A stretch of DNA of 64,000 bases, taken from Stenotrophomonas sp. BIO128-Bstrain. Lineage in GTDB: Bacteria > Pseudomonadota > Gammaproteobacteria > Xanthomonadales > Xanthomonadaceae. Shown here one piece after another: positions 1 to 64,000 of this stretch. Numbering within the stretch: position 1 is the stretch's first letter; each line of letters opens with the position of its first letter. A program made the translations under genes and the position numbers. The notes under the pieces were generated by a model that saw only the letters and a program-made list of their open reading frames with translations, had not been told where the DNA came from and did not search any database. The stretch is from assembly GCF_030128875.1 (NCBI RefSeq), contig NZ_CP124620.1, positions 2,914,001 through 2,978,000 on the forward strand, given 5' to 3'.

Positions 1-300
1 GGGTGGGCAGGCGCACAGCAGATGTTCTGGAACACCGAGCACGACATCTACGTGGTCCAGGCGCCGCCCTTCGCGATGAACTGGAGCGTGGGACAGGTGG
101 GCGCTATTGCAGCCGGGAAATTCCCGCCGGAGGAGCCTGCGGGAATCGTGCAGTCGATGGGCCAGGTGGTGACACCTCGCAGCCTGTATCTGCAGCAGTT
201 GCGTGATCGTCTGGGCGAACAGGCGGTGGTCAACATCACCACGGAAGCGCAACGTGACGGGCGCATCTGGGACAGCCTGGCCGATGGTGCGGGGGAATAG
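1..300 (+). CDS. C-terminal end of a probable parallel beta-helix (pectate-lyase-like) protein, partial
   Basis: The reading frame is open from the first base and ends at TAG 298-300, so about 99 residues of a larger protein are present. The pattern W-N-T-E-H ... VQAPP-A-N ... PRSLYLQQLRDRLG resembles, from memory, the C-terminus of secreted right-handed beta-helix proteins that act on polysaccharides. The catalytic part lies outside the window, so substrate and export cannot be judged. A hairpin at 381-409 could end its transcript. The family assignment is tentative. Confidence 0.5.
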   Translation, partial: GWAGAQQMFWNTEHDIYVVQAPPFAMNWSVGQVGAIAAGKFPPEEPAGIVQSMGQVVTPRSLYLQQLRDRLGEQAVVNITTEAQRDGRIWDSLADGAGE

Positions 301-380
301 CGCTCATAGCGGAGAGCGCTGGCAGCCAACGCATTGACGATCAGCTCCGCGATAAGCGGCAGGTGGAGCGCACAACCAAC

Positions 381-409
381 AAAAAAGCCCCCGTTTCCGG
401 AGGCTTTTT
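381..409. terminator. bidirectional hairpin terminator
   Basis: A stem with A-rich left and T-rich right flanks (AAAAAAGCC...GGCTTTTT, one internal mismatch, TTTC loop) lies between the gene ending at 300 and the minus-strand tRNA-Val. It can serve both. Confidence 0.6.
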
Positions 410-420
410 CGACTGAATCA

Positions 421-495
421 TGGTGGGCGGTACAAGGTTCGAACTTGTGACCCTTGCCGTGTGAAGGCAATGCTCTACCGCTGAGCTAACCGCCC
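421..495 (-). tRNA. tRNA-Val (anticodon CAC)
   Basis: The minus strand folds as a complete 75-nt tRNA: acceptor GGGCGGT paired with ACCGCCC, encoded CCA at 421-423, GTTCGAA T-loop, and anticodon loop TTCACAC reading GUG valine codons. It lies downstream of pilZ on the same strand. Confidence 0.95.
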
Positions 496-560
496 GATGC
501 TGCTGAGCCGCTCATTATAGGGCGGCAAATTTCGACGTCAACGGTTTCGCCGAAATTTCT

Positions 561-914
561 TCACATCGTGTGCGTGGGCTTGTCCGCGGTCAGGATACCG
601 GCCAGCAGGGTCTCGATCCGGTGGCGGACGGTCTCCCCTTCCGCACCATCGGCCAGCTGTACGCCGATGCCTGCCGCGCGGTTGCCCTGGGCCCCGGCGG
701 GGGTCACCCAGATCACCTTGCCGGCCACCGGCAGGCGCTCGCCGGAGTCCGGCAGGGTGAGCAGCAGGAACACCTCATCGCCCAGGAAGTAGCGCTTGGG
801 CGTGGGCACGAAGATGCCGCCGTTCTTCACGAACGGCATGTAGGCGCTGTACAGCGCGGCCTTGTCCTTGACGGCAAGGGACAGGATGCCCTGTCGGGCG
901 TTGGTGGCGCTCAT
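561..914 (-). CDS. pilZ: type IV pilus assembly protein PilZ
   Basis: This 117-residue protein is a stand-alone PilZ domain required for type IV pilus formation and twitching. The RxxxR and D/NxSxxG motifs that bind cyclic di-GMP are absent; the N-terminal half runs directly into FVKNGGIFVP. This agrees with the known xanthomonad PilZ, which works through PilB and FimX rather than by binding the nucleotide itself. It overlaps the end of holB by 4 bases (start ATG at 914), so it is probably translated with the upstream replication genes. The same pilZ-holB-tmk linkage occurs across gammaproteobacteria. Confidence 0.92.
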   Translation of the reverse strand: MSATNARQGILSLAVKDKAALYSAYMPFVKNGGIFVPTPKRYFLGDEVFLLLTLPDSGERLPVAGKVIWVTPAGAQGNRAAGIGVQLADGAEGETVRHRIETLLAGILTADKPTHTM

Positions 915-1870
915 GCTCTATTCCCCTTGGCGTGCCGTTCGTTGACCTTTCCCCAGGCCAGCAGCAGCTCAACCACCGCAAGATCGGCGCGCACCGTAGT
1001 GCGCAGCAGGTCGCGGGTGCGGTTGGCCGCATCGAACCAGGCGGCCAGCTTGTGCAATCGATCGGGATCGGTCAAGCCACCGCCGGTGGCCTGGGCCAGG
1101 GCGAGATCGGCGGCGTGGCGCAGGCGCAGGGCGGCGTTGTCGTCGGCGGTCCAGCGCTGGGCCAGTTCGACCGCGCCGGCGCGGCCGGCGACGAGGGCTT
1201 CCAGGTCGGTGGCGACCTGGCGGCGCAGGGCCAAGCCATCCTCGCGCAGCCACTGGTCGGCCAGGCCGGGATGGCCACGCGCGGCGTCCAGCGCTTCGCG
1301 GGCGCTGGCCTCGCTGTGGCCCAGGGTCTGCAGCCAGGCGAGCGCTTCCTCGCGCGGCGGCAGCTTGAACTCCAGGCGCTGGCAGCGGCTGCGGATGGTG
1401 GCCGGCAGGCGGGCGGGGTCGGCGCTGATCAGCCACAGGTAACGGCCGGGCTGCGGCTCTTCCAGGGTCTTGAGCAGGGCGTTGCAGGCGGCGCGGTTGA
1501 TGGCGTCGGCAGGATCGACGATCACCACCTGGGCCACGCCGTACTGGGGGGTCAGCGAGAGCTTCTGAGAGACCTCGCGGATCTGCTCGATCACGATCTC
1601 GGTGCGCAGCTTGTCGCCGGATTTGTTGGGAATGAACGAGATCCGCTGCAGGTCCGGGTGGGTCCCGGCGGCCAGCAGCTGGGCGCTGCGCTTGGCCGCG
1701 GCAGGTTCGCCCTGCCCCAGCACGTGCTCGGCCAGCCGCAGCGCGACGCCCAGCTTGCCCAGGCCGGCCGGGCCGCAGAATAGCAGGCCATGGCCGAGGC
1801 GACCGGCGTCGAGCGCGGCCACGGTCTGGTCATAGGCGCGCTGCTGCCAGGGGGAAAAGGGTTCAGCCAC
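911..1870 (-). CDS. holB: DNA polymerase III subunit delta' (HolB)
   Basis: This clamp-loader subunit pairs with delta and the DnaX subunits to load the beta clamp. I place the start at GTG 1870, preceded by an AGGAG ribosome site inside tmk and overlapping the tmk stop by 8 bases, giving 319 residues. The AAA+ core is recognisable: a Walker-A-like GPAGLGK followed by Leu instead of Thr/Ser, then AGTHPDLQR, and [10 protein letters not shown] with an arginine-rich SRC sensor region. Delta' is a stator and often has an inactive P-loop. The cysteine cluster that binds zinc in E. coli delta' just before AGTHPD is missing here. Confidence 0.93.
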
Positions 1871-2531
1871 GTTCCGGCTCCTGTGCCAACCATGCATCCA
1901 CGGCCGCCACCACCGCGCCGGCGACGCCGGCCTGGTCCTGGCTGGCGTCGATCAGGCGGTAACGTGCGGGGTCTTCGCTGGCACGCTGGCGGAACACCGC
2001 GCGCACCCGCTGGAAGAAATCATCGTGCTCGCTTTCGATCCGGTCCGGCCACAGGTCGCGGCCGTTGGCGCGCGCACGGCCGACCGCTACGTCCACATCC
2101 AGCAGCAGGGTCAGGCCGGGCAGCAGGCCGACGGCGCGGCGCTCCAGATCGGCGATCCACGCCGGGTCCAGGCCGCGGCCACCGCCCTGGTAGGCGTAGC
2201 TGGAATCTGTGAAGCGGTCGCACAGCACATAGGCGCCGCGCTGCAGCGCCGGGGCGATCACCTGGCGCACGTGCTGGGCGCGGGCGGCGAACACCAGCAG
2301 CAGCTCGGCTTCGGCCGAGAGCGGCTCGGCGGCGATCTCCTCGTCCGGCTTGAGCACCAGCGCGCGGATGCGCTCGGCCAGCGCGGTGCCGCCGGGCTCG
2401 CGGGTCAGCACCACCTCATGGCCACGGGCGTGAAGGGCCTCGCGGATCGCGTTGATGGCGGTGGTCTTGCCGGCGCCCTCGCCCCCTTCCAGGCTGACGA
2501 AATGCGGGTGCCGGTGCAGCGCGGGACTCAT
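1863..2531 (-). CDS. tmk: thymidylate kinase
   Basis: Thymidylate kinase phosphorylates dTMP to dTDP for DNA synthesis. The 222-residue protein shows the P-loop GGEGAGKTT at residues 16-24, the REPGGT motif, the CDRFTDSS base-binding motif and an arginine-rich lid (QGGGRGLD). Its ATG overlaps the mltG stop as ATGA, and its stop overlaps the holB start, so mltG-tmk-holB-pilZ reads as one coupled operon. Length and motifs are normal for the family. Confidence 0.97.
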
Positions 2532-3589
2532 TGGGGGGCGGCCTCGTTGGTGCGTTTGCTGCGCAGTTGCTGCAGGTAGCGGGCAACGGCGGCGTTGTGG
2601 TCGGTGTAGTTGGCCGAGAAGATGTGCGCGCCACTGCCATCGCCCACGGCCACGAAGTACAGCGCGTCCCCCTTGGCTGGCTGCGCGGCGGCATGCAGCG
2701 CGTCACGCCCGGGCATGGCGATCGGGGTCGGGGTCAGGCCGGCGCGCGTGTACGTGTTGTACGGCGTATCGGTGGTGAGGTCGCGCTTGCGGATGTTGCC
2801 GTCGTAGCTGCTGCCGATGCCGTAGATCACGGTCGGGTCGGTCTGCAGCCGCATGCCGATCTTCAGGCGGCGCATGAACACCCCGGCGATCTGCGGGCGC
2901 TCGCTGGGCAGTGCGGTTTCCTTCTCGATGATCGAGGCGAGGATCAGCAGCTCATACGGCGAGTTCAGCGGCAGATCGTCCACGCGGCTGTCCCACGCGG
3001 CGGTGAGTTCTTTTTCCATCGCGGCATGCGCGCGCTTGAGCACGTCGATGTCGCTGTCACCACGCTGGTAGACGTAGGTCTCGGGCAGGAAACGGCCTTC
3101 CGGGTGTTCGCCGGGGAAGCCGATCGCCTTCATCAGCGCGGCATCGTCCAGCGCATCGGTGGTGTGCACCAGCGGATCGGCGCGCTTGAGCGCAGCGCGC
3201 AGCTGCCGGATGTTCCAGCCTTCCACGATGGTGACGCGGTGCTGCAGGACGCGGCCCTGGCGCATGCGGGTCAGCAGCTCGCGCGGGGTCAGCGCCGGAT
3301 CGAGCGCGTATTCACCCACCTTGAGCTTGCCGGCGGCATCGAGCTGGCGTGCCAGCAGCTGCCACTGGGTGTCGCTGCCTTCGTCCACGCCGGCCTGGCG
3401 CAGCTTGCCGAGCACGGTGCTGAAGCCGTCCCCCGAGGCGATCACCACGCTCTCCGCACGGGGGGTGACCGGCGCATCGGCGAACGCGCCCTGGCGATGC
3501 CAGAACCATGCGCCTGCGGCCGCGACCAGCAGGGCCAGCACCAGCAACACGGCCAGTACGGCCAGACATCCCCGTTTCGCACGCGCCAT
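2528..3589 (-). CDS. mltG: endolytic murein transglycosylase MltG
   Basis: MltG (YceG) cleaves nascent glycan strands in peptidoglycan and sets strand length. The protein is anchored by one N-terminal membrane segment (about residues 9-28). The YceG domain carries the catalytic glutamate in [13 protein letters not shown] and the conserved [22 protein letters not shown] and [17 protein letters not shown] blocks. I prefer ATG 3589 over the in-frame GTG 3595 because a GAGGT site sits 5-6 bases before it; this gives 353 residues. The stop is shared with the tmk start (ATGA). Confidence 0.95.
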
Positions 3590-3655
3590 GGTCACCTCGA
3601 ATCAAATTCTTCGCCGCGCAGCATACCGCGCGGGTACTGCACACCGCCAAACGGC

Positions 3656-5011
3656 TCAGGCATCGCTGCCCAGCGCCCGCAGCAGGCCACGGGCCTTGGC
3701 GCGGGTCTCGTCCAGTTCCTTGTCGGCCACCGAATCGACCACGATCCCGGCCCCGGTGCGGAAGCTGGCGGTATCGCCGGCCACTTCGGCGGTCCGGATC
3801 AGGATGTTCAGGTCCAGGTCGCCATCGCGGTTCAGCCAGCCGAACGCGCCGGTGTAGGCGCCGCGCGCGGTCTGCTCCAGCTCGGCGATGATCTGCATGC
3901 AGCGCACCTTGGGGCAGCCGGTGATGGTGCCGCCGGGGAAGGTCGCGGCGATCACCTGGCCGGGGCTGACGTCCTCGCGAAGGCGGCCACGCACGTTGCT
4001 GACGATGTGGTGCACGTGGGCGTAGCTCTCCACGGTCATCAGCTCATCCACCTCCACGCTGCCCGGCGCACAGATGCGGCCGAGGTCGTTGCGCTCCAGA
4101 TCGATCAGCATCACGTGCTCGGCGCGCTCCTTGGGATGGCCGACCAGTTCCTGGATCCGCGCGGCATCGTCGTCGCCAGCGAAACGCGGGCGGGTGCCGG
4201 CGATCGGGCGGGTCTGCACGTCATCGCCATGCACCGACACCAGACGCTCGGGCGAAGAGCTGACCACCGCCCTGCCCTGCGCCATGAACAGCCCGGCGAA
4301 CGGGGCGGGGTTGGCCACGCGCAGCTGCGCGTACAGCGCCTGTGGCGAGAGCGCCTCGGTGAACTGCGCGCTCCAGCGGCGGGACAGGTTCACCTGGAAC
4401 ACGTCACCCGCGCGCAGGTAATCGATCACCTTGCCGACGCCGTCGGTGAAGCGCTGTGGCGCGTCTTCGCCGATCGCGACCGGGGGCTGCCAGGTCGGCA
4501 ACGGGGCCAGCGCGGCGGCCGCGGCAAGGTCGTCCTGCAGGGTCTGCAGCAGCGCGGCCTGGCCGCTCTCGCACACGGCATGGAACTGGCCGAGCACGCG
4601 GTCGTGCAGCACGGCCGCCGGGCAGCGCAGGGCCAGCGCGGACGGCAGGCCATCGGCGCGCGCCGGCAAGGCCAGCACGTCTTCGATCTGCCCGGCCAGT
4701 TCGTAATCCAGCATCAGTGCCCAGCCACCGCGGAACGGCAGTGTCGTCTCCTCGCGCGGCAACCGCAGGGCGGCCCAGTGCGCGTCGAGCACGTCGAGGA
4801 AGCGGCCGTCATGCGCCACGCCATCGGCATCACGCACCACGCCGTCGGCATGCAGCGCGAGCGCTTCGCCGCTGCCCATCAGCAGCAGGTCCCAGCGCCC
4901 CTGTGCGGTGCCTGAGGCGGTGGACTCCATCAGCAGCGGGTAGCGCTGCGGGGCCAGGCGCTGCAGGGCCAGCAGGTCGGTGGTGGCGGGCAGCGGAAGC
5001 GTCTGGAACAT
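3656..5011 (-). CDS. pabB: aminodeoxychorismate synthase component I (PabB)
   Basis: PabB converts chorismate and ammonia to aminodeoxychorismate, a folate precursor. The start at ATG 5011 gives 451 residues, a normal PabB length. Conserved chorismate-binding blocks are visible: KERAEHVMLIDLERNDLGR, VESYAHVHHIVSNVRG, the metal-binding TFPGGTITGCPK and GAGIVVDS. The N-terminal LMES motif resembles the tryptophan-binding LLES. The PIAGTRPR motif has alanine where E. coli PabB has its catalytic lysine (PIKGT); this is the residue usually seen in anthranilate synthase TrpE. Operon position favours PabB, but the amino product is worth checking. Confidence 0.82.
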   Translation of the reverse strand: MFQTLPLPATTDLLALQRLAPQRYPLLMESTASGTAQGRWDLLLMGSGEALALHADGVVRDADGVAHDGRFLDVLDAHWAALRLPREETTLPFRGGWALMLDYELAGQIEDVLALPARADGLPSALALRCPAAVLHDRVLGQFHAVCESGQAALLQTLQDDLAAAAALAPLPTWQPPVAIGEDAPQRFTDGVGKVIDYLRAGDVFQVNLSRRWSAQFTEALSPQALYAQLRVANPAPFAGLFMAQGRAVVSSSPERLVSVHGDDVQTRPIAGTRPRFAGDDDAARIQELVGHPKERAEHVMLIDLERNDLGRICAPGSVEVDELMTVESYAHVHHIVSNVRGRLREDVSPGQVIAATFPGGTITGCPKVRCMQIIAELEQTARGAYTGAFGWLNRDGDLDLNILIRTAEVAGDTASFRTGAGIVVDSVADKELDETRAKARGLLRALGSDA

Positions 5012-5106
5012 GACAGGACACCGGAAGGGCGCGAAGCGTGCGCGGGGGCCAGATACACCAAGGCCGCCATGATGGCGGCCCGGGTGGGAGTGCACGGAAC
5101 GGGCGG

Positions 5107-6369
<1,263 letters not shown>

Positions 6370-6429
6370 TGCAGATTCTCCTGACCCGGGTGTTGCGGGT
6401 ATCACGCGGTATAACGCTCAAAAGCACAG

Positions 6430-6447
6430 GGCCGCAAGCGCGGCCCC
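6430..6447 (-). other. acpP-fabF intercistronic hairpin
   Basis: A perfect 7-bp stem (GGGCCGC / GCGGCCC) with an AAGC loop lies between acpP and fabF. On the minus strand it is followed by TGTGCTTTTGAG, a weak U-tract. It could attenuate read-through so that acyl carrier protein is made in excess over FabF, or protect the acpP mRNA end. Confidence 0.5.
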
Positions 6448-6505
6448 ATGGGTTTGCCGCACGCGGTCGCAGCAATCGCCACGGCCGCGCGCGAGCCGCC
6501 TGACA

Positions 6506-6745
6506 TCAAGCCTTGACGTGGGCGTTGATGTAGTCGATCGCAGCCTGCACGGTGCTGATCTTTTCGGCTTCTTCGTCCGGGATTTCGCACTCGAACTCTT
6601 CTTCCAGCGCCATCACCAGTTCAACGGTGTCCAGCGAGTCAGCGCCCAGGTCATCGACGAACGATGCGCTGTTGGTGACTTCCTCTTCCTTGACGCCAAG
6701 CTGTTCGACGACGATTTTCTTGACGCGTTCTTCGATGGTGCTCAT
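6506..6745 (-). CDS. acpP: acyl carrier protein
   Basis: This 79-residue acidic protein carries growing acyl chains on a phosphopantetheine arm attached to Ser37 in the GADSLD motif. The sequence is close to E. coli AcpP throughout (STIEERVKK start, [15 protein letters not shown] helix III region, [10 protein letters not shown] end). The ATG at 6745 follows a purine-rich GGAGCGATATCC leader. A longer open frame upstream has no family similarity and is not used. An unusual feature is a cysteine in helix III (FECEIPDE). Confidence 0.98.
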
Positions 6746-6898
6746 TGGATATCGCTCCAGATGGAGTAGTGGTTCAAAAATGACGCCATCCGGTGAGGGA
6801 TGACCGTGGGATAGTGTAGTGGAAACCAGCGACACCTTGCATTGCAGCAAAACATCAAACGGATCAACCACTTGCGGCGCAGTCCTTGCGCCACATGC

Positions 6899-7642
6899 TT
6901 ACGGCATGTACATGCCGCCGTTCACATGGAGGGTTTCGCCGGTGATGTAGCTGGCCGAAGGACCGGCCAGGAACGCCACCGCGTTGGCGATATCGGACGG
7001 CTCGCCGAGCCGCTCCAGGGCGATCGACTTGACCAGCCCGGTGCGCTGCTCTTCCGGCAGGGCCTTGGTCATGTCGGTGTCGATGAAGCCCGGCGCGACC
7101 ACGTTGACCGTGATCCCGCGCGAGCCGATTTCCTTGGCCAGCGACTTGGAGAAGGCAATGATGCCGGCCTTGGCCGCGGCGTAGTTGGCTTGGCCGGCAT
7201 TGCCGGTCACGCCGATCACCGAGGCGATGTTGATGATGCGGCCCTTGCGCGCCTTCATCATGCCGCGCATGACGGCCTTGGAGGTGCGGAAGACGCTGGT
7301 CAGGTTGGTGTCCAGGATCGCCTGCCAGTCTTCTTCCTTCATCCGCAGCAACAGGTTGTCGCGGGTGATGCCGGCGTTGTTGACCAGGATGCTGATGGCG
7401 CCGAATTCCTTGGCGATACCGTCCAGCACGGCCTCCAGCGCAGCAGCGTCGGTGACGTTCAGCGCGCGGCCGTGGCCACCCACGGCAGCCAGGCGCTCAC
7501 CAATGGCGGCGGCACCGGCCTCGGTGGTGGCGGTGCCGATGACGGTCGCGCCCTGCGCGGCCAGTGCGTCGGCGATCGCGGCACCGATACCCCGGCTGGC
7601 GCCGGTGACCAGTGCGATTTCACCCTGAAGGGGCTTGCTCAT
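6899..7642 (-). CDS. fabG: 3-oxoacyl-ACP reductase FabG
   Basis: FabG reduces beta-ketoacyl-ACP with NADPH. It is a classical short-chain dehydrogenase of 247 residues: cofactor motif TGASRGIG at 13-20, NNAG, catalytic Ser/Tyr/Lys in NIASVIG ... NYAAAKAG, and the GG-MYMP C-terminus of true FabGs. The ATG at 7642 follows GAGGAAATGAG. It lies 74 bases after fabD and 153 bases before acpP, a gap long enough for an acpP promoter. Confidence 0.97.
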   Translation of the reverse strand: MSKPLQGEIALVTGASRGIGAAIADALAAQGATVIGTATTEAGAAAIGERLAAVGGHGRALNVTDAAALEAVLDGIAKEFGAISILVNNAGITRDNLLLRMKEEDWQAILDTNLTSVFRTSKAVMRGMMKARKGRIINIASVIGVTGNAGQANYAAAKAGIIAFSKSLAKEIGSRGITVNVVAPGFIDTDMTKALPEEQRTGLVKSIALERLGEPSDIANAVAFLAGPSASYITGETLHVNGGMYMP

Positions 7643-7716
7643 CTCATTTCCTCGAACGGGATCGGCCTGGCCGGTCTGGCGCGAGGCCAGTCCAGCGCGG
7701 GCACGATCGGAAGACA

Positions 7717-8661
7717 TCAGGCGGCCCAGGTCTCGCGGGCCGTCTCGAAATCGGCGGGCGTGGACAGTGTGCGCGCGTCCAGCGATTTGTCGATGCGTTT
7801 GATCAATCCGCTCAGCACCTTGCCCGGGCCACATTCGGCCACCCGGGTGACGCCGCGGGCGGCCAGCGCCTGCACGCAGCCGGTCCACTGGACAGGCAGG
7901 TACAGCTGCTGGACCAGCGCCTGGCGGATGACGTCCACGCCGTCATGCACGCGGGCATCGACGTTCTGCACCACCGGCAGGGCCGGGGCGCGCCAGTCCA
8001 GGCCAGCCATGGTTTCAGCCAGGCGGTTGGCGGCTTCGCGCATCAGCGGGGTGTGCGAGGGCACGCTGACGGCGAGCTTGACGGCCTTGCGGACGCCCTT
8101 CTCGGCCAACAGGGCCAGCGCGCGGTCCACGGCGGCGGCGTCGCCACCGATGACGATCTGGCCGGGCGAGTTGTAGTTGGCCGGGACGACCACCTGGCTG
8201 CCGGCGGCCTGTTCGCAGACCTCCACGACGAGGGCGTCTTCCGCGCCGAGGACGGCGGCCATGGCCCCCACGCCGGTCGGGGCGGCTTCCTGCATCAACT
8301 GGCCGCGCAGGCGCACCAGATGGGCGCCGTCACGCAGCGACAGGGCGCCGGCGGCGACCAGGGCGGTGTACTCGCCCAGGCTGTGGCCGGCCAGGACGGC
8401 CGGCTTGGCGCCGCCAACGGCGTTCCAGGCGCGCCAGACGCCGATGCTGGCCGCCAGCAGGGCCGGCTGGGTGTACTCGGTGCGGTTGAGCATTTCCTCC
8501 GGGCCGCCCTGGGAAAGGGCCCAGAGGTCGACACCGGCGCCGTCGGAGGCCTCGGTGAAGGCCTCGCGGATCTGCGGGTGCAGCTCGGCCAGTTCGGCCA
8601 GCATGCCCAGCGACTGCGAGCCCTGGCCCGGGAACACGAATGCGAGATTGGTATCGGTCAC
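7717..8661 (-). CDS. fabD: malonyl-CoA:ACP transacylase FabD
   Basis: FabD loads malonyl groups onto ACP to prime each elongation cycle. Motifs are GQGSQS near residue 12, the nucleophile Ser94 in GHSLGEYTA, an active-site arginine in LVRLRGQLM, and a histidine in SVPSHTPLM. The frame could open at TTG 8679, but GTG 8661 has an AGGCGG site at suitable distance and gives the usual N-terminus just before FVFPGQGSQ; that start gives 314 residues. It follows the kinase-like gene and precedes fabG. Confidence 0.95.
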   Translation of the reverse strand: MTDTNLAFVFPGQGSQSLGMLAELAELHPQIREAFTEASDGAGVDLWALSQGGPEEMLNRTEYTQPALLAASIGVWRAWNAVGGAKPAVLAGHSLGEYTALVAAGALSLRDGAHLVRLRGQLMQEAAPTGVGAMAAVLGAEDALVVEVCEQAAGSQVVVPANYNSPGQIVIGGDAAAVDRALALLAEKGVRKAVKLAVSVPSHTPLMREAANRLAETMAGLDWRAPALPVVQNVDARVHDGVDVIRQALVQQLYLPVQWTGCVQALAARGVTRVAECGPGKVLSGLIKRIDKSLDARTLSTPADFETARETWAA

Positions 8662-8742
8662 GCGATCATCCGCCTGCAAAAATCGAACGGCGAATGATAA
8701 AGGGGAACGTCGCCCTTCGTCTGTACTGCCGCGTATGTGGGC

Positions 8743-9525
8743 TCAGGTGAACAGCTGGAGGATGTCGAGGTCGCCGTCGCTGAAGAAGTCGATGCAGATC
8801 ACGGCCAGCATCAGCACGCCCAGGGTCGTGGCGCCGTGGACGATCAGGATCGAGTGGGCCAGCGCGCGGGCCGAGCGGCCCATTTTCATGCTGTAACGGG
8901 CCAGCCCCTGGAGGCGACCGGTGACATCGTGGGCATGAGCGAGGACCGGCGCTTCGGCGCCGTCCATGGCCTGCGCCATCAGGCTCTGCAGCTGCTGCGG
9001 CCGATCTTCGTAGTACTTGGCCACGCCGTAGCCGAACATCAGCCAGTCGCGGGCCTGGGCCTGGGCGAGGTCCATGACTTCCAGGGGGTCTTCTTCGAAA
9101 TCGATGAAGCCGATCTCGTTGCCGTCCCAGGTCAGGTTGCGCGGCAGTGGCTGGCCGAAATAAGCGCCTTTGCGGTGAGCCTGGGCGATGGCGTTCATCG
9201 CCGCGGACACCAGGCGGTCGCGGCCGGCATCGTCGGCTTCGCGAAGGCAGGTGTTGAACGAGGAGCCGTTGTCGCCCAGCACGAGGGCGGCGTGGCCGCT
9301 GCCGATCACGCTGGGGACGTTGACGCCCTGGGCCTGCAGTTCGGCCAGGCGGCGGGCTTCGGTTTCGCGGGCGGCATCGCCCCCGCGGTGCGGTGGTGGA
9401 CGCAGGGCATCAAGCTGGAAGCGGCGGGCGATGAAGTTCAGCAGCCCCAGCGCGACCACGCGGCTTCCTTCGCCGTACTGCTTCAGCCAGGCGCGCTGCC
9501 CTTCGATGACGATGGGCTCAACCAT
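8743..9525 (-). CDS. membrane-anchored kinase-like protein of unknown role
   Basis: The 260-residue protein looks like a small lipopolysaccharide-kinase or BUD32-type phosphotransferase. It has AHRKGAYFGQPLPRNLTW, placed like a catalytic HxxxxxxxN loop, and GFIDFEEDP, placed like the metal-binding DFG. A hydrophobic segment at about residues 228-250 (SILIVHGATTLGVLMLAVIC) suggests a C-terminal membrane anchor. The start has an AGGAG site. It sits between fabH and fabD, a place held by no fatty-acid enzyme elsewhere, so a link to lipid or envelope metabolism is possible. I do not recognise its substrate. Confidence 0.7.
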   Translation of the reverse strand: MVEPIVIEGQRAWLKQYGEGSRVVALGLLNFIARRFQLDALRPPPHRGGDAARETEARRLAELQAQGVNVPSVIGSGHAALVLGDNGSSFNTCLREADDAGRDRLVSAAMNAIAQAHRKGAYFGQPLPRNLTWDGNEIGFIDFEEDPLEVMDLAQAQARDWLMFGYGVAKYYEDRPQQLQSLMAQAMDGAEAPVLAHAHDVTGRLQGLARYSMKMGRSARALAHSILIVHGATTLGVLMLAVICIDFFSDGDLDILQLFT

Positions 9526-9544
9526 GACAGTTCTCCTGAAATGC

Positions 9545-9587
9545 TTACGGCCCCGTAATGGGGCCGTAACGACAGCGTCACGTTGTC
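9545..9587 (-). other. fabH-kinase intercistronic double hairpin
   Basis: A perfect 10-bp stem (TTACGGCCCC / GGGGCCGTAA, loop GTAAT) at 9545-9569 is followed by a smaller stem CGACA/TGTCG. There is no T-tract, so this is more likely an mRNA-stability or attenuation element than a full terminator. Confidence 0.5.
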
Positions 9588-9600
9588 GTAACTGACACTA

Positions 9601-10578
9601 TCAATAGCGCAGCAGAGCAGAACCCCACGTGAAGCCGCCGCCGAAGGCTTCCAGCAGCAGCAGCTGGCCGCGCTCCACACGGCCGGAGCGGACCGCGTGG
9701 TCCAGCGCCATCGGCACGGAGGCCGAGGACGTATTGCCGTGCTTGTCGACCGTCACCACCACCTGGTCCATGGACATCTCCAGGCGCTTGGCGGTGGCTT
9801 CGATGATGCGCAGGTTGGCCTGGTGCGGGATCAGCCAGTCCAGGTCGGCCTTGGTCAGCGCATTGGCTTCCAGGGTCTCATCGACGACCGAGTCCAGCGC
9901 CTTGACGGCGTACTTGAACACGTCGTTGCCCTTCATCAGGATCGCGCCGCGGGCATTGTCGCCCTCGCCGAAACCGGCCGAGACGCCCACCGGGTTCCAC
10001 AGCAGTTCTTTCTTGCTGCCATCCGAATGCAGGTGGGTGCTGAGGATGCCGGTGTCTTCGTCGGCCTTGAGCACGACGGCGCCCGCGCCATCGCCGAACA
10101 GCACGCAGGTGGTGCGCTCGGTCCAGTCGACGATACGGGTCAGGGTTTCCGCACCGATGACCAGCACATGGCGTGCATCACCGGAACGAATGAATTTGTC
10201 GGCCACGCTCAACGCGAACACGAAGCCCGAACAGGCGGCGTTGACGTCGAAGGCGGGGCAACCGCTCGCACCGAGCTTGGCCTGGATCAGGCACGCGGTG
10301 GACGGGAAAATCAGGTCAGGCGTGGTGGTACCCACCACGATCATGTCGAGCTGCGAAGCGTCGATACCGGCCGCTTCAAGCGCACGTACCGCGGCGTGGT
10401 AGCCGAGGTCGCTGGTGGTCTCGCCTTCGGCCGCAATGTGCCGTTCGCGGATACCAGTGCGCGATTGAATCCACTCATCGCTGGTGTCGACCATTTTCTC
10501 CAGATCCTGGTTGGTCAACACTTTTTCGGGCAAATAACTACCGGTGCCCGCGATCCTCGAGTAGATCCGCTTGCTCAT
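9601..10578 (-). CDS. fabH: beta-ketoacyl-ACP synthase III (FabH)
   Basis: FabH starts fatty acid synthesis by condensing an acyl-CoA with malonyl-ACP. The 325-residue protein has the Cys-His-Asn triad: Cys116 in [11 protein letters not shown], His in IPHQANLRI, and Asn in HGNTSSASV. The C-terminal [13 protein letters not shown] is typical. It follows rpmF after an 88-base gap holding two hairpins. Unlike E. coli, there is no plsX between rpmF and fabH. Confidence 0.97.
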
Positions 10579-10596
10579 TGCATGTCCTGTAGCACG

Positions 10597-10660
10597 ATCA
10601 CCAAACGTGGTGATCGGGAAGAATGGGGTAAAGGCCGCCGCCCGACCGGGCAGCGGCCTT
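10597..10660 (-). other. rpmF-fabH intercistronic hairpins
   Basis: Two stems occupy the gap. CGATCACC/GGTGATCG lies at 10597-10618. A long interrupted stem (AAGGCCGC ... GCGGCCTT) lies at 10631-10660 and is followed on the minus strand by TTTACCCC. The second could be an attenuator limiting fabH relative to the ribosomal protein gene. Confidence 0.5.
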
Positions 10661-10666
10661 CACAAA

Positions 10667-10864
10667 TCAATCTTCTTCGACGGCCGAGTTCGACTTGGTC
10701 GTGATCACCTTCTTGCCGCGGTAGAAACCGTCAGCGGTGATGTGGTGACGCAGGTGCACTTCACCGGTGGTCGGATCGGTGGACAGCTGCTTGGCGCTCA
10801 GGGCGTCATGCGCACGGCGCATACCGCGGCGGGACGGGGTGACACGGGATTTCTGCACAGCCAT
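10667..10864 (-). CDS. rpmF: 50S ribosomal protein L32
   Basis: The 65-residue basic protein matches L32: [20 protein letters not shown] start and the [10 protein letters not shown] and YRGKKVI blocks. The cysteine pairs of zinc-binding L32 forms are absent, as in E. coli. It follows yceD by about 110 bases, the conserved yceD-rpmF pair. Confidence 0.97.
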
Positions 10865-10972
10865 GGGATTGCTCCAAACTCGGTTCGTTTTGCTTCGTCG
10901 TATCGTCGCGCAGGACGCCAGCGCCCAGCACAGTTTTCGCTTTCGCCGCAGCCGCCGACGACAATCCGGCTG

Positions 10973-11482
10973 CTATTGTTTTTTCAGTGCCGCCAACGCC
11001 GCGAACGGATTGGCCTTGCTGATTTCTTCTTCGGTCGGTGCCCAGTCCTTGTCCACTGCCTCGCCATCGGGAGACAACGGCACGACGGGCACGGCCAGGA
11101 CGAGTTCGTCCTCGACCAGTTCCAGCGGTCGCAGCATGCCGTCTTCGGGCACCAGCCACGGCTCCCAGCCTTCCGGCAGCGAGGATTCTTCCTCTTCGCT
11201 GCGGATCAGACCGAGCCGCTGCACCATCGAAACCGGCAACAGGAAACGCTGCAGGCTGCGCTGACAGATCAGCGGCAGCGCGGTGTCGATGGACAGTTCA
11301 ACATAGGATACCCGCAGGATGTCGTCGTGCGCGAATTCCAGTGCATAGGTGCACTGACCTTCGGTATCGGCAACAAGGCCTTGCAGGCGGGTCAATTTCG
11401 CTAGATCCACCTGGCCATCGAAGCGCCTGCGCGCTGCGACCATCCGCCAAGCATCCAGCATTTCGGGCACGTTTGCGGACAT
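10973..11482 (-). CDS. yceD: YceD/DUF177 family protein (23S rRNA accumulation protein)
   Basis: YceD is a conserved partner of rpmF, needed in E. coli for normal 23S rRNA levels. I take ATG 11482 (MSANVPEMLDAWRM) over an upstream in-frame TTG, giving 169 residues. The C-terminal half is acidic and ends KANPFAALAALKKQ, typical of DUF177. Family cysteines are reduced to two (GQCTY, LICQR). It is divergent from maf/yceF with 114 bases between starts. Confidence 0.88.
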   Translation of the reverse strand: MSANVPEMLDAWRMVAARRRFDGQVDLAKLTRLQGLVADTEGQCTYALEFAHDDILRVSYVELSIDTALPLICQRSLQRFLLPVSMVQRLGLIRSEEEESSLPEGWEPWLVPEDGMLRPLELVEDELVLAVPVVPLSPDGEAVDKDWAPTEEEISKANPFAALAALKKQ

Positions 11483-11596
11483 AAGCCGCTGAATGTTAAG
11501 GATCGCCCGGGCTGCTGTCAAATGCCTGCGCAGTCAGGTTGCCGATCCCCGCCCCGAGGGGCCAGACTGCCGCCCTTCCGTGCCCGGTATTGTCGC

Positions 11597-12169
11597 ATGA
11601 CCCCACTGCTGCTTGCCTCCACCTCCCGCTACCGCCGTGAACTGCTGGAACGGCTTGGCCTGCCCCTGCAGACCGCCCGCCCCGAGGTGGATGAGACCCC
11701 CGCCCCCGGCGAGGCCCCACGGGCCGTGGCCGTGCGGTTGGCGCAGGCCAAGGCGGAGGCTGTGGCCCGCCTGCACCCGGGTCACTGGGTGATCGGCTCG
11801 GACCAGGTGGCGGAACTGAACGGCGCCGCGCTGGGCAAGCCCGGCACGGTCGAGGGTGCGCAGTCGCAGCTGGCGGCGATGTCCGGCCAGGTGGTCGACT
11901 TCCACACGGCGGTGAGCCTGGTGCGCGACGGCGAGGTCCTGGCCGCCTGCGACCGGACCCGGGTCCATTTCCGCACGCTGGATCATGCCGAAATCGTCCG
12001 CTACGTGGCCGCCGAGCAGCCGCTGGACTGCGCCGGCAGTTTCAAATGCGAGGGGCTGGGCATCACCTTGTTCGAGGCGATCGAGAACCGCGACCCGACC
12101 GCACTGATCGGCCTGCCGCTGATCGCGGTGAGCCAGCTGCTGCGCCAGGCCGGCTACACCCTGCCCTGA
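11597..12169 (+). CDS. yceF: Maf-family m7GTP pyrophosphatase (YceF)
   Basis: Maf/YceF removes modified nucleotides; the YceF subgroup prefers 7-methyl-GTP. The 190-residue protein has LASTSRYRRELL, VDETP, GSDQVAELNG, the GKPGT loop, HFR-L---EI--YV, CAGSFKCEGLG and GLPLIAV, matching E. coli YceF block for block. The start ATG 11597 is the first giving the MxxLLLAST N-terminus. It faces away from yceD, as in many proteobacteria, and ends 2 bases before the convergent membrane-protein gene. Confidence 0.93.
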   Translation: MTPLLLASTSRYRRELLERLGLPLQTARPEVDETPAPGEAPRAVAVRLAQAKAEAVARLHPGHWVIGSDQVAELNGAALGKPGTVEGAQSQLAAMSGQVVDFHTAVSLVRDGEVLAACDRTRVHFRTLDHAEIVRYVAAEQPLDCAGSFKCEGLGITLFEAIENRDPTALIGLPLIAVSQLLRQAGYTLP

Positions 12170-12171
12170 GC

Positions 12172-13881
12172 TCAGCGCAGCTGCAGCGCTTCCAGGCAGC
12201 CGGCATCCAGCGGCCCGGTGGCCCAGCCGACCCAGCGCCCGGCCAGCGGCATCGCCAGGCCCACCGGGCGTCCCGCGCACTGCAGGACCAGCCGCGGCGC
12301 CGGGCTCCGGGCAGCAAATTCCACGCGCCACGCGGGCCCGCCCAGCAGGTTGCGCACGGCGACCACCGAGACCGCACTGAGCGGCACCCCCGAGGCGGTG
12401 GCTGCCGTGGGTTTGCCCTGCAGATAGCGCGTTTCGGGCCAGGCGAACATCGCGCTCCCGTGCGCGCGCAGGCTTGGCAGTGCCGCCTGCACTTCGCCGG
12501 GTACGCTCTCGCCATGGGTCTGGTCCGGATCGACCACCCCCGCCGCGGCCGCGGTGGCCGTCATGTTGGCCACGCGCTGCATGCTGGCGCCGAGGTAGGC
12601 CATCCACGCAGTGCTCGGCACGGCCACCAGGGCCAGCAGGAGTGCCCCCCAGACCACCGGCCGGGGGCGGCGCAGACCCACGCGGACCGTCGCCCACAGC
12701 AGCAGGCCGCACCAGAACAGCCACGACCACGGCACATACCGCGGTGCGGCCAGCTGCGTGGGGTAATCGGCGAAATAGGTCCAGCGACTGAGCGCGACCA
12801 GCCCGCCCACAGCCAGCCCGAACCACGCCATCGCCAACGCCACCGACTCCCCGGCGCCGGCGCTGCGCCCGCGTTGCCAGCTGCAACGGGTCATTCCGAG
12901 CACTCCGCCCAGCCCAACCGCGCCCACCAGCAGATGCGGCCAGCGCGAGGTCATCACCGGGCCGAACAGCGACTGGTACCCGCTCGCCACCGAATGGACC
13001 GCGTCGCGCACGGGCGCGAACGGCAGTTGCTGTGCCGCCGCCGGATCCAGCGCAGGCCAGGCCAGGTAGATGAAGGGCGAGGCCAGCCAGCGCAGCAGCA
13101 CGTCCAGCTGCGCCAATGGCGCAAGCGCCATCTGCGAGGGCATGCCGGTGCGGCCCATGCCCAGGTGCAGGCCAACCGCCACGATCAGCCCCAGCATCAA
13201 CGGTACCCAGTGCGACAGCGGCGCACGGCGCACCACCAGCACCGCCGCCAGCCCGACGAACACCGCTACGCCGCTTCCGAACGAGAACGTCGCGGCGACA
13301 CCGCACAGCGCCGCCAGCACCGCACCGCGGCGATCCCCACGCAGCAGCATGGCCACCCCGGCCATCAGCACCGCAGTGATCAGATACGCATGCACCGACT
13401 CGTTGCCATGGGTGAGCGCGCGCTGGCTGCCGAGCCAGAAGATCGACAGCGCCCCGATCAGGGTCGCGGCCGCGCTTACCGGTGGCGCCAGCGCATCGGC
13501 CTTGATGATCCGGGCCAGCAGCCACACCGTGGCCAGGGCCAGCAGCACGCCTGTGCCTATCTGCAGCCACTGGTTGCCATGCAGCCAGGACAGCTCGGCA
13601 TGCCGCACCAGGTTCGGCAGAATCTCGCGGTGGCCGTTGTCCGAGACCAGCACGTTCGATGGCCACGGCATCTCCAGCAGCTTCTGGGTGAAGCGCCACG
13701 GATCGGCGTACAGCACGCGCGGCGCGAGCCACAGCATCGCCGCCACGCCCACCGCGACGACCGCAGCCACCGCCAGCCACAGCAGGCGCGTCAGCGCGGG
13801 CGGCACCGGCGCGGAGACCGGACGGGACACCGACACGGAAGCCGTTTCCGGCGAGGCATTGCGCATGAGGGTGTCATCCAT
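12172..13881 (-). CDS. polytopic membrane protein of unknown function
   Basis: This 569-residue protein has about ten hydrophobic segments, beginning near residue 32, and a soluble C-terminal part of roughly 130 residues. It resembles GT-C or GtrII-type membrane transferases in topology: a short cytosolic N-terminus, then a first large loop with VLYADPWRFTQKLLEMPWPSN. I see no clear catalytic DxD or E-rich motif. It is the second gene after the GT39 transferase (16-base gap), so the two probably act together on a surface glycan. No better assignment is supported. Confidence 0.72.
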   Translation of the reverse strand: MDDTLMRNASPETASVSVSRPVSAPVPPALTRLLWLAVAAVVAVGVAAMLWLAPRVLYADPWRFTQKLLEMPWPSNVLVSDNGHREILPNLVRHAELSWLHGNQWLQIGTGVLLALATVWLLARIIKADALAPPVSAAATLIGALSIFWLGSQRALTHGNESVHAYLITAVLMAGVAMLLRGDRRGAVLAALCGVAATFSFGSGVAVFVGLAAVLVVRRAPLSHWVPLMLGLIVAVGLHLGMGRTGMPSQMALAPLAQLDVLLRWLASPFIYLAWPALDPAAAQQLPFAPVRDAVHSVASGYQSLFGPVMTSRWPHLLVGAVGLGGVLGMTRCSWQRGRSAGAGESVALAMAWFGLAVGGLVALSRWTYFADYPTQLAAPRYVPWSWLFWCGLLLWATVRVGLRRPRPVVWGALLLALVAVPSTAWMAYLGASMQRVANMTATAAAAGVVDPDQTHGESVPGEVQAALPSLRAHGSAMFAWPETRYLQGKPTAATASGVPLSAVSVVAVRNLLGGPAWRVEFAARSPAPRLVLQCAGRPVGLAMPLAGRWVGWATGPLDAGCLEALQLR

Positions 13882-13897
13882 GAAAAAACACGCGCAC

Positions 13898-15739
13898 TCA
13901 GCGCGCGGGGACGGTGAAGGCCTGTTCCTGCCACTGCTCCACGCTGCCGTCCTTGCCGTACAGCGTCATGCCCAGCCAATGGCGACCGGGCGCGAGGTGA
14001 GCGGTGTTCAGCGTGGCATCGAAGGCCACGTTGGGATGCTGCGGATCGGTGGAGATCTTCCAGGCGCTGGTGATGTCGTAGGCGCGCCCGTAGACCGCAT
14101 CGCCGACCGGCTTCCCATCGACAAACAGCTGGACGCGTTCGATGCCGGCACCGTCCTTGAAGGCCCAGCCGCGCACATCCAGCGTGTCGCCCACCTTGGC
14201 ATCCGGCTGCGGCGCATCCACCCAGGCCATCGCCGGGGTGACGCAGGGCCCGTCCACCCGCCCGGCAGGCAGCTTGAACAGCAGGAAGCGCTGATAGCCA
14301 TGATCGTTGCTGACCACGCGCGGCGGCGGCAGCGGGCCCACCTGGCCGCAGACCGCGTGATAGCGCTCCAGCAGATCGCGATAGCGCTGGTCGCTGGGGG
14401 ACAGCACCAGCAGCATCGGCGTGTCGCGCTGACCATCGTGCAGCAACCCCCACAGCCCCAGCTGCGCACTGCGGCCGTGTTTGTCGTTCAACGGATGGCG
14501 CAGCACCTCGATCGAGGGATCACGCAACTGGAAGCCCAGTTCCGCGCCGACCTTGAAGTTGCCGGCCAGCACGCGCGTGCCCGGTGGCATGCCCTTCAAT
14601 TCTTCGCGCACGGCGCCTGCCAGGGGTTCCCAGCCGGCGAAGTTGCGCGGGTAATACTTGTAGCCGGCCAGCTGCTCGCGCACGCTCGGCACGGACGCCA
14701 TCAGGTAATAGCCGAAGGCCAGTGCCAACCCGGCACCGGCCAGCCACCAGCCGGTGCGGCGCAGCCAGCGCGGCCAGCCATTGAGTACGACCGGCACCGC
14801 GATGAGCAATGCGAGATAGCCCGGCAACGGCCAGTGGAAACTGATGCGCTCCACATCGGTGAAGAAGCCCAGGGCGAAGATGGACAGGGTCGATACCGCG
14901 CCGATCAGACCGAAATACCGCCACTGGGCGCGTGCGCCTCCACCGGAGCGGGTACCGGCCAGGGCCACCTTCCACATCGCGATGCACAGGATCGGGGTGA
15001 CCAGCATCGGCTGGATCACCAGGAACCACAGCCCGCTCCACTCGAACGCCCACGGGTGGCGCTCGACCACCTGGAATTTCAGGCCGGCATCATGGTTGTC
15101 GGCATTCCACGACAGCAGCGGCAGCCACGCCACCACACCGACCGTCAGGGCCACCCAGACGCGCGGATCGCGCAGCATGCGCCGGCCCTGCGGCAGCACC
15201 AGCAGCGCGATGAAGCCGACCACGATCACCCCGATGAAGCGGTAATGGCTGAGTGCGCCGATCGCCAGGCCTGCGGCCAGCTTCACCGCCGCCGCCGCAT
15301 CCACGTTGCGCAGCAGGCGTGCACCGGCGTCCAGGCACAGCACGGCGGCCAGCGCCATCGGCACATCCGGCACGGCCAGCATGCCCAGCGTGGCTGACAG
15401 CGGCATCAGCAGGGTCAGGCTGCCGGCCTGCCAACCGGCCACCGCGCCGAACCAGCGCGTGGCGATCCGCGAGACCAGCCATGGCAGCCACGCACCGATC
15501 GCCAGGAACGGCAGGCGCAGCGCGAGCACATGGTTGCCGCCCACTTCCACGCCCAGGCGCGCCAGCCATGCGGTCAGCCCGGGCAGGTCCGAATAGGCCG
15601 CCGCCAGGTGCTGGCCTTCCTGCCAGTAAAAAGCTTCGTCCACGAACAAGGGCAGACGTGCGGCCACCACCAGCTTGACGGCGGTGACCAGCGTCCACAA
15701 CAACAGGAATATGGTGCGTGCGCGTTGTTCGCCCTGCAT
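13898..15739 (-). CDS. GT39/ArnT-like membrane glycosyltransferase
   Basis: The 613-residue protein belongs to the GT-C fold of polyprenyl-phosphate-dependent transferases. After a first membrane helix comes PLFVDEAFYWQEGQHLA, the DE catalytic-loop signature of ArnT and PMT_2 families, then YSDLPGLTAW, where these enzymes contact the lipid-linked sugar. Multiple hydrophobic segments follow to about residue 345. The C-terminal 250 residues look periplasmic and end in an Ig-like segment (LDVRGWAFKDG ... LFVDGKPVG). Donor and acceptor are not evident. It starts 40 bases from the divergent moxR. Confidence 0.85.
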   Translation of the reverse strand: MQGEQRARTIFLLLWTLVTAVKLVVAARLPLFVDEAFYWQEGQHLAAAYSDLPGLTAWLARLGVEVGGNHVLALRLPFLAIGAWLPWLVSRIATRWFGAVAGWQAGSLTLLMPLSATLGMLAVPDVPMALAAVLCLDAGARLLRNVDAAAAVKLAAGLAIGALSHYRFIGVIVVGFIALLVLPQGRRMLRDPRVWVALTVGVVAWLPLLSWNADNHDAGLKFQVVERHPWAFEWSGLWFLVIQPMLVTPILCIAMWKVALAGTRSGGGARAQWRYFGLIGAVSTLSIFALGFFTDVERISFHWPLPGYLALLIAVPVVLNGWPRWLRRTGWWLAGAGLALAFGYYLMASVPSVREQLAGYKYYPRNFAGWEPLAGAVREELKGMPPGTRVLAGNFKVGAELGFQLRDPSIEVLRHPLNDKHGRSAQLGLWGLLHDGQRDTPMLLVLSPSDQRYRDLLERYHAVCGQVGPLPPPRVVSNDHGYQRFLLFKLPAGRVDGPCVTPAMAWVDAPQPDAKVGDTLDVRGWAFKDGAGIERVQLFVDGKPVGDAVYGRAYDITSAWKISTDPQHPNVAFDATLNTAHLAPGRHWLGMTLYGKDGSVEQWQEQAFTVPAR

Positions 15740-15752
15740 TGCTCTATAGAAT
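15725..15752 (+). promoter_or_regulatory. candidate sigma70 promoter for moxR
   Basis: TTGTTC (15725-15730), a 16-base spacer and TAGAAT (15747-15752) precede the moxR start by 27 bases. The -35 hexamer lies inside the 5' end of the divergent GT39 gene. Confidence 0.5.
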
Positions 15753-15779
15753 CAGTGGAATCATCGATACGAGACGGAC

Positions 15780-16733
15780 ATGGATCATTCGCCCCCCGTG
15801 CCAGCCATGCTAACCGATGTACTGCGACAGTCTCTCCGCGCCGCCCAGGATCAGGTCAACGGGCTGGTCCTGGGCAAGGCCCAGGAGGTACGACTGGCCT
15901 TCGTGGCGCTGCTCTCCGGCGGCCATCTGCTGATCGAGGATCTGCCCGGCCTGGGCAAGACCACCCTTGCCCACGCCATGGCCTCCAGCCTCGGGCTGGG
16001 CTTCCAGCGGGTGCAGTTCACTTCCGACCTGCTGCCTGCCGATGTACTCGGCGTCTCTGTTTACGATGCCGGCAGCCGTCAGTTCCAGTTCCACCCCGGC
16101 CCGGTCTTCACCCATGTGCTGCTTGCCGATGAGATCAACCGCGCCCCGCCGCGTACCCAGAGTGCGCTGCTGGAGGCGATGGCCGAGCAGCAGGTGACCC
16201 TGGATGGCGTGACCCACCCGCTGCCGGACCCGTTCTTCGTCATCGCCACCCAGAACCCGGTCGACCTGTCCGGCACCTTCCCGTTGCCGGACTCGCAGCT
16301 GGACCGCTTCCTGCTGCGGTTGGCGCTGGGCTACCCCAATCCCGAATCCGAGCGCGAGCTGCTGCGCGGCACCGATCGCCGCCACCTGATCGCGCAGGCC
16401 ACCGCGCGGCTGAGCGAGGTGGAGGTGCGGACGCTGCGCGAGGCGGTCGGCCAGGTGCACGCCAGTGAAGCCTTGATCACCTACGTGCAGGCGCTGCTGG
16501 CCCGCAGCCGCCAGCACGCCGGGGTGCGCGTCGGCCTGTCACCGCGCGCGGGCCTGGCATTGCTGCGCGCCGCCAAGGCGCATGCGCTGCTGTTGGGCCG
16601 CGCACATGTCGTGCCTGAAGACGTGCAGACCCTGTTCGTTGCGGTGGCCGGGCATCGGCTGGTGCCGGAGGCAGAAGCCGGCAATGGGCCGGCATTGGCC
16701 CGCGCCATCCTCCAGACCGTGCAGGTCGACTGA
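15780..16733 (+). CDS. MoxR-family AAA+ ATPase
   Basis: MoxR ATPases act as chaperone-like activators for partners encoded nearby, usually DUF58 and VWA proteins. This 317-residue protein has Walker A GLGKTT, the MoxR segment FTSDLLPADVLG, Walker B LLADEINRA, IATQNPVDLSGTFPLPDSQLDRF and the C-terminal lid. The next gene starts one base after its stop, so moxR, DUF58 and tgpA form one operon. This is the short moxR-DUF58-transglutaminase type; no VWA genes follow. Confidence 0.93.
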   Translation: MDHSPPVPAMLTDVLRQSLRAAQDQVNGLVLGKAQEVRLAFVALLSGGHLLIEDLPGLGKTTLAHAMASSLGLGFQRVQFTSDLLPADVLGVSVYDAGSRQFQFHPGPVFTHVLLADEINRAPPRTQSALLEAMAEQQVTLDGVTHPLPDPFFVIATQNPVDLSGTFPLPDSQLDRFLLRLALGYPNPESERELLRGTDRRHLIAQATARLSEVEVRTLREAVGQVHASEALITYVQALLARSRQHAGVRVGLSPRAGLALLRAAKAHALLLGRAHVVPEDVQTLFVAVAGHRLVPEAEAGNGPALARAILQTVQVD

Positions 16734-16734
16734 G

Positions 16735-17691
16735 ATGCGCCGCGGCTGGGGAGCCCGCTGGCAGTACCTGCAGCATATGGCGCGACCGCGCCGACCGGAG
16801 CACCTGCCCAGCCGGTTCGACCGGCGCCGCATCTATGTGCTGCCGACGCGCTTCGGTCTGTTCGTCGCCGCGCTGCTCTCGGCGATGCTGCTCGGTGCAT
16901 TGAACTACAACAACAACCCTGCCCTGTTGTTGGCGCTGCTGCTGGCCACGGTCAGCATCGCCAGTGCGATCAGCGCCCACCTGCAGTTGTCCGCGTTGCA
17001 GGTGGATGCGGTATCCGCCGAACCGGTCGCCGCAGGCGCGCCGCTGCGGCTGCGCATCAGCCTGTCGCGCACCGATACCCGCGCGCGTCGCGGCCTGCAC
17101 GTGGAGCACGACGGCGTGGCAGCGTTCGGGCACCTGGTGGACAGCGACCAGATCGAAGTGGATCTCGACCTGCCCACGCATCAGCGCGGCTGGTTCGATC
17201 TCTCCCGGATCCGCATCGCCACCACACAGCCACTGGGCCTGGTACGCGCTTGGTCGTGGGTGTGGCCGGAGACACCCTTGCTGGTCTATGCCGCACCGGA
17301 AGCGCACGCCCCTGCGTTGCCCGAGAGCGGCGGCGATCCGCTGCATACCCGTGTGCATGCCAGCGGCGACGAGCTGCATCAGCTGCGTCCGTATCGCCCC
17401 GGCGACCCGACGCGCAGCATCGCGTGGAAGCACTCTGCGCGGCGCGACACCCTGCTGGTGCGCGAGTACGAAAAGCCGATCGGCGTGGAGGTCGTGCTGG
17501 ACTGGTGGCGCCTGGCCCCGCTGGGCACCGAGGCGCGGATCGCGCGCCTGGCGCGCTGGGTCGACCTGGCCGAACGCGAAGGGCGCCGCTACACCCTCAC
17601 GCTGCCCGGCCAGCCGGTGCTCGGCCCCGGCAATGGCAGTGCCCATCACCATCTGTGCCAGCGCGCGTTGGCGCTGTTGCCCCATGACTGA
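16735..17691 (+). CDS. DUF58 domain protein
   Basis: This 318-residue partner of MoxR carries two membrane helices at about residues 40-80 and a C-terminal DUF58 domain with LRPYRPGDPTRSIAWKHSARRDTLLVREYE, read in two blocks. The domain's role is unknown, though it resembles a degenerate VWA fold. The ATG 16735 comes one base after the moxR stop, and its end overlaps the tgpA start by 8 bases. Both suggest translational coupling. Confidence 0.92.
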   Translation: MRRGWGARWQYLQHMARPRRPEHLPSRFDRRRIYVLPTRFGLFVAALLSAMLLGALNYNNNPALLLALLLATVSIASAISAHLQLSALQVDAVSAEPVAAGAPLRLRISLSRTDTRARRGLHVEHDGVAAFGHLVDSDQIEVDLDLPTHQRGWFDLSRIRIATTQPLGLVRAWSWVWPETPLLVYAAPEAHAPALPESGGDPLHTRVHASGDELHQLRPYRPGDPTRSIAWKHSARRDTLLVREYEKPIGVEVVLDWWRLAPLGTEARIARLARWVDLAEREGRRYTLTLPGQPVLGPGNGSAHHHLCQRALALLPHD

Positions 17692-19368
17692 CCGCGCCGT
17701 CGCCCCGCTCAGTCCCGGTGCGCGCTACTGGACCCTGGCCAGTGCGGCCCTGGGCTTGTTGCCGCTGCTGCTGCAGCTGCCCACCGTGCTGGCGGCCGTC
17801 ATCGCCGGCGTTGCACTGCTGACCGCCCTGGCTTCGCGGCAGCGCCTGCTGCCGGGGGCACTGCGCCTGCTGCTGGTGCTCGCCATGCTGGGCGCCATCT
17901 ACTGGCAGATGGGCCCGCGCCCGGGCCGCGATACCGGCTGCGCGCTGCTGGCGGCGATGCTCGCGTTGAAATCCAGCGAGCTGCGCAGCCTGCGCGATGC
18001 GCGCAGCCTGGTCGGCTTCGGGTTGTTCGGCCCGTTCGCGGCGTTCCTGCTCGACCAAGGGCCGCTGACGATGACACCCCGGCGCTGCGCGTGCAGTTTT
18101 TTGGCGCGGTTCCGGAACCGCAGCAGCGCTACTGGCGCGGCCCGGTGCTCAGCCTGTTCGACGGCAAACGCTGGGAGCAGGACAGGCATCTGATCGAGCG
18201 CGCGCCCGCCGCGGTGACCCACGCCAGCACACAGTGGGAGTACCAGATCGACTATGAGCCGACCGACCGCCGCCAGCTGGTCGCGCTGGATCTGCCGTTG
18301 CAGGCCCCTGCCGGCAGCGATCTGGATGCCAACCACAGCCTGCGCAGCCACGCAGCACTCAATGCCCTGACCCGCTGGCGGCTGCGTTCCGCCCCGGCCG
18401 TGGCCTACACCGACGCATTGACGCCTTACGAGCGTCGCCTTGCGCTGCAGCTGCCCGACGGCGTGAACCCGCGCACGGCGGTGCTGGCGCGGCAGTGGCG
18501 GCAGGAGGCTGGCAGCAACGATGCGGCGATCGTGCAGCGCGCGCTCGAGTGGGTACGTGCGCGCTTCGTCTACACCCTGGACACGCCCGAGCCGGGCCGT
18601 GATGGCGTGGACGAGTTCCTGTTCGACCAGCAGGCCGGCTTCTGCCAGCACTTCAGCTCATCGTTCGTTGTGTTGATGCGCAACGCCGGCATCCCGGCGC
18701 GGGTCGTGACCGGCTTCGCCGGTGGCGTCCACAATCCCTATGGTGACTACTGGGTGCTGCGCCGGATGGATGCCCATGCCTGGGCCGAGGTCTGGCTGCC
18801 CGGGCGCGGCTGGGTGCGGGTCGACCCGACCGCGGCCGTCGCCCCCGAACGCATCTACGACACGATCGACGACCGGCTGGCGGCGGGCGACGCCGGTGCG
18901 ATGCTCAACAGCCGTTGGCTGCAGTTCGGGCAGATGGGGGACTGGCTGCGCCGGGGCTGGAACGACCTGATCCTGTCCTTCGATGCCAACCGCCAGCAAC
19001 GGCTTCTTGAACCGTTTGGTTTCGAGCGCCTGGATCCGACCCGACTGGTGGGAATTTTCACTGTCTTCGCGCTGGCCGCGCTAGGGTGGATGGCGTGGCT
19101 GCTGGCCCGGGGCGAACGCGAACGCGACCCGCTGCTGCGGGCCTGGCACCGGCTGGGACGCCGCTATGCACGCCATGGGTTGGAACGCGCCAGCGCCGAA
19201 CCGGCCAGCGAGTGGGCCCGCCGGGTGGACCGGCAACGGCCCGATCCGGCGTTGTTGTCGCTCAGCGCGCGTTTCGTCCAGGCGCGCTACGCTGGCGCTG
19301 ACGTCGACCTCACTTCATTATTGCGCGACCTGCGCAGGCATCGCCCGACCTCCGGAGCATCCCCATGA
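17684..19368 (+). pseudogene. tgpA: tgpA, DUF3488-transglutaminase membrane protein, disrupted by internal deletion
   Basis: TgpA is an inner-membrane protein with a periplasmic transglutaminase-like domain. The N-terminal part reads from ATG 17684 through several membrane helices to FLLDQGPLTM near 18072, then continues out of frame to a stop at 18191-18193. The C-terminal part is in another frame, open from about 18070 (DDTPALRVQFFGAV), with its full catalytic region: Cys in GFCQHFSS, His in MDAHAWAEVW and Asp in VDPTAA. Counting both parts gives about 560 residues against some 650-670 in intact homologues. About 90 residues, including later membrane helices, are therefore missing. This is an out-of-frame deletion in the read, or an assembly error. 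Confidence 0.85.
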
Positions 19369-19889
19369 AGATTCAAATCCTGCTTCCCCTTGCTGCCACT
19401 CTGGCATTGGCTGCCTGCGCCACCGCGCCCAAGCCGCTGCAGGGGCAGTTCAGTATGGTCAGCCCGCGTGACGCGGTTCCCACCCAGCAGGTGGGCACTC
19501 CGGTGCGTTGGGGTGGCCGCATCATCGAAACCAACCCGGGCCAGGGCCAGACCTGCTTCCAGATGATTTCGCGCCCGCTCAACGGCAGTGGCCGCCCGAG
19601 CACCACCTCGGCCGACGCCAGTGACGGCCGCTTCATCGCGTGCCGCGCCGGCTTCTACGATCCGGCGGTGTTCGAGCCGGGCCGGGACGTGACCTTCATC
19701 GGCAAGATCGGCGGCTACGAGAACACCCGTATCGGCGAGTACGACTATCGCCTGCCGAAGCTGGACGCCGATGTGATCTACCTGTGGCCGGAACAGCGCC
19801 AGGTCGACGTGGTGCCCGCCTACCCGTACGGCCCGTGGGGCCCGGGCTGGGGTCCCGGCTGGGGCTACCGCGGCTGGGGCTGGTGGTAA
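19365..19889 (+). CDS. Slp-family outer-membrane lipoprotein
   Basis: The 174-residue protein has a lipoprotein signal peptide with lipobox LAAC at about residues 15-18. The body resembles Slp/YeaY lipoproteins (VRWGGRIIETNPGQGQTCFQMI ... GRDVTFIGKI, read in blocks). The C-terminus is a Gly/Trp/Pro-rich tail (PYGPWGPGWGPGWGYRGWGWW) of unknown use. The ATG overlaps the tgpA stop. A strong terminator follows at 19931. Confidence 0.85.
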   Translation: MKIQILLPLAATLALAACATAPKPLQGQFSMVSPRDAVPTQQVGTPVRWGGRIIETNPGQGQTCFQMISRPLNGSGRPSTTSADASDGRFIACRAGFYDPAVFEPGRDVTFIGKIGGYENTRIGEYDYRLPKLDADVIYLWPEQRQVDVVPAYPYGPWGPGWGPGWGYRGWGWW

Positions 19890-19930
19890 GCCCGGAGGTG
19901 GCGCGTCCCCGTCGCTGATGCGGACGCGCT

Positions 19931-19964
19931 GAAAAAAAACGCCGCCTTCGGGCGGCGTTTTTTG
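19931..19964. terminator. rho-independent terminator, bidirectional
   Basis: AAAACGCCGCC, loop TTCG, GGCGGCGTTTTTT forms a perfect stem with A and T flanks. It lies between the plus-strand lipoprotein gene and minus-strand hinT, which converge here. Confidence 0.9.
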
Positions 19965-19978
19965 TTGCCCCGGCCCGC

Positions 19979-20338
19979 TCAGCCGTTCGGCGTGCCGAAG
20001 TGACCCAGCTGCGCGCCGGCCAGCAGGTGCAGGTGGATATGGAACACGGTCTGCCCGGCGTGCTCGCGGCAGTTCATGACGATACGGTAGCCGTCCTGCG
20101 CGAACCCTTCGCGGCGGGCGTACTCGGCGGCGGCCATCGCCAGCTTGCCGATCAGGTGCGCCTGGTCCGGTCGCACGTCATCCAGGGTCGGGATCGCTTC
20201 GTGCTTGGGAATGAACAACACGTGCACCGGCGCCTGCGGTGCGATGTCCTTGAAGCCGAGCACCTCCTCGTCTTCGTAAACGATGGTGGCGGGAATTTCG
20301 CGGCGGATGATCTTGCCGAACAGGGTGTCGTGGCTCAT
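19979..20338 (-). CDS. hinT: HIT-family purine nucleoside phosphoramidase
   Basis: HinT hydrolyses adenosine phosphoramidates such as AMP-lysine. The 119-residue protein has the FGKIIRREIPA start, FKDIAPQAPVHVLFIPK and the catalytic histidine triad HIHLHLLAG near the C-terminus. Length and motifs fit the family. It lies 81 bases downstream of recR on the same strand. Confidence 0.94.
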   Translation of the reverse strand: MSHDTLFGKIIRREIPATIVYEDEEVLGFKDIAPQAPVHVLFIPKHEAIPTLDDVRPDQAHLIGKLAMAAAEYARREGFAQDGYRIVMNCREHAGQTVFHIHLHLLAGAQLGHFGTPNG

Positions 20339-20419
20339 GAGGGCACCTCGTGTAACAGGGCCTTGGAGAGTAGCGCGGATGCACGCCCGGTTTCGATCAC
20401 CGGCGCGGGTTGCGCGGGA

Positions 20420-21019
20420 TCATTCCTGCACTTCGGTACGCGTACCGAAGGCGTGCGACAGCGTACCGCGATCCACGTATTCCAGCTCACCGCCCAGCGG
20501 CAGGCCCTGCGCCAACCGGCTCGGGCGGACCTTGTGGCTGCGCGCCATCTGGGCCAGGTAATGCGCGGTCGCTTCGCCTTCCACGGTGGCACTGGTGGCG
20601 ATGATCAACTCGGTCACTTCGCCTTGCTTCAGGCGGGCTTCCAGCTGATCCAGGCCCAGCTCGCGCGGACCGATGCCGTCCAGCGGTGACAGCCGCCCCT
20701 GCAGCACGAAGTAGACGCCGCGGTAGCCGGTAGCCGTCTCGATCGCCAGGCGATCGGCCGGTGATTCCACCGCACACAGCTGCTGGCGCTCGCGGCTGCC
20801 GTTGGCGCAGACCGCACAGACCTCGGTCTCGCTGAAATCCCGGCACTGCGCGCAATGCCCGATCCGCTCGATCGCCTTGGCCAGCACCTCGGCCAGCTTC
20901 TGGCCGCCCTCGCGCTCACGTTCGAGCACGTGGTAGGCCATGCGCTGGGCGGTCTTCTGGCCCACGCCCGGCAACACGCGGAAGGCCTCGATCAATTGTT
21001 CGAGCAGGGGCAGGCTCAT
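20420..21019 (-). CDS. recR: recombination mediator RecR
   Basis: RecR works with RecO and RecF to load RecA at gaps. The 199-residue protein shows the helix-hairpin-helix [15 protein letters not shown], a four-cysteine zinc finger (CAQC ... CAVC), and the Toprim region ([14 protein letters not shown]). It follows ybaB in the standard dnaX-ybaB-recR cluster. Confidence 0.97.
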
Positions 21020-21115
21020 GGCGGATCGCTCATCTCAGAAACAAGCGCGCGAAGCCCGGAGGCTTCGCGGCGCGGTCACCACCATCGCCAGGCCTCGACC
21101 CGGCGCAGACGTGGC

Positions 21116-21436
21116 TCAGAACGGCAGCTTCATGCCCGGGGGCAGCTGCATGCCAGCGGTCGCCGAACCCATGCGGTTCTTCGACTCGGCATCGATCTTG
21201 TTGGAGGCATCGTTGAACGCTGCGGCCACCAGGTCTTCGGTCATTTCCGCATCGGAAAGCACCGACGGATCGATGCGCACCTTGCGGCATTCCTTGGTGC
21301 CGGTCAGGGTCACGCTGACCATGCCGCCGCCGGCGCTGCCGGTGACTTCCAGCTTGGCGAGGTCTTCCTGGGCCTTCTGCAGGTTTTCCTGCATCTTCTG
21401 GGCCTGCTGCATCAGTTGGGCGATATTGCCGCGCAT
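21116..21436 (-). CDS. ybaB: YbaB/EbfC nucleoid-associated protein
   Basis: The 106-residue protein has the N-terminal helix [20 protein letters not shown] and the [13 protein letters not shown] core of YbaB DNA-binding dimers. It begins 6 bases after the dnaX stop, so it is coupled to dnaX, as in most bacteria. Confidence 0.96.
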
Positions 21437-21442
21437 GGTTCT

Positions 21443-23467
21443 TTACTCTTCAAAAGGACGAATGGAATCGGCCACGACCCGGGCACCGTGTTGCTGGATC
21501 AGCAACTGCACCGACGGGTCGGCCATGAAAGCGGCTTCCGCCGCCGTTTGGCGTTCGCCACGCTGGCGGTCAGCGCGCTGATGCAGGGTCTCGGCACCGG
21601 CCGCGCCGGTATCGATCACCAGACGCGGAGCCTGCCCCAGGGGGCCGGTCAATGCCGCGATCAGCGCCGCCTGCGAGCGGTCCGAAATCAAGTACTCAAA
21701 TCCGGGCGAAATCGCCAGTTTCAAGACACCGTGCTGGTAGCTGATGAACGCCGAGTGGGCCGCCAGCTGCTTGGACGGGCCATTGAGCTGGCTGCCGGCG
21801 ACCAGTTCCAGCCAGGCATCGGCGGTCAGCTCACCGCTCGCCCCTGACGGCGCGGCGTCGGCCACTGAGGGTGCGATGGCGATACCCTCCGGGCGAGCCA
21901 CCGGGGCGGGGGCTTCCCGCACAGGCGCGGGAGCAGCCGGTGCCGCGGTCCGCTCTGGAGGCGCTTCCCAGGGAGCGACCATGGCCGCATCCGGGGTGGC
22001 CATTTCAGCAGCCAGCGCTTCGTCGCGATCGGCCGCATCGTTCTCCTGATGCCACGGCGGCAGATCGTCGTCGGCAGCGGGGGCAGGCGCGTTCGGCCTG
22101 GCCGGCTTGACCGGTTTAACCGGCTCGGCGGCTGCCGGGGCGGGAGCAACCTGTTTCAGCGGCGGGGCTGCGGCCTCGGGGGGCGCGACGACCGGGGCGG
22201 CGAGCGGCGCCTCAGGCGCCACCGGGGCTGCCTGAGCGACGGGCGCGCTGGCCTTGGCGGGCGCCACGGACGGAGCCGGAGCCGAAGCCGCTGCCGCAGC
22301 GGCCATGCCGGCGCCCTGGCCACTGGCCTGGCCGCCACTGTTCACTTCGGTACCGGTGCCCGGATCGCGGGGCACCGGCGGGACGGCCGATGCCGGGCGG
22401 AACGCCAGCATGCGCAGCACCGCCATCTCGAATCCAGCACGCGGGCTTGGGGCCAGGTGCAGGTCACGGCGACCGCCCAGGGCCATCTGGTACCAGAGCT
22501 GCACCACTTCCGGACGCAGGCGCTGGGCGAAGGCTTCGGCATCGATCCCCTCGCCCGCCGTCGCGGCGCCCGGCACCAGCTGCTGCACCTGGATCCGGTG
22601 CAGGGCTTCGGCCAGGGCGTCGAGCACCCCGCTCCAGTCCGGCGAGAACTCGGCCAGCAGGGCCACGGTCTGCAGCAGGCGCGGACCATCACCATCGGCC
22701 AGCGCATCCAGCATCGCCGCCACCTGGGTGCGGTCCACCGTGCCCAGCATCGCGCGCACCACATCCTCGCGCAGCGCACCGCCGGCATAGGCGATCGCCT
22801 GGTCCAGCAACGACAGGCCATCACGCAGGCTGCCATCGGCGGCCTTGGCCAGCTGCACGATCGCAGTCGGATCGGACTCGATCTCCTCGGCGGCCAGGAT
22901 CTTGGTCATCTGGCCCTGGATCTGTTCCTCGTCCAACCGCTTCAGGTTGAACTGCAGGCAGCGCGAAAGGACCGTCACCGGCAGCTTCTGCGGATCAGTG
23001 GTGGCCAGCAGGAACTTCACGTGCTCCGGCGGCTCTTCCAGCGTCTTGAGCAGCGCATTGAACGCCGCCTTGGACAGCATGTGCACTTCGTCGATCAGGT
23101 AGACCTTGTACTTGCCCCGGGAGGGCATGTACTGGGCGTTCTCGATCACCTCGCGGACATCATCCACACCCGTATTGGACGCGGCATCGATCTCGAGCAG
23201 ATCGATGTAACGGCCGGAGTCGATATCCAGGCAGGCCGGGCACTGGCCGCATGGATCGGCGCTGGTGCCCTGCTCGCAGTTCAGCGACTTGGCGAAAATA
23301 CGGGCAATGGTGGTCTTGCCGACCCCGCGGGTGCCGGTAAACAGGAACGCATGGTGCACCCGGCCGCTGTCCAGCGCATTGCTGAGCGCACGGACCACGT
23401 GTTCCTGGCCCACCAGCTCGGCAAAACGCTTCGGACGCCACTTGCGGGCAAGGACGAGATAGGACAT
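21443..23467 (-). CDS. dnaX: DNA polymerase III subunits gamma/tau (DnaX)
   Basis: DnaX is the motor of the clamp loader. ATG 23467 gives 674 residues. Walker A GTRGVGKTT is near residue 45, followed by a zinc module of four cysteines (NCEQ, PCGQCPAC), [15 protein letters not shown] and the LSRC sensor. A Pro/Ala-rich linker spans about residues 380-560, then the tau-specific end. I see no A-AAA-AAG slippery heptamer like the one that makes gamma in E. coli, so a shorter form is not predicted by that route. An upstream 80-codon extension over the tRNA-Ser gene is not real. Confidence 0.96.
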   Translation of the reverse strand: MSYLVLARKWRPKRFAELVGQEHVVRALSNALDSGRVHHAFLFTGTRGVGKTTIARIFAKSLNCEQGTSADPCGQCPACLDIDSGRYIDLLEIDAASNTGVDDVREVIENAQYMPSRGKYKVYLIDEVHMLSKAAFNALLKTLEEPPEHVKFLLATTDPQKLPVTVLSRCLQFNLKRLDEEQIQGQMTKILAAEEIESDPTAIVQLAKAADGSLRDGLSLLDQAIAYAGGALREDVVRAMLGTVDRTQVAAMLDALADGDGPRLLQTVALLAEFSPDWSGVLDALAEALHRIQVQQLVPGAATAGEGIDAEAFAQRLRPEVVQLWYQMALGGRRDLHLAPSPRAGFEMAVLRMLAFRPASAVPPVPRDPGTGTEVNSGGQASGQGAGMAAAAAASAPAPSVAPAKASAPVAQAAPVAPEAPLAAPVVAPPEAAAPPLKQVAPAPAAAEPVKPVKPARPNAPAPAADDDLPPWHQENDAADRDEALAAEMATPDAAMVAPWEAPPERTAAPAAPAPVREAPAPVARPEGIAIAPSVADAAPSGASGELTADAWLELVAGSQLNGPSKQLAAHSAFISYQHGVLKLAISPGFEYLISDRSQAALIAALTGPLGQAPRLVIDTGAAGAETLHQRADRQRGERQTAAEAAFMADPSVQLLIQQHGARVVADSIRPFEE

Positions 23468-23539
23468 CAGGCCACCGTCTTCATCGGGACGACCATTGTG
23501 CCACGCCTGTCCAGCCCCCCTGCCCCCGTGACGAACCGC

Positions 23540-23568
23540 TTGTGCGATTCCGATTCCCCCGCTAGAAT
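23540..23568 (+). promoter_or_regulatory. promoter for tRNA-Ser(GGA)
   Basis: TTGTGC (23540-23545), a 17-base spacer and TAGAAT (23563-23568) lie about 35 bases before the tRNA. TAGAAT recurs as a -10 in this window at 15747 and 32209. Confidence 0.65.
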
Positions 23569-23603
23569 CTGCGCCCCTGCAGCGGGTTGTGTGCGGCAGG
23601 TCC

Positions 23604-23696
23604 GGAGAGGTGTCCGAGTGGTTGAAGGAGCACGCCTGGAAAGTGTGTAAGCGTCTAAACCGCGCTTCGGGGGTTCGAATCCCCCTCTCTCCGCCA
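23604..23696 (+). tRNA. tRNA-Ser (anticodon GGA)
   Basis: A class II tRNA of 93 nt with a long variable arm, GGAGAGG acceptor, anticodon loop CTGGAAA, T-loop GTTCGAAT and encoded CCA. A terminator follows at once. Confidence 0.96.
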
Positions 23697-23704
23697 GACA
23701 AACG

Positions 23705-23738
23705 CAAAAGGCCGCCCCTCGGGGCGGCCTTTTGCGTT
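23705..23738. terminator. terminator after tRNA-Ser(GGA)
   Basis: CAAAAGGCCGCCCC, a short loop and GGGGCGGCCTTTTG form a near-perfect inverted repeat 8 bases after the tRNA. Confidence 0.88.
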
Positions 23739-23791
23739 TCTCACGTTCGTCATTCATCCGGCTCCGGTAGCAGTGCGCGAAACCATGGAGA

Positions 23792-23943
23792 GGGGGATGA
23801 GAACCCCCGACCGGGGGTTCGACGGATTCGCCAGGAGCGAATCCGGACAGCCGAATGGCTGTCCGTGGAGCGCATCAGCGCGGAAGGGCTGGGTGCATGG
23901 ATGCACCCAGCAATCCCAATGAAGCGGCCACCCTGCATCCCAG
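23792..23943 (-). repeat. multi-hairpin repeat element, single copy (modules C and A)
   Basis: The segment is about 90% identical to the reverse complement of 29108-29258. It is a chain of stem-loops: GAACCCCC/GGGGGTTC, GGATTCGC/GCGAATCC, GACAGCC/GGCTGTC, GCGC/GCGC and the 11-bp stem GCTGGGTGCAT/ATGCACCCAGC. Stem changes relative to the other copy are compensatory. There is no credible reading frame. It fills most of the gene-free stretch 23697-24047 with the terminator and one SMAG hairpin. Confidence 0.8.
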
Positions 23944-23988
23944 GCCGCTTGCCACGTCTGCACCCACGCCGCGCCACCACCGCCAACG

Positions 23989-24011
23989 GTAGAGCCGACC
24001 GCGGGTCGGCT
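23989..24011 (+). repeat. SMAG-type GTAG hairpin
   Basis: GTAG then AGCCGACC, a short loop and GGTCGGCT. It matches the GTAG-plus-hairpin repeats known in S. maltophilia. Confidence 0.8.
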
Positions 24012-24047
24012 GCTCTTTGCGCAGCCCGCCTATGCCAAAGTCCCCCC

Positions 24048-24500
24048 ATGCCCACCCTGCGCGCCTACACCCCAACAGACGTCCCCGCCTGCCTGGCACT
24101 GTTCGACACCAACGTGCCGCGTTACTTCGCCCCACACGAACGCCACGACTTCGCCAACTATCTACTTCACCCAGACCGCGCCCACGACTATCTGGTCATC
24201 GAACACAACGGCCACGTCGTCGCCTGCGGCGGCCTCGCCCTGGACAACGAACACACGGCGGCCTTCTGCTGGGGCATGGTCGATAACGCCCAACATCGCC
24301 AAGGCCTGGGCAAGCAGCTCTCCCACGCACGCCTCGCCCACGCAAAAGCACTCGGCGCCCAGCGCGTGACGCTCAGCACCAGCCAGCACACGCAGGACTT
24401 CTACGCCGGACTCGGCTTCGCGGTCACCCACATCACCCCCGATGGGCACGGCCCCGGACTGGACGCAGTGGAGATGGTGCTCGAACTGGCGCCGCGTTGA
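24048..24500 (+). CDS. GNAT-family N-acetyltransferase
   Basis: This 150-residue protein has the GNAT acetyl-CoA site QHRQGLGKQLSHA (the Q/RxxGxG/A pattern) after a beta strand, and the C-terminal QDFYAGLGF. The substrate is unknown. I chose ATG 24048 because the protein then begins TLRAYTPTDVPACLALF, the normal GNAT start. Upstream lies only repeat DNA. SMAG hairpins flank it on both sides. Confidence 0.88.
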   Translation: MPTLRAYTPTDVPACLALFDTNVPRYFAPHERHDFANYLLHPDRAHDYLVIEHNGHVVACGGLALDNEHTAAFCWGMVDNAQHRQGLGKQLSHARLAHAKALGAQRVTLSTSQHTQDFYAGLGFAVTHITPDGHGPGLDAVEMVLELAPR

Positions 24501-24536
24501 GCGGCGCCAGTGATTCGATCGGGTCAGCAGTGCGTC

Positions 24537-24559
24537 AGCCACGCATGGCGTGGCTCTAC
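24537..24559 (-). repeat. SMAG-type GTAG hairpin
   Basis: On the minus strand GTAG is followed by the stem AGCCACGC/GCGTGGCT. It lies between the convergent GNAT and sugE genes. Confidence 0.78.
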
Positions 24560-24590
24560 GCCCGAGCGCGCAGCGTGCGTTTTGAACGCC

Positions 24591-24908
24591 TCAGCTGCTG
24601 CTCAACTTCATCAACACCAATCCGCTCACGATCAGCACCGCTGCAGCAATCCGCATCGCGCTGACCTGCTCGCCGAGGAAGGTAATGCCGATCACGAACG
24701 CGCCGACCGCGCCGATGCCGGTCCAGATCGTGTACGCGGTGCCCAGCGGCAACGTGCGCATCGCCAACGACAGCAGCCAGAAGCTGGCGATCATGGTGAC
24801 GAGGGTGATGATCGAGGGGGTGAGCCTGCTGAACCCCTCGGACTGCTTCATCGAGAACGCCCAGACGATTTCCAGCACACCGGCTGCCAACAGATAGATC
24901 CAGGCCAT
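24591..24908 (-). CDS. gdx: guanidinium exporter of the SMR family (SugE/Gdx)
   Basis: Gdx (formerly SugE) exports guanidinium in exchange for protons. The 105-residue protein has four membrane helices, the essential Glu13 in VLEIVWAFSMK, and SugE-type blocks EGFSRLTPS, LPLGTAYTIWTGIGAVGA and GLVLMKLS. It starts at ATG 24908 after a strong GGAGGG site. The leader carries a guanidine-II riboswitch, which confirms the guanidinium subgroup over the multidrug EmrE subgroup. It stands alone, with no guanidine carboxylase nearby. Confidence 0.93.
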   Translation of the reverse strand: MAWIYLLAAGVLEIVWAFSMKQSEGFSRLTPSIITLVTMIASFWLLSLAMRTLPLGTAYTIWTGIGAVGAFVIGITFLGEQVSAMRIAAAVLIVSGLVLMKLSSS

Positions 24909-24928
24909 GCGGCCCTCCTTGATGGGGG

Positions 24929-24977
24929 CCAGGCCGTCCTGGTCAGTGGTTCCCGAAATGGGGGAGGCCGTTCCTCC
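24929..24977 (-). promoter_or_regulatory. guanidine-II (mini-ykkC) riboswitch
   Basis: Read on the minus strand there are two hairpins with the diagnostic ACGG loop. P1 is GGAGGAACGGCCTCC (24977-24963) and P2 is CCAGGACGGCCTGG (24942-24929), joined by a 20-base linker. P2 ends 10 bases before the GGAGGG ribosome site. The 3' arm of P1 (CCTCC) is complementary to that site. Guanidinium binding to both loops would keep P1 and P2 folded and free the site, switching gdx on. Confidence 0.9.
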
Positions 24978-25179
24978 TGTGCCACGCATTTTAGCAACCC
25001 ACTCGCCGCATGCCCTATTCCGGCGGCACCGGGCTACACGGGATTCAGCCTCCGCGTCTGGCGCTGCAGGCCGTGCATGCGCTAGAATGCGCGACTGCAC
25101 TGCCGGACCTGTTCCTGCGATGCACCTTCCGCCTGCGGCCGGCTGATCCTCGATCGCCCTGCAGCCGGAACGTCTCTAT

Positions 25180-25295
25180 GGTGGCCCCGTCGGCCCCTCG
25201 CGACGCTAGGTCGAAAATCCCGCCAGGGCCGGAAGGCAGCAACGGTATCGATCGACGCGGGCGCCGAGGTCAGCCGGCGGGGCCGCCACCTTTTT
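25180..25295 (+). ncRNA. ffs: 4.5S signal recognition particle RNA
   Basis: The conserved apical domain CAGGGCCGGAAGGCAGCAAC (GGAA tetraloop with the A-C-A-A symmetric loop) lies at about 25224-25243. The ends pair as GGTGGCCCCG with CGGGGCCGCCACC, followed by TTTTT. The RNA binds Ffh to target membrane proteins. A TAGAAT at 25083-25088 may be its -10 if a long 5' leader is removed. Confidence 0.93.
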
Positions 25296-25330
25296 GGGCG
25301 CCCGGTTTTTCCCTCCAGCGATGCTGCCGC

Positions 25331-25699
25331 TCAAGGGGCCGCGGGCGTGCCCTGATGGAACACCACCCGCCATGCCTCGCCGTGCAGCCGCCACAGCGAA
25401 CTGCGCAACACCTCGCGCTGGCGCTCGCCGCCGACCACATACCAGCTGCGATAGCGCACCTGTGCCAAGGTGGGCGCCAACAACACGACCTGGTAGTCGG
25501 TGGACACGATCTCGACCTGTGCGCGCTCGCGCGGAATCTCCGCCAGCGCAGCAGCCCGATCGAAACACGCACCCGAGCTGCCGATCTCACTGAAGTCGTC
25601 ATCCAACAATGCCGCCAGCTGCGCGACATCGCCACGGACCGCAGGCTCGTGCAACGCGCGTTCGAGCGCCTGCAGATGGGCGGCCAGCGCGTCATCCAT
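25331..25699 (-). CDS. NTF2-like (DUF4440) protein
   Basis: This 122-residue protein begins with a helix (LQALERALHEPAVRGDVAQLAALLDDDFSEIG) followed by strands ending EAWRVVFHQGT, the cone-shaped NTF2/SnoaL fold of DUF4440. Members are small enzymes or binding proteins of varied role, and no function can be given here. It starts 2 bases after the stop of the MBL hydrolase gene, so the two are probably co-transcribed with kdkA. Confidence 0.8.
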   Translation of the reverse strand: MDDALAAHLQALERALHEPAVRGDVAQLAALLDDDFSEIGSSGACFDRAAALAEIPRERAQVEIVSTDYQVVLLAPTLAQVRYRSWYVVGGERQREVLRSSLWRLHGEAWRVVFHQGTPAAP

Positions 25700-25701
25700 G
25701 C

Positions 25702-26469
25702 TCAGGGAGGATCCTGCGCCAGCACGTGCATGGCGGTGGGAGTCGCCAGCGCCACACGTTCGCCAGGCACGGCCACGCGGTGACCCCGCTGGCGCAGCGC
25801 CTCGCCGTCGGCCTCGCTGGCGTAGTGGTAGAGCATCATCCGCGCCTGCAACTCGGCCGTGTATTCACGCTCCAGGTCATCCACACCGGTGTGCGACGGG
25901 TTGCCATGCAGGCCGCAATCGTGGGCGATCAGTTCGTTGTCGTCGGCGTAGCGCGCCAGCATTTCCGGAATCGGCCGGGTATCGCCACTCCAGGTGACCG
26001 CACCCTTCAGGCGCAGGCCATAGGCGGTTTCCGGCCAGTGATGCCGGACCGGAAACACTTCCAGGCGCACGCCGTCATGCCAGAACGCATCGCCGACCAC
26101 GATCAGCTGGAACGCATCCCAGAAATTCGCACCGCCCTCTGCCAGCACGTTCGGGTAATCGGCCACGCGTTTGTGCAGCAGCGGCACGACCGTCGCCGGC
26201 ACGTACACGCGAATTCGCCCACGACGCTGGGGCGAGAAATACGCATCGACGAACAGGCGTTCGAAACCGGCGACGTGGTCCAGGTGCACATGGGTGACGA
26301 ACAATGCCTGCGGCACATGGCCGTAGTGCGCCTGGAACGCAGTGAGCCCTTCCCCGCCGCAATCGATGGTCAGCCACGGGCGTCCATCGCGTTCGATCAC
26401 CGCCATCGGCGAACCGAGCTGCACGGCCGACGCATTGCCGACCCCCATGAAACGCAGTGCCCAGTCCAT
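25702..26469 (-). CDS. MBL-fold metallo-hydrolase
   Basis: The 255-residue protein has the metal-binding motif THVHLDH (His60, His62, Asp64, His65), a later histidine in FPVRHHWPETAYG, the bridging aspartate in WSGDTRP and a terminal HDCGLHGNPSHTG histidine set. The layout is like RNase Z/ElaC-type or lactonase-type hydrolases, but the substrate is unclear. Its ATG shares one base with the kdkA stop (TGATG), so it is coupled to kdkA. Confidence 0.85.
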   Translation of the reverse strand: MDWALRFMGVGNASAVQLGSPMAVIERDGRPWLTIDCGGEGLTAFQAHYGHVPQALFVTHVHLDHVAGFERLFVDAYFSPQRRGRIRVYVPATVVPLLHKRVADYPNVLAEGGANFWDAFQLIVVGDAFWHDGVRLEVFPVRHHWPETAYGLRLKGAVTWSGDTRPIPEMLARYADDNELIAHDCGLHGNPSHTGVDDLEREYTAELQARMMLYHYASEADGEALRQRGHRVAVPGERVALATPTAMHVLAQDPP

Positions 26470-27218
26470 CAGTAACCCCGGTTCCAGGCCAGATCGTAGG
26501 CGCGGCGCAGCCGTGCGTAGTCCTTCTCGACGTCATCCTGGCTGCGCTCACCGCGCAGCTTGATCAGCGAGCGCAGCAGCCGCTTGAGATTGCGCTCGCG
26601 CCAGCGGGTGGCAGGGATGCGCAGCACGCCGCGATCGAAATCGATCAGCCAGCCGTGGCCGTTGGCGTCGAACAGAATGTTGTGGGCGTTGAGATCGGCG
26701 TGGTCCAGCCCGACGCGATGGAACCGCGCGATCAGCCGGCCGGTCTCTTCCCAGGGCGCGCCGCGCCCGGCGACCAGCGCGCGGTCGGCCAGCGAACGCA
26801 CGCCCTCCAGGCGCTCCATCAGGATCGCCGCCTTGTAGCGCAGGCCTTCGCGCATGTAGAACGCGGCGATCGGTCGCGGCACCGGCAGCTTCTGCGCGCG
26901 CAGGGCACGCATCAGCCGGAACTCGGCGAAACTGCGGGTGCGGTTGGCCCCGCGCCAGATGTAGTGGTCCCGGCTGAGCTTGGCCGCCAGGCCGCCACGC
27001 AGGTACTGGCGCAGCACGGCATGACCGAAGGGGGCATCGACGAACCAGGCACCACCACGGCCGCCATCGCCGACCGGCCGTGCCCGCTCGCCCCAGTGGG
27101 CCGGTGCGAACAGGCTCATCTCGGCTTGCCGCAAGGCTTCGCGGTCGAACAGAATGGCACCGATACCGCGTCCATCGCGGCAGGGCGTCAGCGCTTCAGT
27201 GGCGTCGAATGCGACCAT
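26469..27218 (-). CDS. kdkA: 3-deoxy-D-manno-octulosonic acid (Kdo) kinase
   Basis: KdkA phosphorylates the single Kdo of the lipopolysaccharide inner core at the cytoplasmic face. The 249-residue protein has the protein-kinase-like motifs of this family: a glycine-rich GEGG-like [19 protein letters not shown], the catalytic [10 protein letters not shown] and the metal-binding IDFDRG. It begins 21 bases from the divergent GT9 gene. A TAGACT -10 ends 7 bases before its ATG, and no well-placed ribosome site is seen. Confidence 0.93.
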
Positions 27219-27225
27219 TCCTTCG

Positions 27226-27233
27226 AGTCTAAC
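27226..27233. promoter_or_regulatory. overlapping divergent -10 elements of kdkA and the GT9 gene
   Basis: Within the 21-bp gap, TAGACT on the minus strand (27231-27226) ends 7 bases before the kdkA ATG. TCTAAC on the plus strand (27228-27233) ends 6 bases before the GT9 ATG. The hexamers overlap by 4 bases, so only one polymerase could bind at a time, and both transcripts would be leaderless or nearly so. Confidence 0.4.
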
Positions 27234-27239
27234 AACACC

Positions 27240-28295
27240 ATGGCACCAACGTCCTCTTCCTTGTGTCTTTTGCGTTTGTCCGCGCTGGGGGACGTGACCC
27301 ATGTGGTGCCGCTGGTACGCACCCTGCAGCAGGCCGATCCCGGGGTGTCGCTGCACTGGATCATCGACAAGGCCGGCCACAAGCTGCTCGATGGCCTGCC
27401 AGGCGTGACCTTCCACAGCTACGACAAGAAGACCGGCCTGGCCGGCATGCGCGCCCTGCGCGACAGCCTTCCCGCCGGGCGCTTCGATGCGCTGCTGCAG
27501 ATGCAGGTGGCTTTCCGTGCCAACGTGCTGTCCGCCTTCGTGCCGGCCAAGCGCCGCATTGGCTATGACAAGGCCCGCTCCAAGGATCTTCACGGGCTTT
27601 TCATCAATGAGCGCATCCCCGACCGCCCCGGCATCCATGTGCTGGATGCGATCGGCAGCTTCTGCGAACCGCTCGGCCTGAAGCAGACCGAGGTCAGCTG
27701 GGACCTGGCCGTGCCGCCGGCCGCCGTCGAGTGGGCCAACGCCCAGTGGACCGACGATGGCCGCCCGGTGCTGATGATCTCGCCCTGCTCCAGCCATGTG
27801 CGCCGCAACTGGTATGCCGACCGCTATGCGGCCGTGGCCAACCACGCCACCTCACGTGGCTGGCGGGTGGTGCTGTGCGGTGGGCGCAGCGAACTGGAGC
27901 GCGGCATGGCCGATGCGATCCAGGCCCAGCTGGCCACCCCGGCGCTGGACCTGGTCGGCAAGGACACGCTCAAGCAGCTGCCGGCGCTGTTGGCGCGCGC
28001 CGCGCTGGTGATGACGCCCGACTCGGGCCCAATGCATATCGCCAACGCGATGGGCACCAAGGTGCTCGGCCTGCATGCGGCCAGCAACCCGCACCGCAGC
28101 GGCCCCTACTCCGACCGCCGCTACTGCGTGGACCGCTACGACGATGCCGCGCGCAAGTTCCTGGGCAAACCGGCCAGCGAACTGAAGTGGGGCGCGAAGG
28201 TCGAGTTCGACGACGTGATGCAGTTGATCACCGTCGAGGACGGCATCGCCGCCTTCGAACGGTATGTCGCCGATTACGCGCCGCGCGGCGCGTAA
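27240..28295 (+). CDS. glycosyltransferase family 9 (heptosyltransferase-like)
   Basis: GT9 enzymes add heptose or related sugars to the lipopolysaccharide core. The 351-residue protein has the N-terminal [13 protein letters not shown], the [19 protein letters not shown] acceptor region, [20 protein letters not shown], and the nucleotide-sugar site [22 protein letters not shown]. Partner genes kdkA and DUF6165 support a role in core synthesis. The last six codons lie in a perfect palindrome shared with the convergent gene. No ribosome site precedes ATG 27240. Confidence 0.92.
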
Positions 28296-28297
28296 TC
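28272..28297. repeat. perfect 26-bp palindrome at overlapping gene ends
   Basis: Positions 28272-28297 read the same on both strands. They hold the 3' ends of both the GT9 gene and DUF6165, so both proteins end in DYAPRGA. The GC-rich hairpin may end both transcripts, though it lacks a T-tract. Confidence 0.9.
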
Positions 28298-28681
28298 CTT
28301 GTACGACTTCTCTTCCACGTAGAGCGAGCCCAGCGCCAGGTTGATGTCCTTCTTGATGCGGGCGCGCTCATCGTTCTGCTGGTAGACGCTGCGCGCCAGC
28401 TCGACGAAATGGTCGTCGAAGGCCTGCGCCTTGTCCTGCAGGCGGATGTTGTCTTCGATGTCCCACAGGCGCTCGTTGACCGCCTTGAGCTCGGCACGCA
28501 GGCGCGCGATGTCCTTGACCCCGGCCGGGTGCGCCATCCAGGTCTTTTCCAGCGCGCTCAGTTCGGTGCGGATGTTGGCCAGCTTGGCCTCGTCGCTGAT
28601 GCGCTCGGACTTGATCTGCAGAATCGAGATCTTGTCGAGCAGTTCACCGAAGGACACGGGGACAAGGATTTCAGCGGTCAT
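28274..28681 (-). CDS. DUF6165 family protein
   Basis: This 135-residue mostly helical protein (EILVPVSFGELLDKISIL, then charged helices with ELKAVNERLWDIEDNIR) matches the DUF6165 proteins seen next to lipopolysaccharide glycosyltransferases. No enzymatic motif is visible and the role is unknown. It converges on the GT9 gene with a 22-base overlap of coding ends. Confidence 0.8.
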   Translation of the reverse strand: MTAEILVPVSFGELLDKISILQIKSERISDEAKLANIRTELSALEKTWMAHPAGVKDIARLRAELKAVNERLWDIEDNIRLQDKAQAFDDHFVELARSVYQQNDERARIKKDINLALGSLYVEEKSYKDYAPRGA

Positions 28682-28760
28682 GGGGGAGATCCGTTACGTG
28701 AGGTGGGCAGTTTAGCGGAGCGCAGGTTGGCGGGGTGTGGGGGGGGGGTGCGGGCCCCGG

Positions 28761-28783
28761 GTAGAGCCACGCCATGCGTGGCT
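28761..28783 (+). repeat. SMAG-type GTAG hairpin
   Basis: GTAG followed by AGCCACGC, CAT and GCGTGGCT. It opens the repeat-filled, gene-free stretch 28682-29348. Confidence 0.78.
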
Positions 28784-28790
28784 GCGCGAT

Positions 28791-29258
28791 GGCCGCTTCA
28801 TTGCTGGGATTGCTGGGTGCATCCATGCACCCAGCCCTTCCGCGCTTGCGCGCTCCAGGGCCGCGCCTCCTGGAGCTGGAGACGCCGTTGGCGATGAACG
28901 CGTCGCCACGCGCCCGGGTATGTCGGTGATGGCGCTGTGGCTTCGGAGCCAGGGTGGCCGCTTCATTGGGATTGCTGGGTGCATCCATGCACCCAGCCCT
29001 TCCGCGCTTGCGCGCTCCAGGGCCGCGCCTCTTGGAGTTGGATACGTCGATGGGATGAACGCGTCGCCACGCGCCCGGGTACGTCGGTGATGACGCTTGG
29101 GGCTCCGGGAGCAGGGTGGCCGCTTCATTGGGATTGCTGGGTGCATCCATGCACCCAGCCCTTCCGCGCTTGCGCGCTCCAGGGCCAGACGTTCGTCTGT
29201 CCGGATTCGCTCCTGGCGAATCCGTCGAACCCCCGTCGGGGGTTCTCATCCCCCCCGC
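28791..29258 (+). repeat. tandem multi-hairpin repeat array (A-B-A-B-A-C)
   Basis: A module A of about 75 bp starts at 28791, 28956 and 29118 (periods 165 and 162 bp). It contains the 11-bp stem GCTGGGTGCAT/ATGCACCCAGC and a CGCG-rich stem. Copies 1 and 2 are followed by a shared module B of about 90 bp with GATGAACGCGTCGCCACGCG. Copy 3 is followed by module C with the GGATTCGC and GAACCCCC stems. C-A is the inverted counterpart of 23792-23943. Several frames stay open across it, but only because the repeat lacks stops. Confidence 0.85.
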
Positions 29259-29308
29259 AATTGGGCGCCGCTCATTTCGCAGCGGTCGGAAAACGCCCGA
29301 TCTCGGTC

Positions 29309-29342
29309 ATGAAAAAGGCCGCCCAATGGGCGGCCTTTTTCA
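29309..29342. terminator. terminator after tRNA-Ser(CGA)
   Basis: GAAAAAGGCCGCCC and GGGCGGCCTTTTTC form a near-perfect stem just downstream of the minus-strand tRNA-Ser, mirroring the one at 23705. Confidence 0.88.
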
Positions 29343-29348
29343 TGTATC

Positions 29349-29439
29349 TGGCGGAGAGGGGGGGATTCGAACCCCCGAGGCGCTATAAACGCCTGCCTGA
29401 TTTCGAGTCAGGTACATTCAACCGCTCTGCCACCTCTCC
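29349..29439 (-). tRNA. tRNA-Ser (anticodon CGA)
   Basis: A class II tRNA of 91 nt on the minus strand: GGAGAGG acceptor, anticodon loop CTCGAAA, long variable arm, GTTCGAAT T-loop and encoded CCA. Confidence 0.96.
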
Positions 29440-29604
29440 AGATGGTCCCGGCGAACCGGGACGCGAATAATACGGGTAGGACGCGCTGGCGACAAGTCAT
29501 TGCGGGCAAAGAAGTGAATTTCTTCTGTATGGATGCCTTGCCGGATGTCCGGCGGGCCGCGATCATGCCGTTATCCCCCGCAATCCTTACCGGCACGCGC
29601 CTTC

Positions 29605-30309
29605 ATGATCGAATTCGGACACCTGACCCACCCCGGCCTGCGCCGTGACCTCAATGAGGATACGTATTACGGCGATGGCGAACTGGCGCTGTGGCTGGTC
29701 GCCGATGGCATGGGCGGGCACGCCTGTGGCGAGGTGGCCAGTGCGCTGGCGCGCGAGACCATCGTGCGCGAGATCCGCCGCGGGGCGACGCTGGCGCATG
29801 CGATCCGGATCGCCGATGAGGAAATCATCCGCACCTCGCGCCGCCGCAATGACAGCCTGCCGATGGGCACGACGGTGGTGGCCGCGCGGGTCCAGGGCAA
29901 TCGCTACGAGGTGGCGTGGGTGGGCGACAGCCGCGCGTACCTGTGGCGCGACGGCAAGCTGGCCCAGTTGAGTCAGGATCACAGCGTGGTCCAGGAGCTG
30001 GTCGCGCAGGGCAATCTGACCGCCGAACAGGCACGCGCGCACCCGCACCGCAATGTGGTGACCCAGGCGCTGGGCGTGACCGATCCGGCGCACCTGAATG
30101 TGGCGACCACCACCGGTGAACTGCGCCCGGGCATGCAGCTGCTGCTGTGCAGTGATGGGCTCACCGAGGAGGTCGAGGACAAGGGCATTGCCCGTACCCT
30201 CGCCTTCGACGATGCCAGTGCGCAGGAATGCGTGGATACCCTGGTCGCCGCCGCACTGGATGGCGGCGGCTCGGACAATATCACCGTGATCCTGGTGCGG
30301 TGCCATTGA
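29605..30309 (+). CDS. PP2C-family serine/threonine protein phosphatase
   Basis: The 234-residue phosphatase has the metal-binding motifs of PP2C enzymes in order: RDLNEDTYY near residue 14, ADGMGGHACGE near 34, GTTVVAA, WVGDSRAYLW, LLLCSDGLTEEV and GGSDNITVILV. It is soluble, with no membrane segment. Related phosphatases oppose Hanks-type kinases, often in type VI secretion clusters, but no kinase is adjacent here. ATG 29605 is the first methionine giving the usual N-terminus. Confidence 0.93.
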   Translation: MIEFGHLTHPGLRRDLNEDTYYGDGELALWLVADGMGGHACGEVASALARETIVREIRRGATLAHAIRIADEEIIRTSRRRNDSLPMGTTVVAARVQGNRYEVAWVGDSRAYLWRDGKLAQLSQDHSVVQELVAQGNLTAEQARAHPHRNVVTQALGVTDPAHLNVATTTGELRPGMQLLLCSDGLTEEVEDKGIARTLAFDDASAQECVDTLVAAALDGGGSDNITVILVRCH

Positions 30310-30316
30310 GGCAGGC

Positions 30317-30341
30317 ATCCCGACCAACGGTCGGGATCTAC
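30317..30341 (-). repeat. SMAG-type GTAG hairpin
   Basis: On the minus strand GTAG precedes ATCCCGACC, a GTT loop and GGTCGGGAT. It sits between convergent PP2C and dnaQ ends. Confidence 0.8.
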
Positions 30342-30357
30342 CGCCGGGGTCGGGCCC

Positions 30358-31089
30358 TCAGGCGCTGACCGCTTCCACCGCTTCAGGCTCACCATCCCAG
30401 ATCGCGCGGCCGGCCTTCTTGCGCAGCTTGGCCAGGCGCGCTTCGTGTGCTTCCAGCTCCGAGGCGGTGGCGACCACGCGCGGGCGTGGCAGCAGGCGCG
30501 AGGTGTCGAAGGTCTGCACGTGGGCGCTGCCGGATTTGCGGTCGTCGGCCGCGCCGAAGCCGATTTCTTCCTGGCCCGAGGTCAGCGCGATGTACACATC
30601 GCCCAGGATCTGGGCATCGAGCAGGCCGCCGTGCAGCTGGCGGTGGGCGTTGTCCACGCCCAGGCGCCGGCACAGCGCGTCCAGCGAGTTGCGCTGGCCG
30701 GGAAAGCGCTCGCGCGCCATCTTCAGCGTATCGATCACCGTGCAGCGGTCGGTGATCTTGCCGTAGTGGTCGCCAAGCAGCGACAGCTCGTTGTCCAGGA
30801 AGCCCAGATCGAACGCCGCGTTGTGGATGATCAGCTCGGCGCCGTCGATGTAGGCCAGGAATTCGTCGACGACCTGGGCGAAGTCCGGCTTGTCGGCCAG
30901 GAATTCCAGGGTCAGGCCGGTGACTTCCTGCGCGCCCTGCTCGAACTCGCAGTCCGGCTTGAGGTACTGGTGGTAGTTGTTGCCACTGGGGCGACGCTCG
31001 AGCAGTTCCACACAGCCGATTTCGACGATGCGGTTGCCCTTCCGCCACTCCAGGCCGGTGGTTTCGGTATCAAGGATGATCTGACGCAT
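30358..31089 (-). CDS. dnaQ: DNA polymerase III epsilon subunit (proofreading exonuclease)
   Basis: DnaQ proofreads for the replicative polymerase. The 243-residue protein has all three DEDDh motifs: DTETTGLEW (Asp7, Glu9), HNAAFDLGFLDNEL, and HGGLLDAQILGDVY, with the clustered His and Asp of motif III. A flexible C-terminal tail binds polymerase alpha. It starts 4 bases after the rnhA stop, so the two form an operon; in E. coli these genes are divergent. Confidence 0.96.
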   Translation of the reverse strand: MRQIILDTETTGLEWRKGNRIVEIGCVELLERRPSGNNYHQYLKPDCEFEQGAQEVTGLTLEFLADKPDFAQVVDEFLAYIDGAELIIHNAAFDLGFLDNELSLLGDHYGKITDRCTVIDTLKMARERFPGQRNSLDALCRRLGVDNAHRQLHGGLLDAQILGDVYIALTSGQEEIGFGAADDRKSGSAHVQTFDTSRLLPRPRVVATASELEAHEARLAKLRKKAGRAIWDGEPEAVEAVSA

Positions 31090-31093
31090 GGGC

Positions 31094-31546
31094 TCAGTGT
31101 ACCGGGCCAGCGGCACGGATCCGGATCGCGGCGTCGCGCGCCAGCTGGTCCACGCGCTCATTGTCCGGATCGCCGGAATGCCCCTTGACCCAGCGCCAGT
31201 CGATGGTGTGCTTGAGCGTGGCCGCGTGCAGGCGCTCCCACAGCTCGCGGTTCTTGACCGGCGAGCCGCCCGCGGTTTTCCAGTTCTTGCGGATCCAGCC
31301 GGGCATCCACTCGGTCAGACCCTGGCGTACGTACTGCGAATCGGTGTACAGCACGATGTTGCATGGCTCGGTGAGTGCTTCCAGCCCCGAGATGGCCGCC
31401 ATCAGTTCCATGCGGTTGTTGGTGGTATGCGCTTCACCACCGCTCAGCTCACGCTCGTGCGCGTTGTAGCGCAGCAACGCCGCCCAGCCGCCCGGGCCGG
31501 GATTGCCGAGGCAGGAACCGTCGGTGTGGATTTCTATCGTCTTCAT
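31094..31546 (-). CDS. rnhA: ribonuclease HI
   Basis: RNase HI cuts RNA in RNA-DNA hybrids. The 150-residue protein has the catalytic acidic set in [33 protein letters not shown] and NERVDQLAR, and the basic handle region [16 protein letters not shown]. It follows the methyltransferase gene by 11 bases. Confidence 0.97.
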
Positions 31547-31557
31547 TCCATTCCAGA

Positions 31558-32202
31558 TCAGGTGGCCACGGTCCCGTGCCCGCGTGGCAGGGCCACGGGC
31601 GTCGGTCCCGGCAGGGCCAGAGTGCGTTTTTCAGCGGTGAACAGACAGGCCGCGCGCAGTGGAGCGAGGTCGCGCCGGGCCGGCGAGCGGTCGCGCCACA
31701 TCGGGCCGAGGTAGTGCAGGTCTTCGCAGCTCAGACCGGCCTGCGTGAGGGTATGGCGCAGCCGCTGCGGGCTGCGCACCACCAGTCCGTGGTGGCGCCA
31801 CTGCCGGCGGTACGGGCTGAACGGGTTGAGCGTGGACAACCACAGGCGGCCGCCCGGCATCAGCACCCGTGCGCACTCGTCGATCAGCTGCTCGGCATCG
31901 CGCGCGGTGACGTGCTGCAGGATGATCGCGTTGACGCTCTCGTCCGGCAGCGGCAACGGCAGCCCGCAGTGCACGTCCCCGGCGTAGCTCGCTCCGTCGC
32001 GGAACAGCCGCAGGCCGCGACCGGGCAGTTCGACACGCTCCAGCCAGCCGGGCGTCGGTGCCAGCCACAGCCAGGGGTTCACCGGGCGCTCGGCGAGCAG
32101 GCTGCGCAACCGCTCGGATTCCAGACGGCACAAGGCTTGTGCCGGTTCAGTATCAAACCAGGATGCGACTGTCGCTTGACGGGGGCTCGGCGCGGGGGGC
32201 AT
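31558..32202 (-). CDS. class I SAM-dependent methyltransferase, YafS-like
   Basis: This 214-residue protein has a methyltransferase fold with [10 protein letters not shown] and a post-motif [23 protein letters not shown]. Motif I is not a clear GxGxG. It sits between rnhA and gloB, the place of yafS in E. coli, so it is probably a YafS homologue of unknown substrate. The gene starts 11 bases from divergent gloB. A TAGAAT -10 ends 6 bases before its ATG. Confidence 0.82.
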
Positions 32203-32208
32203 GGTCCA

Positions 32209-32214
32209 ATTCTA
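32209..32214 (-). promoter_or_regulatory. -10 element for a probable leaderless methyltransferase transcript
   Basis: TAGAAT on the minus strand ends 6 bases before the ATG at 32202, so transcription would begin at or beside the start codon. No ribosome site and no good -35 are seen. The hexamer shares one base with the gloB start codon. Confidence 0.5.
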
Positions 32215-32981
32215 TGCGACTGACCGCCCTACCCGCGTTTGCGGACAATTACATCTGGGCGCTGGTCGCCGACGACGGCCGCGCCGTGGTCATCGACCCC
32301 GGCCAGGCCGACCCCGTTCTGGCTGCCGCAGCGCAGCAGGGATGGGCTCCCCACAGCATTCTGCTGACCCATCACCACGATGATCACATCGGTGGCGTGG
32401 CAGAACTGCAGGCGCGTTTTCCGGCGGTGGAGGTTTACGCGCCAGAAGAACCGCGCATCCAGGTGGCCGCCCATCGGGTCGCTGAAGGTGAATGCGTTCA
32501 GGCATTGGGGCTGGGGTTCCACGTAGTATCCGTGCCCGGGCACACCCGGAGCCATATCGCGTTTCACACCGCTGAACACCTTTTCAGTGGCGATGCGTTG
32601 TTCAGCCTGGGCTGTGGGCGCATGTTCGAAGGTACGCCTCCCCAGCTTCTGGCATCCCTGCGGAAGCTGGCGTCCCTGCCAGCGCAACTGATGGTCTGTT
32701 GCGCCCACGAGTACACCCTGTCCAATGCCGTCTTCGCGCGGCATGTAGACCCCACCAACGCTGCGCTGTCGCAGCGCCATGAGGAGGCCTTGGCCATGCG
32801 CCGCGATGACCTGCCCACGCTGCCGGTTTCACTGGCAAGCGAGCTGGAATGCAATCCGTTCCTGCGTACCAGTACCCCCGCCATCCAGGCGGCCGTCAGC
32901 GCCCATCTCGGGCGTCCCGTTACCGATGAAGTCGATGTTGTCGCAGGGCTGCGACACTGGAAAGACGGATTCCGAACATGA
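32214..32981 (+). CDS. gloB: hydroxyacylglutathione hydrolase (glyoxalase II)
   Basis: GloB completes methylglyoxal detoxification by hydrolysing S-lactoylglutathione. The 255-residue protein has the metal site THHHDDH (His53, His55, Asp57, His58), [30 protein letters not shown] and CAHEYTLSN, plus the C-terminal glyoxalase II helical domain with the glutathione-contacting RTSTP. It overlaps mltD as ATGA. Confidence 0.95.
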
Positions 32982-34192
32982 GTCGGCGATTGTTGCCGCT
33001 CGCGCTGGGCCTGGCGATCGCCGCGGCCGGCAGCGCGGGCGCCCAGTCGTTGACCGCCGGCATGTCGCAGAACGTGGCCGGCCTGTCCTCCCTCCCCCTG
33101 ACCGCTGCGGCGCTGCCGCCGGCCTCGGTGCGCAACGGGCAGGACATCTTCGCCAGCTTCCGCGATGGCCTGGCTGAACCTACCTGCGACGCCGAGGCGA
33201 CCAGCCCGCGCTGGCAGAAGCAGTTCGCGCATGCCCCCTCGCGCCTGGCCAACCAGGATGATGACGCCCTGGTGCTGTTCGGCTATGTGGTGGAAGAGCT
33301 GCGCAGATCCGACCTGCCGACCGAATTTGCGCTGATTCCCTTCGTGGAAAGCGGCTACCGGCCCAACGCCCGCAACGGCGGCGGCCCGGCCGGCCTGTGG
33401 CAGTTCATCGCCACCACCGCCAAGAACCACCGCGTGCAGATGACCCCGGGCTACGACGGCCGCCTCTCGGCGGTGGATTCCACCCAGGCCGCGGTGCGTT
33501 ACCTCAAGACCCTGCACGGCATGTTCGGCGGCGACTGGCGCCTGGCCACCATGGCCTACAACGCCGGCGAGTACCGGGTCCTGCAATCGCTGCGCAAGGC
33601 CGGCATGAACGCGCAGAACGCGCGTCCGGCGGAGTTGCCCGGCCTGTCGCCGGTCACCTATGCCTATGTCGAGAAGCTGCACGCGCTGGCCTGCGTGCTG
33701 GAAGACGCAGAAACCGAGCCAGCCGTGATGGCCTCGCTGGACCGCACCGTGCCCGTGCTGAAGGGGCATACCCTGCCGGCGGGCACCAGCGTCCAGCAGT
33801 GGGCCCAGCAGCGCGACCTGGATCCGGCCCGGATCGCCCGGCTCAACCCGGCCCTGGCCAGCGGCAAGGGCCGCCCGGCCGGCCAGGTGACGGTTCTGGC
33901 CCCGACCGCGCATGCGCCGGTGGATGCCAGCGCCAGCGTGGCCGCCATTGCGGCGGCTCCCAGCGCACCAGTGGATAGCCCGGCGGCCCGTACGGCGCCT
34001 GCGCCGGCCGCCACCCGCACGGTGGCCAGCGCGGATCGCCCGCGCAGCCGCCGCCACACCGTGCGCGATGGCGAATCGCCCTGGACCATCGCCCGCCGTT
34101 ACGGGATGCCGTTGAAGGCCCTGCTGTCGCTCAATGGCCTCAGTGGCAGCAGTGTGCTCAAGCCGGGAGCGGTGTTGCGCGTCGAAGACTGA
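32978..34192 (+). CDS. mltD: membrane-bound lytic murein transglycosylase D-like protein
   Basis: The 404-residue exported protein has a signal peptide (cleavage near AGAQS, residue 22) and no lipobox. The SLT domain shows the catalytic [15 protein letters not shown] and [10 protein letters not shown]. One LysM peptidoglycan-binding domain closes the protein ([19 protein letters not shown]). A low-complexity Ala/Pro linker joins them, with a degenerate LysM near residues 255-300. It follows gloB directly; the gloB-mltD pairing also occurs in E. coli. Confidence 0.92.
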
Positions 34193-34210
34193 GCGGCGCC
34201 CACCCCCAAC

Positions 34211-34240
34211 GCAAAAAGCCCGGCATCGCCGGGCTTTTTG
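34211..34240. terminator. bidirectional terminator between mltD and ppiD
   Basis: CAAAAAGCCCGGC, loop and GCCGGGCTTTTTG form a strong stem with A and T flanks between the convergent genes. Confidence 0.9.
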
Positions 34241-34263
34241 TTGTCCAGCAGAAGCCGCCCCGG

Positions 34264-36237
34264 TTAGAGGTTGGCTTCTTCGGTCTGCACCTTGAAGTGC
34301 TTGCGCATCGCTTCCACGTAGGCCTTGGCGGCGGCCATGCCGTCGATCTGGCTCAGCTGCTCCTTGAGCTGCTGCTGCTGGGCCGCGTCCACTTCAGCGA
34401 CGTTGCCCGGGGTGACCTTGGTCACCGCGTAGATCACGTAGCGGCCCTGCACGGCGACCTTGCCGTAGCTCGGCTTGCCTTCGGCGGGCAACGGCGCGCT
34501 GAACACGGCGCGGTTGATCTCCGGGGTCGGCACCGGCTGGGTGCGCGGCAGGCCCGGCAGCGGGCTGATCTGCAGCTTCTCGCTGGTCGCCAGCGCCTGC
34601 AGGGTCTGACCGGCCTTCAGCTTGGCCAGCACGGCATCCACGGCCTTCTCCGACGCCTGGCGGGTGCGGTCGGCATGGATCGCGGCGATGACCTGCTCAC
34701 GGGCCTTGTCCAGCGGCAGCGCCTGTTCCGGGCTGTGCTCGGTCACGCGGATCATCACGTTGTGGTTCGGACCCAGCTCGATCGGGTCGCTCACCGTGCC
34801 GTCCTGGGTCAGGATGTCGGAGAACGCCGCGCGCAGCACGGCCGGGTTGGCGGCGATGCCACTGGCGGTGGTGCGGGTGAACGGACCGATGGTCTGCACC
34901 GGCAGGCTCATGTCCTTGGCCGGGCCTTCCAGCGAGGTCGGGTTCTTGTAGACCAGATCGACCAGGCGGCCGCTCAACTCGGTGAACACACGGTCGGTAT
35001 CGGCCTTGAGCTGCTCGGCAGCCAGCTGGTCACGCACCTCGTCGAAGGAACGGCCTTCGCCGCCCTTGGTCTCGCGCAGCTTGAGCACGTGGAAACCGAA
35101 GTCGGTCTTGACCGGACCGGTCACCTCGCCCGCCTTCATGGCGAACAGGGCATCTTCGAACGGCTTCACCATCGCGCCGCGTTCCACCCAGCCCAGGTCA
35201 CCACCGGTGTCCTTGGAACCGGGATCTTCGGAGTTGGCCTTGGCCAGTGCGGCGAAGTCGGCACCCGGTGCCTTGGCTTCGGCGGCCAGGCGGGTTGCCT
35301 TCTCTTCAGCCGCCTTGAGCTTGGCCGGATCGCTGCCATCGGCGGTGATCAGGATGTGCGAGGCCAGACGCTGTTCCGGCGTGGCAAAGCGCGCCTTCTC
35401 ATCGTCATAGCGCTTGCGCAGCGTGGCTTCGTCGGCGGCCGCCGGCGCAGGCAGGTTCGCGCCGTTGATTTCGACGTATTCCAGCGACACGGTTTCCGGC
35501 TGGCGGAAATCCTTGGTGTGGCTGTCATACCACTGCTTGATCTGTGCGTCGGTCACTTCGGCGGTGTCGGCCGGGGTTTCCGGCAGCGCGGCCAGTTCGA
35601 CATCACGCGTTTCACCGAGCAGCTTCATCAGGCGCTCGGCTTCGCTCTGGGTGGTGAACCCGGAACGCTGCAGGGCCGACGGAATGATCGACTGCTGGAT
35701 GCTCTCGCGCACCAGCGCTTCGAACTGCGTCGGCGTGCGCGGCGGATTGCCGCTGGCCAGCGCGATGCGGTAGTTGTCCTGGTTGAACTTGCCGTCGGCA
35801 CCGAGGAAGGCCGGGATCGAGGCGATGTACTCGCGCACGGCGGCATCGCCGATCACGATGCCGGACTGTTCGCCGGCCAGGCGCACGACCTGCTCATCGA
35901 TCATCTGATCGAGCACGGCCAGCTTGCTCTCCGTGCTTTCGAACTGGCGCGGATCGAAGTCCTCGCCCTGCTCCTGGCGTGTCTGCTGGCGCGCCTGCTC
36001 GAAGCGCACGCGGAAATCGTTGGAGCTGATCTCATGGTGCTGCCACAGGAACGAGACCGGCCACCACGACGGGGCGGACTTCCACCAGGTCGGCGGTGCG
36101 GCCACTTTGGCCACGTTCTGCGAGCCGACGCCACCGAGGTAGCTGGAGTCGATCACGAACAGGAACGGAATCATCAGCAGCCCCAGGATCACGGTAACGA
36201 TCCAGCCCGAGGTCTTGTCGCGAAGTTTCTGCAGCAT
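34264..36237 (-). CDS. ppiD: peptidyl-prolyl isomerase PpiD (SurA N-terminal/parvulin family)
   Basis: PpiD is a periplasmic chaperone anchored in the inner membrane near the Sec translocon. ATG 36237 gives 657 residues: a short cytosolic start, one membrane helix (about residues 12-31), a SurA-N-like chaperone region, and a parvulin domain with ASHILI, GADFAALAKANSEDPGSKDTGGDLGWVERG and GFHVLKL. The position next to tRNA-Asp, hupB and lon is the usual clp-lon-hup-ppiD order. Confidence 0.95.
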   Translation of the reverse strand: MLQKLRDKTSGWIVTVILGLLMIPFLFVIDSSYLGGVGSQNVAKVAAPPTWWKSAPSWWPVSFLWQHHEISSNDFRVRFEQARQQTRQEQGEDFDPRQFESTESKLAVLDQMIDEQVVRLAGEQSGIVIGDAAVREYIASIPAFLGADGKFNQDNYRIALASGNPPRTPTQFEALVRESIQQSIIPSALQRSGFTTQSEAERLMKLLGETRDVELAALPETPADTAEVTDAQIKQWYDSHTKDFRQPETVSLEYVEINGANLPAPAAADEATLRKRYDDEKARFATPEQRLASHILITADGSDPAKLKAAEEKATRLAAEAKAPGADFAALAKANSEDPGSKDTGGDLGWVERGAMVKPFEDALFAMKAGEVTGPVKTDFGFHVLKLRETKGGEGRSFDEVRDQLAAEQLKADTDRVFTELSGRLVDLVYKNPTSLEGPAKDMSLPVQTIGPFTRTTASGIAANPAVLRAAFSDILTQDGTVSDPIELGPNHNVMIRVTEHSPEQALPLDKAREQVIAAIHADRTRQASEKAVDAVLAKLKAGQTLQALATSEKLQISPLPGLPRTQPVPTPEINRAVFSAPLPAEGKPSYGKVAVQGRYVIYAVTKVTPGNVAEVDAAQQQQLKEQLSQIDGMAAAKAYVEAMRKHFKVQTEEANL

Positions 36238-36407
36238 GGGAAAAATCAAGGCCTGATTGGCGAGCCCGGCAGTGTAACCCGCTTCGCGGCAGGCTCCAAA
36301 AGTGCCCGCGCCGGCCCCTGCGCGCGATCTGCCCGGTGCCGCACCCGCTGATCGCGGCGGGCAAACGGTGTGCGCCGCGCTGCCGATCAATCTGCTGGAT
36401 TGGAAAC

Positions 36408-36442
36408 AAAAAAAAAAGCCCTTGGTTTTCACCAAGGGCTCT
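36408..36442 (-). terminator. terminator of the tRNA-Asp transcript
   Basis: On the minus strand GAGCCCTTGG, loop GTGAAAA and CCAAGGGC run into ten T residues, directly after the last tRNA-Asp and before ppiD. Confidence 0.9.
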
Positions 36443-36450
36443 TCAAAGAT

Positions 36451-36527
36451 TGGCGGAGCGGACGGGACTTGAACCCGCGACCTCCGGCGTGACAGGCCAG
36501 CATTCTAACCAGCTGAACTACCGCTCC
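36451..36527 (-). tRNA. tRNA-Asp (anticodon GTC), copy 3 of 3 in transcription order
   Basis: A 77-nt tRNA with GGAGCGG acceptor, anticodon loop CTGTCAC, GTTCAAGT T-loop and encoded CCA. It is identical to the two copies upstream. Confidence 0.97.
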
Positions 36528-36617
36528 GCACTTGAAACTTTGCAGGCGCTCATTCTATCCGAAGATATTCAGATTGCCCACCCCGAAATGCTGCTTTTTT
36601 CGAGGTTTTTTTAAAAC

Positions 36618-36694
36618 TGGCGGAGCGGACGGGACTTGAACCCGCGACCTCCGGCGTGACAGGCCAGCATTCTAACCAGCTGAACTACCGCTCC
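36618..36694 (-). tRNA. tRNA-Asp (anticodon GTC), copy 2
   Basis: Identical over 77 nt to the copies at 36451 and 36802, including the encoded CCA. The gap to copy 3 is A/T-rich and includes a T run (36597-36612 region). Confidence 0.97.
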
Positions 36695-36710
36695 ATGTTT
36701 TAATTCTTTC

Positions 36711-36733
36711 AGCCGACCAACGGTCGGCTCTAC
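36711..36733 (-). repeat. SMAG-type GTAG hairpin
   Basis: On the minus strand GTAG, AGCCGACC, GTT and GGTCGGCT, placed between two tRNA-Asp genes. Confidence 0.82.
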
Positions 36734-36760
36734 CGCCTTCACCGCGACATGCGTCGGCGG

Positions 36761-36795
36761 AGAAAACAAGGCCCCCGATTGCTCAGGGGCCTTCT
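36761..36795 (-). terminator. hairpin terminator after tRNA-Asp copy 1
   Basis: On the minus strand AAGGCCCC, a 10-base loop and GGGGCCTTGTTTTCT form a stem with a T-rich tail. It may only partly stop transcription toward the next two copies. Confidence 0.65.
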
Positions 36796-36801
36796 TGAAA
36801 C

Positions 36802-36878
36802 TGGCGGAGCGGACGGGACTTGAACCCGCGACCTCCGGCGTGACAGGCCAGCATTCTAACCAGCTGAACTACCGCTCC
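36802..36878 (-). tRNA. tRNA-Asp (anticodon GTC), copy 1
   Basis: Same 77-nt sequence as the copies at 36451 and 36618. It lies 28 bases after tRNA-Val(TAC) on the same strand. Confidence 0.97.
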
Positions 36879-36906
36879 ACATTTCAAAACTTTTACTGGC
36901 AGTGCC

Positions 36907-36981
36907 TGGTGGGTGCTGAGGGTTTCGAACCCCCGACCCTCTCCGTGTAAAGGAGACGCTCTACCGCTGAGCTAAGCACCC
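36907..36981 (-). tRNA. tRNA-Val (anticodon TAC)
   Basis: A 75-nt tRNA with GGGTGCT acceptor, anticodon loop TTTACAC, GTTCGAA T-loop and encoded CCA. It starts 11 bases after the hupB stop, so it is probably processed from the hupB transcript. Confidence 0.96.
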
Positions 36982-36992
36982 CAGCAAGCCGC

Positions 36993-37265
36993 TTAGTTTA
37001 CGGCATCCTTCAGGGCTTTGCCAGCCTTGAACGACGGATTCTTCGACGCAGCGATCTTGATGGTGTCGCCGGTCTTCGGGTTGCGGCCGGTACGGGCAGC
37101 GCGGTCGCGGACCTGGAACGTGCCGAAGCCCACCAGCGTCACCGCGTCACCGCCCTTCAGGGCCTTGGTGACGGAAGCGATGACGGCATCAACGGCGCGG
37201 CTGGACTCGGCCTTGGTCAGGTCGGCGGCTTCAGCAACGGCGTCGATCAATTCGGTCTTGTTCAT
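36993..37265 (-). CDS. hupB: DNA-binding protein HU-beta
   Basis: HU bends and compacts DNA. The 90-residue protein matches throughout: [41 protein letters not shown] with the DNA-binding arm, and [16 protein letters not shown]. It lies 207 bases downstream of lon, the usual order. Confidence 0.98.
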
Positions 37266-37472
37266 TCTCTACAGCTCCTTTGGCGGGGATTCCGCGGATT
37301 CAACATTGAGACACCCGACGACGATACGCCGTCGGATGCCAGTGAAGTTCTCTGTTCGCCGAATTCAGATTTACGCTGACTCGCGAGTGGTGCTTTTATA
37401 CCAGTGCCCCCCTACCCGCGCAAGCTGAAAAGCCAATAACGACGCGGGTTTCGGGCATTTCCACAGGACGCG

Positions 37473-39947
37473 TCAGTGCTTGACGCGCGTTGTGGAAGCT
37501 GTCTTGGACTTGCCGCGTACCGTGACACGTTGCCCATCTTTCTTGGGCTTCGGTGCGGTCAGCGGGGCCTCCAGGGCCAGGTCGAGCACTTCCTCGATCC
37601 ACTTCACCGGCACGATCTTCAGATCGCGGGTGACATTGGCGGGGATATCGGCCAGATCCTTGCGGTTCTCCTCGGGAATGATGACCGTGGTGATGCCGCC
37701 GCGCAGCGCCGCCAACAGCTTCTCCTTGAGGCCGCCGATGGCGGTGACGCGACCACGCAGGGTGATCTCGCCGGTCATCGCCACTTCGGCCCGGATCGGC
37801 ACCTTGGTCAGCGTGGACACCAGCGAGGTGACCATGGCGATACCCGCACTCGGGCCATCCTTGGGGGTGGCGCCATCGGGCACGTGGACGTGCACGTCGT
37901 GCTTCTGCAGGAACTCATTGTCGATGCCCAGCCGCTCGGCACGCGAGCGCACCACCGACAGGGCCGCCGAGGCGGATTCCTTCATCACGTTGCCCAGCTG
38001 GCCGGTGAGGATCAGCTGGCCCTTGCCCGGCACCAGGGTGGATTCGATCTGCAGCAGATCGCCGCCCACTTCGGTCCAGGCCAGGCCGGTGACCAGGCCC
38101 ACTTCGTTCTGCTCTTCGGCACGCCCGAAATCGACGCGGCGAACCCCCAGGTACTTGTCCAGGTTCTTGCCGTTGACCACCACCAGCGCCTTCTTCTTCG
38201 CGCTGGCCTTCTTGCCGGCCTTGGCCGGCTTGGCCGCCTTGGCGGGCGCTACCGGACCGGCAAGCGCGATTTCCTTGACCACCTTGCGGCAGATCTTGGC
38301 CACTTCGCGCTCGAGGTTGCGCACGCCGGATTCGCGCGTGTAGTAACGCACGATGTCCTGGATCGCATCGGCCTCGATCTCCAGCTCTTCCGGCTTCAGG
38401 CCGTTGGCCTTGATCTGCTTGGGCACCAGGTAGCGCATGGCGATGTTGAGCTTCTCATCCTCGGTGTAGCCGGGGATGCGGATCACTTCCATGCGGTCCA
38501 GCAGCGGGCCGGGGATGTTGAGCGAGTTGGACGTCGCCACGAACATCACTTCGGACAGGTCCAGGTCCACTTCCAGGTAGTGATCGTTGAAGGCGTTGTT
38601 CTGCTCCGGGTCGAGCACTTCCAGCAGCGCCGAGGACGGATCGCCACGGAAGTCCATCGACATCTTGTCGATCTCATCGAGCACGAACAGCGCGTTCTTG
38701 CTGCCCACCTTGTTGAGGTTCTGCACGATGCGGCCCGGCATCGAGCCGACGTAGGTGCGGCGATGGCCACGGATCTCGGCCTCGTCGCGCACGCCACCCA
38801 GGCTCATGCGCACGAACTTGCGGTTGGTCGCCTTGGCGATGGACTGCCCCAGCGAGGTCTTGCCCACGCCGGGCGGACCGACCAGGCACAGGATCGGGCC
38901 CTTCATCTGCTTCACGCGCGACTGCACCGCCAGGTATTCCAGGATGCGGTCCTTGACCTTGTCCAGACCGAAGTGATCGGCGTCCAGCGTGTCCTGCGCG
39001 GCCTTGAGATCCTTGCGGACCTTGGTGCGCTTCTTCCACGGCACGCCCAGCAGCCACTCCAGGTAATTGCGCACGACCGCCGCTTCGGCGGACATCGGCG
39101 ACATCTGCTTGAGCTTGTTGAGCTCGGCCTTGGCCTTGGTCTCCACCGGCTTGGGCATGCCCGCCTCGGCGATCTTGCGCGCCAGCTCGTCCATCTCGCC
39201 GGGCGCGTCATCCAGGTCACCCAGTTCTTTCTGGATGGCCTTCATCTGCTCGTTGAGGTAGTACTCGCGCTGGCTCTTTTCCATCTGCGACTTCACGCGG
39301 CCGCGGATGCGCTTTTCCATCTGCTGCACGTCGATCTCGCCATCGACCAGGCCGACCAGCATTTCCAGGCGGTCGCCGATCTGCAGCGTTTCCAGCAGGC
39401 GCTGCTTGTCGGCCAGGCGCACGCTGATATGCGCGGCGATGGTATCGGCCAGGCGCGCGGGCTCATCGATGCCGGCCAGGGTCTGCAGCAGCTCCGGCGG
39501 CAGCTTGCGATTGGTTTTGACGTACTGCTCGAACAGCGACATCAGCGAGCGGGCGATCGCCTCGATCTCGCGCGGCTCACGCGATTCGTCCGATTCGATT
39601 TCCATGCCCACGCCGTGCAGCGAGCCATCACGCTCGGTCACGTCGGTGACGTTGACGCGCGACAGGCCTTCGACCAGCACCTTGATGGTGCCGTCGGGCA
39701 GCTTCAGCAGCTGCAGGACCTGGGCGAGCGTGCCGACCTGGTACAGATCGGCGGCGGACGGATCATCCGTCTCGGCGGACTTCTGCGCGAGCAGCAGGAT
39801 GCGCTTGTCCGCTTCCATCGCCTGCTCCAGCGCATGCATGGACTTGTCACGGCCGACGAACAGCGGAATGACCATGTGCGGGAACACCACCACGTCACGC
39901 AGCGGCAGTACCGGCAGGTCGAGAGTCTCAGTTGGGGAACGGGCCAT
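37473..39947 (-). CDS. lon: ATP-dependent protease Lon
   Basis: Lon degrades misfolded and regulatory proteins. ATG 39947, with GGAG upstream, gives 824 residues: a substrate-binding N-domain ([22 protein letters not shown]), an AAA+ module with Walker [10 protein letters not shown] and Walker [10 protein letters not shown], and a protease domain with the catalytic Ser in [10 protein letters not shown] and Lys in [10 protein letters not shown]. Between AAA+ and protease parts, near residues 565-590, is an Ala/Lys-rich insertion ([19 protein letters not shown]) absent from E. coli Lon. A terminator separates it from clpX. Confidence 0.97.
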
Positions 39948-39999
39948 GTGGGCTCCAGTGGAACAGTGGGGATGGCCTCCGGGCGCCTCGCCCGGATAC

Positions 40000-40038
40000 A
40001 AAAAAAGCCGATGGCCTCGTTATGGGGCCATCGGCTTC
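40000..40038 (-). terminator. terminator between clpX and lon
   Basis: On the minus strand AAGCCGATGGCC, a loop and GGCCATCGGCTTTTTTTG form a 12-bp stem with a T-tract. lon must then have its own promoter between here and 39947, or read-through. Confidence 0.88.
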
Positions 40039-40089
40039 TAGATGCAAGCTGTTCTGAAAAATTTCTTTCAATTCAATTACTTGAACTGA

Positions 40090-41379
40090 TTATTCAGCGC
40101 CAGCCGCCTTCTGTTCAGGCGCCGGTGGCGTCTGGTATATCAGGTACGGTTCGGACTTGTGTTCGATCACCGATTCGTCCACCACCACCTTGCTGACATT
40201 CTCTGCCGAGGGCAGGTCATACATGGTGTCCAGCAGGACCGATTCGACGATCGTACGCAGGCCACGGGCACCGGTCTTGCGCTTGAGCGCCTTGCGGGCA
40301 ATGGCGGCCAGCGCGTCCGGACGGAACTCCAGCTCGACGTGCTCCATCTCGAACAGCTTCTTGAACTGCTTGGTGATGGCGTTCTTCGGCTCGGTCAGGA
40401 TGCGCACCAGGGCGGCCTCGTCCAGCTCTTCCAGGGTCGCCACGACCGGCAGGCGGCCGACGAACTCCGGAATCAGGCCGAACTTGATCAGATCTTCCGG
40501 CTCGACTTCGGCCAGGATCTTGCCCACTTCCTGCTTGCGCTCGGAACTCTTCACCTTGGCACCGAACCCGATGCCGCCCGAATCGTTGGAACGCTGCTGG
40601 ATCACCTTGTCCAGGCCGGCAAACGCACCGCCACAGATGAACAGGATGTTCTTGGTGTCCACCTGCAGGAATTCCTGCTGCGGATGCTTGCGACCGCCCT
40701 GCGGCGGCACGCTGGCCACGGTGCCTTCGATCAGCTTCAGCAGGGCCTGCTGGACGCCTTCGCCGGACACATCGCGGGTGATCGACGGGTTCTCGCTCTT
40801 GCGCGAGATCTTGTCGATTTCATCGATGTAGACGATGCCCTGCTGTGCCTTCTCGACGTCGTAGTCGCACTTCTGCAGCAGCTTCTGGATGATGTTCTCC
40901 ACGTCCTCGCCCACGTAACCGGCTTCGGTCAGCGTGGTGGCGTCGGCCATGGTGAACGGCACGTTGAGCAGGCGGGCCAGGGTTTCGGCCAGCAGCGTCT
41001 TGCCCGAACCGGTCGGACCGACCAGCAGGATGTTCGACTTCGCCAGTTCGACCTCGTCGTTCTTCTGGCGGCTCTCGATGCGCTTGTAGTGGTTGTATAC
41101 GGCCACGGCCAGGGTCCGCTTGGCGCGGTTCTGCCCGATCACGTACTGGTCCAGGACCTCGAGGATCTCGCGCGGCTTGGGCAGCGAACTGCGGGCCGAC
41201 TGCGCCTTCTCCTCCAGCTCCTCACGGATGATGTCGTTGCACAGCTCGACGCATTCATCGCAGATGAACACGCTCGGACCCGCAATCAGCTTGCGCACCT
41301 CATGCTGGCTCTTTCCGCAGAAAGAGCAGTAGAGGATCTTGCCGGTGTCCGTGGAACGACCTTGGCGGTCTTCGCTCAT
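40090..41379 (-). CDS. clpX: ClpXP unfoldase subunit ClpX
   Basis: ClpX unfolds substrates and feeds them to ClpP. The 429-residue protein has the zinc domain (Cys18, Cys21, Cys40, Cys43), Walker A GPTGSGKT, the pore loop GYVGEDVEN, Walker B YIDEIDK, the ClpP-contact IGF loop in GGIGFGAKV, and sensor 2 in KTGARGLR. It follows clpP by 126 bases, enough for a promoter. Confidence 0.98.
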
Positions 41380-41505
41380 GCTTCGCTTACCCAGTTACCC
41401 CACCCGACTGAACGGGGGTTCGATTCGAGAATAGCACAGGGTCAGGAGGACGCCAGTCCCGCCCGACCCGGTGGAAACAGGCCGGTTTCCCGGCCTGGTA
41501 CAACG

Positions 41506-42132
41506 TTATGCCGGCTGGATCGACTCTTCCGGACGACGCTCCAGGACCTGGTCGACCAGGCCGTAGGCCACCGCATCGGCCGCGCTCTTGAAGTTGTCAC
41601 GCTCGGTATCCCGGGCGATGGTCTCCAGCGACTGGCCGGTGTGCTTGGCCAGCACTTCGTTCAGGCGCGAACGCAGGGTCAGGATTTCACGGGCATGGAT
41701 GTCGATGTCCGTGGCCTGGCCCTGGAAGCCACCCAGCGGCTGGTGGATCATCACGCGCGAATTCGGCAGCGCGTAACGCTTGCCGGCCGCGCCGGACGCC
41801 AGCAGCAGGGCGCCCATGGAGGCCGCCTGGCCGACGCAGATGGTGCTCACGTCCGGCTTGATGTACTGCATGGTGTCGTAGATCGCCATGCCGGCGGTGA
41901 CCACGCCACCGGGCGAGTTGATGTAGATGCTGATGTCCTTTTCCGGGTTGTCCGCTTCCAGGAACAGCAGCTGCGCCACCACCACGTTGGCCATGTGATC
42001 GTCGATCGGGCCCACGAGGAAGATCAGGCGCTCCTTCAACAGGCGCGAATAGATGTCATAGGCGCGCTCGCCGCGGCTGGTCTGTTCGACCACCATCGGA
42101 ACCATGTTCAGGGCTGTGGTTCGGTTGTCCAT
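41506..42132 (-). CDS. clpP: ATP-dependent Clp protease proteolytic subunit
   Basis: ClpP forms the tetradecameric peptidase chamber. The 208-residue protein has the Ser105-His130-Asp179 triad (AASMGA, VMIHQP, DTERDN) and INSPGG. The short N-terminal stretch before [21 protein letters not shown] is a propeptide removed by self-processing. It lies 65 bases after tig. Confidence 0.98.
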
Positions 42133-42197
42133 TAGTGAGGCACCTATTTTGGGGGGAACGACCCCGCGCCAGGGCGCGGGGCGTAAAACACGACCGC

Positions 42198-43490
42198 TTA
42201 CTGGCGGATCGCGTCCTGGAACGACAGCTTCTCTTCGGTGTGCTGGGCGCGCTCGGCGATCCAGTCGATCACCTGCTCTTCCATCACACGATTCTGCAGC
42301 CCACTCATCAGCTGGGGGTCGTTGCGGTACATCTCAATGACCTGCTCCGGCTCTTCGTAGGTCGAGGCGATCAGGCGCATGGTTTCATTCAGGCGCTTGG
42401 GATCCAGACGCAGGTCGTTCTTGCGGGCCACTTCACCGACCAGCAGGCCGACCAGTACGCGCTTGGCGGCGGCGTCCTTGAAGCCTTCGTGGGCGTCGGC
42501 CGGGACGTCACCCGGGTTGCGGCCACTGCGGCGGATCTGCTCGAGCTGCTGGTCCAGCATGGCGCGGGCTTCGTTCTCGACCAGGCGCGGCGGCATTTCG
42601 ACCGACGCGTAGGCGGCGATCAGCTGCTCACCGACTTCGCGGCGCAGGCGGTTCATCAGGGCACCCTTGAGCTCGCGCTCCAGGTTGGCGCGGATGTCCT
42701 TGCGGAACTGCTCCACGTCGCCGCCCTTCACACCGAAGCTCTTGATGAACTCGGCATCCACCTCCGGCAGCACCGGCGCGGACACGTCCACCGCCTTGAC
42801 GGTGACCTTGACCTGCTTGCCGGCCAGTGCCGGGACGCGCCAATCGGCCGGGAACTCGACGTCCAGGGTCTTTTCTTCACCGGCGGTCAGACCGACCAGG
42901 CCCTGTTCGATCTGCTCGAACATCATGCCCTGGCCCACGATCACGCTGCCCTTTTCGGTGCCTTCGGCCGGCAGGCGCTCATCGCCGGCCTGCGACCAGG
43001 TTTCCAGCGCGACCAGATCGCCGTCCTGGGCGCCACGGGTGACCGGGCTCCAGCTGCGGCGCTGTTCGCGCAGGTTGGTGATCATCTGGTCGATGTCGGC
43101 GTCGTTGATTTCAGCGGTGTGGCGCACCACGGTCAGCTTGCTGACATCCACGTCGCCGAAGTCCGGCACCAGCTCGACGGTGGCCACGAAGGACAGCTCG
43201 CCCTCGCCCTTGTCGATGCGCGGGGTGCCGGCGATGCGCAGTTCATGCTCGCGCAGGGCGGCATCGAAGGTCTCACGCAGCAGGCCATCGACGGCTTCGC
43301 TGCGGACCTGCTGGCCGAAACGCTGCTCGATCACCTTGGCCGGCACCTTGCCCGGGCGGAAGCCCTTGATGCGCGTGGTGCGGGCGATCTCGCCCAGACG
43401 GCCGCTGATGTGCGTCTGCAGGCGGTCTTCCGGCAGCGAGAAGGTCAGGCGGCGTTCCAGATTGCCAGTGGATTCGATCGAAGCTTGCAT
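42198..43490 (-). CDS. tig: trigger factor
   Basis: Trigger factor is the ribosome-bound chaperone and prolyl isomerase. ATG 43490, preceded by AGGAG, gives 430 residues. The ribosome-binding signature [17 protein letters not shown] is near residue 44, the FKBP-type isomerase domain follows ([37 protein letters not shown]), and a helical C-terminal chaperone domain ends the protein. It heads tig-clpP-clpX. Confidence 0.97.
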
Positions 43491-43724
43491 GTTGACTCCT
43501 GCCACCGGCGGCATGGGCCCCGGCACGATGTGATGGATGAAACGGGTTTTGGACGCGGGGTCGTGGACGCGCATGCCCGCCGCAGCCCTGTAGTTTCGCC
43601 GATAAACGCCAGCGCCGCCAGCGCGGGCCGAGAACGTCCGGGGGCCGCCAAGGGCCCAGCATGTGGCCGTCTCCCCGATCCGGGACGTGCCCATGGTCAT
43701 GGTGCCGGCGAAAACGCCCTGCAC

Positions 43725-43809
<85 letters not shown>

Positions 43810-43915
43810 GAGCCTGAAAGCCCAAGCGCACATTGTTGCAGGCGGGGCCGGAAAGCGGAAGGTCGTCATGTCGCTTAACGAGGTGAAGCGCGTGCCCCAC
43901 CCCGCGGATCAGCGG

Positions 43916-44182
43916 CTATCGCGCCGGCAGCGCCACGCCGGGAAGCAGTGGCGCTTTCGCCAACGCCTGGCGTTCCTCGCCTTGGGGCGCATCCTGCATG
44001 GAGACACGGGCCAGTGGCTTGGCCGGCTGGAAACCGCCAGGAGGAAGAGTGTGGCGGATCACGGTCGTGGCATAACCGGCCAGGACCGGGTCCAGCGGCG
44101 CGTGGGCGGGCGTTTCGGCAGCCGTGGCGGCCGCGGCCGCGCAGGCCGTCAACGCCACGGCGGCAAGGATCCGGAGAGTCAT
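43916..44182 (-). CDS. small exported hypothetical protein
   Basis: An 88-residue frame begins with a typical signal peptide (MTLRILAAVALTACAAAAATAAE). The rest is Pro/Ala-rich with no known domain. The LTACA segment could be a lipobox, but alanine follows and a type I cut after ATAAE is as likely. A clear ribosome site is not seen. It sits among tRNA genes on their strand. It may be real but is unsupported beyond the signal sequence. Confidence 0.5.
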   Translation of the reverse strand: MTLRILAAVALTACAAAAATAAETPAHAPLDPVLAGYATTVIRHTLPPGGFQPAKPLARVSMQDAPQGEERQALAKAPLLPGVALPAR

Positions 44183-44337
44183 GATGGGCGTACCTCGATG
44201 GGCGCCTAAGCGCGGTCCGTCGAGTGGAACCTGATTGCCGGTTGCGATCCGTGCGCTGTCGCGCAGCTTGGAAACGCTGCGTGTCGCGTTCGACCCCGGT
44301 TTCAGGAGGCTTTCAGATACGCACGCCCGGAAAAGAA

Positions 44338-44366
44338 AAAAGCCGCCTGGCGGACCAGGCGGCTTC
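44338..44366 (-). terminator. terminator after tRNA-Lys copy 2
   Basis: On the minus strand GAAGCCGCCTGG, TCCG and CCAGGCGGC run into TTTTTTC, 6 bases after the tRNA. Confidence 0.88.
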
Positions 44367-44371
44367 TGTCG

Positions 44372-44447
44372 TGGTGGGCTGTCAAGGATTCGAACCTTGG
44401 ACCTATTGATTAAGAGTCAACTGCTCTACCAACTGAGCTAACAGCCC
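44372..44447 (-). tRNA. tRNA-Lys (anticodon CTT), copy 2
   Basis: A 76-nt tRNA with GGGCTGT acceptor, anticodon loop CTCTTAA and encoded CCA. It is identical to the copy at 44609. Confidence 0.96.
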
Positions 44448-44571
44448 GAAAATCGGGAGGCGAATTATGCAGGGTTTCCTGCGCGCGACGCAAGCGTTTT
44501 ATTTGAATGGATGGCCAATGGCGGCAGTGGACCGCCAATGCGCCACCGGTTCAACGTAGGGTAGCAAACAA

Positions 44572-44603
44572 GAAAAAAGCCACCGGGCGGACCCGATGGC
44601 TTC
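44572..44603 (-). terminator. terminator after tRNA-Lys copy 1
   Basis: On the minus strand GCCATCGGG, TCCG and CCCGGTGGC run into TTTTTTCTT. It resembles the terminator at 44338, suggesting that tRNA and terminator were duplicated together. Confidence 0.82.
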
Positions 44604-44608
44604 TGTCT

Positions 44609-44684
44609 TGGTGGGCTGTCAAGGATTCGAACCTTGGACCTATTGATTAAGAGTCAACTGCTCTACCAACTGAGCTAACAGCCC
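44609..44684 (-). tRNA. tRNA-Lys (anticodon CTT), copy 1
   Basis: Same 76 nt as the copy at 44372, with encoded CCA. Confidence 0.96.
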
Positions 44685-44765
44685 TGAAAAACTCAGGCGC
44701 ACATTGTAGCGTGTGTGCTGCCTTTTGCAACCCTGGTTCACTTTCGATGAACCAGTTTGAATCAG

Positions 44766-44843
44766 TGGGGTGGCTGAGGGGACTCGAACCCCCGACCACC
44801 GGAATCACAATCCGGAACTCTAACCAACTGAGCTACAGCCACC
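44766..44843 (-). tRNA. tRNA-His (anticodon GTG)
   Basis: GTGGCTG acceptor with an extra 5' G (position -1) opposite the C discriminator, anticodon loop TTGTGAT and encoded CCA. The G-1 is the identity element for histidine. Confidence 0.95.
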
Positions 44844-44877
44844 ACTGAAAACTTTGCTTCCTACCGCTTGCACCGAA

Positions 44878-44954
44878 TGGCGCGCCCGACAGGAATCGAA
44901 CCTGTAACCGCCGGCTTAGAAGGCCGGTGCTCTATCCAGTTGAGCTACGGGCGC
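44878..44954 (-). tRNA. tRNA-Arg (anticodon TCT)
   Basis: A 77-nt tRNA with GCGCCCG acceptor, anticodon loop CTTCTAA and encoded CCA. Confidence 0.96.
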
Positions 44955-44999
44955 TCGATCCGGATTGTCGCATTCCAATCCCGGTTTGAGCAGCGGGCT

Positions 45000-45076
45000 T
45001 GGTCGGGGTAGAGGGATTCGAACCCCCGACATCCTGCTCCCAAAGCAGGCGCGCTACCAGACTGCGCTATACCCCG
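45000..45076 (-). tRNA. tRNA-Pro (anticodon TGG)
   Basis: A 77-nt tRNA with CGGGGTA acceptor, anticodon loop TTTGGGA and encoded CCA. It is the first gene of the Pro-Arg-His-Lys cluster. Confidence 0.96.
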
Positions 45077-45118
45077 GCGGTTTGTTTCCCTCCGGGGTTC
45101 CCCCCGAAAGAGCCGCCT

Positions 45119-45147
45119 ATTGTGGGAATCGGCGTGGCATCTGTCAA
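45119..45147 (-). promoter_or_regulatory. promoter of the tRNA cluster
   Basis: On the minus strand a perfect TTGACA (45147-45142), a 17-base spacer and CACAAT (45124-45119) lie about 43 bases before tRNA-Pro. Confidence 0.75.
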
Positions 45148-45254
45148 CGGTTTTCACACATCAATTCACCTGTCGCCATTGGCGAGGGTCGCTTCGGCTA
45201 TGCTCGGGTCAGTGGCCGGATGGCCAGCCCCCTACCCCATCAAGGAGATTGGCA

Positions 45255-46013
45255 ATGCGCAGCGGCAATCCCGCACTTTCCGAGTCGACCTTCCTCGACC
45301 TGGCCAGCGGCTCGGTCGTGGCCCGCCCCGACCAGGCGATGACCATCAACGGCACCGTCAACAAGACCGGCATCCTGTTGCTGCTCACCGTGCTGACGGC
45401 CGCGTTCGCGTGGAGCCAGTCGGTCGATGCCTATGGGCAGGTGTCCTCCAGCGCGATGATGTACACCATCGGCGGCGCGGTGGGCGGGCTGATCCTGGCA
45501 CTCGTCACCGTGTTCAAGAAGGAATGGTCGCCCGTCACTGCGCCGATGTATGCCCTGGTGGAAGGCTTCTTCCTCGGTGCGATCTCGGCCGTGTTCAACA
45601 TGAAGTTCCCAGGCATCGTGTTCCAGGCGGTGCTGCTGACCTTCGGCACCCTGTTCGCGCTGCTGATGCTGTACCGCAGTGGCGTGATCAAGGTCACCGA
45701 GAAGTTCAAGATGGGCGTGTTCGCCGCCACCGGTGGCATCGCGCTGGTGTACCTGGCCTCCTTCGTGCTGAGCTTCTTCAACATCAACGTGCCGGTGATC
45801 CACGATGCCAGCCTGCTGGGCATCGCCTTCAGCCTGTTCGTGGTGGCGGTGGCCGCGCTGAACCTGGTGCTGGATTTCGACTTCATCGAAACCGGTGCCG
45901 CCGCACACGCCCCGAAGTACATGGAGTGGTACGGCGCGTTCGGCCTGATGGTCACGCTGGTGTGGTTGTACGTGGAATTCCTGCGCCTGCTCTCCAAGAT
46001 CCAGCAGCGCTGA
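45255..46013 (+). CDS. Bax inhibitor-1/YccA family membrane protein
   Basis: This 252-residue protein has seven hydrophobic helices after a 35-residue cytosolic start, in the BaxI_1 branch of the BI-1 family. The acidic pair near the C-terminus that gates calcium flux in BI-1 homologues may correspond to DFDFIE. Bacterial members are linked to membrane protein quality control or ion leak; the role here is unknown. ATG 45255 follows AAGGAG at good distance. Confidence 0.9.
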   Translation: MRSGNPALSESTFLDLASGSVVARPDQAMTINGTVNKTGILLLLTVLTAAFAWSQSVDAYGQVSSSAMMYTIGGAVGGLILALVTVFKKEWSPVTAPMYALVEGFFLGAISAVFNMKFPGIVFQAVLLTFGTLFALLMLYRSGVIKVTEKFKMGVFAATGGIALVYLASFVLSFFNINVPVIHDASLLGIAFSLFVVAVAALNLVLDFDFIETGAAAHAPKYMEWYGAFGLMVTLVWLYVEFLRLLSKIQQR

Positions 46014-46033
46014 GCCACTGGCCAGGCAAGCAT

Positions 46034-46061
46034 CAGGGGCGCCTTCGGGCGCCCTTTTTCA
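46034..46061 (+). terminator. terminator after the BI-1-family gene
   Basis: GGGGCGCC, TTCG, GGCGCCC and TTTTT follow the stop by about 20 bases. Confidence 0.9.
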
Positions 46062-46112
46062 TGCGCCCGCATGGCGCCCCGGCAAGCTCCGGCCGGAGCG
46101 CCTTGCAGGGTA

Positions 46113-47021
46113 CTAGACCGCCGCGCCGGCTTGCCCTGCGTAATGCGCAGCCAGATGCTCCACCAGCGCGCGCACCTTTGGCGCCAGCGAACGGGCGTGC
46201 GGATACAGCGCGAAGTAGCGGCGCTGCCCGGCATGCCAGCCGGGCAACACATGGATCAGGCGACCGGCGCGCAGATCGTCCTGCACGGTCAACGCGGTAA
46301 ACAGGCTGATGCCCATGCCGGCCCGCACTGCGGCATAGAGGGCGGGCGTGGCGTCCACGCGCAGCCGTTGGCCGGCCTCCACGCTGGCCTGCGCGCCCCG
46401 CGGGCCCTGCAGGTGCCAAGCGGTAGTGGCCGCGCCGGGCTGGAACGCCAGCAGCGTGTGCGCCGGAAGGTCCGCCGCCTGGCGCGGCAGGGCGTGCCGG
46501 GCCAGGTAAGCCGGCGCGGCCACCAGGATACGCGGGCAGCACGCCAGTTCGCGGGCCACCAATTGGCTGTCGGGCAGGCTGGCGGCAATGCGAAGCGCCA
46601 TGTCGAAACCACCCCCGACCACGTCCACCAGCTGGTCGTTGGCCGACAGATCCAGGCTTACCTGCGGATAGCGGGCCAGGAACCCCGGCAGCCACTGCGG
46701 CAATTCCTGGCTGGCCACCACCTGCGGCACGCTGATGCGCAGGCGCCCGCTCGGCGCTGCCTGGCCCGCGCGGGCGCGGTCGTCGGCCAGCTCCAGCCGC
46801 TCAAGCAGGGCTACGGCATCGCGGTAATAGTCGCGCCCGGCCTCGGTCAGCGACAGCCGCCGGGTGGTGCGATCGAGCAACCGGACCTGCAGGTGCTCTT
46901 CCAGCTGCCGCAGTTGCCGCGACAGGGAGGAGTGGGTGGTTCCCTGCCGCTCTGCGGCCGTACTGAAGCTGCCGGCCTCGACGATGGCGCGCAGCGCGCG
47001 CAGGGCGGCGAAGTGATCCAT
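46113..47021 (-). CDS. LysR-family transcriptional regulator
   Basis: The 302-residue protein has the N-terminal winged helix-turn-helix (SFSTAAERQGTTHSSLSRQLRQLEEHL) and a substrate-binding domain (GRLRISVPQVVAS). It lies 57 bases downstream of the isochorismatase-like gene on the same strand, not divergent as is usual for LysR genes. It may still control that gene. The ligand is unknown. Confidence 0.92.
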   Translation of the reverse strand: MDHFAALRALRAIVEAGSFSTAAERQGTTHSSLSRQLRQLEEHLQVRLLDRTTRRLSLTEAGRDYYRDAVALLERLELADDRARAGQAAPSGRLRISVPQVVASQELPQWLPGFLARYPQVSLDLSANDQLVDVVGGGFDMALRIAASLPDSQLVARELACCPRILVAAPAYLARHALPRQAADLPAHTLLAFQPGAATTAWHLQGPRGAQASVEAGQRLRVDATPALYAAVRAGMGISLFTALTVQDDLRAGRLIHVLPGWHAGQRRYFALYPHARSLAPKVRALVEHLAAHYAGQAGAAV

Positions 47022-47078
47022 CGGCAGTCAGCTCCAGGCGAGTGGCAGGACCCGCCGGATGCGGGCCTGCCCAGCTTA

Positions 47079-47822
47079 TCAAGCGCCCTCGCCCGCCTCG
47101 CGGACCGTCAGGGCCAGGATCGCGTCGGTGGCCATGACATCGCCGAACGCATCCTCGATCTGCGCCAGGGACGCCTCGTGCAGTGCGCGGTGGCCGATGC
47201 GCGTGCCATCGGCCAGGTCGAGGTCGCGACTGGCGCTGGCATCGGACGCCACGAGGACACGGTAGCCGCGCGGCGCGGCAGCCGCGTCGCGGGCGGCCCC
47301 GACGACGCAGGCATGGGTCTGCAGGCCGGTGATGATCAACGTGTCGATGCCGGCCTGCTTGAGCACCGTATCCAGCGCCGCAGCCGAGGCGCCGGCGAAC
47401 ACACTGACGTTGTCCTTCTGGATGACGGTTTCGCCACTGCGCGGCTGCATGTCGCGATGGAAGGCGACGTTGACACTCCCCTGCGCGAACAGCGGCGCGC
47501 CCGCCGGCAGCACATGCTGCACGTGGATGACGCGGATGCCGTGGGCATCGGCGAAGTCGACCACGCGGCGGGTCTGGCGCAGTGCGGCCATGCCGTCGGG
47601 AATGACCATGCGGCCGCCGGCGAAACCTGGCGCGGCACGGGCATCGAAGTATTCGTTCTGGAAGTCGATCACCAGCACCGCGGTCTTCGCCGCGTCGAGC
47701 GAGGCGGGCACCGGGGCACCCGCCATGTGGCGGATGGTGGGATGGGACGGTTCAGTGGCAACAACCGGGGCGGTGGCAGCCATGCCGATCAGGCTGGCCA
47801 GGCCGAAGGCCGTGAGGTTCAT
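47079..47822 (-). CDS. exported isochorismatase-like cysteine hydrolase
   Basis: The 247-residue protein has the catalytic Asp-Lys-Cys of isochorismatase-fold hydrolases: VIDFQNEYF, IQKDNVSVFAG and QTHACVVGAARDA. It begins with a probable signal peptide (MNLTAFGLASLIGMAATAPVVATE). That is unusual, because this family is normally cytosolic. ATG 47822 has an AGGAG site. Substrates of this group are amides or vinyl ethers such as nicotinamide, ureas or isochorismate; none is indicated here. Confidence 0.88.
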   Translation of the reverse strand: MNLTAFGLASLIGMAATAPVVATEPSHPTIRHMAGAPVPASLDAAKTAVLVIDFQNEYFDARAAPGFAGGRMVIPDGMAALRQTRRVVDFADAHGIRVIHVQHVLPAGAPLFAQGSVNVAFHRDMQPRSGETVIQKDNVSVFAGASAAALDTVLKQAGIDTLIITGLQTHACVVGAARDAAAAPRGYRVLVASDASASRDLDLADGTRIGHRALHEASLAQIEDAFGDVMATDAILALTVREAGEGA

Positions 47823-47981
47823 GGGACGACTCCTGTGCGATGGAAAGTGGGCACAGGATGCGAGGCGGATGGCGCACGAACCAGCCATGGATTGACACAT
47901 GATCTGTGCAGATTTCGAACAGACCGATCGTGTGGAGTCGCGCCAGGCGCGACTGCTTTTCGTTTGGGCGCCCGTAAACGA

Positions 47982-48410
47982 TCAGCCGCGCAGGGTTCGA
48001 CTCGACGACGCCAGCGTGACGCCATTGAGCCGCACGATCAGCGCGTCCTTTCGCCCTGGCACCACTTCGGCAGCGTTGCTGCCAGCGCGCACGGCACGTT
48101 CCAGGCCCGCCGGGTACTTCACCGGCACCCCTGCGAGGGTCTGCACATGCTCTGCCCCATTCTTGCCCCTGATGATGAACTCCGCGCAGGCGCCCTCCAG
48201 CCGGTACACCGGCGCCCCCGCCGGACATTCGATCAACTGCAGCGCGCGCGCTTCGCTGTGCCGCAGGTTGCGGATGCAGACCCCGTGCTTGCGCAGGCGA
48301 CGCAACGCGCGCTGGGAACGGGACCAGGGCCAGCAGAAGACGAAGTAGATGCCTACGCCGATCGCATAGACGGCAACAGCCGCCACCACCCACACAGCCG
48401 AATCAGGCAT
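47982..48410 (-). CDS. membrane-anchored hypothetical protein
   Basis: A 142-residue protein with one N-terminal membrane segment (VWVVAAVAVYAIGVGIYFVFCWPW) and a basic, mostly soluble remainder without a recognised domain. ATG 48410 is preferred over an in-frame TTG two codons upstream. It lies between icd and the isochorismatase gene on the same strand, with gaps suggesting separate transcription. Confidence 0.65.
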   Translation of the reverse strand: MPDSAVWVVAAVAVYAIGVGIYFVFCWPWSRSQRALRRLRKHGVCIRNLRHSEARALQLIECPAGAPVYRLEGACAEFIIRGKNGAEHVQTLAGVPVKYPAGLERAVRAGSNAAEVVPGRKDALIVRLNGVTLASSSRTLRG

Positions 48411-48443
48411 CTGCAAAACCCCTGTCGGTGAAAAGCCACACTT

Positions 48444-48480
48444 TAAAACGCAGACGGGCCGTACAAGGACGGCCCGTCTT
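48444..48480 (-). terminator. terminator after icd
   Basis: On the minus strand AGACGGGCCGT, a 6-base loop and ACGGCCCGTCT are followed by GCGTTTTAAAG, about 60 bases after the icd stop. Confidence 0.75.
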
Positions 48481-48542
48481 CAACAATGCGCAGCGTTGCC
48501 TGGATACCGCCTGGGACAGCATCCAGCAAGAGCGCCGGCCGC

Positions 48543-49550
48543 TTACAGGCGGCTGGCGATGGCCTGGGCGAAGCCCATGGTGTTGCCGGTGCCACCCAGA
48601 TCGCCGGTCAGCGAATCCTTGGCTTCCAGCGTGGCCACGATGGCCTTGCGCAGGCGCTCGGCGTTTTCGACCTGGCCGACATGGTCCAGCATCTGTGCGG
48701 CGGCCAGCAGCAGCGCGCACGGATTGGCCTTGCCCTGGCCGGCGATGTCCGGCGCGGTGCCGTGCACGGCTTCGAAGATCGCCGCGTTCTCACCGATGTT
48801 GGCGCCCGGGGCCAGGCCCAGGCCGCCGACCAGACCGGCACACAGGTCGGAGATGATGTCGCCGAACAGGTTGGTGGTCACGATCACATCGAACTGTTCC
48901 GGACGCATCACCAGCTGCATGCAGCAGTTGTCGACGATCATTTCCTGGAACTCGATGTCCGGGTACTTGGCGGCCACTTCACGTGCCACGGCCAGGAACA
49001 GGCCCGAGGTCGACTTGATGATGTTGGCCTTGTGCACGGCGGTGACCTTCTTGCGGCCGGTGCTGCGGGCCAGCTCGAAGGCGTAGCGCACGATGCGCTC
49101 GGAGCCCTTGCGGGTGATGCGGGTGCCGGAGAAGGCGGTCTCGCCATCGGCCGACACTTCCTGGCCTTCGGCCAGGTACGCGCCTTCGGTGTTCTCACGG
49201 ACGGTGATCAGGTCCACGCCGTCGCCGAAACGCGACTTGGTGTTCGGGAAGGACACCGCCGGACGCACGTTGGCGTACAGGTCGAAGTGGCGACGCAGGC
49301 TGACGTTGATCGAGGTGAAGCCACCACCGACCGGCGTGGTCAGCGGGCTCTTCAGCGCGATCTTGTTGCGTGCGATCGACTCCAGCGTGGCCGCCGGCAT
49401 CAGATCGCCGTGCTTCTCCAGCGCGACCAGGCCCGCGTCGGCGTCTTCGTATTCAAAGCCGGTGTCCAGCTTGCCGAGCACGAACAGGGTAGCGTCCATG
49501 ATCTCCGGGCCGATGCCGTCACCGCGGATGACCGTGATTTTCTGCGTCAT
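48543..49550 (-). CDS. icd: NAD-type isocitrate dehydrogenase
   Basis: The 335-residue protein is a beta-decarboxylating dehydrogenase that makes 2-oxoglutarate from isocitrate. It has the substrate site [20 protein letters not shown], the RENTEGAY loop, the Lys in VHKANIIK, and the metal-binding NLFGDIISD. The cofactor motif [15 protein letters not shown] has the acidic residue typical of NAD rather than NADP use, consistent with the NAD-specific enzyme known in Xanthomonas. It stands alone with its own promoter and terminator. Confidence 0.9.
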
Positions 49551-49629
49551 TGATGTGTATTCCGAACCGAGGGGGGAGCGCCATCCGTGAGGTGCGCGAA
49601 GCGCGGGCGCAAGGGAAGTTTCATCGGCA

Positions 49630-49659
49630 ATTATGCCTTACCCGCCCGATGGACCCCAA
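49630..49659 (-). promoter_or_regulatory. candidate icd promoter inside an inverted repeat
   Basis: On the minus strand TTGGGG (49659-49654), an 18-base spacer and CATAAT (49635-49630) lie 80 bases before icd. An imperfect 12-bp inverted repeat, GCCTTACCCGCC (49635-49646) and GGCGGGCAAGGC (49677-49688), spans it. An inner arm pair (ATGG..CCAT) lies within. The rest of the gene-free stretch 49551-49956 holds two SMAG hairpins and nothing else I can identify. Confidence 0.45.
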
Positions 49660-49824
49660 ATGGGCCATTGGTCTTAGGCGGGCAAGGCAGCATTGCCCGC
49701 GCATTCCCCCTCTCCCCCGCGCCGTTGGCGCGCCGCCATCAACAGAACGGGGCTGTGCACCAGACACGCGATCGGTAATGCCGGCCGCTGGCCGGCAACC
49801 AGGGGTGGGCTGAACGATGGGTGG

Positions 49825-49845
49825 CCACCGACCGTTGGTCGGTGG
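49825..49845. repeat. SMAG-like hairpin without the tetranucleotide
   Basis: CCACCGACC, GTT and GGTCGGTGG form a 9-bp stem like the other SMAG hairpins, but no GTAG flanks it. Confidence 0.65.
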
Positions 49846-49906
49846 AACGGGATCTCGAACATGAACAGCGCACTGCCGGGCGCCGATATCGTCGGGGCGC
49901 CCAAGC

Positions 49907-49929
49907 AGCCGACCAACGGTCGGCTCTAC
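49907..49929 (-). repeat. SMAG-type GTAG hairpin
   Basis: On the minus strand GTAG, AGCCGACC, GTT and GGTCGGCT, identical to the copy at 36711. Confidence 0.82.
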
Positions 49930-49956
49930 CGCGGCGGGGCCGGGTCGGCCCCGACC

Positions 49957-50349
49957 TCAATGCTCGTGAACGGCCGGCGCTTCGGCGCCGCCTTCGAGCT
50001 GGTCCAGGAAATCGACCGCGCGGCGCAGGTGCGGGATCACGATCGAGCCGCCGACCACCAGGCCGACCGAGAAGGTCTCGAAGAACTCCTCACGGGTCAC
50101 GCCGGCGTCCTTGCACTGGGCCACGTGGTAGCTGATGCAGTCATCGCAGCGCAGCACCATCGAGGCGACCAGGCCCAGCAGTTCCTTGGTCTTCACGTCC
50201 AGCGCGCCGGCCTGGTAGGTCTGGGTGTCCAGCGCGAAGAAGCGGCGCACGACCTGGTTGGGTTCGCCCAGGATGCGCTGGTTCATGCGCTGGCGGAACT
50301 CGGTGAATTCGGCGATGCGGTCCTTGCTGCCGTCGTCGGCCGCGCTCAT
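49957..50349 (-). CDS. carboxymuconolactone decarboxylase/AhpD-like protein
   Basis: The 130-residue protein has the AhpD-type redox motif RCDDCISYHVAQC (CxxC followed by His) in a helical bundle. Such proteins reduce peroxides or act in disulfide exchange. Its ATG overlaps the glutaredoxin stop as ATGA, so the two thiol proteins are made together, which supports a redox role. The C-terminus (EGGAEAPAVHEH) is variable. Confidence 0.88.
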   Translation of the reverse strand: MSAADDGSKDRIAEFTEFRQRMNQRILGEPNQVVRRFFALDTQTYQAGALDVKTKELLGLVASMVLRCDDCISYHVAQCKDAGVTREEFFETFSVGLVVGGSIVIPHLRRAVDFLDQLEGGAEAPAVHEH

Positions 50350-50645
50350 GCCGGGTCCTGCCCGGCCAGCAACGGCTCCAGCTTGCCAGCACGGTGCAGC
50401 GCCATCATGTCGTCGTAGCCGCCCACATGGACCTCGCCGACGAAGATCTGCGGCACGCTGGTGCGGCGGGTCTTGGCCATCATCTTTTCGCGCTCGACCG
50501 GGTCCAGGTCGATCCGGACCTCGGTCCAGTCGCGGCCCTTGCTCTTCAGGAAGTTCTTGGCGGCCACGCAGTACGGGCACACCGCGGTCGAGTAGATGGT
50601 GATGGCGGGAGCGCCACCGGGGGTGGAAACAGCATCTTGGCTCAC
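50346..50645 (-). CDS. grxC: glutaredoxin
   Basis: The 99-residue dithiol glutaredoxin has the active site CPYC (Cys23, Cys26), the cis-proline motif TSVPQIFV and GGYDDMMAL. I choose GTG 50645 because GGAG lies 6-7 bases before it; an in-frame GTG at 50657 has no such site. It reduces disulfides with glutathione. It is operonic with the AhpD-like gene. Confidence 0.93.
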   Translation of the reverse strand: MSQDAVSTPGGAPAITIYSTAVCPYCVAAKNFLKSKGRDWTEVRIDLDPVEREKMMAKTRRTSVPQIFVGEVHVGGYDDMMALHRAGKLEPLLAGQDPA

Positions 50646-50786
50646 GGGAAACTCCACAGCGGAACGTTGGTCTGTATATGGTAGCGGTCCGCTGGATTTT
50701 CCACGTCACCGTCGCAACACTGTGGTTTAACTGCAGGTTGCACTGGCCCTGTCACGCTGTCGTCCGCCTTCCCCCAGGAGCTCTGT

Positions 50787-52427
50787 TTGCGCCCTCTGCT
50801 GCTCTCTGCCGCCTTGACCCTGGCCCTGGCCGTACCGCTGGCCGGGGCCCAGGAAAGCAAGCTGCCGGACATCGGTTCTTCGGCCGGCGAGCTGCTGACC
50901 CCGGCACGGCAGGCCGAATACGGCGGGATGATGCTGCGCGAACTGCGCAACTACGGGTACCTTCTCGATGACCCGCTGGTCGATGACTGGCTGCAGACCA
51001 TGGGCGCCCGGCTGGGCTCCAACAGCGCCCAGCCACGCCAGTCCTACACCTTCTTCATGCTCAAGGACCGGCAGATCAATGCCTTCGCGACCCTGGGCGG
51101 CTACATCGGGGTCAATGCGGGCCTGGTACTGACCGCCGAGCGCGAGGACGAGGTCGCCGCGGTGCTGTCCCACGAAATCGCCCACGTCACCCAGCAGCAC
51201 GTGCTGCGCGGCGTCGAGCGCGCACAGCGCGACCAGATCCCGATCCTGCTCGGCATGCTTGCCGCGATCGTGGCCGCGCAGCAGGCCGGCGGCAACTCCT
51301 CCGGTGACGCCACCATGGCCGCGATCACCTCGGGCATGGGGCTGATGCAGCAGCGCCAGATCAATTACACCCGCTCCAACGAATCCGAGGCCGACCGCCT
51401 GGGCATCCGCACCCTGGCCCGCAGCGGCTATGACGTGGATGCCATGGCCGGCTTCTTCGAGCGCATGTCCGCCTCGATGCGTGGCAACCAGGGGGGCTAC
51501 AGCGTCCCGGACTTCCTGCAGACCCACCCGGTCACCACCACCCGCATCAGCGAGGCCAAGGCCCGCGCCGAACAGATGAAGAAAGACACGGTGCTGCTGA
51601 CCACCGAGGTGCCCGGCGGCGTCCGCCAGGAACGGGTGAACCCGTCCGACCCGGCGTTGTCCGATCCGCTGGTGCGGCGGAGCAACCCGTTGCTGCCGGC
51701 CTCGATGCAGATTTCGGTCAACTCGCTCAGCCGCGGCAGCACCGGTCAGTTCGAATGGGCGCGCGAGCGGCTGCGGGTGCTCAGCGCCGACACGCCGGGC
51801 GATGTCATCCGCGAATACGAAAGCCTCCAGCGCGCGCAGAAGAACGGGCTGACCGAACCACAGCGCTACGGGCTGGCCCTGGGCCGGCTGCGCAACAGTG
51901 CCGCCGCGCAGGCCAGCCGCGACCTGGCCGAGCTGCTGCGCGACCACCCGGACAACGTCTGGGTGGCACTGGCACTGGGCGAGGCGGAGTCGCGCAGCGG
52001 ACAGCAGGCCCAGGCCAACGCCCGTTTCGAGACCCTGATGCGCCAGCACCCCGGCAGCCGCCCGGTCGCGTTGACCTACGCCACCATCCTCAATGAACAG
52101 GGCGGGCGCGAGGCCGGCCAGCGCGCGCAGGCGATGCTGCGCCCGATGCTGTCGCAAAGCGGCAATGATCCGGTCTTCCAGCAGCGCTTCGCCCGCGCCA
52201 GCGAATTGGCCGGGGATACCACCCGGGCCAGCGAGGCCTATGCCGAGGCGGCCTTCCTCAGCGGCCGGCCGGAGCAGGCCCTGATCCAGCTGCAGGCCCT
52301 GAAGCGGCAACCGGACCTGGACTATGTGGGCCGGGCCCGGGTCGATGCCCGGATCGAGAGCATCACCCCGACCGTGCTGGAAATGCGCCGCCAAGGCATC
52401 GACGACCCGGAACTGGACCGCCGCTGA
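50787..52427 (+). CDS. bepA: periplasmic M48 metalloprotease with TPR repeats (BepA/YfgC)
   Basis: BepA degrades stalled outer-membrane proteins such as LptD and helps their assembly. The 546-residue protein has a signal peptide (cleavage near GAQES), the zinc motif HEIAH with the downstream ligand Glu in NESEADRLG, a gating histidine region THPVTTTRIS, and C-terminal TPR repeats (about residues 330-510). Translation starts at TTG 50787, set 6 bases after AGGAG; no ATG fits. It is divergent from the glutaredoxin gene. Confidence 0.93.
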   Translation: MRPLLLSAALTLALAVPLAGAQESKLPDIGSSAGELLTPARQAEYGGMMLRELRNYGYLLDDPLVDDWLQTMGARLGSNSAQPRQSYTFFMLKDRQINAFATLGGYIGVNAGLVLTAEREDEVAAVLSHEIAHVTQQHVLRGVERAQRDQIPILLGMLAAIVAAQQAGGNSSGDATMAAITSGMGLMQQRQINYTRSNESEADRLGIRTLARSGYDVDAMAGFFERMSASMRGNQGGYSVPDFLQTHPVTTTRISEAKARAEQMKKDTVLLTTEVPGGVRQERVNPSDPALSDPLVRRSNPLLPASMQISVNSLSRGSTGQFEWARERLRVLSADTPGDVIREYESLQRAQKNGLTEPQRYGLALGRLRNSAAAQASRDLAELLRDHPDNVWVALALGEAESRSGQQAQANARFETLMRQHPGSRPVALTYATILNEQGGREAGQRAQAMLRPMLSQSGNDPVFQQRFARASELAGDTTRASEAYAEAAFLSGRPEQALIQLQALKRQPDLDYVGRARVDARIESITPTVLEMRRQGIDDPELDRR

Positions 52428-52487
52428 GGCGCCGTTCAAGGGGGCGGGATGACGGTGGGATGGCGGTCAACGACGGGAACGGCCCCC

Positions 52488-52516
52488 TCGTCACAAACCT
52501 GTCATGAAACCGTAGT
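52488..52516 (+). promoter_or_regulatory. Pho box upstream of phoB
   Basis: TCGTCAC, AAAC, CTGTCAT, GAAA and CCGTAGT give heptamers with the 11-bp period of PhoB sites. The central one matches the CTGTCAT consensus exactly. TCTACT follows 10 bases after the second heptamer as a possible -10. This implies PhoB autoregulation. Confidence 0.75.
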
Positions 52517-52559
52517 CTACTGGGCTCAATCCCGATCTGATGAGCAATACGGTGGGCAC

Positions 52560-53249
52560 GTGCAGAAACGCATCCTGATCGTCGATGACGAACCCGCGAT
52601 CCGCGAAATGGTCGCCTTCGCCCTGCGCAAGGGCGACTATGACCCGATCCATGCCGGCGACGCCCGCGAGGCGCAGACCGCCATCGCCGACCGCGTTCCG
52701 GACCTGATCCTGCTGGACTGGATGCTTCCGGGCACCAGCGGCCTGGACCTGGCCCGGCGCTGGCGCAAAGAAGCCCTCACCCGCGAGGTGCCGATCATCA
52801 TGCTGACCGCGCGCGGGGAAGAGAACGACCGCGTCGGTGGCCTGGAGGCCGGTGTCGACGACTACGTGGTCAAGCCGTTCTCGGCGCGCGAACTGCTGGC
52901 CCGCATCCGTGCGGTCATGCGCCGTGCCCGCGACGATGACGAAGACGGCAGCGTGGCGGTCGGCACGATCCGCATCGACGGCGCCGCGCACCGCGTCTTC
53001 GCCGGCGACCAGCCGGTGCCGATCGGTCCGACCGAATACCGGCTGCTGCATTTCTTCATGACCCACCCTGAGCGCGTGTACACCCGTGCCCAGCTGCTGG
53101 ATCACGTGTGGGGCGGCAGCGTGTACGTGGAGGAGCGCACCATCGATGTGCACATCCGCCGCCTGCGCAAGACGCTGGAGCCGTTCGGCGCGGAGAACAT
53201 GGTGCAGACGGTGCGCGGCGCCGGCTACCGGTTCTCGACCTCGACCTGA
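52560..53249 (+). CDS. phoB: phosphate regulon response regulator PhoB
   Basis: PhoB activates phosphate-starvation genes after phosphorylation by PhoR. GTG 52560 gives 229 residues: a receiver domain with Asp53 (LLDWMLPG), the conserved LTARG and KPFSAREL, and an OmpR-type winged helix with the recognition helix in VYVEERTIDVHIRRLRKTL. A methionine 37 codons upstream gives an N-terminus no family member has. phoR follows after 98 bases. A Pho box lies upstream. Confidence 0.95.
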   Translation: MQKRILIVDDEPAIREMVAFALRKGDYDPIHAGDAREAQTAIADRVPDLILLDWMLPGTSGLDLARRWRKEALTREVPIIMLTARGEENDRVGGLEAGVDDYVVKPFSARELLARIRAVMRRARDDDEDGSVAVGTIRIDGAAHRVFAGDQPVPIGPTEYRLLHFFMTHPERVYTRAQLLDHVWGGSVYVEERTIDVHIRRLRKTLEPFGAENMVQTVRGAGYRFSTST

Positions 53250-53347
53250 GTCTCGTCGGGCCGGGATCTGGCGCGCATGCCTGGTTCCGGCCACTCCTGC
53301 TATAACCTTGGATCGAGTCCGAGGACCGCACCTTCTGCGAGACCGCA

Positions 53348-54684
<1,337 letters not shown>

Positions 54685-54688
<4 letters not shown>

Positions 54689-56766
54689 GTACTCCTGTTC
54701 CCGTCGCCGTACCCGTGGACGGCGATCCGCTGCGCGACCCGGCGCTGTACATCAACCGTGAACTGTCGCAGCTGGATTTCAATTTCCGCGTGCTGGCCCA
54801 GGCCATGGACCCGCAGGTGCCGCTGCTGGAGCGCCTGCGCTTCATGTGCATCTCCTGCACCAACCTGGACGAGTTCTTCGAGATCCGCGCCGCCGCCGTG
54901 CGCCATGCGCAGGAGTTCGGCCTGCCGCCGGCGCCGGATGGCATGACGCCGCAGGCGATCCTCAATGCGATCCACGACCGCGCCGCACAGCTGGTGGACC
55001 AGCAGTACCGCTGCTGGAACGAAACGCTGCGCCCGGCGCTGCACGAGGCAGGCATCGACGTACTCGGCCGGCACTCCTGGAACCACCGGCAGAAACGCTG
55101 GCTGCGCGCGTATTTCCGCAACGAGATCATGCCGGTGCTGTCCCCGCTCGGCCTGGATCCCTCGCACCCGTTCCCGAAGATCCTCAACAAATCGCTGAAC
55201 ATCGTGGTGGTGCTCAAGGGCACCGACGCGTTTGGCCGCGCCGGGCACCTGGCGATCGTGCGTGCACCGCGCTCGCTGCCGCGCATCATCCAGCTGCCGG
55301 AGCAACTCGGCGGCCCGCAGACCTTCGTGTTCCTGTCCTCGGTGCTGTCGACCTTCGTCGATGAGATGTTCCCGGGCATGGAAGTCCAGGGGGCCTACCA
55401 GTTCCGCGTGACCCGCAATTCCGAGCTGGTGGTGGACGAGGAAGAGGTCGAGAACCTCGCCCTGGCGTTGCGCGATGAACTGGTCGACCGTGGCTACCGC
55501 CCGGCAGTCCGGCTGGAGATCGCGCAGGACTGCCCGCGCGACATCGTGCGCACCCTGCTGCAGAACTTCGGGCTGACCGAAAACGCGGTCTACCGTATCG
55601 ACGGCCCGGTCAACCTCAACCGCGTGATCCAGCTGTACGACGTGATCCAGCGGCCGGAACTGAAGTACCCCGCCCTGAGCCCGCGCACCCTGCGCGACAG
55701 CGACGGGATCTTCGAGATCGTCGCGCGCCGGGACGTGCTGCTGCACCATCCCTTCGATGCGTTCACCGCGGTGCTGGATGTGATCAAGCAGGCCGCCGTC
55801 GACCCCAACGTGCTGGCGATCAAGCAGACCCTGTACCGCACCGGCAAGGACTCGCTGATCGTGGACGCGCTGATCCAGGCGGCCCGCAACGGCAAGGACG
55901 TCACCGTGGTGGTCGAGCTGCGCGCGCGCTTCGATGAGGAGGCCAACCTCGGCCTCGCCGACCGTCTGCAGGAAGCCGGCGTGCAGGTCGTCTACGGCGT
56001 GGTCGGGTTCAAGACCCACGCCAAGATGCTGCTGATCGTGCGCCGCGAAGGCCGCAAGCTGCGCCGCTATGTCCACCTGGGTACCGGCAACTATCACAGC
56101 GGCACCGCACGCGCGTATACCGACCTGAGCCTGATCACCGCCGATGCGGATATCGGCAACGATGTGCACCTGCTGTTCCAGCAGCTGTCCGGGCTGGCCC
56201 CGCGGATGAAGCTCAAGCGCCTGCTGCAGTCGCCCTTCACCCTGCACCCGGGCCTGCTGCAGCGGATCGAGCGCGAAACGCGGCTGGCGGCCAGCGGGCG
56301 CCCCGGGCGGATCATCGCCAAGATGAACGCCCTCAACGAACCGCAGATGATCCGCGCGCTGTATGCCGCTTCGCAGGCCGGCGTGCAGATCGACCTGATC
56401 GTGCGCGGCGCCTGCACCCTGCGCCCCGGGGTGCCCGGCGTCTCGGACAACATCCGGGTGCGCTCGATCGTCGGCCGTTTCCTGGAGCACAGCCGGGTCT
56501 ACTGGTTCGGCAATGACGGCGCCTCGGAGCTGTTCTGCGCCAGCGCGGACTGGCTGGAACGCAACCTGCTGCGCCGGGTCGAGACCTGTTTCCCGATCCT
56601 GGACCCGGAGCTGGCGCGCAAGGTCTACCGCGATGTGCTGCAGAACTACCTCGACGACAACCTCAACGCCTGGGAGCTGCAGGCCGACGGCAGCTACATC
56701 AAGTGCACGCCGGGCCATGACGAGCCGCCGCATGCGGCGCAGATGGCCTTGCTGCAGGGTCTGTAG
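54685..56766 (+). CDS. ppk1: polyphosphate kinase 1
   Basis: PPK1 reversibly makes polyphosphate from ATP. The 693-residue protein has the N-terminal YINRELSQLDFNFRVL, the phosphorylated histidine in GFKTHAKMLLI, YVHLGTGNYHSGTARAYTDLSL, and the second conserved histidine in VYWFGNDGASELFCASADW (read in blocks). Coupling to phoR by ATGA overlap ties polyphosphate synthesis to phosphate sensing. Its TAG stop is part of a SMAG repeat. Confidence 0.96.
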
Positions 56767-56787
56767 GTACCGACCGTTGGTCGGTAC
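56763..56787 (+). repeat. SMAG-type GTAG hairpin overlapping the ppk1 stop
   Basis: GTAG (56763-56766), GTACCGACC, GTT and GGTCGGTAC. The TAG of the tetranucleotide is the ppk1 stop codon. Confidence 0.85.
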
Positions 56788-56888
56788 GCGGTCATCGCCT
56801 GCCCCTTCGATGCGACCGGTCGTCGCAGCCTGCCCATGTGAAGGGCGCGCGGTGACTTCGCGACCCACCGTTCGGCTAACATTCGCAA

Positions 56889-58415
56889 ATGCCGCATACC
56901 TCCACGACACCGCCCGCCCTGCAGGATGGCGACCTGCTCGCCGCCATCGACCTGGGATCCAACAGCTTCCACATGGTCATCGCGCGATACACCCTCGGGC
57001 AGTTGCGTGTGGTCGACCGCCTGCGCGAGACCGTACGCATGGCCGACGGCCTGGATGGCAAGGGCGGCCTGTCCGCCGAAGCCCGCCAGCGCGCGCTGGA
57101 ATGCCTGGCCCGGTTCGGCCAGCGCATCCGCGCGATCCCCTCGGTGCGGGTCCGCGCCCTGGCCACCAATACGGTCCGCCAGCTGCGCTCGCCGCAGGCC
57201 TTCCTGATGCCGGCCGAAACCGCGCTCGGGCATGCCATCGAAGTGGTCAGCGGCCGCGAGGAGGCCCGCCTGATCTACCTGGGCGTGGCCCATGCGCAGC
57301 CGCCCAAGCCGGACCAGCGCCGGCTGGTGATCGACATCGGTGGCGGCTCCACGGAGTTCATCATCGGCCAGGGCATGCAGACCCTGGAGCGCGAAAGCCT
57401 GCAGGCCGGCTGCATCGCCAGCACGCGGCGCTTCTTCCCCGGCGGCAAGCTGAGCAAGAAGCGCTGGAAGGACGCACTGACCGAGATCGGCGCGGAGTTC
57501 CAGCAGTTCGCCAACAAGTACCGCGCGCTGGGCTGGCACGAAGCGCTGGGCTCGTCGGGCACGCACAAGGCGATCAGCGAAATCTGCGCCACCATGAAGC
57601 TCAGCAAGGGCGCGATCACCGCCGAGGCCTTGCCGCAGCTGCGCGATGAGCTGCTCAAGGCCAAGCGCATCGAAGACATCAATCTGCCGGGGCTGTCCGC
57701 GGATCGCCGCCCGATCATCGCCGGCGGCATCCTGGTGCTCGAGGCGGCCTTCCAGGCGCTGGGGCTGCAGAAGCTGCTGGTGAGCAAGGCGGCGATGCGC
57801 GAAGGCATCCTGTACGACATCCTCGGCCGCGCCAGCGAGAACGACCTGCGCGACGAGTCGGTCGCGGCCCTGACCCAGCGCTACGGCATCGATACCGTCC
57901 AGGCCGATCGCGTGGAGAACACCGCGATGAACCTGCTGGCCCAGGTCGAGGAAAGCTGGCAGCTGGACCCGGACGATGCGCGCATGCTCGGCTGGTCCGC
58001 GCGCCTGCACGAGCTTGGCCTGATGATCGCGCACAGCGGTTACCACGTGCATGGCAGCTACGTGCTGGAGAACTCGGACATCGCCGGCTTCTCGCGGCAG
58101 GAACAGCAGCTGCTCGCCGCGCTCGTGCGCAGCCATCGCCGCAATATTTCCAAGTCCGCCTTCGATGCGCTGCCCGAGCGTCTGCTGCAACCGGCACGGC
58201 GCATGACCGCCCTGTTGCGCCTGGCAGTGCTGCTCAACCGCGCGCACGAAGACACGCCGATGCCGAAGCTGGAATTGACCGCCGAGGACGCGCGCCTGTC
58301 GTTGATCCTGCCGCAGGCGTACATCGATGCGCGTCCGCTGCTGCGTGCGGACCTGATCGGGGAAACCGAAGGCATGGCCGGGCTCGGTGTGCAGTTCCGC
58401 CCCTTTGTTGCCTGA
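56889..58415 (+). CDS. ppx: exopolyphosphatase
   Basis: Ppx/GppA proteins release phosphate from polyphosphate. The 508-residue protein has the actin-like ATPase motifs AAIDLGSNSFHMVIAR and VIDIGGGSTEFIIG, ATNTVRQ, and SGREEARLIYLG, and a C-terminal HD-like domain (ARLHELGLMIAHSGYHVHGSYVLEN, read in blocks). It is 122 bases after ppk1, so the cell regulates synthesis and breakdown from one locus. ATG 56889 gives the usual short N-terminus. Confidence 0.95.
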   Translation: MPHTSTTPPALQDGDLLAAIDLGSNSFHMVIARYTLGQLRVVDRLRETVRMADGLDGKGGLSAEARQRALECLARFGQRIRAIPSVRVRALATNTVRQLRSPQAFLMPAETALGHAIEVVSGREEARLIYLGVAHAQPPKPDQRRLVIDIGGGSTEFIIGQGMQTLERESLQAGCIASTRRFFPGGKLSKKRWKDALTEIGAEFQQFANKYRALGWHEALGSSGTHKAISEICATMKLSKGAITAEALPQLRDELLKAKRIEDINLPGLSADRRPIIAGGILVLEAAFQALGLQKLLVSKAAMREGILYDILGRASENDLRDESVAALTQRYGIDTVQADRVENTAMNLLAQVEESWQLDPDDARMLGWSARLHELGLMIAHSGYHVHGSYVLENSDIAGFSRQEQQLLAALVRSHRRNISKSAFDALPERLLQPARRMTALLRLAVLLNRAHEDTPMPKLELTAEDARLSLILPQAYIDARPLLRADLIGETEGMAGLGVQFRPFVA

Positions 58416-58504
58416 CGCTTTCTACCCGCTTCCAAACGTGCGTCTGCAGCAATTCGTGGACTGAATTCGCAGAACGCACGGCCCATGACGTATTTGTGAG
58501 AACG

Positions 58505-58522
58505 CCCTCACATGTCCTTCAT
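58505..58522 (+). promoter_or_regulatory. weak Pho-box-like repeat upstream of the TonB-dependent receptor
   Basis: CCCTCAC, ATGT and CCTTCAT, then GAAC, have the same spacing as the phoB box, and each heptamer matches consensus at five of seven positions. The TCA core is kept in both. A TCTACT at 58541-58546 could be a -10, but its spacing differs from that at phoB. Confidence 0.4.
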
Positions 58523-58645
58523 GAACGATTAACGAATCGATCTACTCTCGGGACACCGGCCTTCATTGGGCTGGATTTTTGAAGAAGGCGGTACTTGGGT
58601 CCGCCGACTTCTTGGACGTCGTTCCGATTAGAGAGAGAGTCGATC

Positions 58646-61555
58646 ATGTCTTCATCCACTACCCCGCTGGGGCAGGCGATCCGCCTGGCCCTGGTCGCCG
58701 GCACCGCTGGCCTGGCTTCCACCGCCGTCCTCGCCCAGGACGCCACCCCGACCACCCTGGACCGCATCGAGATCACCGGCTCGCGCATCCGCCAGGTCGA
58801 TGTCGAGTCCGCCCAGCCGGTGCTCGCGATCAGCCGCGCCGACATCGAGCGGCAGGGCTTCAGTTCAGTTGCCGACATCCTGCAGAACCTGACCGCGGTC
58901 GGCAGCCCGGCGCTGAGCCGCTCCAACGTGCTCGCTGCCGGCGAAAATGCCGGCGGCACCTACATCGACATGCGCAACCTGGGCGCGCAACGCACTCTGG
59001 TGCTGATCAACGGCAAGCGTCTGGGCATCAATACCGGCGGCTACCAGGACATCTCCAGCGTGCCGGTCTCGGCGATCGAACGCATGGAGGTGCTGAAGGA
59101 TGGCGCCTCGGCGATCTATGGCTCGGACGCCATGGCCGGCGTGATCAACATCATCACCCGCAGCAACGTCAGCGGCGTGACCGCCAACGTCTACCAGGGC
59201 CAGTACAGCGAGGGTGATGGCGCGCGCACCAGTGTCGATGTGGTGGCCGGCTGGTCCAACGACCGCGCCTCGTTGACCTTCTCGGCCGAGCACACCGAAG
59301 AGAAGGGCGTCTGGGCACGCAACCGCTGGTTCAGCGAATTCCCGAACACCACCCGCCACCCCGGCGACAACTGGACCCAGCTCAGCCAGTGGGGCCAGAT
59401 CACTGGCCTGAGGGGCCCGGGCTGCACCGCCGCGGCGGGCTGCAATTATTCGCTGGACCGCGGCGCCGACCCGACCAACCCGGCCAACTACCATCTCAGC
59501 GATCTGACCCCGTTCACCGGTGATGTCAGCAACGCACAGGAGCAGATGCACCTGATCTCGCCGCTCAAGCGCGATTCGCTGTTCCTCGATGGCCGCCTGG
59601 ACCTGACCGATGACATCCGCCTGACCACCCAGCTGGGCTACAACAAGCGCACCTCCACGCGCCAGGTGGCCGGCTATCCGCTGCAGTCCGCCACCGCCGG
59701 TATCGGGCGGATGTCGGCCGACAGCTGGTTCAATCCGTTCGGCAACCACCACGGCTATGACACCCCCACCGACATCGCCTGGAACCGCCGCGCCTGGGAG
59801 GTTCCGCGGGTCAGCACCAGCGAGCTGACCACCTGGCGCGCCGTTGCCGCGCTGGAAGGCAGCTTCGAGGTGGGCGAGCGGTACTTCGATTGGGAAGTGG
59901 GCTACCAGTACAACCGCAGCGAACTGCTGCAGCGGTCGACCGGCAATCTGCACAAGGAACGGGTCAAGAACGCGGTCGGCCCGTCGTATTACAACGAGGC
60001 CACCGGCAAGGTGGAATGTGGCGTCCCGGGCGCACCGATCGCGGGCTGCATGCCGTGGAACCCGCTGGCGCCGTATGGCAGCAACGACCCCAATGGGCTG
60101 AGCGGCAACCAGGCCCTGATCGACCATCTGTTCCCGCCGGAAATCACGCGCGGCAAGACCACCACCCGCAATGCGTTCGCCAGCATCGCCGGTACGGTGA
60201 TGACCCTGCCGGCCGGTGATCTGGGCTTCGCCTTCGGCGTGGAAACGCGCAAGGAGGCCGGTGAGTTCATCCCCGATGCGCTGGCCCAGAGCGGTGCCAC
60301 CACCAACCTGGCCGCCGGCCCGACCGGGGGCGGCTACAAGGTCAATGAGGCCTACCTGGAGCTGAGCGTGCCGATCCTGGCCGACCTGCCGGGTGCGCGC
60401 GAGCTGAGCCTGAGCGCCGCCACCCGCCACTCGGACTACAGCACCTTCGGCACCACCCTCAACAGCAAGTTCGGCTTCAAGTGGAAGCCGATCGAGCAGT
60501 TGCTGGTGCGCGGCACGTGGGCGCAGGGCTTCCGCGCGCCGACCATCTCCGATCTGTATGGCGGCGGTTCGGAAACCTTCACCACCGGCTACCGTGACCC
60601 CTGCGACACCGTCTACGGGGCCTCGGCCAGCAGTGCCGAGGTGCGCGCCCGGTGCGCCGCCGACATCGCCAATGCCGACGCCTACCGCCAGCTGCGCCAG
60701 GGCGGCGTGCCGATCACCAGCAGCAGCGACCAGACCCCGGTGCCGTTCACCAACGGCTCCAACCCTGACCTGCAGCCGGAAACCTCGACCAGCCGCACGC
60801 TGGGCCTGGTCTGGAGCCCGTCCTTCGTGCCCCACCTCAACGTGGCGCTGGACTGGTGGAAGGTCCGCATCGACAACACCATCGTCAACGATCACCCCAA
60901 CGACATGCTGCGCGACTGCTATGAGCAGGGCATCACCTCGCGCTGCAGCGGCTTCACCCGCGACCCGGTCACCGGCATCGTGGACCAGTTGACGTACGGC
61001 AGGCGCAACTCCGGTTTCCTGGAAACCGAAGGTTACGACCTGGAGCTGAGCCACCACCTGGATACCCGCCATGGCAAGTTGAGCACCGGGTGGACGACGA
61101 CCTATGTCAGTTCCTACCTCGAGCGCACCACCAACGACGCTGACGTGGTGCCCGAAACGAAAAACGGCATCGGCAGCGGCTTCCGCGTGCGCTCCAACCT
61201 GACCCTGGGCTGGGACGTGGGCAACTTCGGCGCCAGCTGGACCGCCCGCTACTACTCCGGCGTCAAGGAACGCTGCATCAATGCACGAGCCCGACCGGAC
61301 GAGTGCTCCGACCCCGGCGTGCAGGCCCCGTGGTATGCCGGCTCGCGTGACTACAACGAGCGCGGCTCGGTCACCTTCCACGACGTGCAGTTCCGCTACT
61401 CCCTGCCTTGGGACGCGACCGTCTCGGTCGGTGCCAACAACGTGTTCGAGAAGTACGGCCCGATCATGTACACCCAGCCGAACTCGGCCTTCTCGTACTA
61501 CGGCGGTTACGACATCGGCCGCTTCCTGTACATGAAGTACCAGCAGCGTTTCTGA
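58646..61555 (+). CDS. TonB-dependent outer-membrane receptor
   Basis: The 969-residue protein has a signal peptide (cleavage near VLAQD), a TonB-box-like start (LDRIEITGSRIRQ), a plug domain with FSSVADILQNL and GAQRTLVLINGKRLG ... IERMEVLKDGASAIYGSDAMAGVINIITR, and a 22-strand barrel ending in the sorting residue Phe. Cysteine pairs (GCTAAAGC, near residues 275-285) mark external loops. The ligand is unknown. The position after phoBR-ppk1-ppx and a weak Pho box suggest phosphate-linked uptake. Confidence 0.92.
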   Translation: MSSSTTPLGQAIRLALVAGTAGLASTAVLAQDATPTTLDRIEITGSRIRQVDVESAQPVLAISRADIERQGFSSVADILQNLTAVGSPALSRSNVLAAGENAGGTYIDMRNLGAQRTLVLINGKRLGINTGGYQDISSVPVSAIERMEVLKDGASAIYGSDAMAGVINIITRSNVSGVTANVYQGQYSEGDGARTSVDVVAGWSNDRASLTFSAEHTEEKGVWARNRWFSEFPNTTRHPGDNWTQLSQWGQITGLRGPGCTAAAGCNYSLDRGADPTNPANYHLSDLTPFTGDVSNAQEQMHLISPLKRDSLFLDGRLDLTDDIRLTTQLGYNKRTSTRQVAGYPLQSATAGIGRMSADSWFNPFGNHHGYDTPTDIAWNRRAWEVPRVSTSELTTWRAVAALEGSFEVGERYFDWEVGYQYNRSELLQRSTGNLHKERVKNAVGPSYYNEATGKVECGVPGAPIAGCMPWNPLAPYGSNDPNGLSGNQALIDHLFPPEITRGKTTTRNAFASIAGTVMTLPAGDLGFAFGVETRKEAGEFIPDALAQSGATTNLAAGPTGGGYKVNEAYLELSVPILADLPGARELSLSAATRHSDYSTFGTTLNSKFGFKWKPIEQLLVRGTWAQGFRAPTISDLYGGGSETFTTGYRDPCDTVYGASASSAEVRARCAADIANADAYRQLRQGGVPITSSSDQTPVPFTNGSNPDLQPETSTSRTLGLVWSPSFVPHLNVALDWWKVRIDNTIVNDHPNDMLRDCYEQGITSRCSGFTRDPVTGIVDQLTYGRRNSGFLETEGYDLELSHHLDTRHGKLSTGWTTTYVSSYLERTTNDADVVPETKNGIGSGFRVRSNLTLGWDVGNFGASWTARYYSGVKERCINARARPDECSDPGVQAPWYAGSRDYNERGSVTFHDVQFRYSLPWDATVSVGANNVFEKYGPIMYTQPNSAFSYYGGYDIGRFLYMKYQQRF

Positions 61556-61581
61556 TCGCCGCCCGGTAACCTCGCTCGATC

Positions 61582-61609
61582 ACCACGGCCCTTCGGGGCC
61601 GTGGTGTTT
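61582..61609 (+). terminator. terminator after the TonB-dependent receptor gene
   Basis: CCACGGCCC, TTCG, GGGCCGTGG and TGTTTTT form a strong stem-loop with a T-tract. Confidence 0.9.
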
Positions 61610-61623
61610 TTCTGCCGGCGTGC

Positions 61624-61652
61624 GCGTCATGCCGGCGTCATACGGCGGTCAT
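61624..61652 (+). promoter_or_regulatory. triple Pho-box-like repeat upstream of the GT/PAP2 operon
   Basis: GCGTCAT (61624-61630), GCGTCAT (61635-61641) and CGGTCAT (61646-61652) repeat with an exact 11-bp period and 4-base spacers, the geometry of PhoB binding. The core GTCAT is kept in all three. The last heptamer ends 50 bases before the ATG. Confidence 0.65.
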
Positions 61653-61702
61653 GTCGGCTACATCGCCCGGCCCCAGCATGCGTGGCATACCGGAGGCCCG
61701 CC

Positions 61703-62842
61703 ATGCGCTATGCCATCGTCACCGAAACCTATCCCCCGGAAGTCAACGGCGTCGCCCTGACCGTGCAGGGCCTGGAACTGGGGCTGCGTGCCGCCGGCCA
61801 CCAGGTGGATCTGGTCCGGCCCCGGCAACCGTCCGATGTGGACGCCGCCGAAGGCACCGTCCTGGTCACCGGCGCCAACCTGCCGCGCTACCCCGGCCTG
61901 CGCTTCGGCCTGCCCGCGCCCGCCCGTTTGAGCCGCCAGTGGCAGCAGCAGCGGCCGGACGCGATCTACATCGCCACGGAAGGCCCACTGGGCTGGTCGG
62001 CACTGCGCACCGCGCGACGCCTCGGCATTCCGGTCGCGACCGGCTTCCATACCCGCTTTGACGAGTACCTGCCCGACTACGGCGTGGCCTGGCTGCAGGC
62101 CGCCGCGCTGCGCTGGATGCGCCGCTTCCACAACCAGGCCGATGCGACGCTGGTGCCGACCCATGAGCTGCAGCAGTTCCTCGGCGAACAGGGCTTCGAC
62201 CGCGTCCGTCTGCTGGCGCGCGCGGTGGACAGCAGCCAGTTCGAACCCGAGCGGCGCGACCCGGCGCTGCGCGAGGAATGGGGCATCGACGGCAACGGAT
62301 TCGCGGCGATCCATGTCGGCCGCATCGCCCCGGAGAAGAATCTCGGGCTGGCGGTCAAAGCGTTCCGCCGCCTGCAGCAGGTACGCCCGAAGGCGCGCTT
62401 CATCTTCGTCGGCGATGGCCCAGCGCGCGCCAGGCTGGCCCACGACAACCCGGACTTCATCTTCTGCGGCGTGCAGCGCGGCGACGCGCTGGCGCGGCAT
62501 TTCGCCAGCGGCGATCTGTTCCTGTTCCCCAGCCGCAGCGAGACCTTCGGCAACGTGACCCTTGAAGCCATGGCCAGTGGACTGGCCACGGTGGCCTTCG
62601 ACTACGGCGCCGCCCGCGAATACCTGCGTACCGATGAGAACGGCATCGCCGTGAATGACGACAGCGAGTTTGTGACCGCCGCCGTGCAGCTGGCCGGCGA
62701 CGATACGTTGCGCCACCGGCTCGGCCGGAATGCCGCCACGGCGATGAAGCGCCTGCATCCGCAGCACGTGGTCGCCGAGTTCGATGCGCTGCTCGCTGAA
62801 CTGGCCCACGCCCGGAGGGCACATGCCGACCACGCCGCTTGA
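61703..62842 (+). CDS. GT4-type glycosyltransferase (mannosyl/sulfoquinovosyl-transferase-like)
   Basis: The 379-residue GT-B enzyme has the N-terminal acceptor motif ETYPPEVNGVALTV, GFHTRFDEYLPDYG, the donor-site start HVGRIAPEKNLGL, and the C-terminal FPSRSETFGNVTLEAMASGLA with the E-x7-E pair. It resembles MgtA/SqdX transferases that glycosylate diacylglycerol or similar lipids. GGAGG precedes ATG 61703. The PAP2 gene overlaps its end by 20 bases. With the upstream heptamers this suggests phosphate-controlled glycolipid synthesis; the sugar is not known. Confidence 0.9.
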   Translation: MRYAIVTETYPPEVNGVALTVQGLELGLRAAGHQVDLVRPRQPSDVDAAEGTVLVTGANLPRYPGLRFGLPAPARLSRQWQQQRPDAIYIATEGPLGWSALRTARRLGIPVATGFHTRFDEYLPDYGVAWLQAAALRWMRRFHNQADATLVPTHELQQFLGEQGFDRVRLLARAVDSSQFEPERRDPALREEWGIDGNGFAAIHVGRIAPEKNLGLAVKAFRRLQQVRPKARFIFVGDGPARARLAHDNPDFIFCGVQRGDALARHFASGDLFLFPSRSETFGNVTLEAMASGLATVAFDYGAAREYLRTDENGIAVNDDSEFVTAAVQLAGDDTLRHRLGRNAATAMKRLHPQHVVAEFDALLAELAHARRAHADHAA

Positions 62843-63356
62843 CGCCCTGCGTGGCCGCGAAACGCGCTGGTGCCGCCGCGCCAACCACTATTGCCGGCAC
62901 CGCCGGATCCGCCATGCCTTCGCGGTGATCAGCCGCCTGGGCGATGGCGCCTTCTGGTACGCACTGATGGGTGCACTGGTGCTGCTGGATGGCTTGGATG
63001 GCCTGCGTGCCTCGCTGCACATGGCCGCCACCGGCTTGATGGCCCTGCTGCTGTACAAAGGCCTCAAACGCTGGACGCGACGCCCGCGGCCCTACGCCGC
63101 CGACCTGCGCATCCGCGCCTGGGTGGCGCCGCTGGACGAGTTCAGTTTCCCGTCCGGGCACACCCTGCACGCGGTGTCCTTCACGATCGTGGCACTGGCC
63201 TATTACCCGTGGCTGGCCCCGGTGCTGGTGCCCTTTACGATGCTGATCGGGCTGTCGCGGGTCGTGCTGGGGCTGCATTACCCCAGCGATGTGCTGGCCG
63301 CGACCGGGATTGCCGCCCTGCTGGCGGCGGCCAGCCTGCAGTGGCTGCCGCTGTAG
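62823..63356 (+). CDS. PAP2-family membrane phosphatase
   Basis: The 177-residue protein has the three phosphatase motifs [19 protein letters not shown] and [12 protein letters not shown], with about five membrane helices. PAP2 enzymes hydrolyse phosphatidate, phosphatidylglycerophosphate or undecaprenyl pyrophosphate at the membrane. ATG 62823, with a GGAGGG site, lies inside the end of the transferase gene, so the two products are made together. Phosphatidate to diacylglycerol is the reaction that would fit its partner, but the sequence does not decide this. Confidence 0.92.
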
Positions 63357-63430
63357 CGGCCATGGGCCGTGCTGCGTTGACGCAGCCAGGCGCTTCACCC
63401 TGCAGCGATGCCTCGCCCGTGATCCCGTTT

Positions 63431-63436
63431 TACAAT
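63431..63436 (+). promoter_or_regulatory. -10 element of lpxH
   Basis: TACAAT lies 6 bases before the ATG, so transcription would start at or beside the start codon. No clear -35 is visible 16-18 bases upstream. Confidence 0.45.
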
Positions 63437-63442
63437 GCGTGC

Positions 63443-64000
63443 ATGACCACGCTGTTCATCTCCGATCTGCACCTGGACCCGAGTCGTCCAGCCATCACCG
63501 ACCTGTTCCTGGCGTTCCTGCGCGATGAAGCGATGCAGGCCGATGCCCTGTACATCCTGGGCGATCTGTTCGAAGCCTGGATCGGCGATGACACGCCCTC
63601 CCCGGCCGCCGATGCGGTCGCGGTCGCGCTGCATGCCGTGGCCGACGCCGGCGTGCCGGTGTACTTCATCCGAGGCAACCGCGATTTCCTGGTCGGCGAG
63701 GACTATGCGCGCCGCGCGGGATTCACGATCCTGCCCGACCCGAGTGTGATCGATCTGTACGGCCGCCCGGTGCTGCTGCAGCATGGCGACCTGCTGTGCA
63801 CCGACGACATCGCTTACCAGCAGTTCCGCGCACAGACCCGCGACCCGGTGTTCCAGGCGCAGTTCCTGTCGCAGCCGCTGGCCGCGCGCATTGCCTTCGC
63901 GCAGAAGGCCCGCGATGCCAGCCAGGCGCGCCAGTCGGAAATGAAACAGGGTGACCGTGCCCAGTTCGAGACCGTCACCGATGTCGCGCCGGCGGAAGTG
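63443..64000 (+). CDS. lpxH: UDP-2,3-diacylglucosamine diphosphatase, partial at window end
   Basis: LpxH cleaves UDP-diacylglucosamine to lipid X in lipid A synthesis. The 186 residues present match E. coli Lpx[62 protein letters not shown], all metallophosphoesterase metal-binding blocks. The final GHTH motif lies beyond the window. No ribosome site precedes the ATG. A TACAAT at 63431-63436 ends 6 bases before it, suggesting a leaderless transcript. Confidence 0.95.

Follow-up and report, generated by a model that had tools for sequence, protein, structure and literature searches.

In this work, we describe a unit in which the gene of a GT4 glycosyltransferase shares an operon with that of an intact PAP2 phosphatase, as the earlier note on this DNA had proposed, behind a Pho-box-like array. 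We regard it as probably a glycolipid operon under PhoB control, where PAP2 would turn phosphatidate into diacylglycerol, that is, as a variant of PlcP-Agt lipid remodelling. The conserved array, the operon layout, the clade of the transferase, its linkage to PlcP and PAP2 and the PAP2 motifs were computed, while PhoB binding, the acceptor, the sugar donor and the substrate of PAP2 are what we infer.

Bacterial phosphate-saving lipid remodelling has so far been framed around PlcP. The accessible parts of five papers describe PlcP with Agt or with other lipid transferases and name no PAP2 in such a role (PMC8528852, PMC4796936, PMC8231724, PMC6445935, PMC12713373), and a word search of the text of PMC9239053 returned none of the terms sought. 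Among the matches listed, which were titles and abstract beginnings from the open-licence literature, there was neither such a system in Stenotrophomonas, Xanthomonas or Lysobacter nor a phosphatase partner for one; the operon predicts glycolipids in a lineage with no such report among these matches. In PMC8528852, plcP mutants of Pseudomonas aeruginosa keep some glucuronosyl-diacylglycerol and the authors propose another diacylglycerol supply. The transferase-PAP2 operon, present in 105 of the 106 transferase-bearing genomes of the family, is a concrete candidate for a supply that does not depend on PlcP.

Layout of the locus

The window, that is, the whole stretch of 64,000 nucleotides analysed, corresponds to C1:2914001-2978000 of a 4.49-Mb genome. 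Within it, the relevant features are:

52490 to 52516, plus strand: Pho-box-like array upstream of phoB, GTCAC N6 GTCAT N6 GTAGT
52560 to 53249, plus strand: phoB response regulator, GTG start, DNA-binding domain close to that of Escherichia coli PhoB
53348 to 54688, plus strand: phoR sensor kinase (PF11808)
54685 to 56766, plus strand: ppk1 polyphosphate kinase
56889 to 58415, plus strand: ppx exopolyphosphatase
58595 to 61555, open reading frame: TonB-dependent receptor gene, between ppx and the transferase gene
61581 to 61606, plus strand: terminator-like hairpin with T tail, downstream of the receptor gene (one found, 0.7 expected in shuffles)
61626 to 61663, plus strand: Pho-box-like array of period 11, GTCAT at 61626, 61637 and 61648, TACAT at 61659
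61674 to 61679, plus strand: CAGCAT, candidate -10 element
61703 to 62842, plus strand: GT4 (GT-B) glycosyltransferase of 379 residues, probably a lipid glycosyltransferase, from a clade next to Agt whose members are mostly PAP2-linked
62823 to 63356, plus strand: PAP2 membrane phosphatase of 177 residues, motifs KX6RP, PSGH and SRX5HX3D intact

The three GTCAT cores with an exact 11-bp period reported in the earlier note are thus in place, and the coordinates agree with its 20-base overlap of the transferase and PAP2 genes and with their position after phoB-phoR-ppk1-ppx. The PAP2 start lies 1120 bases past the transferase start both here and in another locus (L012). Because the receptor gene and then the terminator-like hairpin stand between ppx and the transferase gene, the operon seems to be transcribed from a promoter of its own.

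We searched 119 genomes of the family, by which we mean the Xanthomonadaceae (Lysobacteraceae) as taken from lineage and general likeness, with no species tree. The transferase was found in 106 of them; four of the remaining 13 (G080, G088, G094 and G114) are less than 90% complete. At 66 of the 106 loci ppx lies upstream of the transferase gene on the same strand. The TonB-dependent receptor occurs at three of the 106, in this genome and in two congeners (L010, L011), and in a third congener (L014) ppx directly precedes the operon with no receptor gene in between.

Conservation of the array

The exact 27-bp triplet pattern has a single copy in the 4.49-Mb genome, against chance expectations from base composition (67% GC assumed) of about 0.001 copies for the genome and 1.6e-5 for the window. 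Its cores start 77, 66 and 55 bp upstream of the transferase gene, and the fourth unit, TACAT, is weaker than the three GTCAT units. Conservation in relatives, a check that the earlier note had named, was scored by the three GTCAT cores that fit best at period 11 (maximum 15) in at most 220 bp upstream of the start, leaving the duplicates L115-L118 out of the upstream counts. A score of at least 11 was reached in 93 of the 106 family genomes, where shuffles would give 0.65, whereas control periods of 7-10 and 12-15 gave 0-7 of 106 and a control stretch within the transferase gene gave none of 106 at the same threshold. The array begins 70-92 bp upstream of the ATG in 87 of the 93 positive genomes. 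Among the best 26 loci outside the family, 12 also score at least 11.

When the 93 upstream regions were averaged, the pattern was GTCAY, GTCAY, GNCAY and TNCAY at 11-bp steps, followed by CAnnnT at +48 from the array start. The CAGCAT of the window stands at this conserved position and, as a motif reading, may be a -10 element; a scan with the sigma-70 consensus gave 0 sites.

Proposed pathway

In low phosphate, PhoB would bind the 11-bp array and turn on the transferase and PAP2 genes. PAP2 would then dephosphorylate newly made phosphatidate to diacylglycerol, and would act as well on diacylglycerol re-phosphorylated by DgkA; by undoing the work of the diacylglycerol kinase it would have a role that explains its retention beside PlcP. 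The transferase would glycosylate this diacylglycerol with a nucleotide sugar as donor, UDP-glucose or UDP-glucuronate being the likeliest, and so yield a phosphorus-free glycolipid in place of a phospholipid. In genomes with PlcP, such as this one, diacylglycerol from old phospholipids would enter the same sugar step, and in genomes lacking it PAP2 would be the dedicated diacylglycerol source. Diacylglycerol as acceptor and phosphatidate as PAP2 substrate are the putative parts of this best reading, judged from sequence, and we counted against the latter that PAP2-type enzymes act on several lipids.

The lipid-remodelling setting proposed in the earlier note has held up, since the clade of the transferase neighbours the Agt enzymes found in PlcP operons, and other genomes show a link between it and PlcP. 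Like the PlcP-Agt systems of Agrobacterium tumefaciens, SAR11, Phaeobacter and P. aeruginosa, the unit has a Pho-box promoter, a GT4 lipid transferase, diacylglycerol as presumed acceptor and a PlcP in its own genome. It differs from them in that the transferase shares its operon with PAP2 and not with PlcP, has Glu for the catalytic Asp of Agt and, throughout nearly all of the family, Pro for the Trp of the diacylglycerol site, and in that 39 of the 106 transferase-bearing family genomes have no detected PlcP. The succession from phosphatidate through diacylglycerol to glycolipid is also that of the chloroplast and cyanobacterial route, in which a phosphatidate phosphatase and diacylglycerol glycosyltransferases work constitutively, with other transferases, and are not known to form a PhoB operon.

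More tentatively, and with our doubts slightly the stronger, we suggest that transferase plus PAP2 may be the core PhoB-type unit both in the family and in other gammaproteobacteria, leading from new phosphatidate to glycolipid rather than recycling old phospholipid, with PlcP as an optional part that is often gained and lost. The altered acceptor site within the family would be a hint of a different glycolipid.

PlcP in this genome and in its relatives

The earlier note had placed PAP2 in the position of PlcP. This does not hold in its simple form for the genome under study, which has a PlcP-type metallophosphoesterase gene (C1:3198126-3198965) with an array of its own, GTCAC N6 GTCGT N6 GCCAT N6 GTCGT, 90 bp upstream of the chosen start codon; an absence of PlcP was thereby rejected. 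The proposal is a better match for those family genomes, 39 of 106, in which the transferase occurs without PlcP (E 1e-20). The identity of the gene is given by its similarity to PlcP-type genes beside Agt, as no curated PlcP model matched and the best NCBIfam model fell under its cut-off, and no transferase was seen among the adjoining open reading frames. Nor is an array of this sort a general trait of plcP, as a score of at least 11 was obtained at two of the 30 loci examined (67 genomes have PlcP).

At E 1e-20, PlcP was detected in 67 of the 119 family genomes, all 67 with the transferase, and in none of the 13 transferase-less ones, in counts that ignore kinship; in seven of them the copy is distant, with 41-46% identity. 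Across the class, PlcP accompanies the transferase in 39 of 48 genomes and occurs in 50 of the 273 that lack the transferase (Fisher 3e-17, kinship again ignored). Transferase, PlcP and PAP2 stand in a row in L222 (1495-4131) and in the same order in L226, where the contig end cuts the row, and in L211 PlcP is divergent from transferase-PAP2. L222 and L226 belong to two genomes from one other family of the class.

Standard PlcP-fed remodelling is an alternative reading. PlcP would give the diacylglycerol, the transferase would be the sugar step, and PAP2 would have another Pho-regulated job, for example the recovery of phosphate from undecaprenyl diphosphate or phosphatidylglycerophosphate. 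We find this conceivable but unlikely, for three reasons. First, the array is kept in the transferase-bearing family genomes that lack PlcP, with a score of at least 11 in 30 of 39 as compared with 63 of 67 PlcP-bearing ones (nine of the 13 family genomes below 11 are among the 39). Second, mapping PlcP presence onto the gene tree of the 106 transferases takes no fewer than 23 changes, with the reservation that this tree has its own uncertainty. Third, the PAP2 subfamily is found beside several kinds of GT4 transferase.

OlsF-type ornithine lipid synthesis was considered as an activity alongside the pair and rejected, as the genome gave 19 bits with the OlsF model against a cut-off of 620. At relatives' plcP loci, an OlsF-like gene lies just before plcP in eight of the ten read. 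In a congener (L177:2-1507), an OlsF ornithine lipid synthase is directly upstream of plcP, and the one that was scanned scored 658 against the cut-off of 620.

The PAP2 phosphatase

The PAP2 protein matches PF01569 with 76.7 bits. All three catalytic motifs are complete in 125 of 128 PAP2 proteins, the other three being short fragments, in a count that leaves out L115-L118 (duplicates), L206 and L233. Outside the family, PAP2 lies downstream of the transferase gene in 20 of the best 26 loci. Among the class-wide PAP2 carriers, 30 of 48 have PAP2 within 1.5 kb of the transferase, always on the same strand. Eight loci of the other 18 were read, and in six of them PAP2 is beside a third type of GT4. 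Conversely, this PAP2 is missing from five of the 36 genomes of the class that carry the transferase. The PlcP places used in this class-wide comparison were 32 from genomes that also have PAP2. The third kind of GT4 gene occurs downstream of PAP2 in L225 (3280-4065), L366, L371, L374, L375, L377 and L384, and the order in L225 is transferase, PAP2, second transferase.

With PgpB and LpxE the protein shares the PAP2 fold and the three catalytic motifs, but here its gene is paired with that of a GT4 transferase in an operon that follows a Pho-box array, and its scores are under the cut-offs of both models. The nearest solved fold is the lipid A phosphatase LpxE, a further point against phosphatidate as the substrate. 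An economy of lipid A or lipopolysaccharide would have an LpxE-like PAP2 that removes a lipid A phosphate and a transferase that puts a sugar in its place. We judge this quite improbable. The LpxE model gives 16.6 bits against a cut-off of 177, the transferase clade adjoins Agt and has PlcP as a neighbour in some other genomes, and an lpxH-like neighbour is present at just 19 of the 106 family loci, all from nearer relatives (30 loci extend only 1.5 kb past the transferase).

The glycosyltransferase

Pfam finds GT4 domains in the transferase, and its predicted structure (mean pLDDT 91) resembles GT-B enzymes in general, MshA and PimA included. We rejected the fold as a guide to substrates, because both proteins resemble a wide range of GT4 and PAP2 enzymes in structure. 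Among NCBIfam models, GpgS (NF053787) scores highest, with 141.8 bits and a cut-off of 480, followed by glucosyl-diacylglycerol synthase, with 109.1 bits and a cut-off of 400.

A quick tree of 77 rows places the transferase in a set of 42 rows (support 98) whose neighbours are 31 Agt-type rows (support 100). A more careful one of 54 rows gives a transferase clade of 24 rows (96/83) as sister to 15 Agt-type rows (100/100) at 95/81, and the GpgS proteins, another clade of 11 rows, are outside this pairing. The transferase therefore forms a separate clade beside the Agt-type rows and not within them. The careful tree is midpoint-rooted, and the program warned of long branches meeting in it, those of the GpgS rows and of one other set. 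Its Agt-type rows come from PlcP-bearing loci or their close kin, and not from characterized Agt sequences. Four of the 15 GpgS loci, one of them too short, were unused in the tree, and L230, where the transferase is at a contig end, was excluded from trees and residue counts. At the named Agt-type loci, PlcP is beside the transferase in 59 of 80, 57 of these on the same strand, within the flanks examined. Agt1 and Agt2 of P. aeruginosa were sought in one contig scan, which had no Pseudomonas among its best 80 loci.

In a study of GTcp, an Agt-type enzyme of SAR11, mutagenesis showed His104, Asp256, Arg163, Trp320 and several Gly to be required, and Asp256Glu to lose more than 90% of the activity (PMC8231724). 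The transferase of the window keeps the His, Arg and Gly residues and has Glu for the Asp and Pro for the Trp. The Arg163 equivalent is kept in 106 of 106 family members. At the Asp256 position, 31 of 31 Agt-type rows have Asp, but Glu is the residue of 104 of the 106 family members, of 24 of the 25 clade members from other families, of MshA and of the 11 GpgS rows. Within the family the Trp320 position is occupied by Pro in 105 members and by His in one, whereas the Trp is retained by 24 of the 25 from other families. With changes in both the His-Asp dyad and the Trp of the diacylglycerol site, the transferase does not count as an Agt on these residues, although it may function in the same way. 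The acceptor site has changed within the family, and with Pro at the diacylglycerol site the acceptor may differ.

This substitution, together with GpgS as the best curated model, speaks for a transferase that acts on phosphatidylglycerol, as GpgS does, or on a polyprenyl phosphate, and not on diacylglycerol. GpgS, the N-acetylglucosaminyl-phosphatidylglycerol synthase of the P. aeruginosa gpgSDF operon, is likewise a GT4 lipid transferase, but its neighbours are a deacetylase and a flippase, as compared with PAP2, a metallophosphoesterase and a TonB receptor here. We consider this alternative very unlikely, and an identification with GpgS itself was rejected: the score is far under the cut-off, GpgS-type proteins form their own clade, and six of the 11 genomes with a GpgS-type protein over the cut-off carry the present transferase too. 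The 11 GpgS rows have no equivalent of the Arg, and most have neither the second nor the third Gly. Moreover, a phospholipid product would spare no phosphate.

The regulator of the operon

Control of the operon by PhoB is very likely, since phoB and the pstS genes share the motif; like the other claims about regulation, this is a prediction from DNA and protein sequence. The array before phoB has a like layout in most of 32 relatives' upstream regions. In the 400 bp upstream of the matched part of pstS loci, a score of at least 11 was found in 21 of 22 (20 of 20 in the genus), with 0.15 expected, and control periods of 9, 10, 12 and 13 gave 3, 0, 3 and 1 of 22. Allowing at most one mismatch, a scan of the whole genome returned 14 matches at 11 separate sites, and a reversed control pattern returned 6 matches. 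Of these sites, the operon alone matches exactly; phoB accounts for one, pstS genes for two and other places for the remaining seven. Over 90 ungapped residues, the DNA-binding domain of the PhoB encoded here aligns with that of E. coli PhoB and is nearly identical from yve to lrk. In low phosphate, Xanthomonas citri increases PstS 39-fold and PhoX 43-fold at the protein level, as given in PMC5439949.

Another OmpR-type regulator with an 11-bp period could in principle read the array, in which case the operon would not respond to phosphate. CreB, for example, has the site TTCAC N6 TTCAC. GC-rich spacers at the operon (those at phoB are A-rich) and TNCAY as the fourth unit would suit such a reader, but we hold it to be highly improbable, because a TTCAC core reaches a score of at least 12 in one of 106 family genomes against 76 of 106 for GTCAT, a GTCAY core with the same period stands at phoB and the pstS genes, and, among the 76 family loci whose flanks extend about 9 kb, 34 have phoB upstream within that distance and on the same strand.

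Two further motif sites were noted. A GTCAT triplet with one mismatch (G000:C1:4180217-4180243, minus strand, locus L120) lies about 80 bp upstream of the likely start of a gene for a PF00884 (sulfatase-fold) membrane protein, which may be a phosphoglycerol or phosphoethanolamine transferase; enzymes of these kinds can release diacylglycerol. In the window, two overlapping one-mismatch matches (9555-9592, plus strand) lie between a fabH-like and a kinase-like gene, both on the opposite strand, and are probably due to chance.
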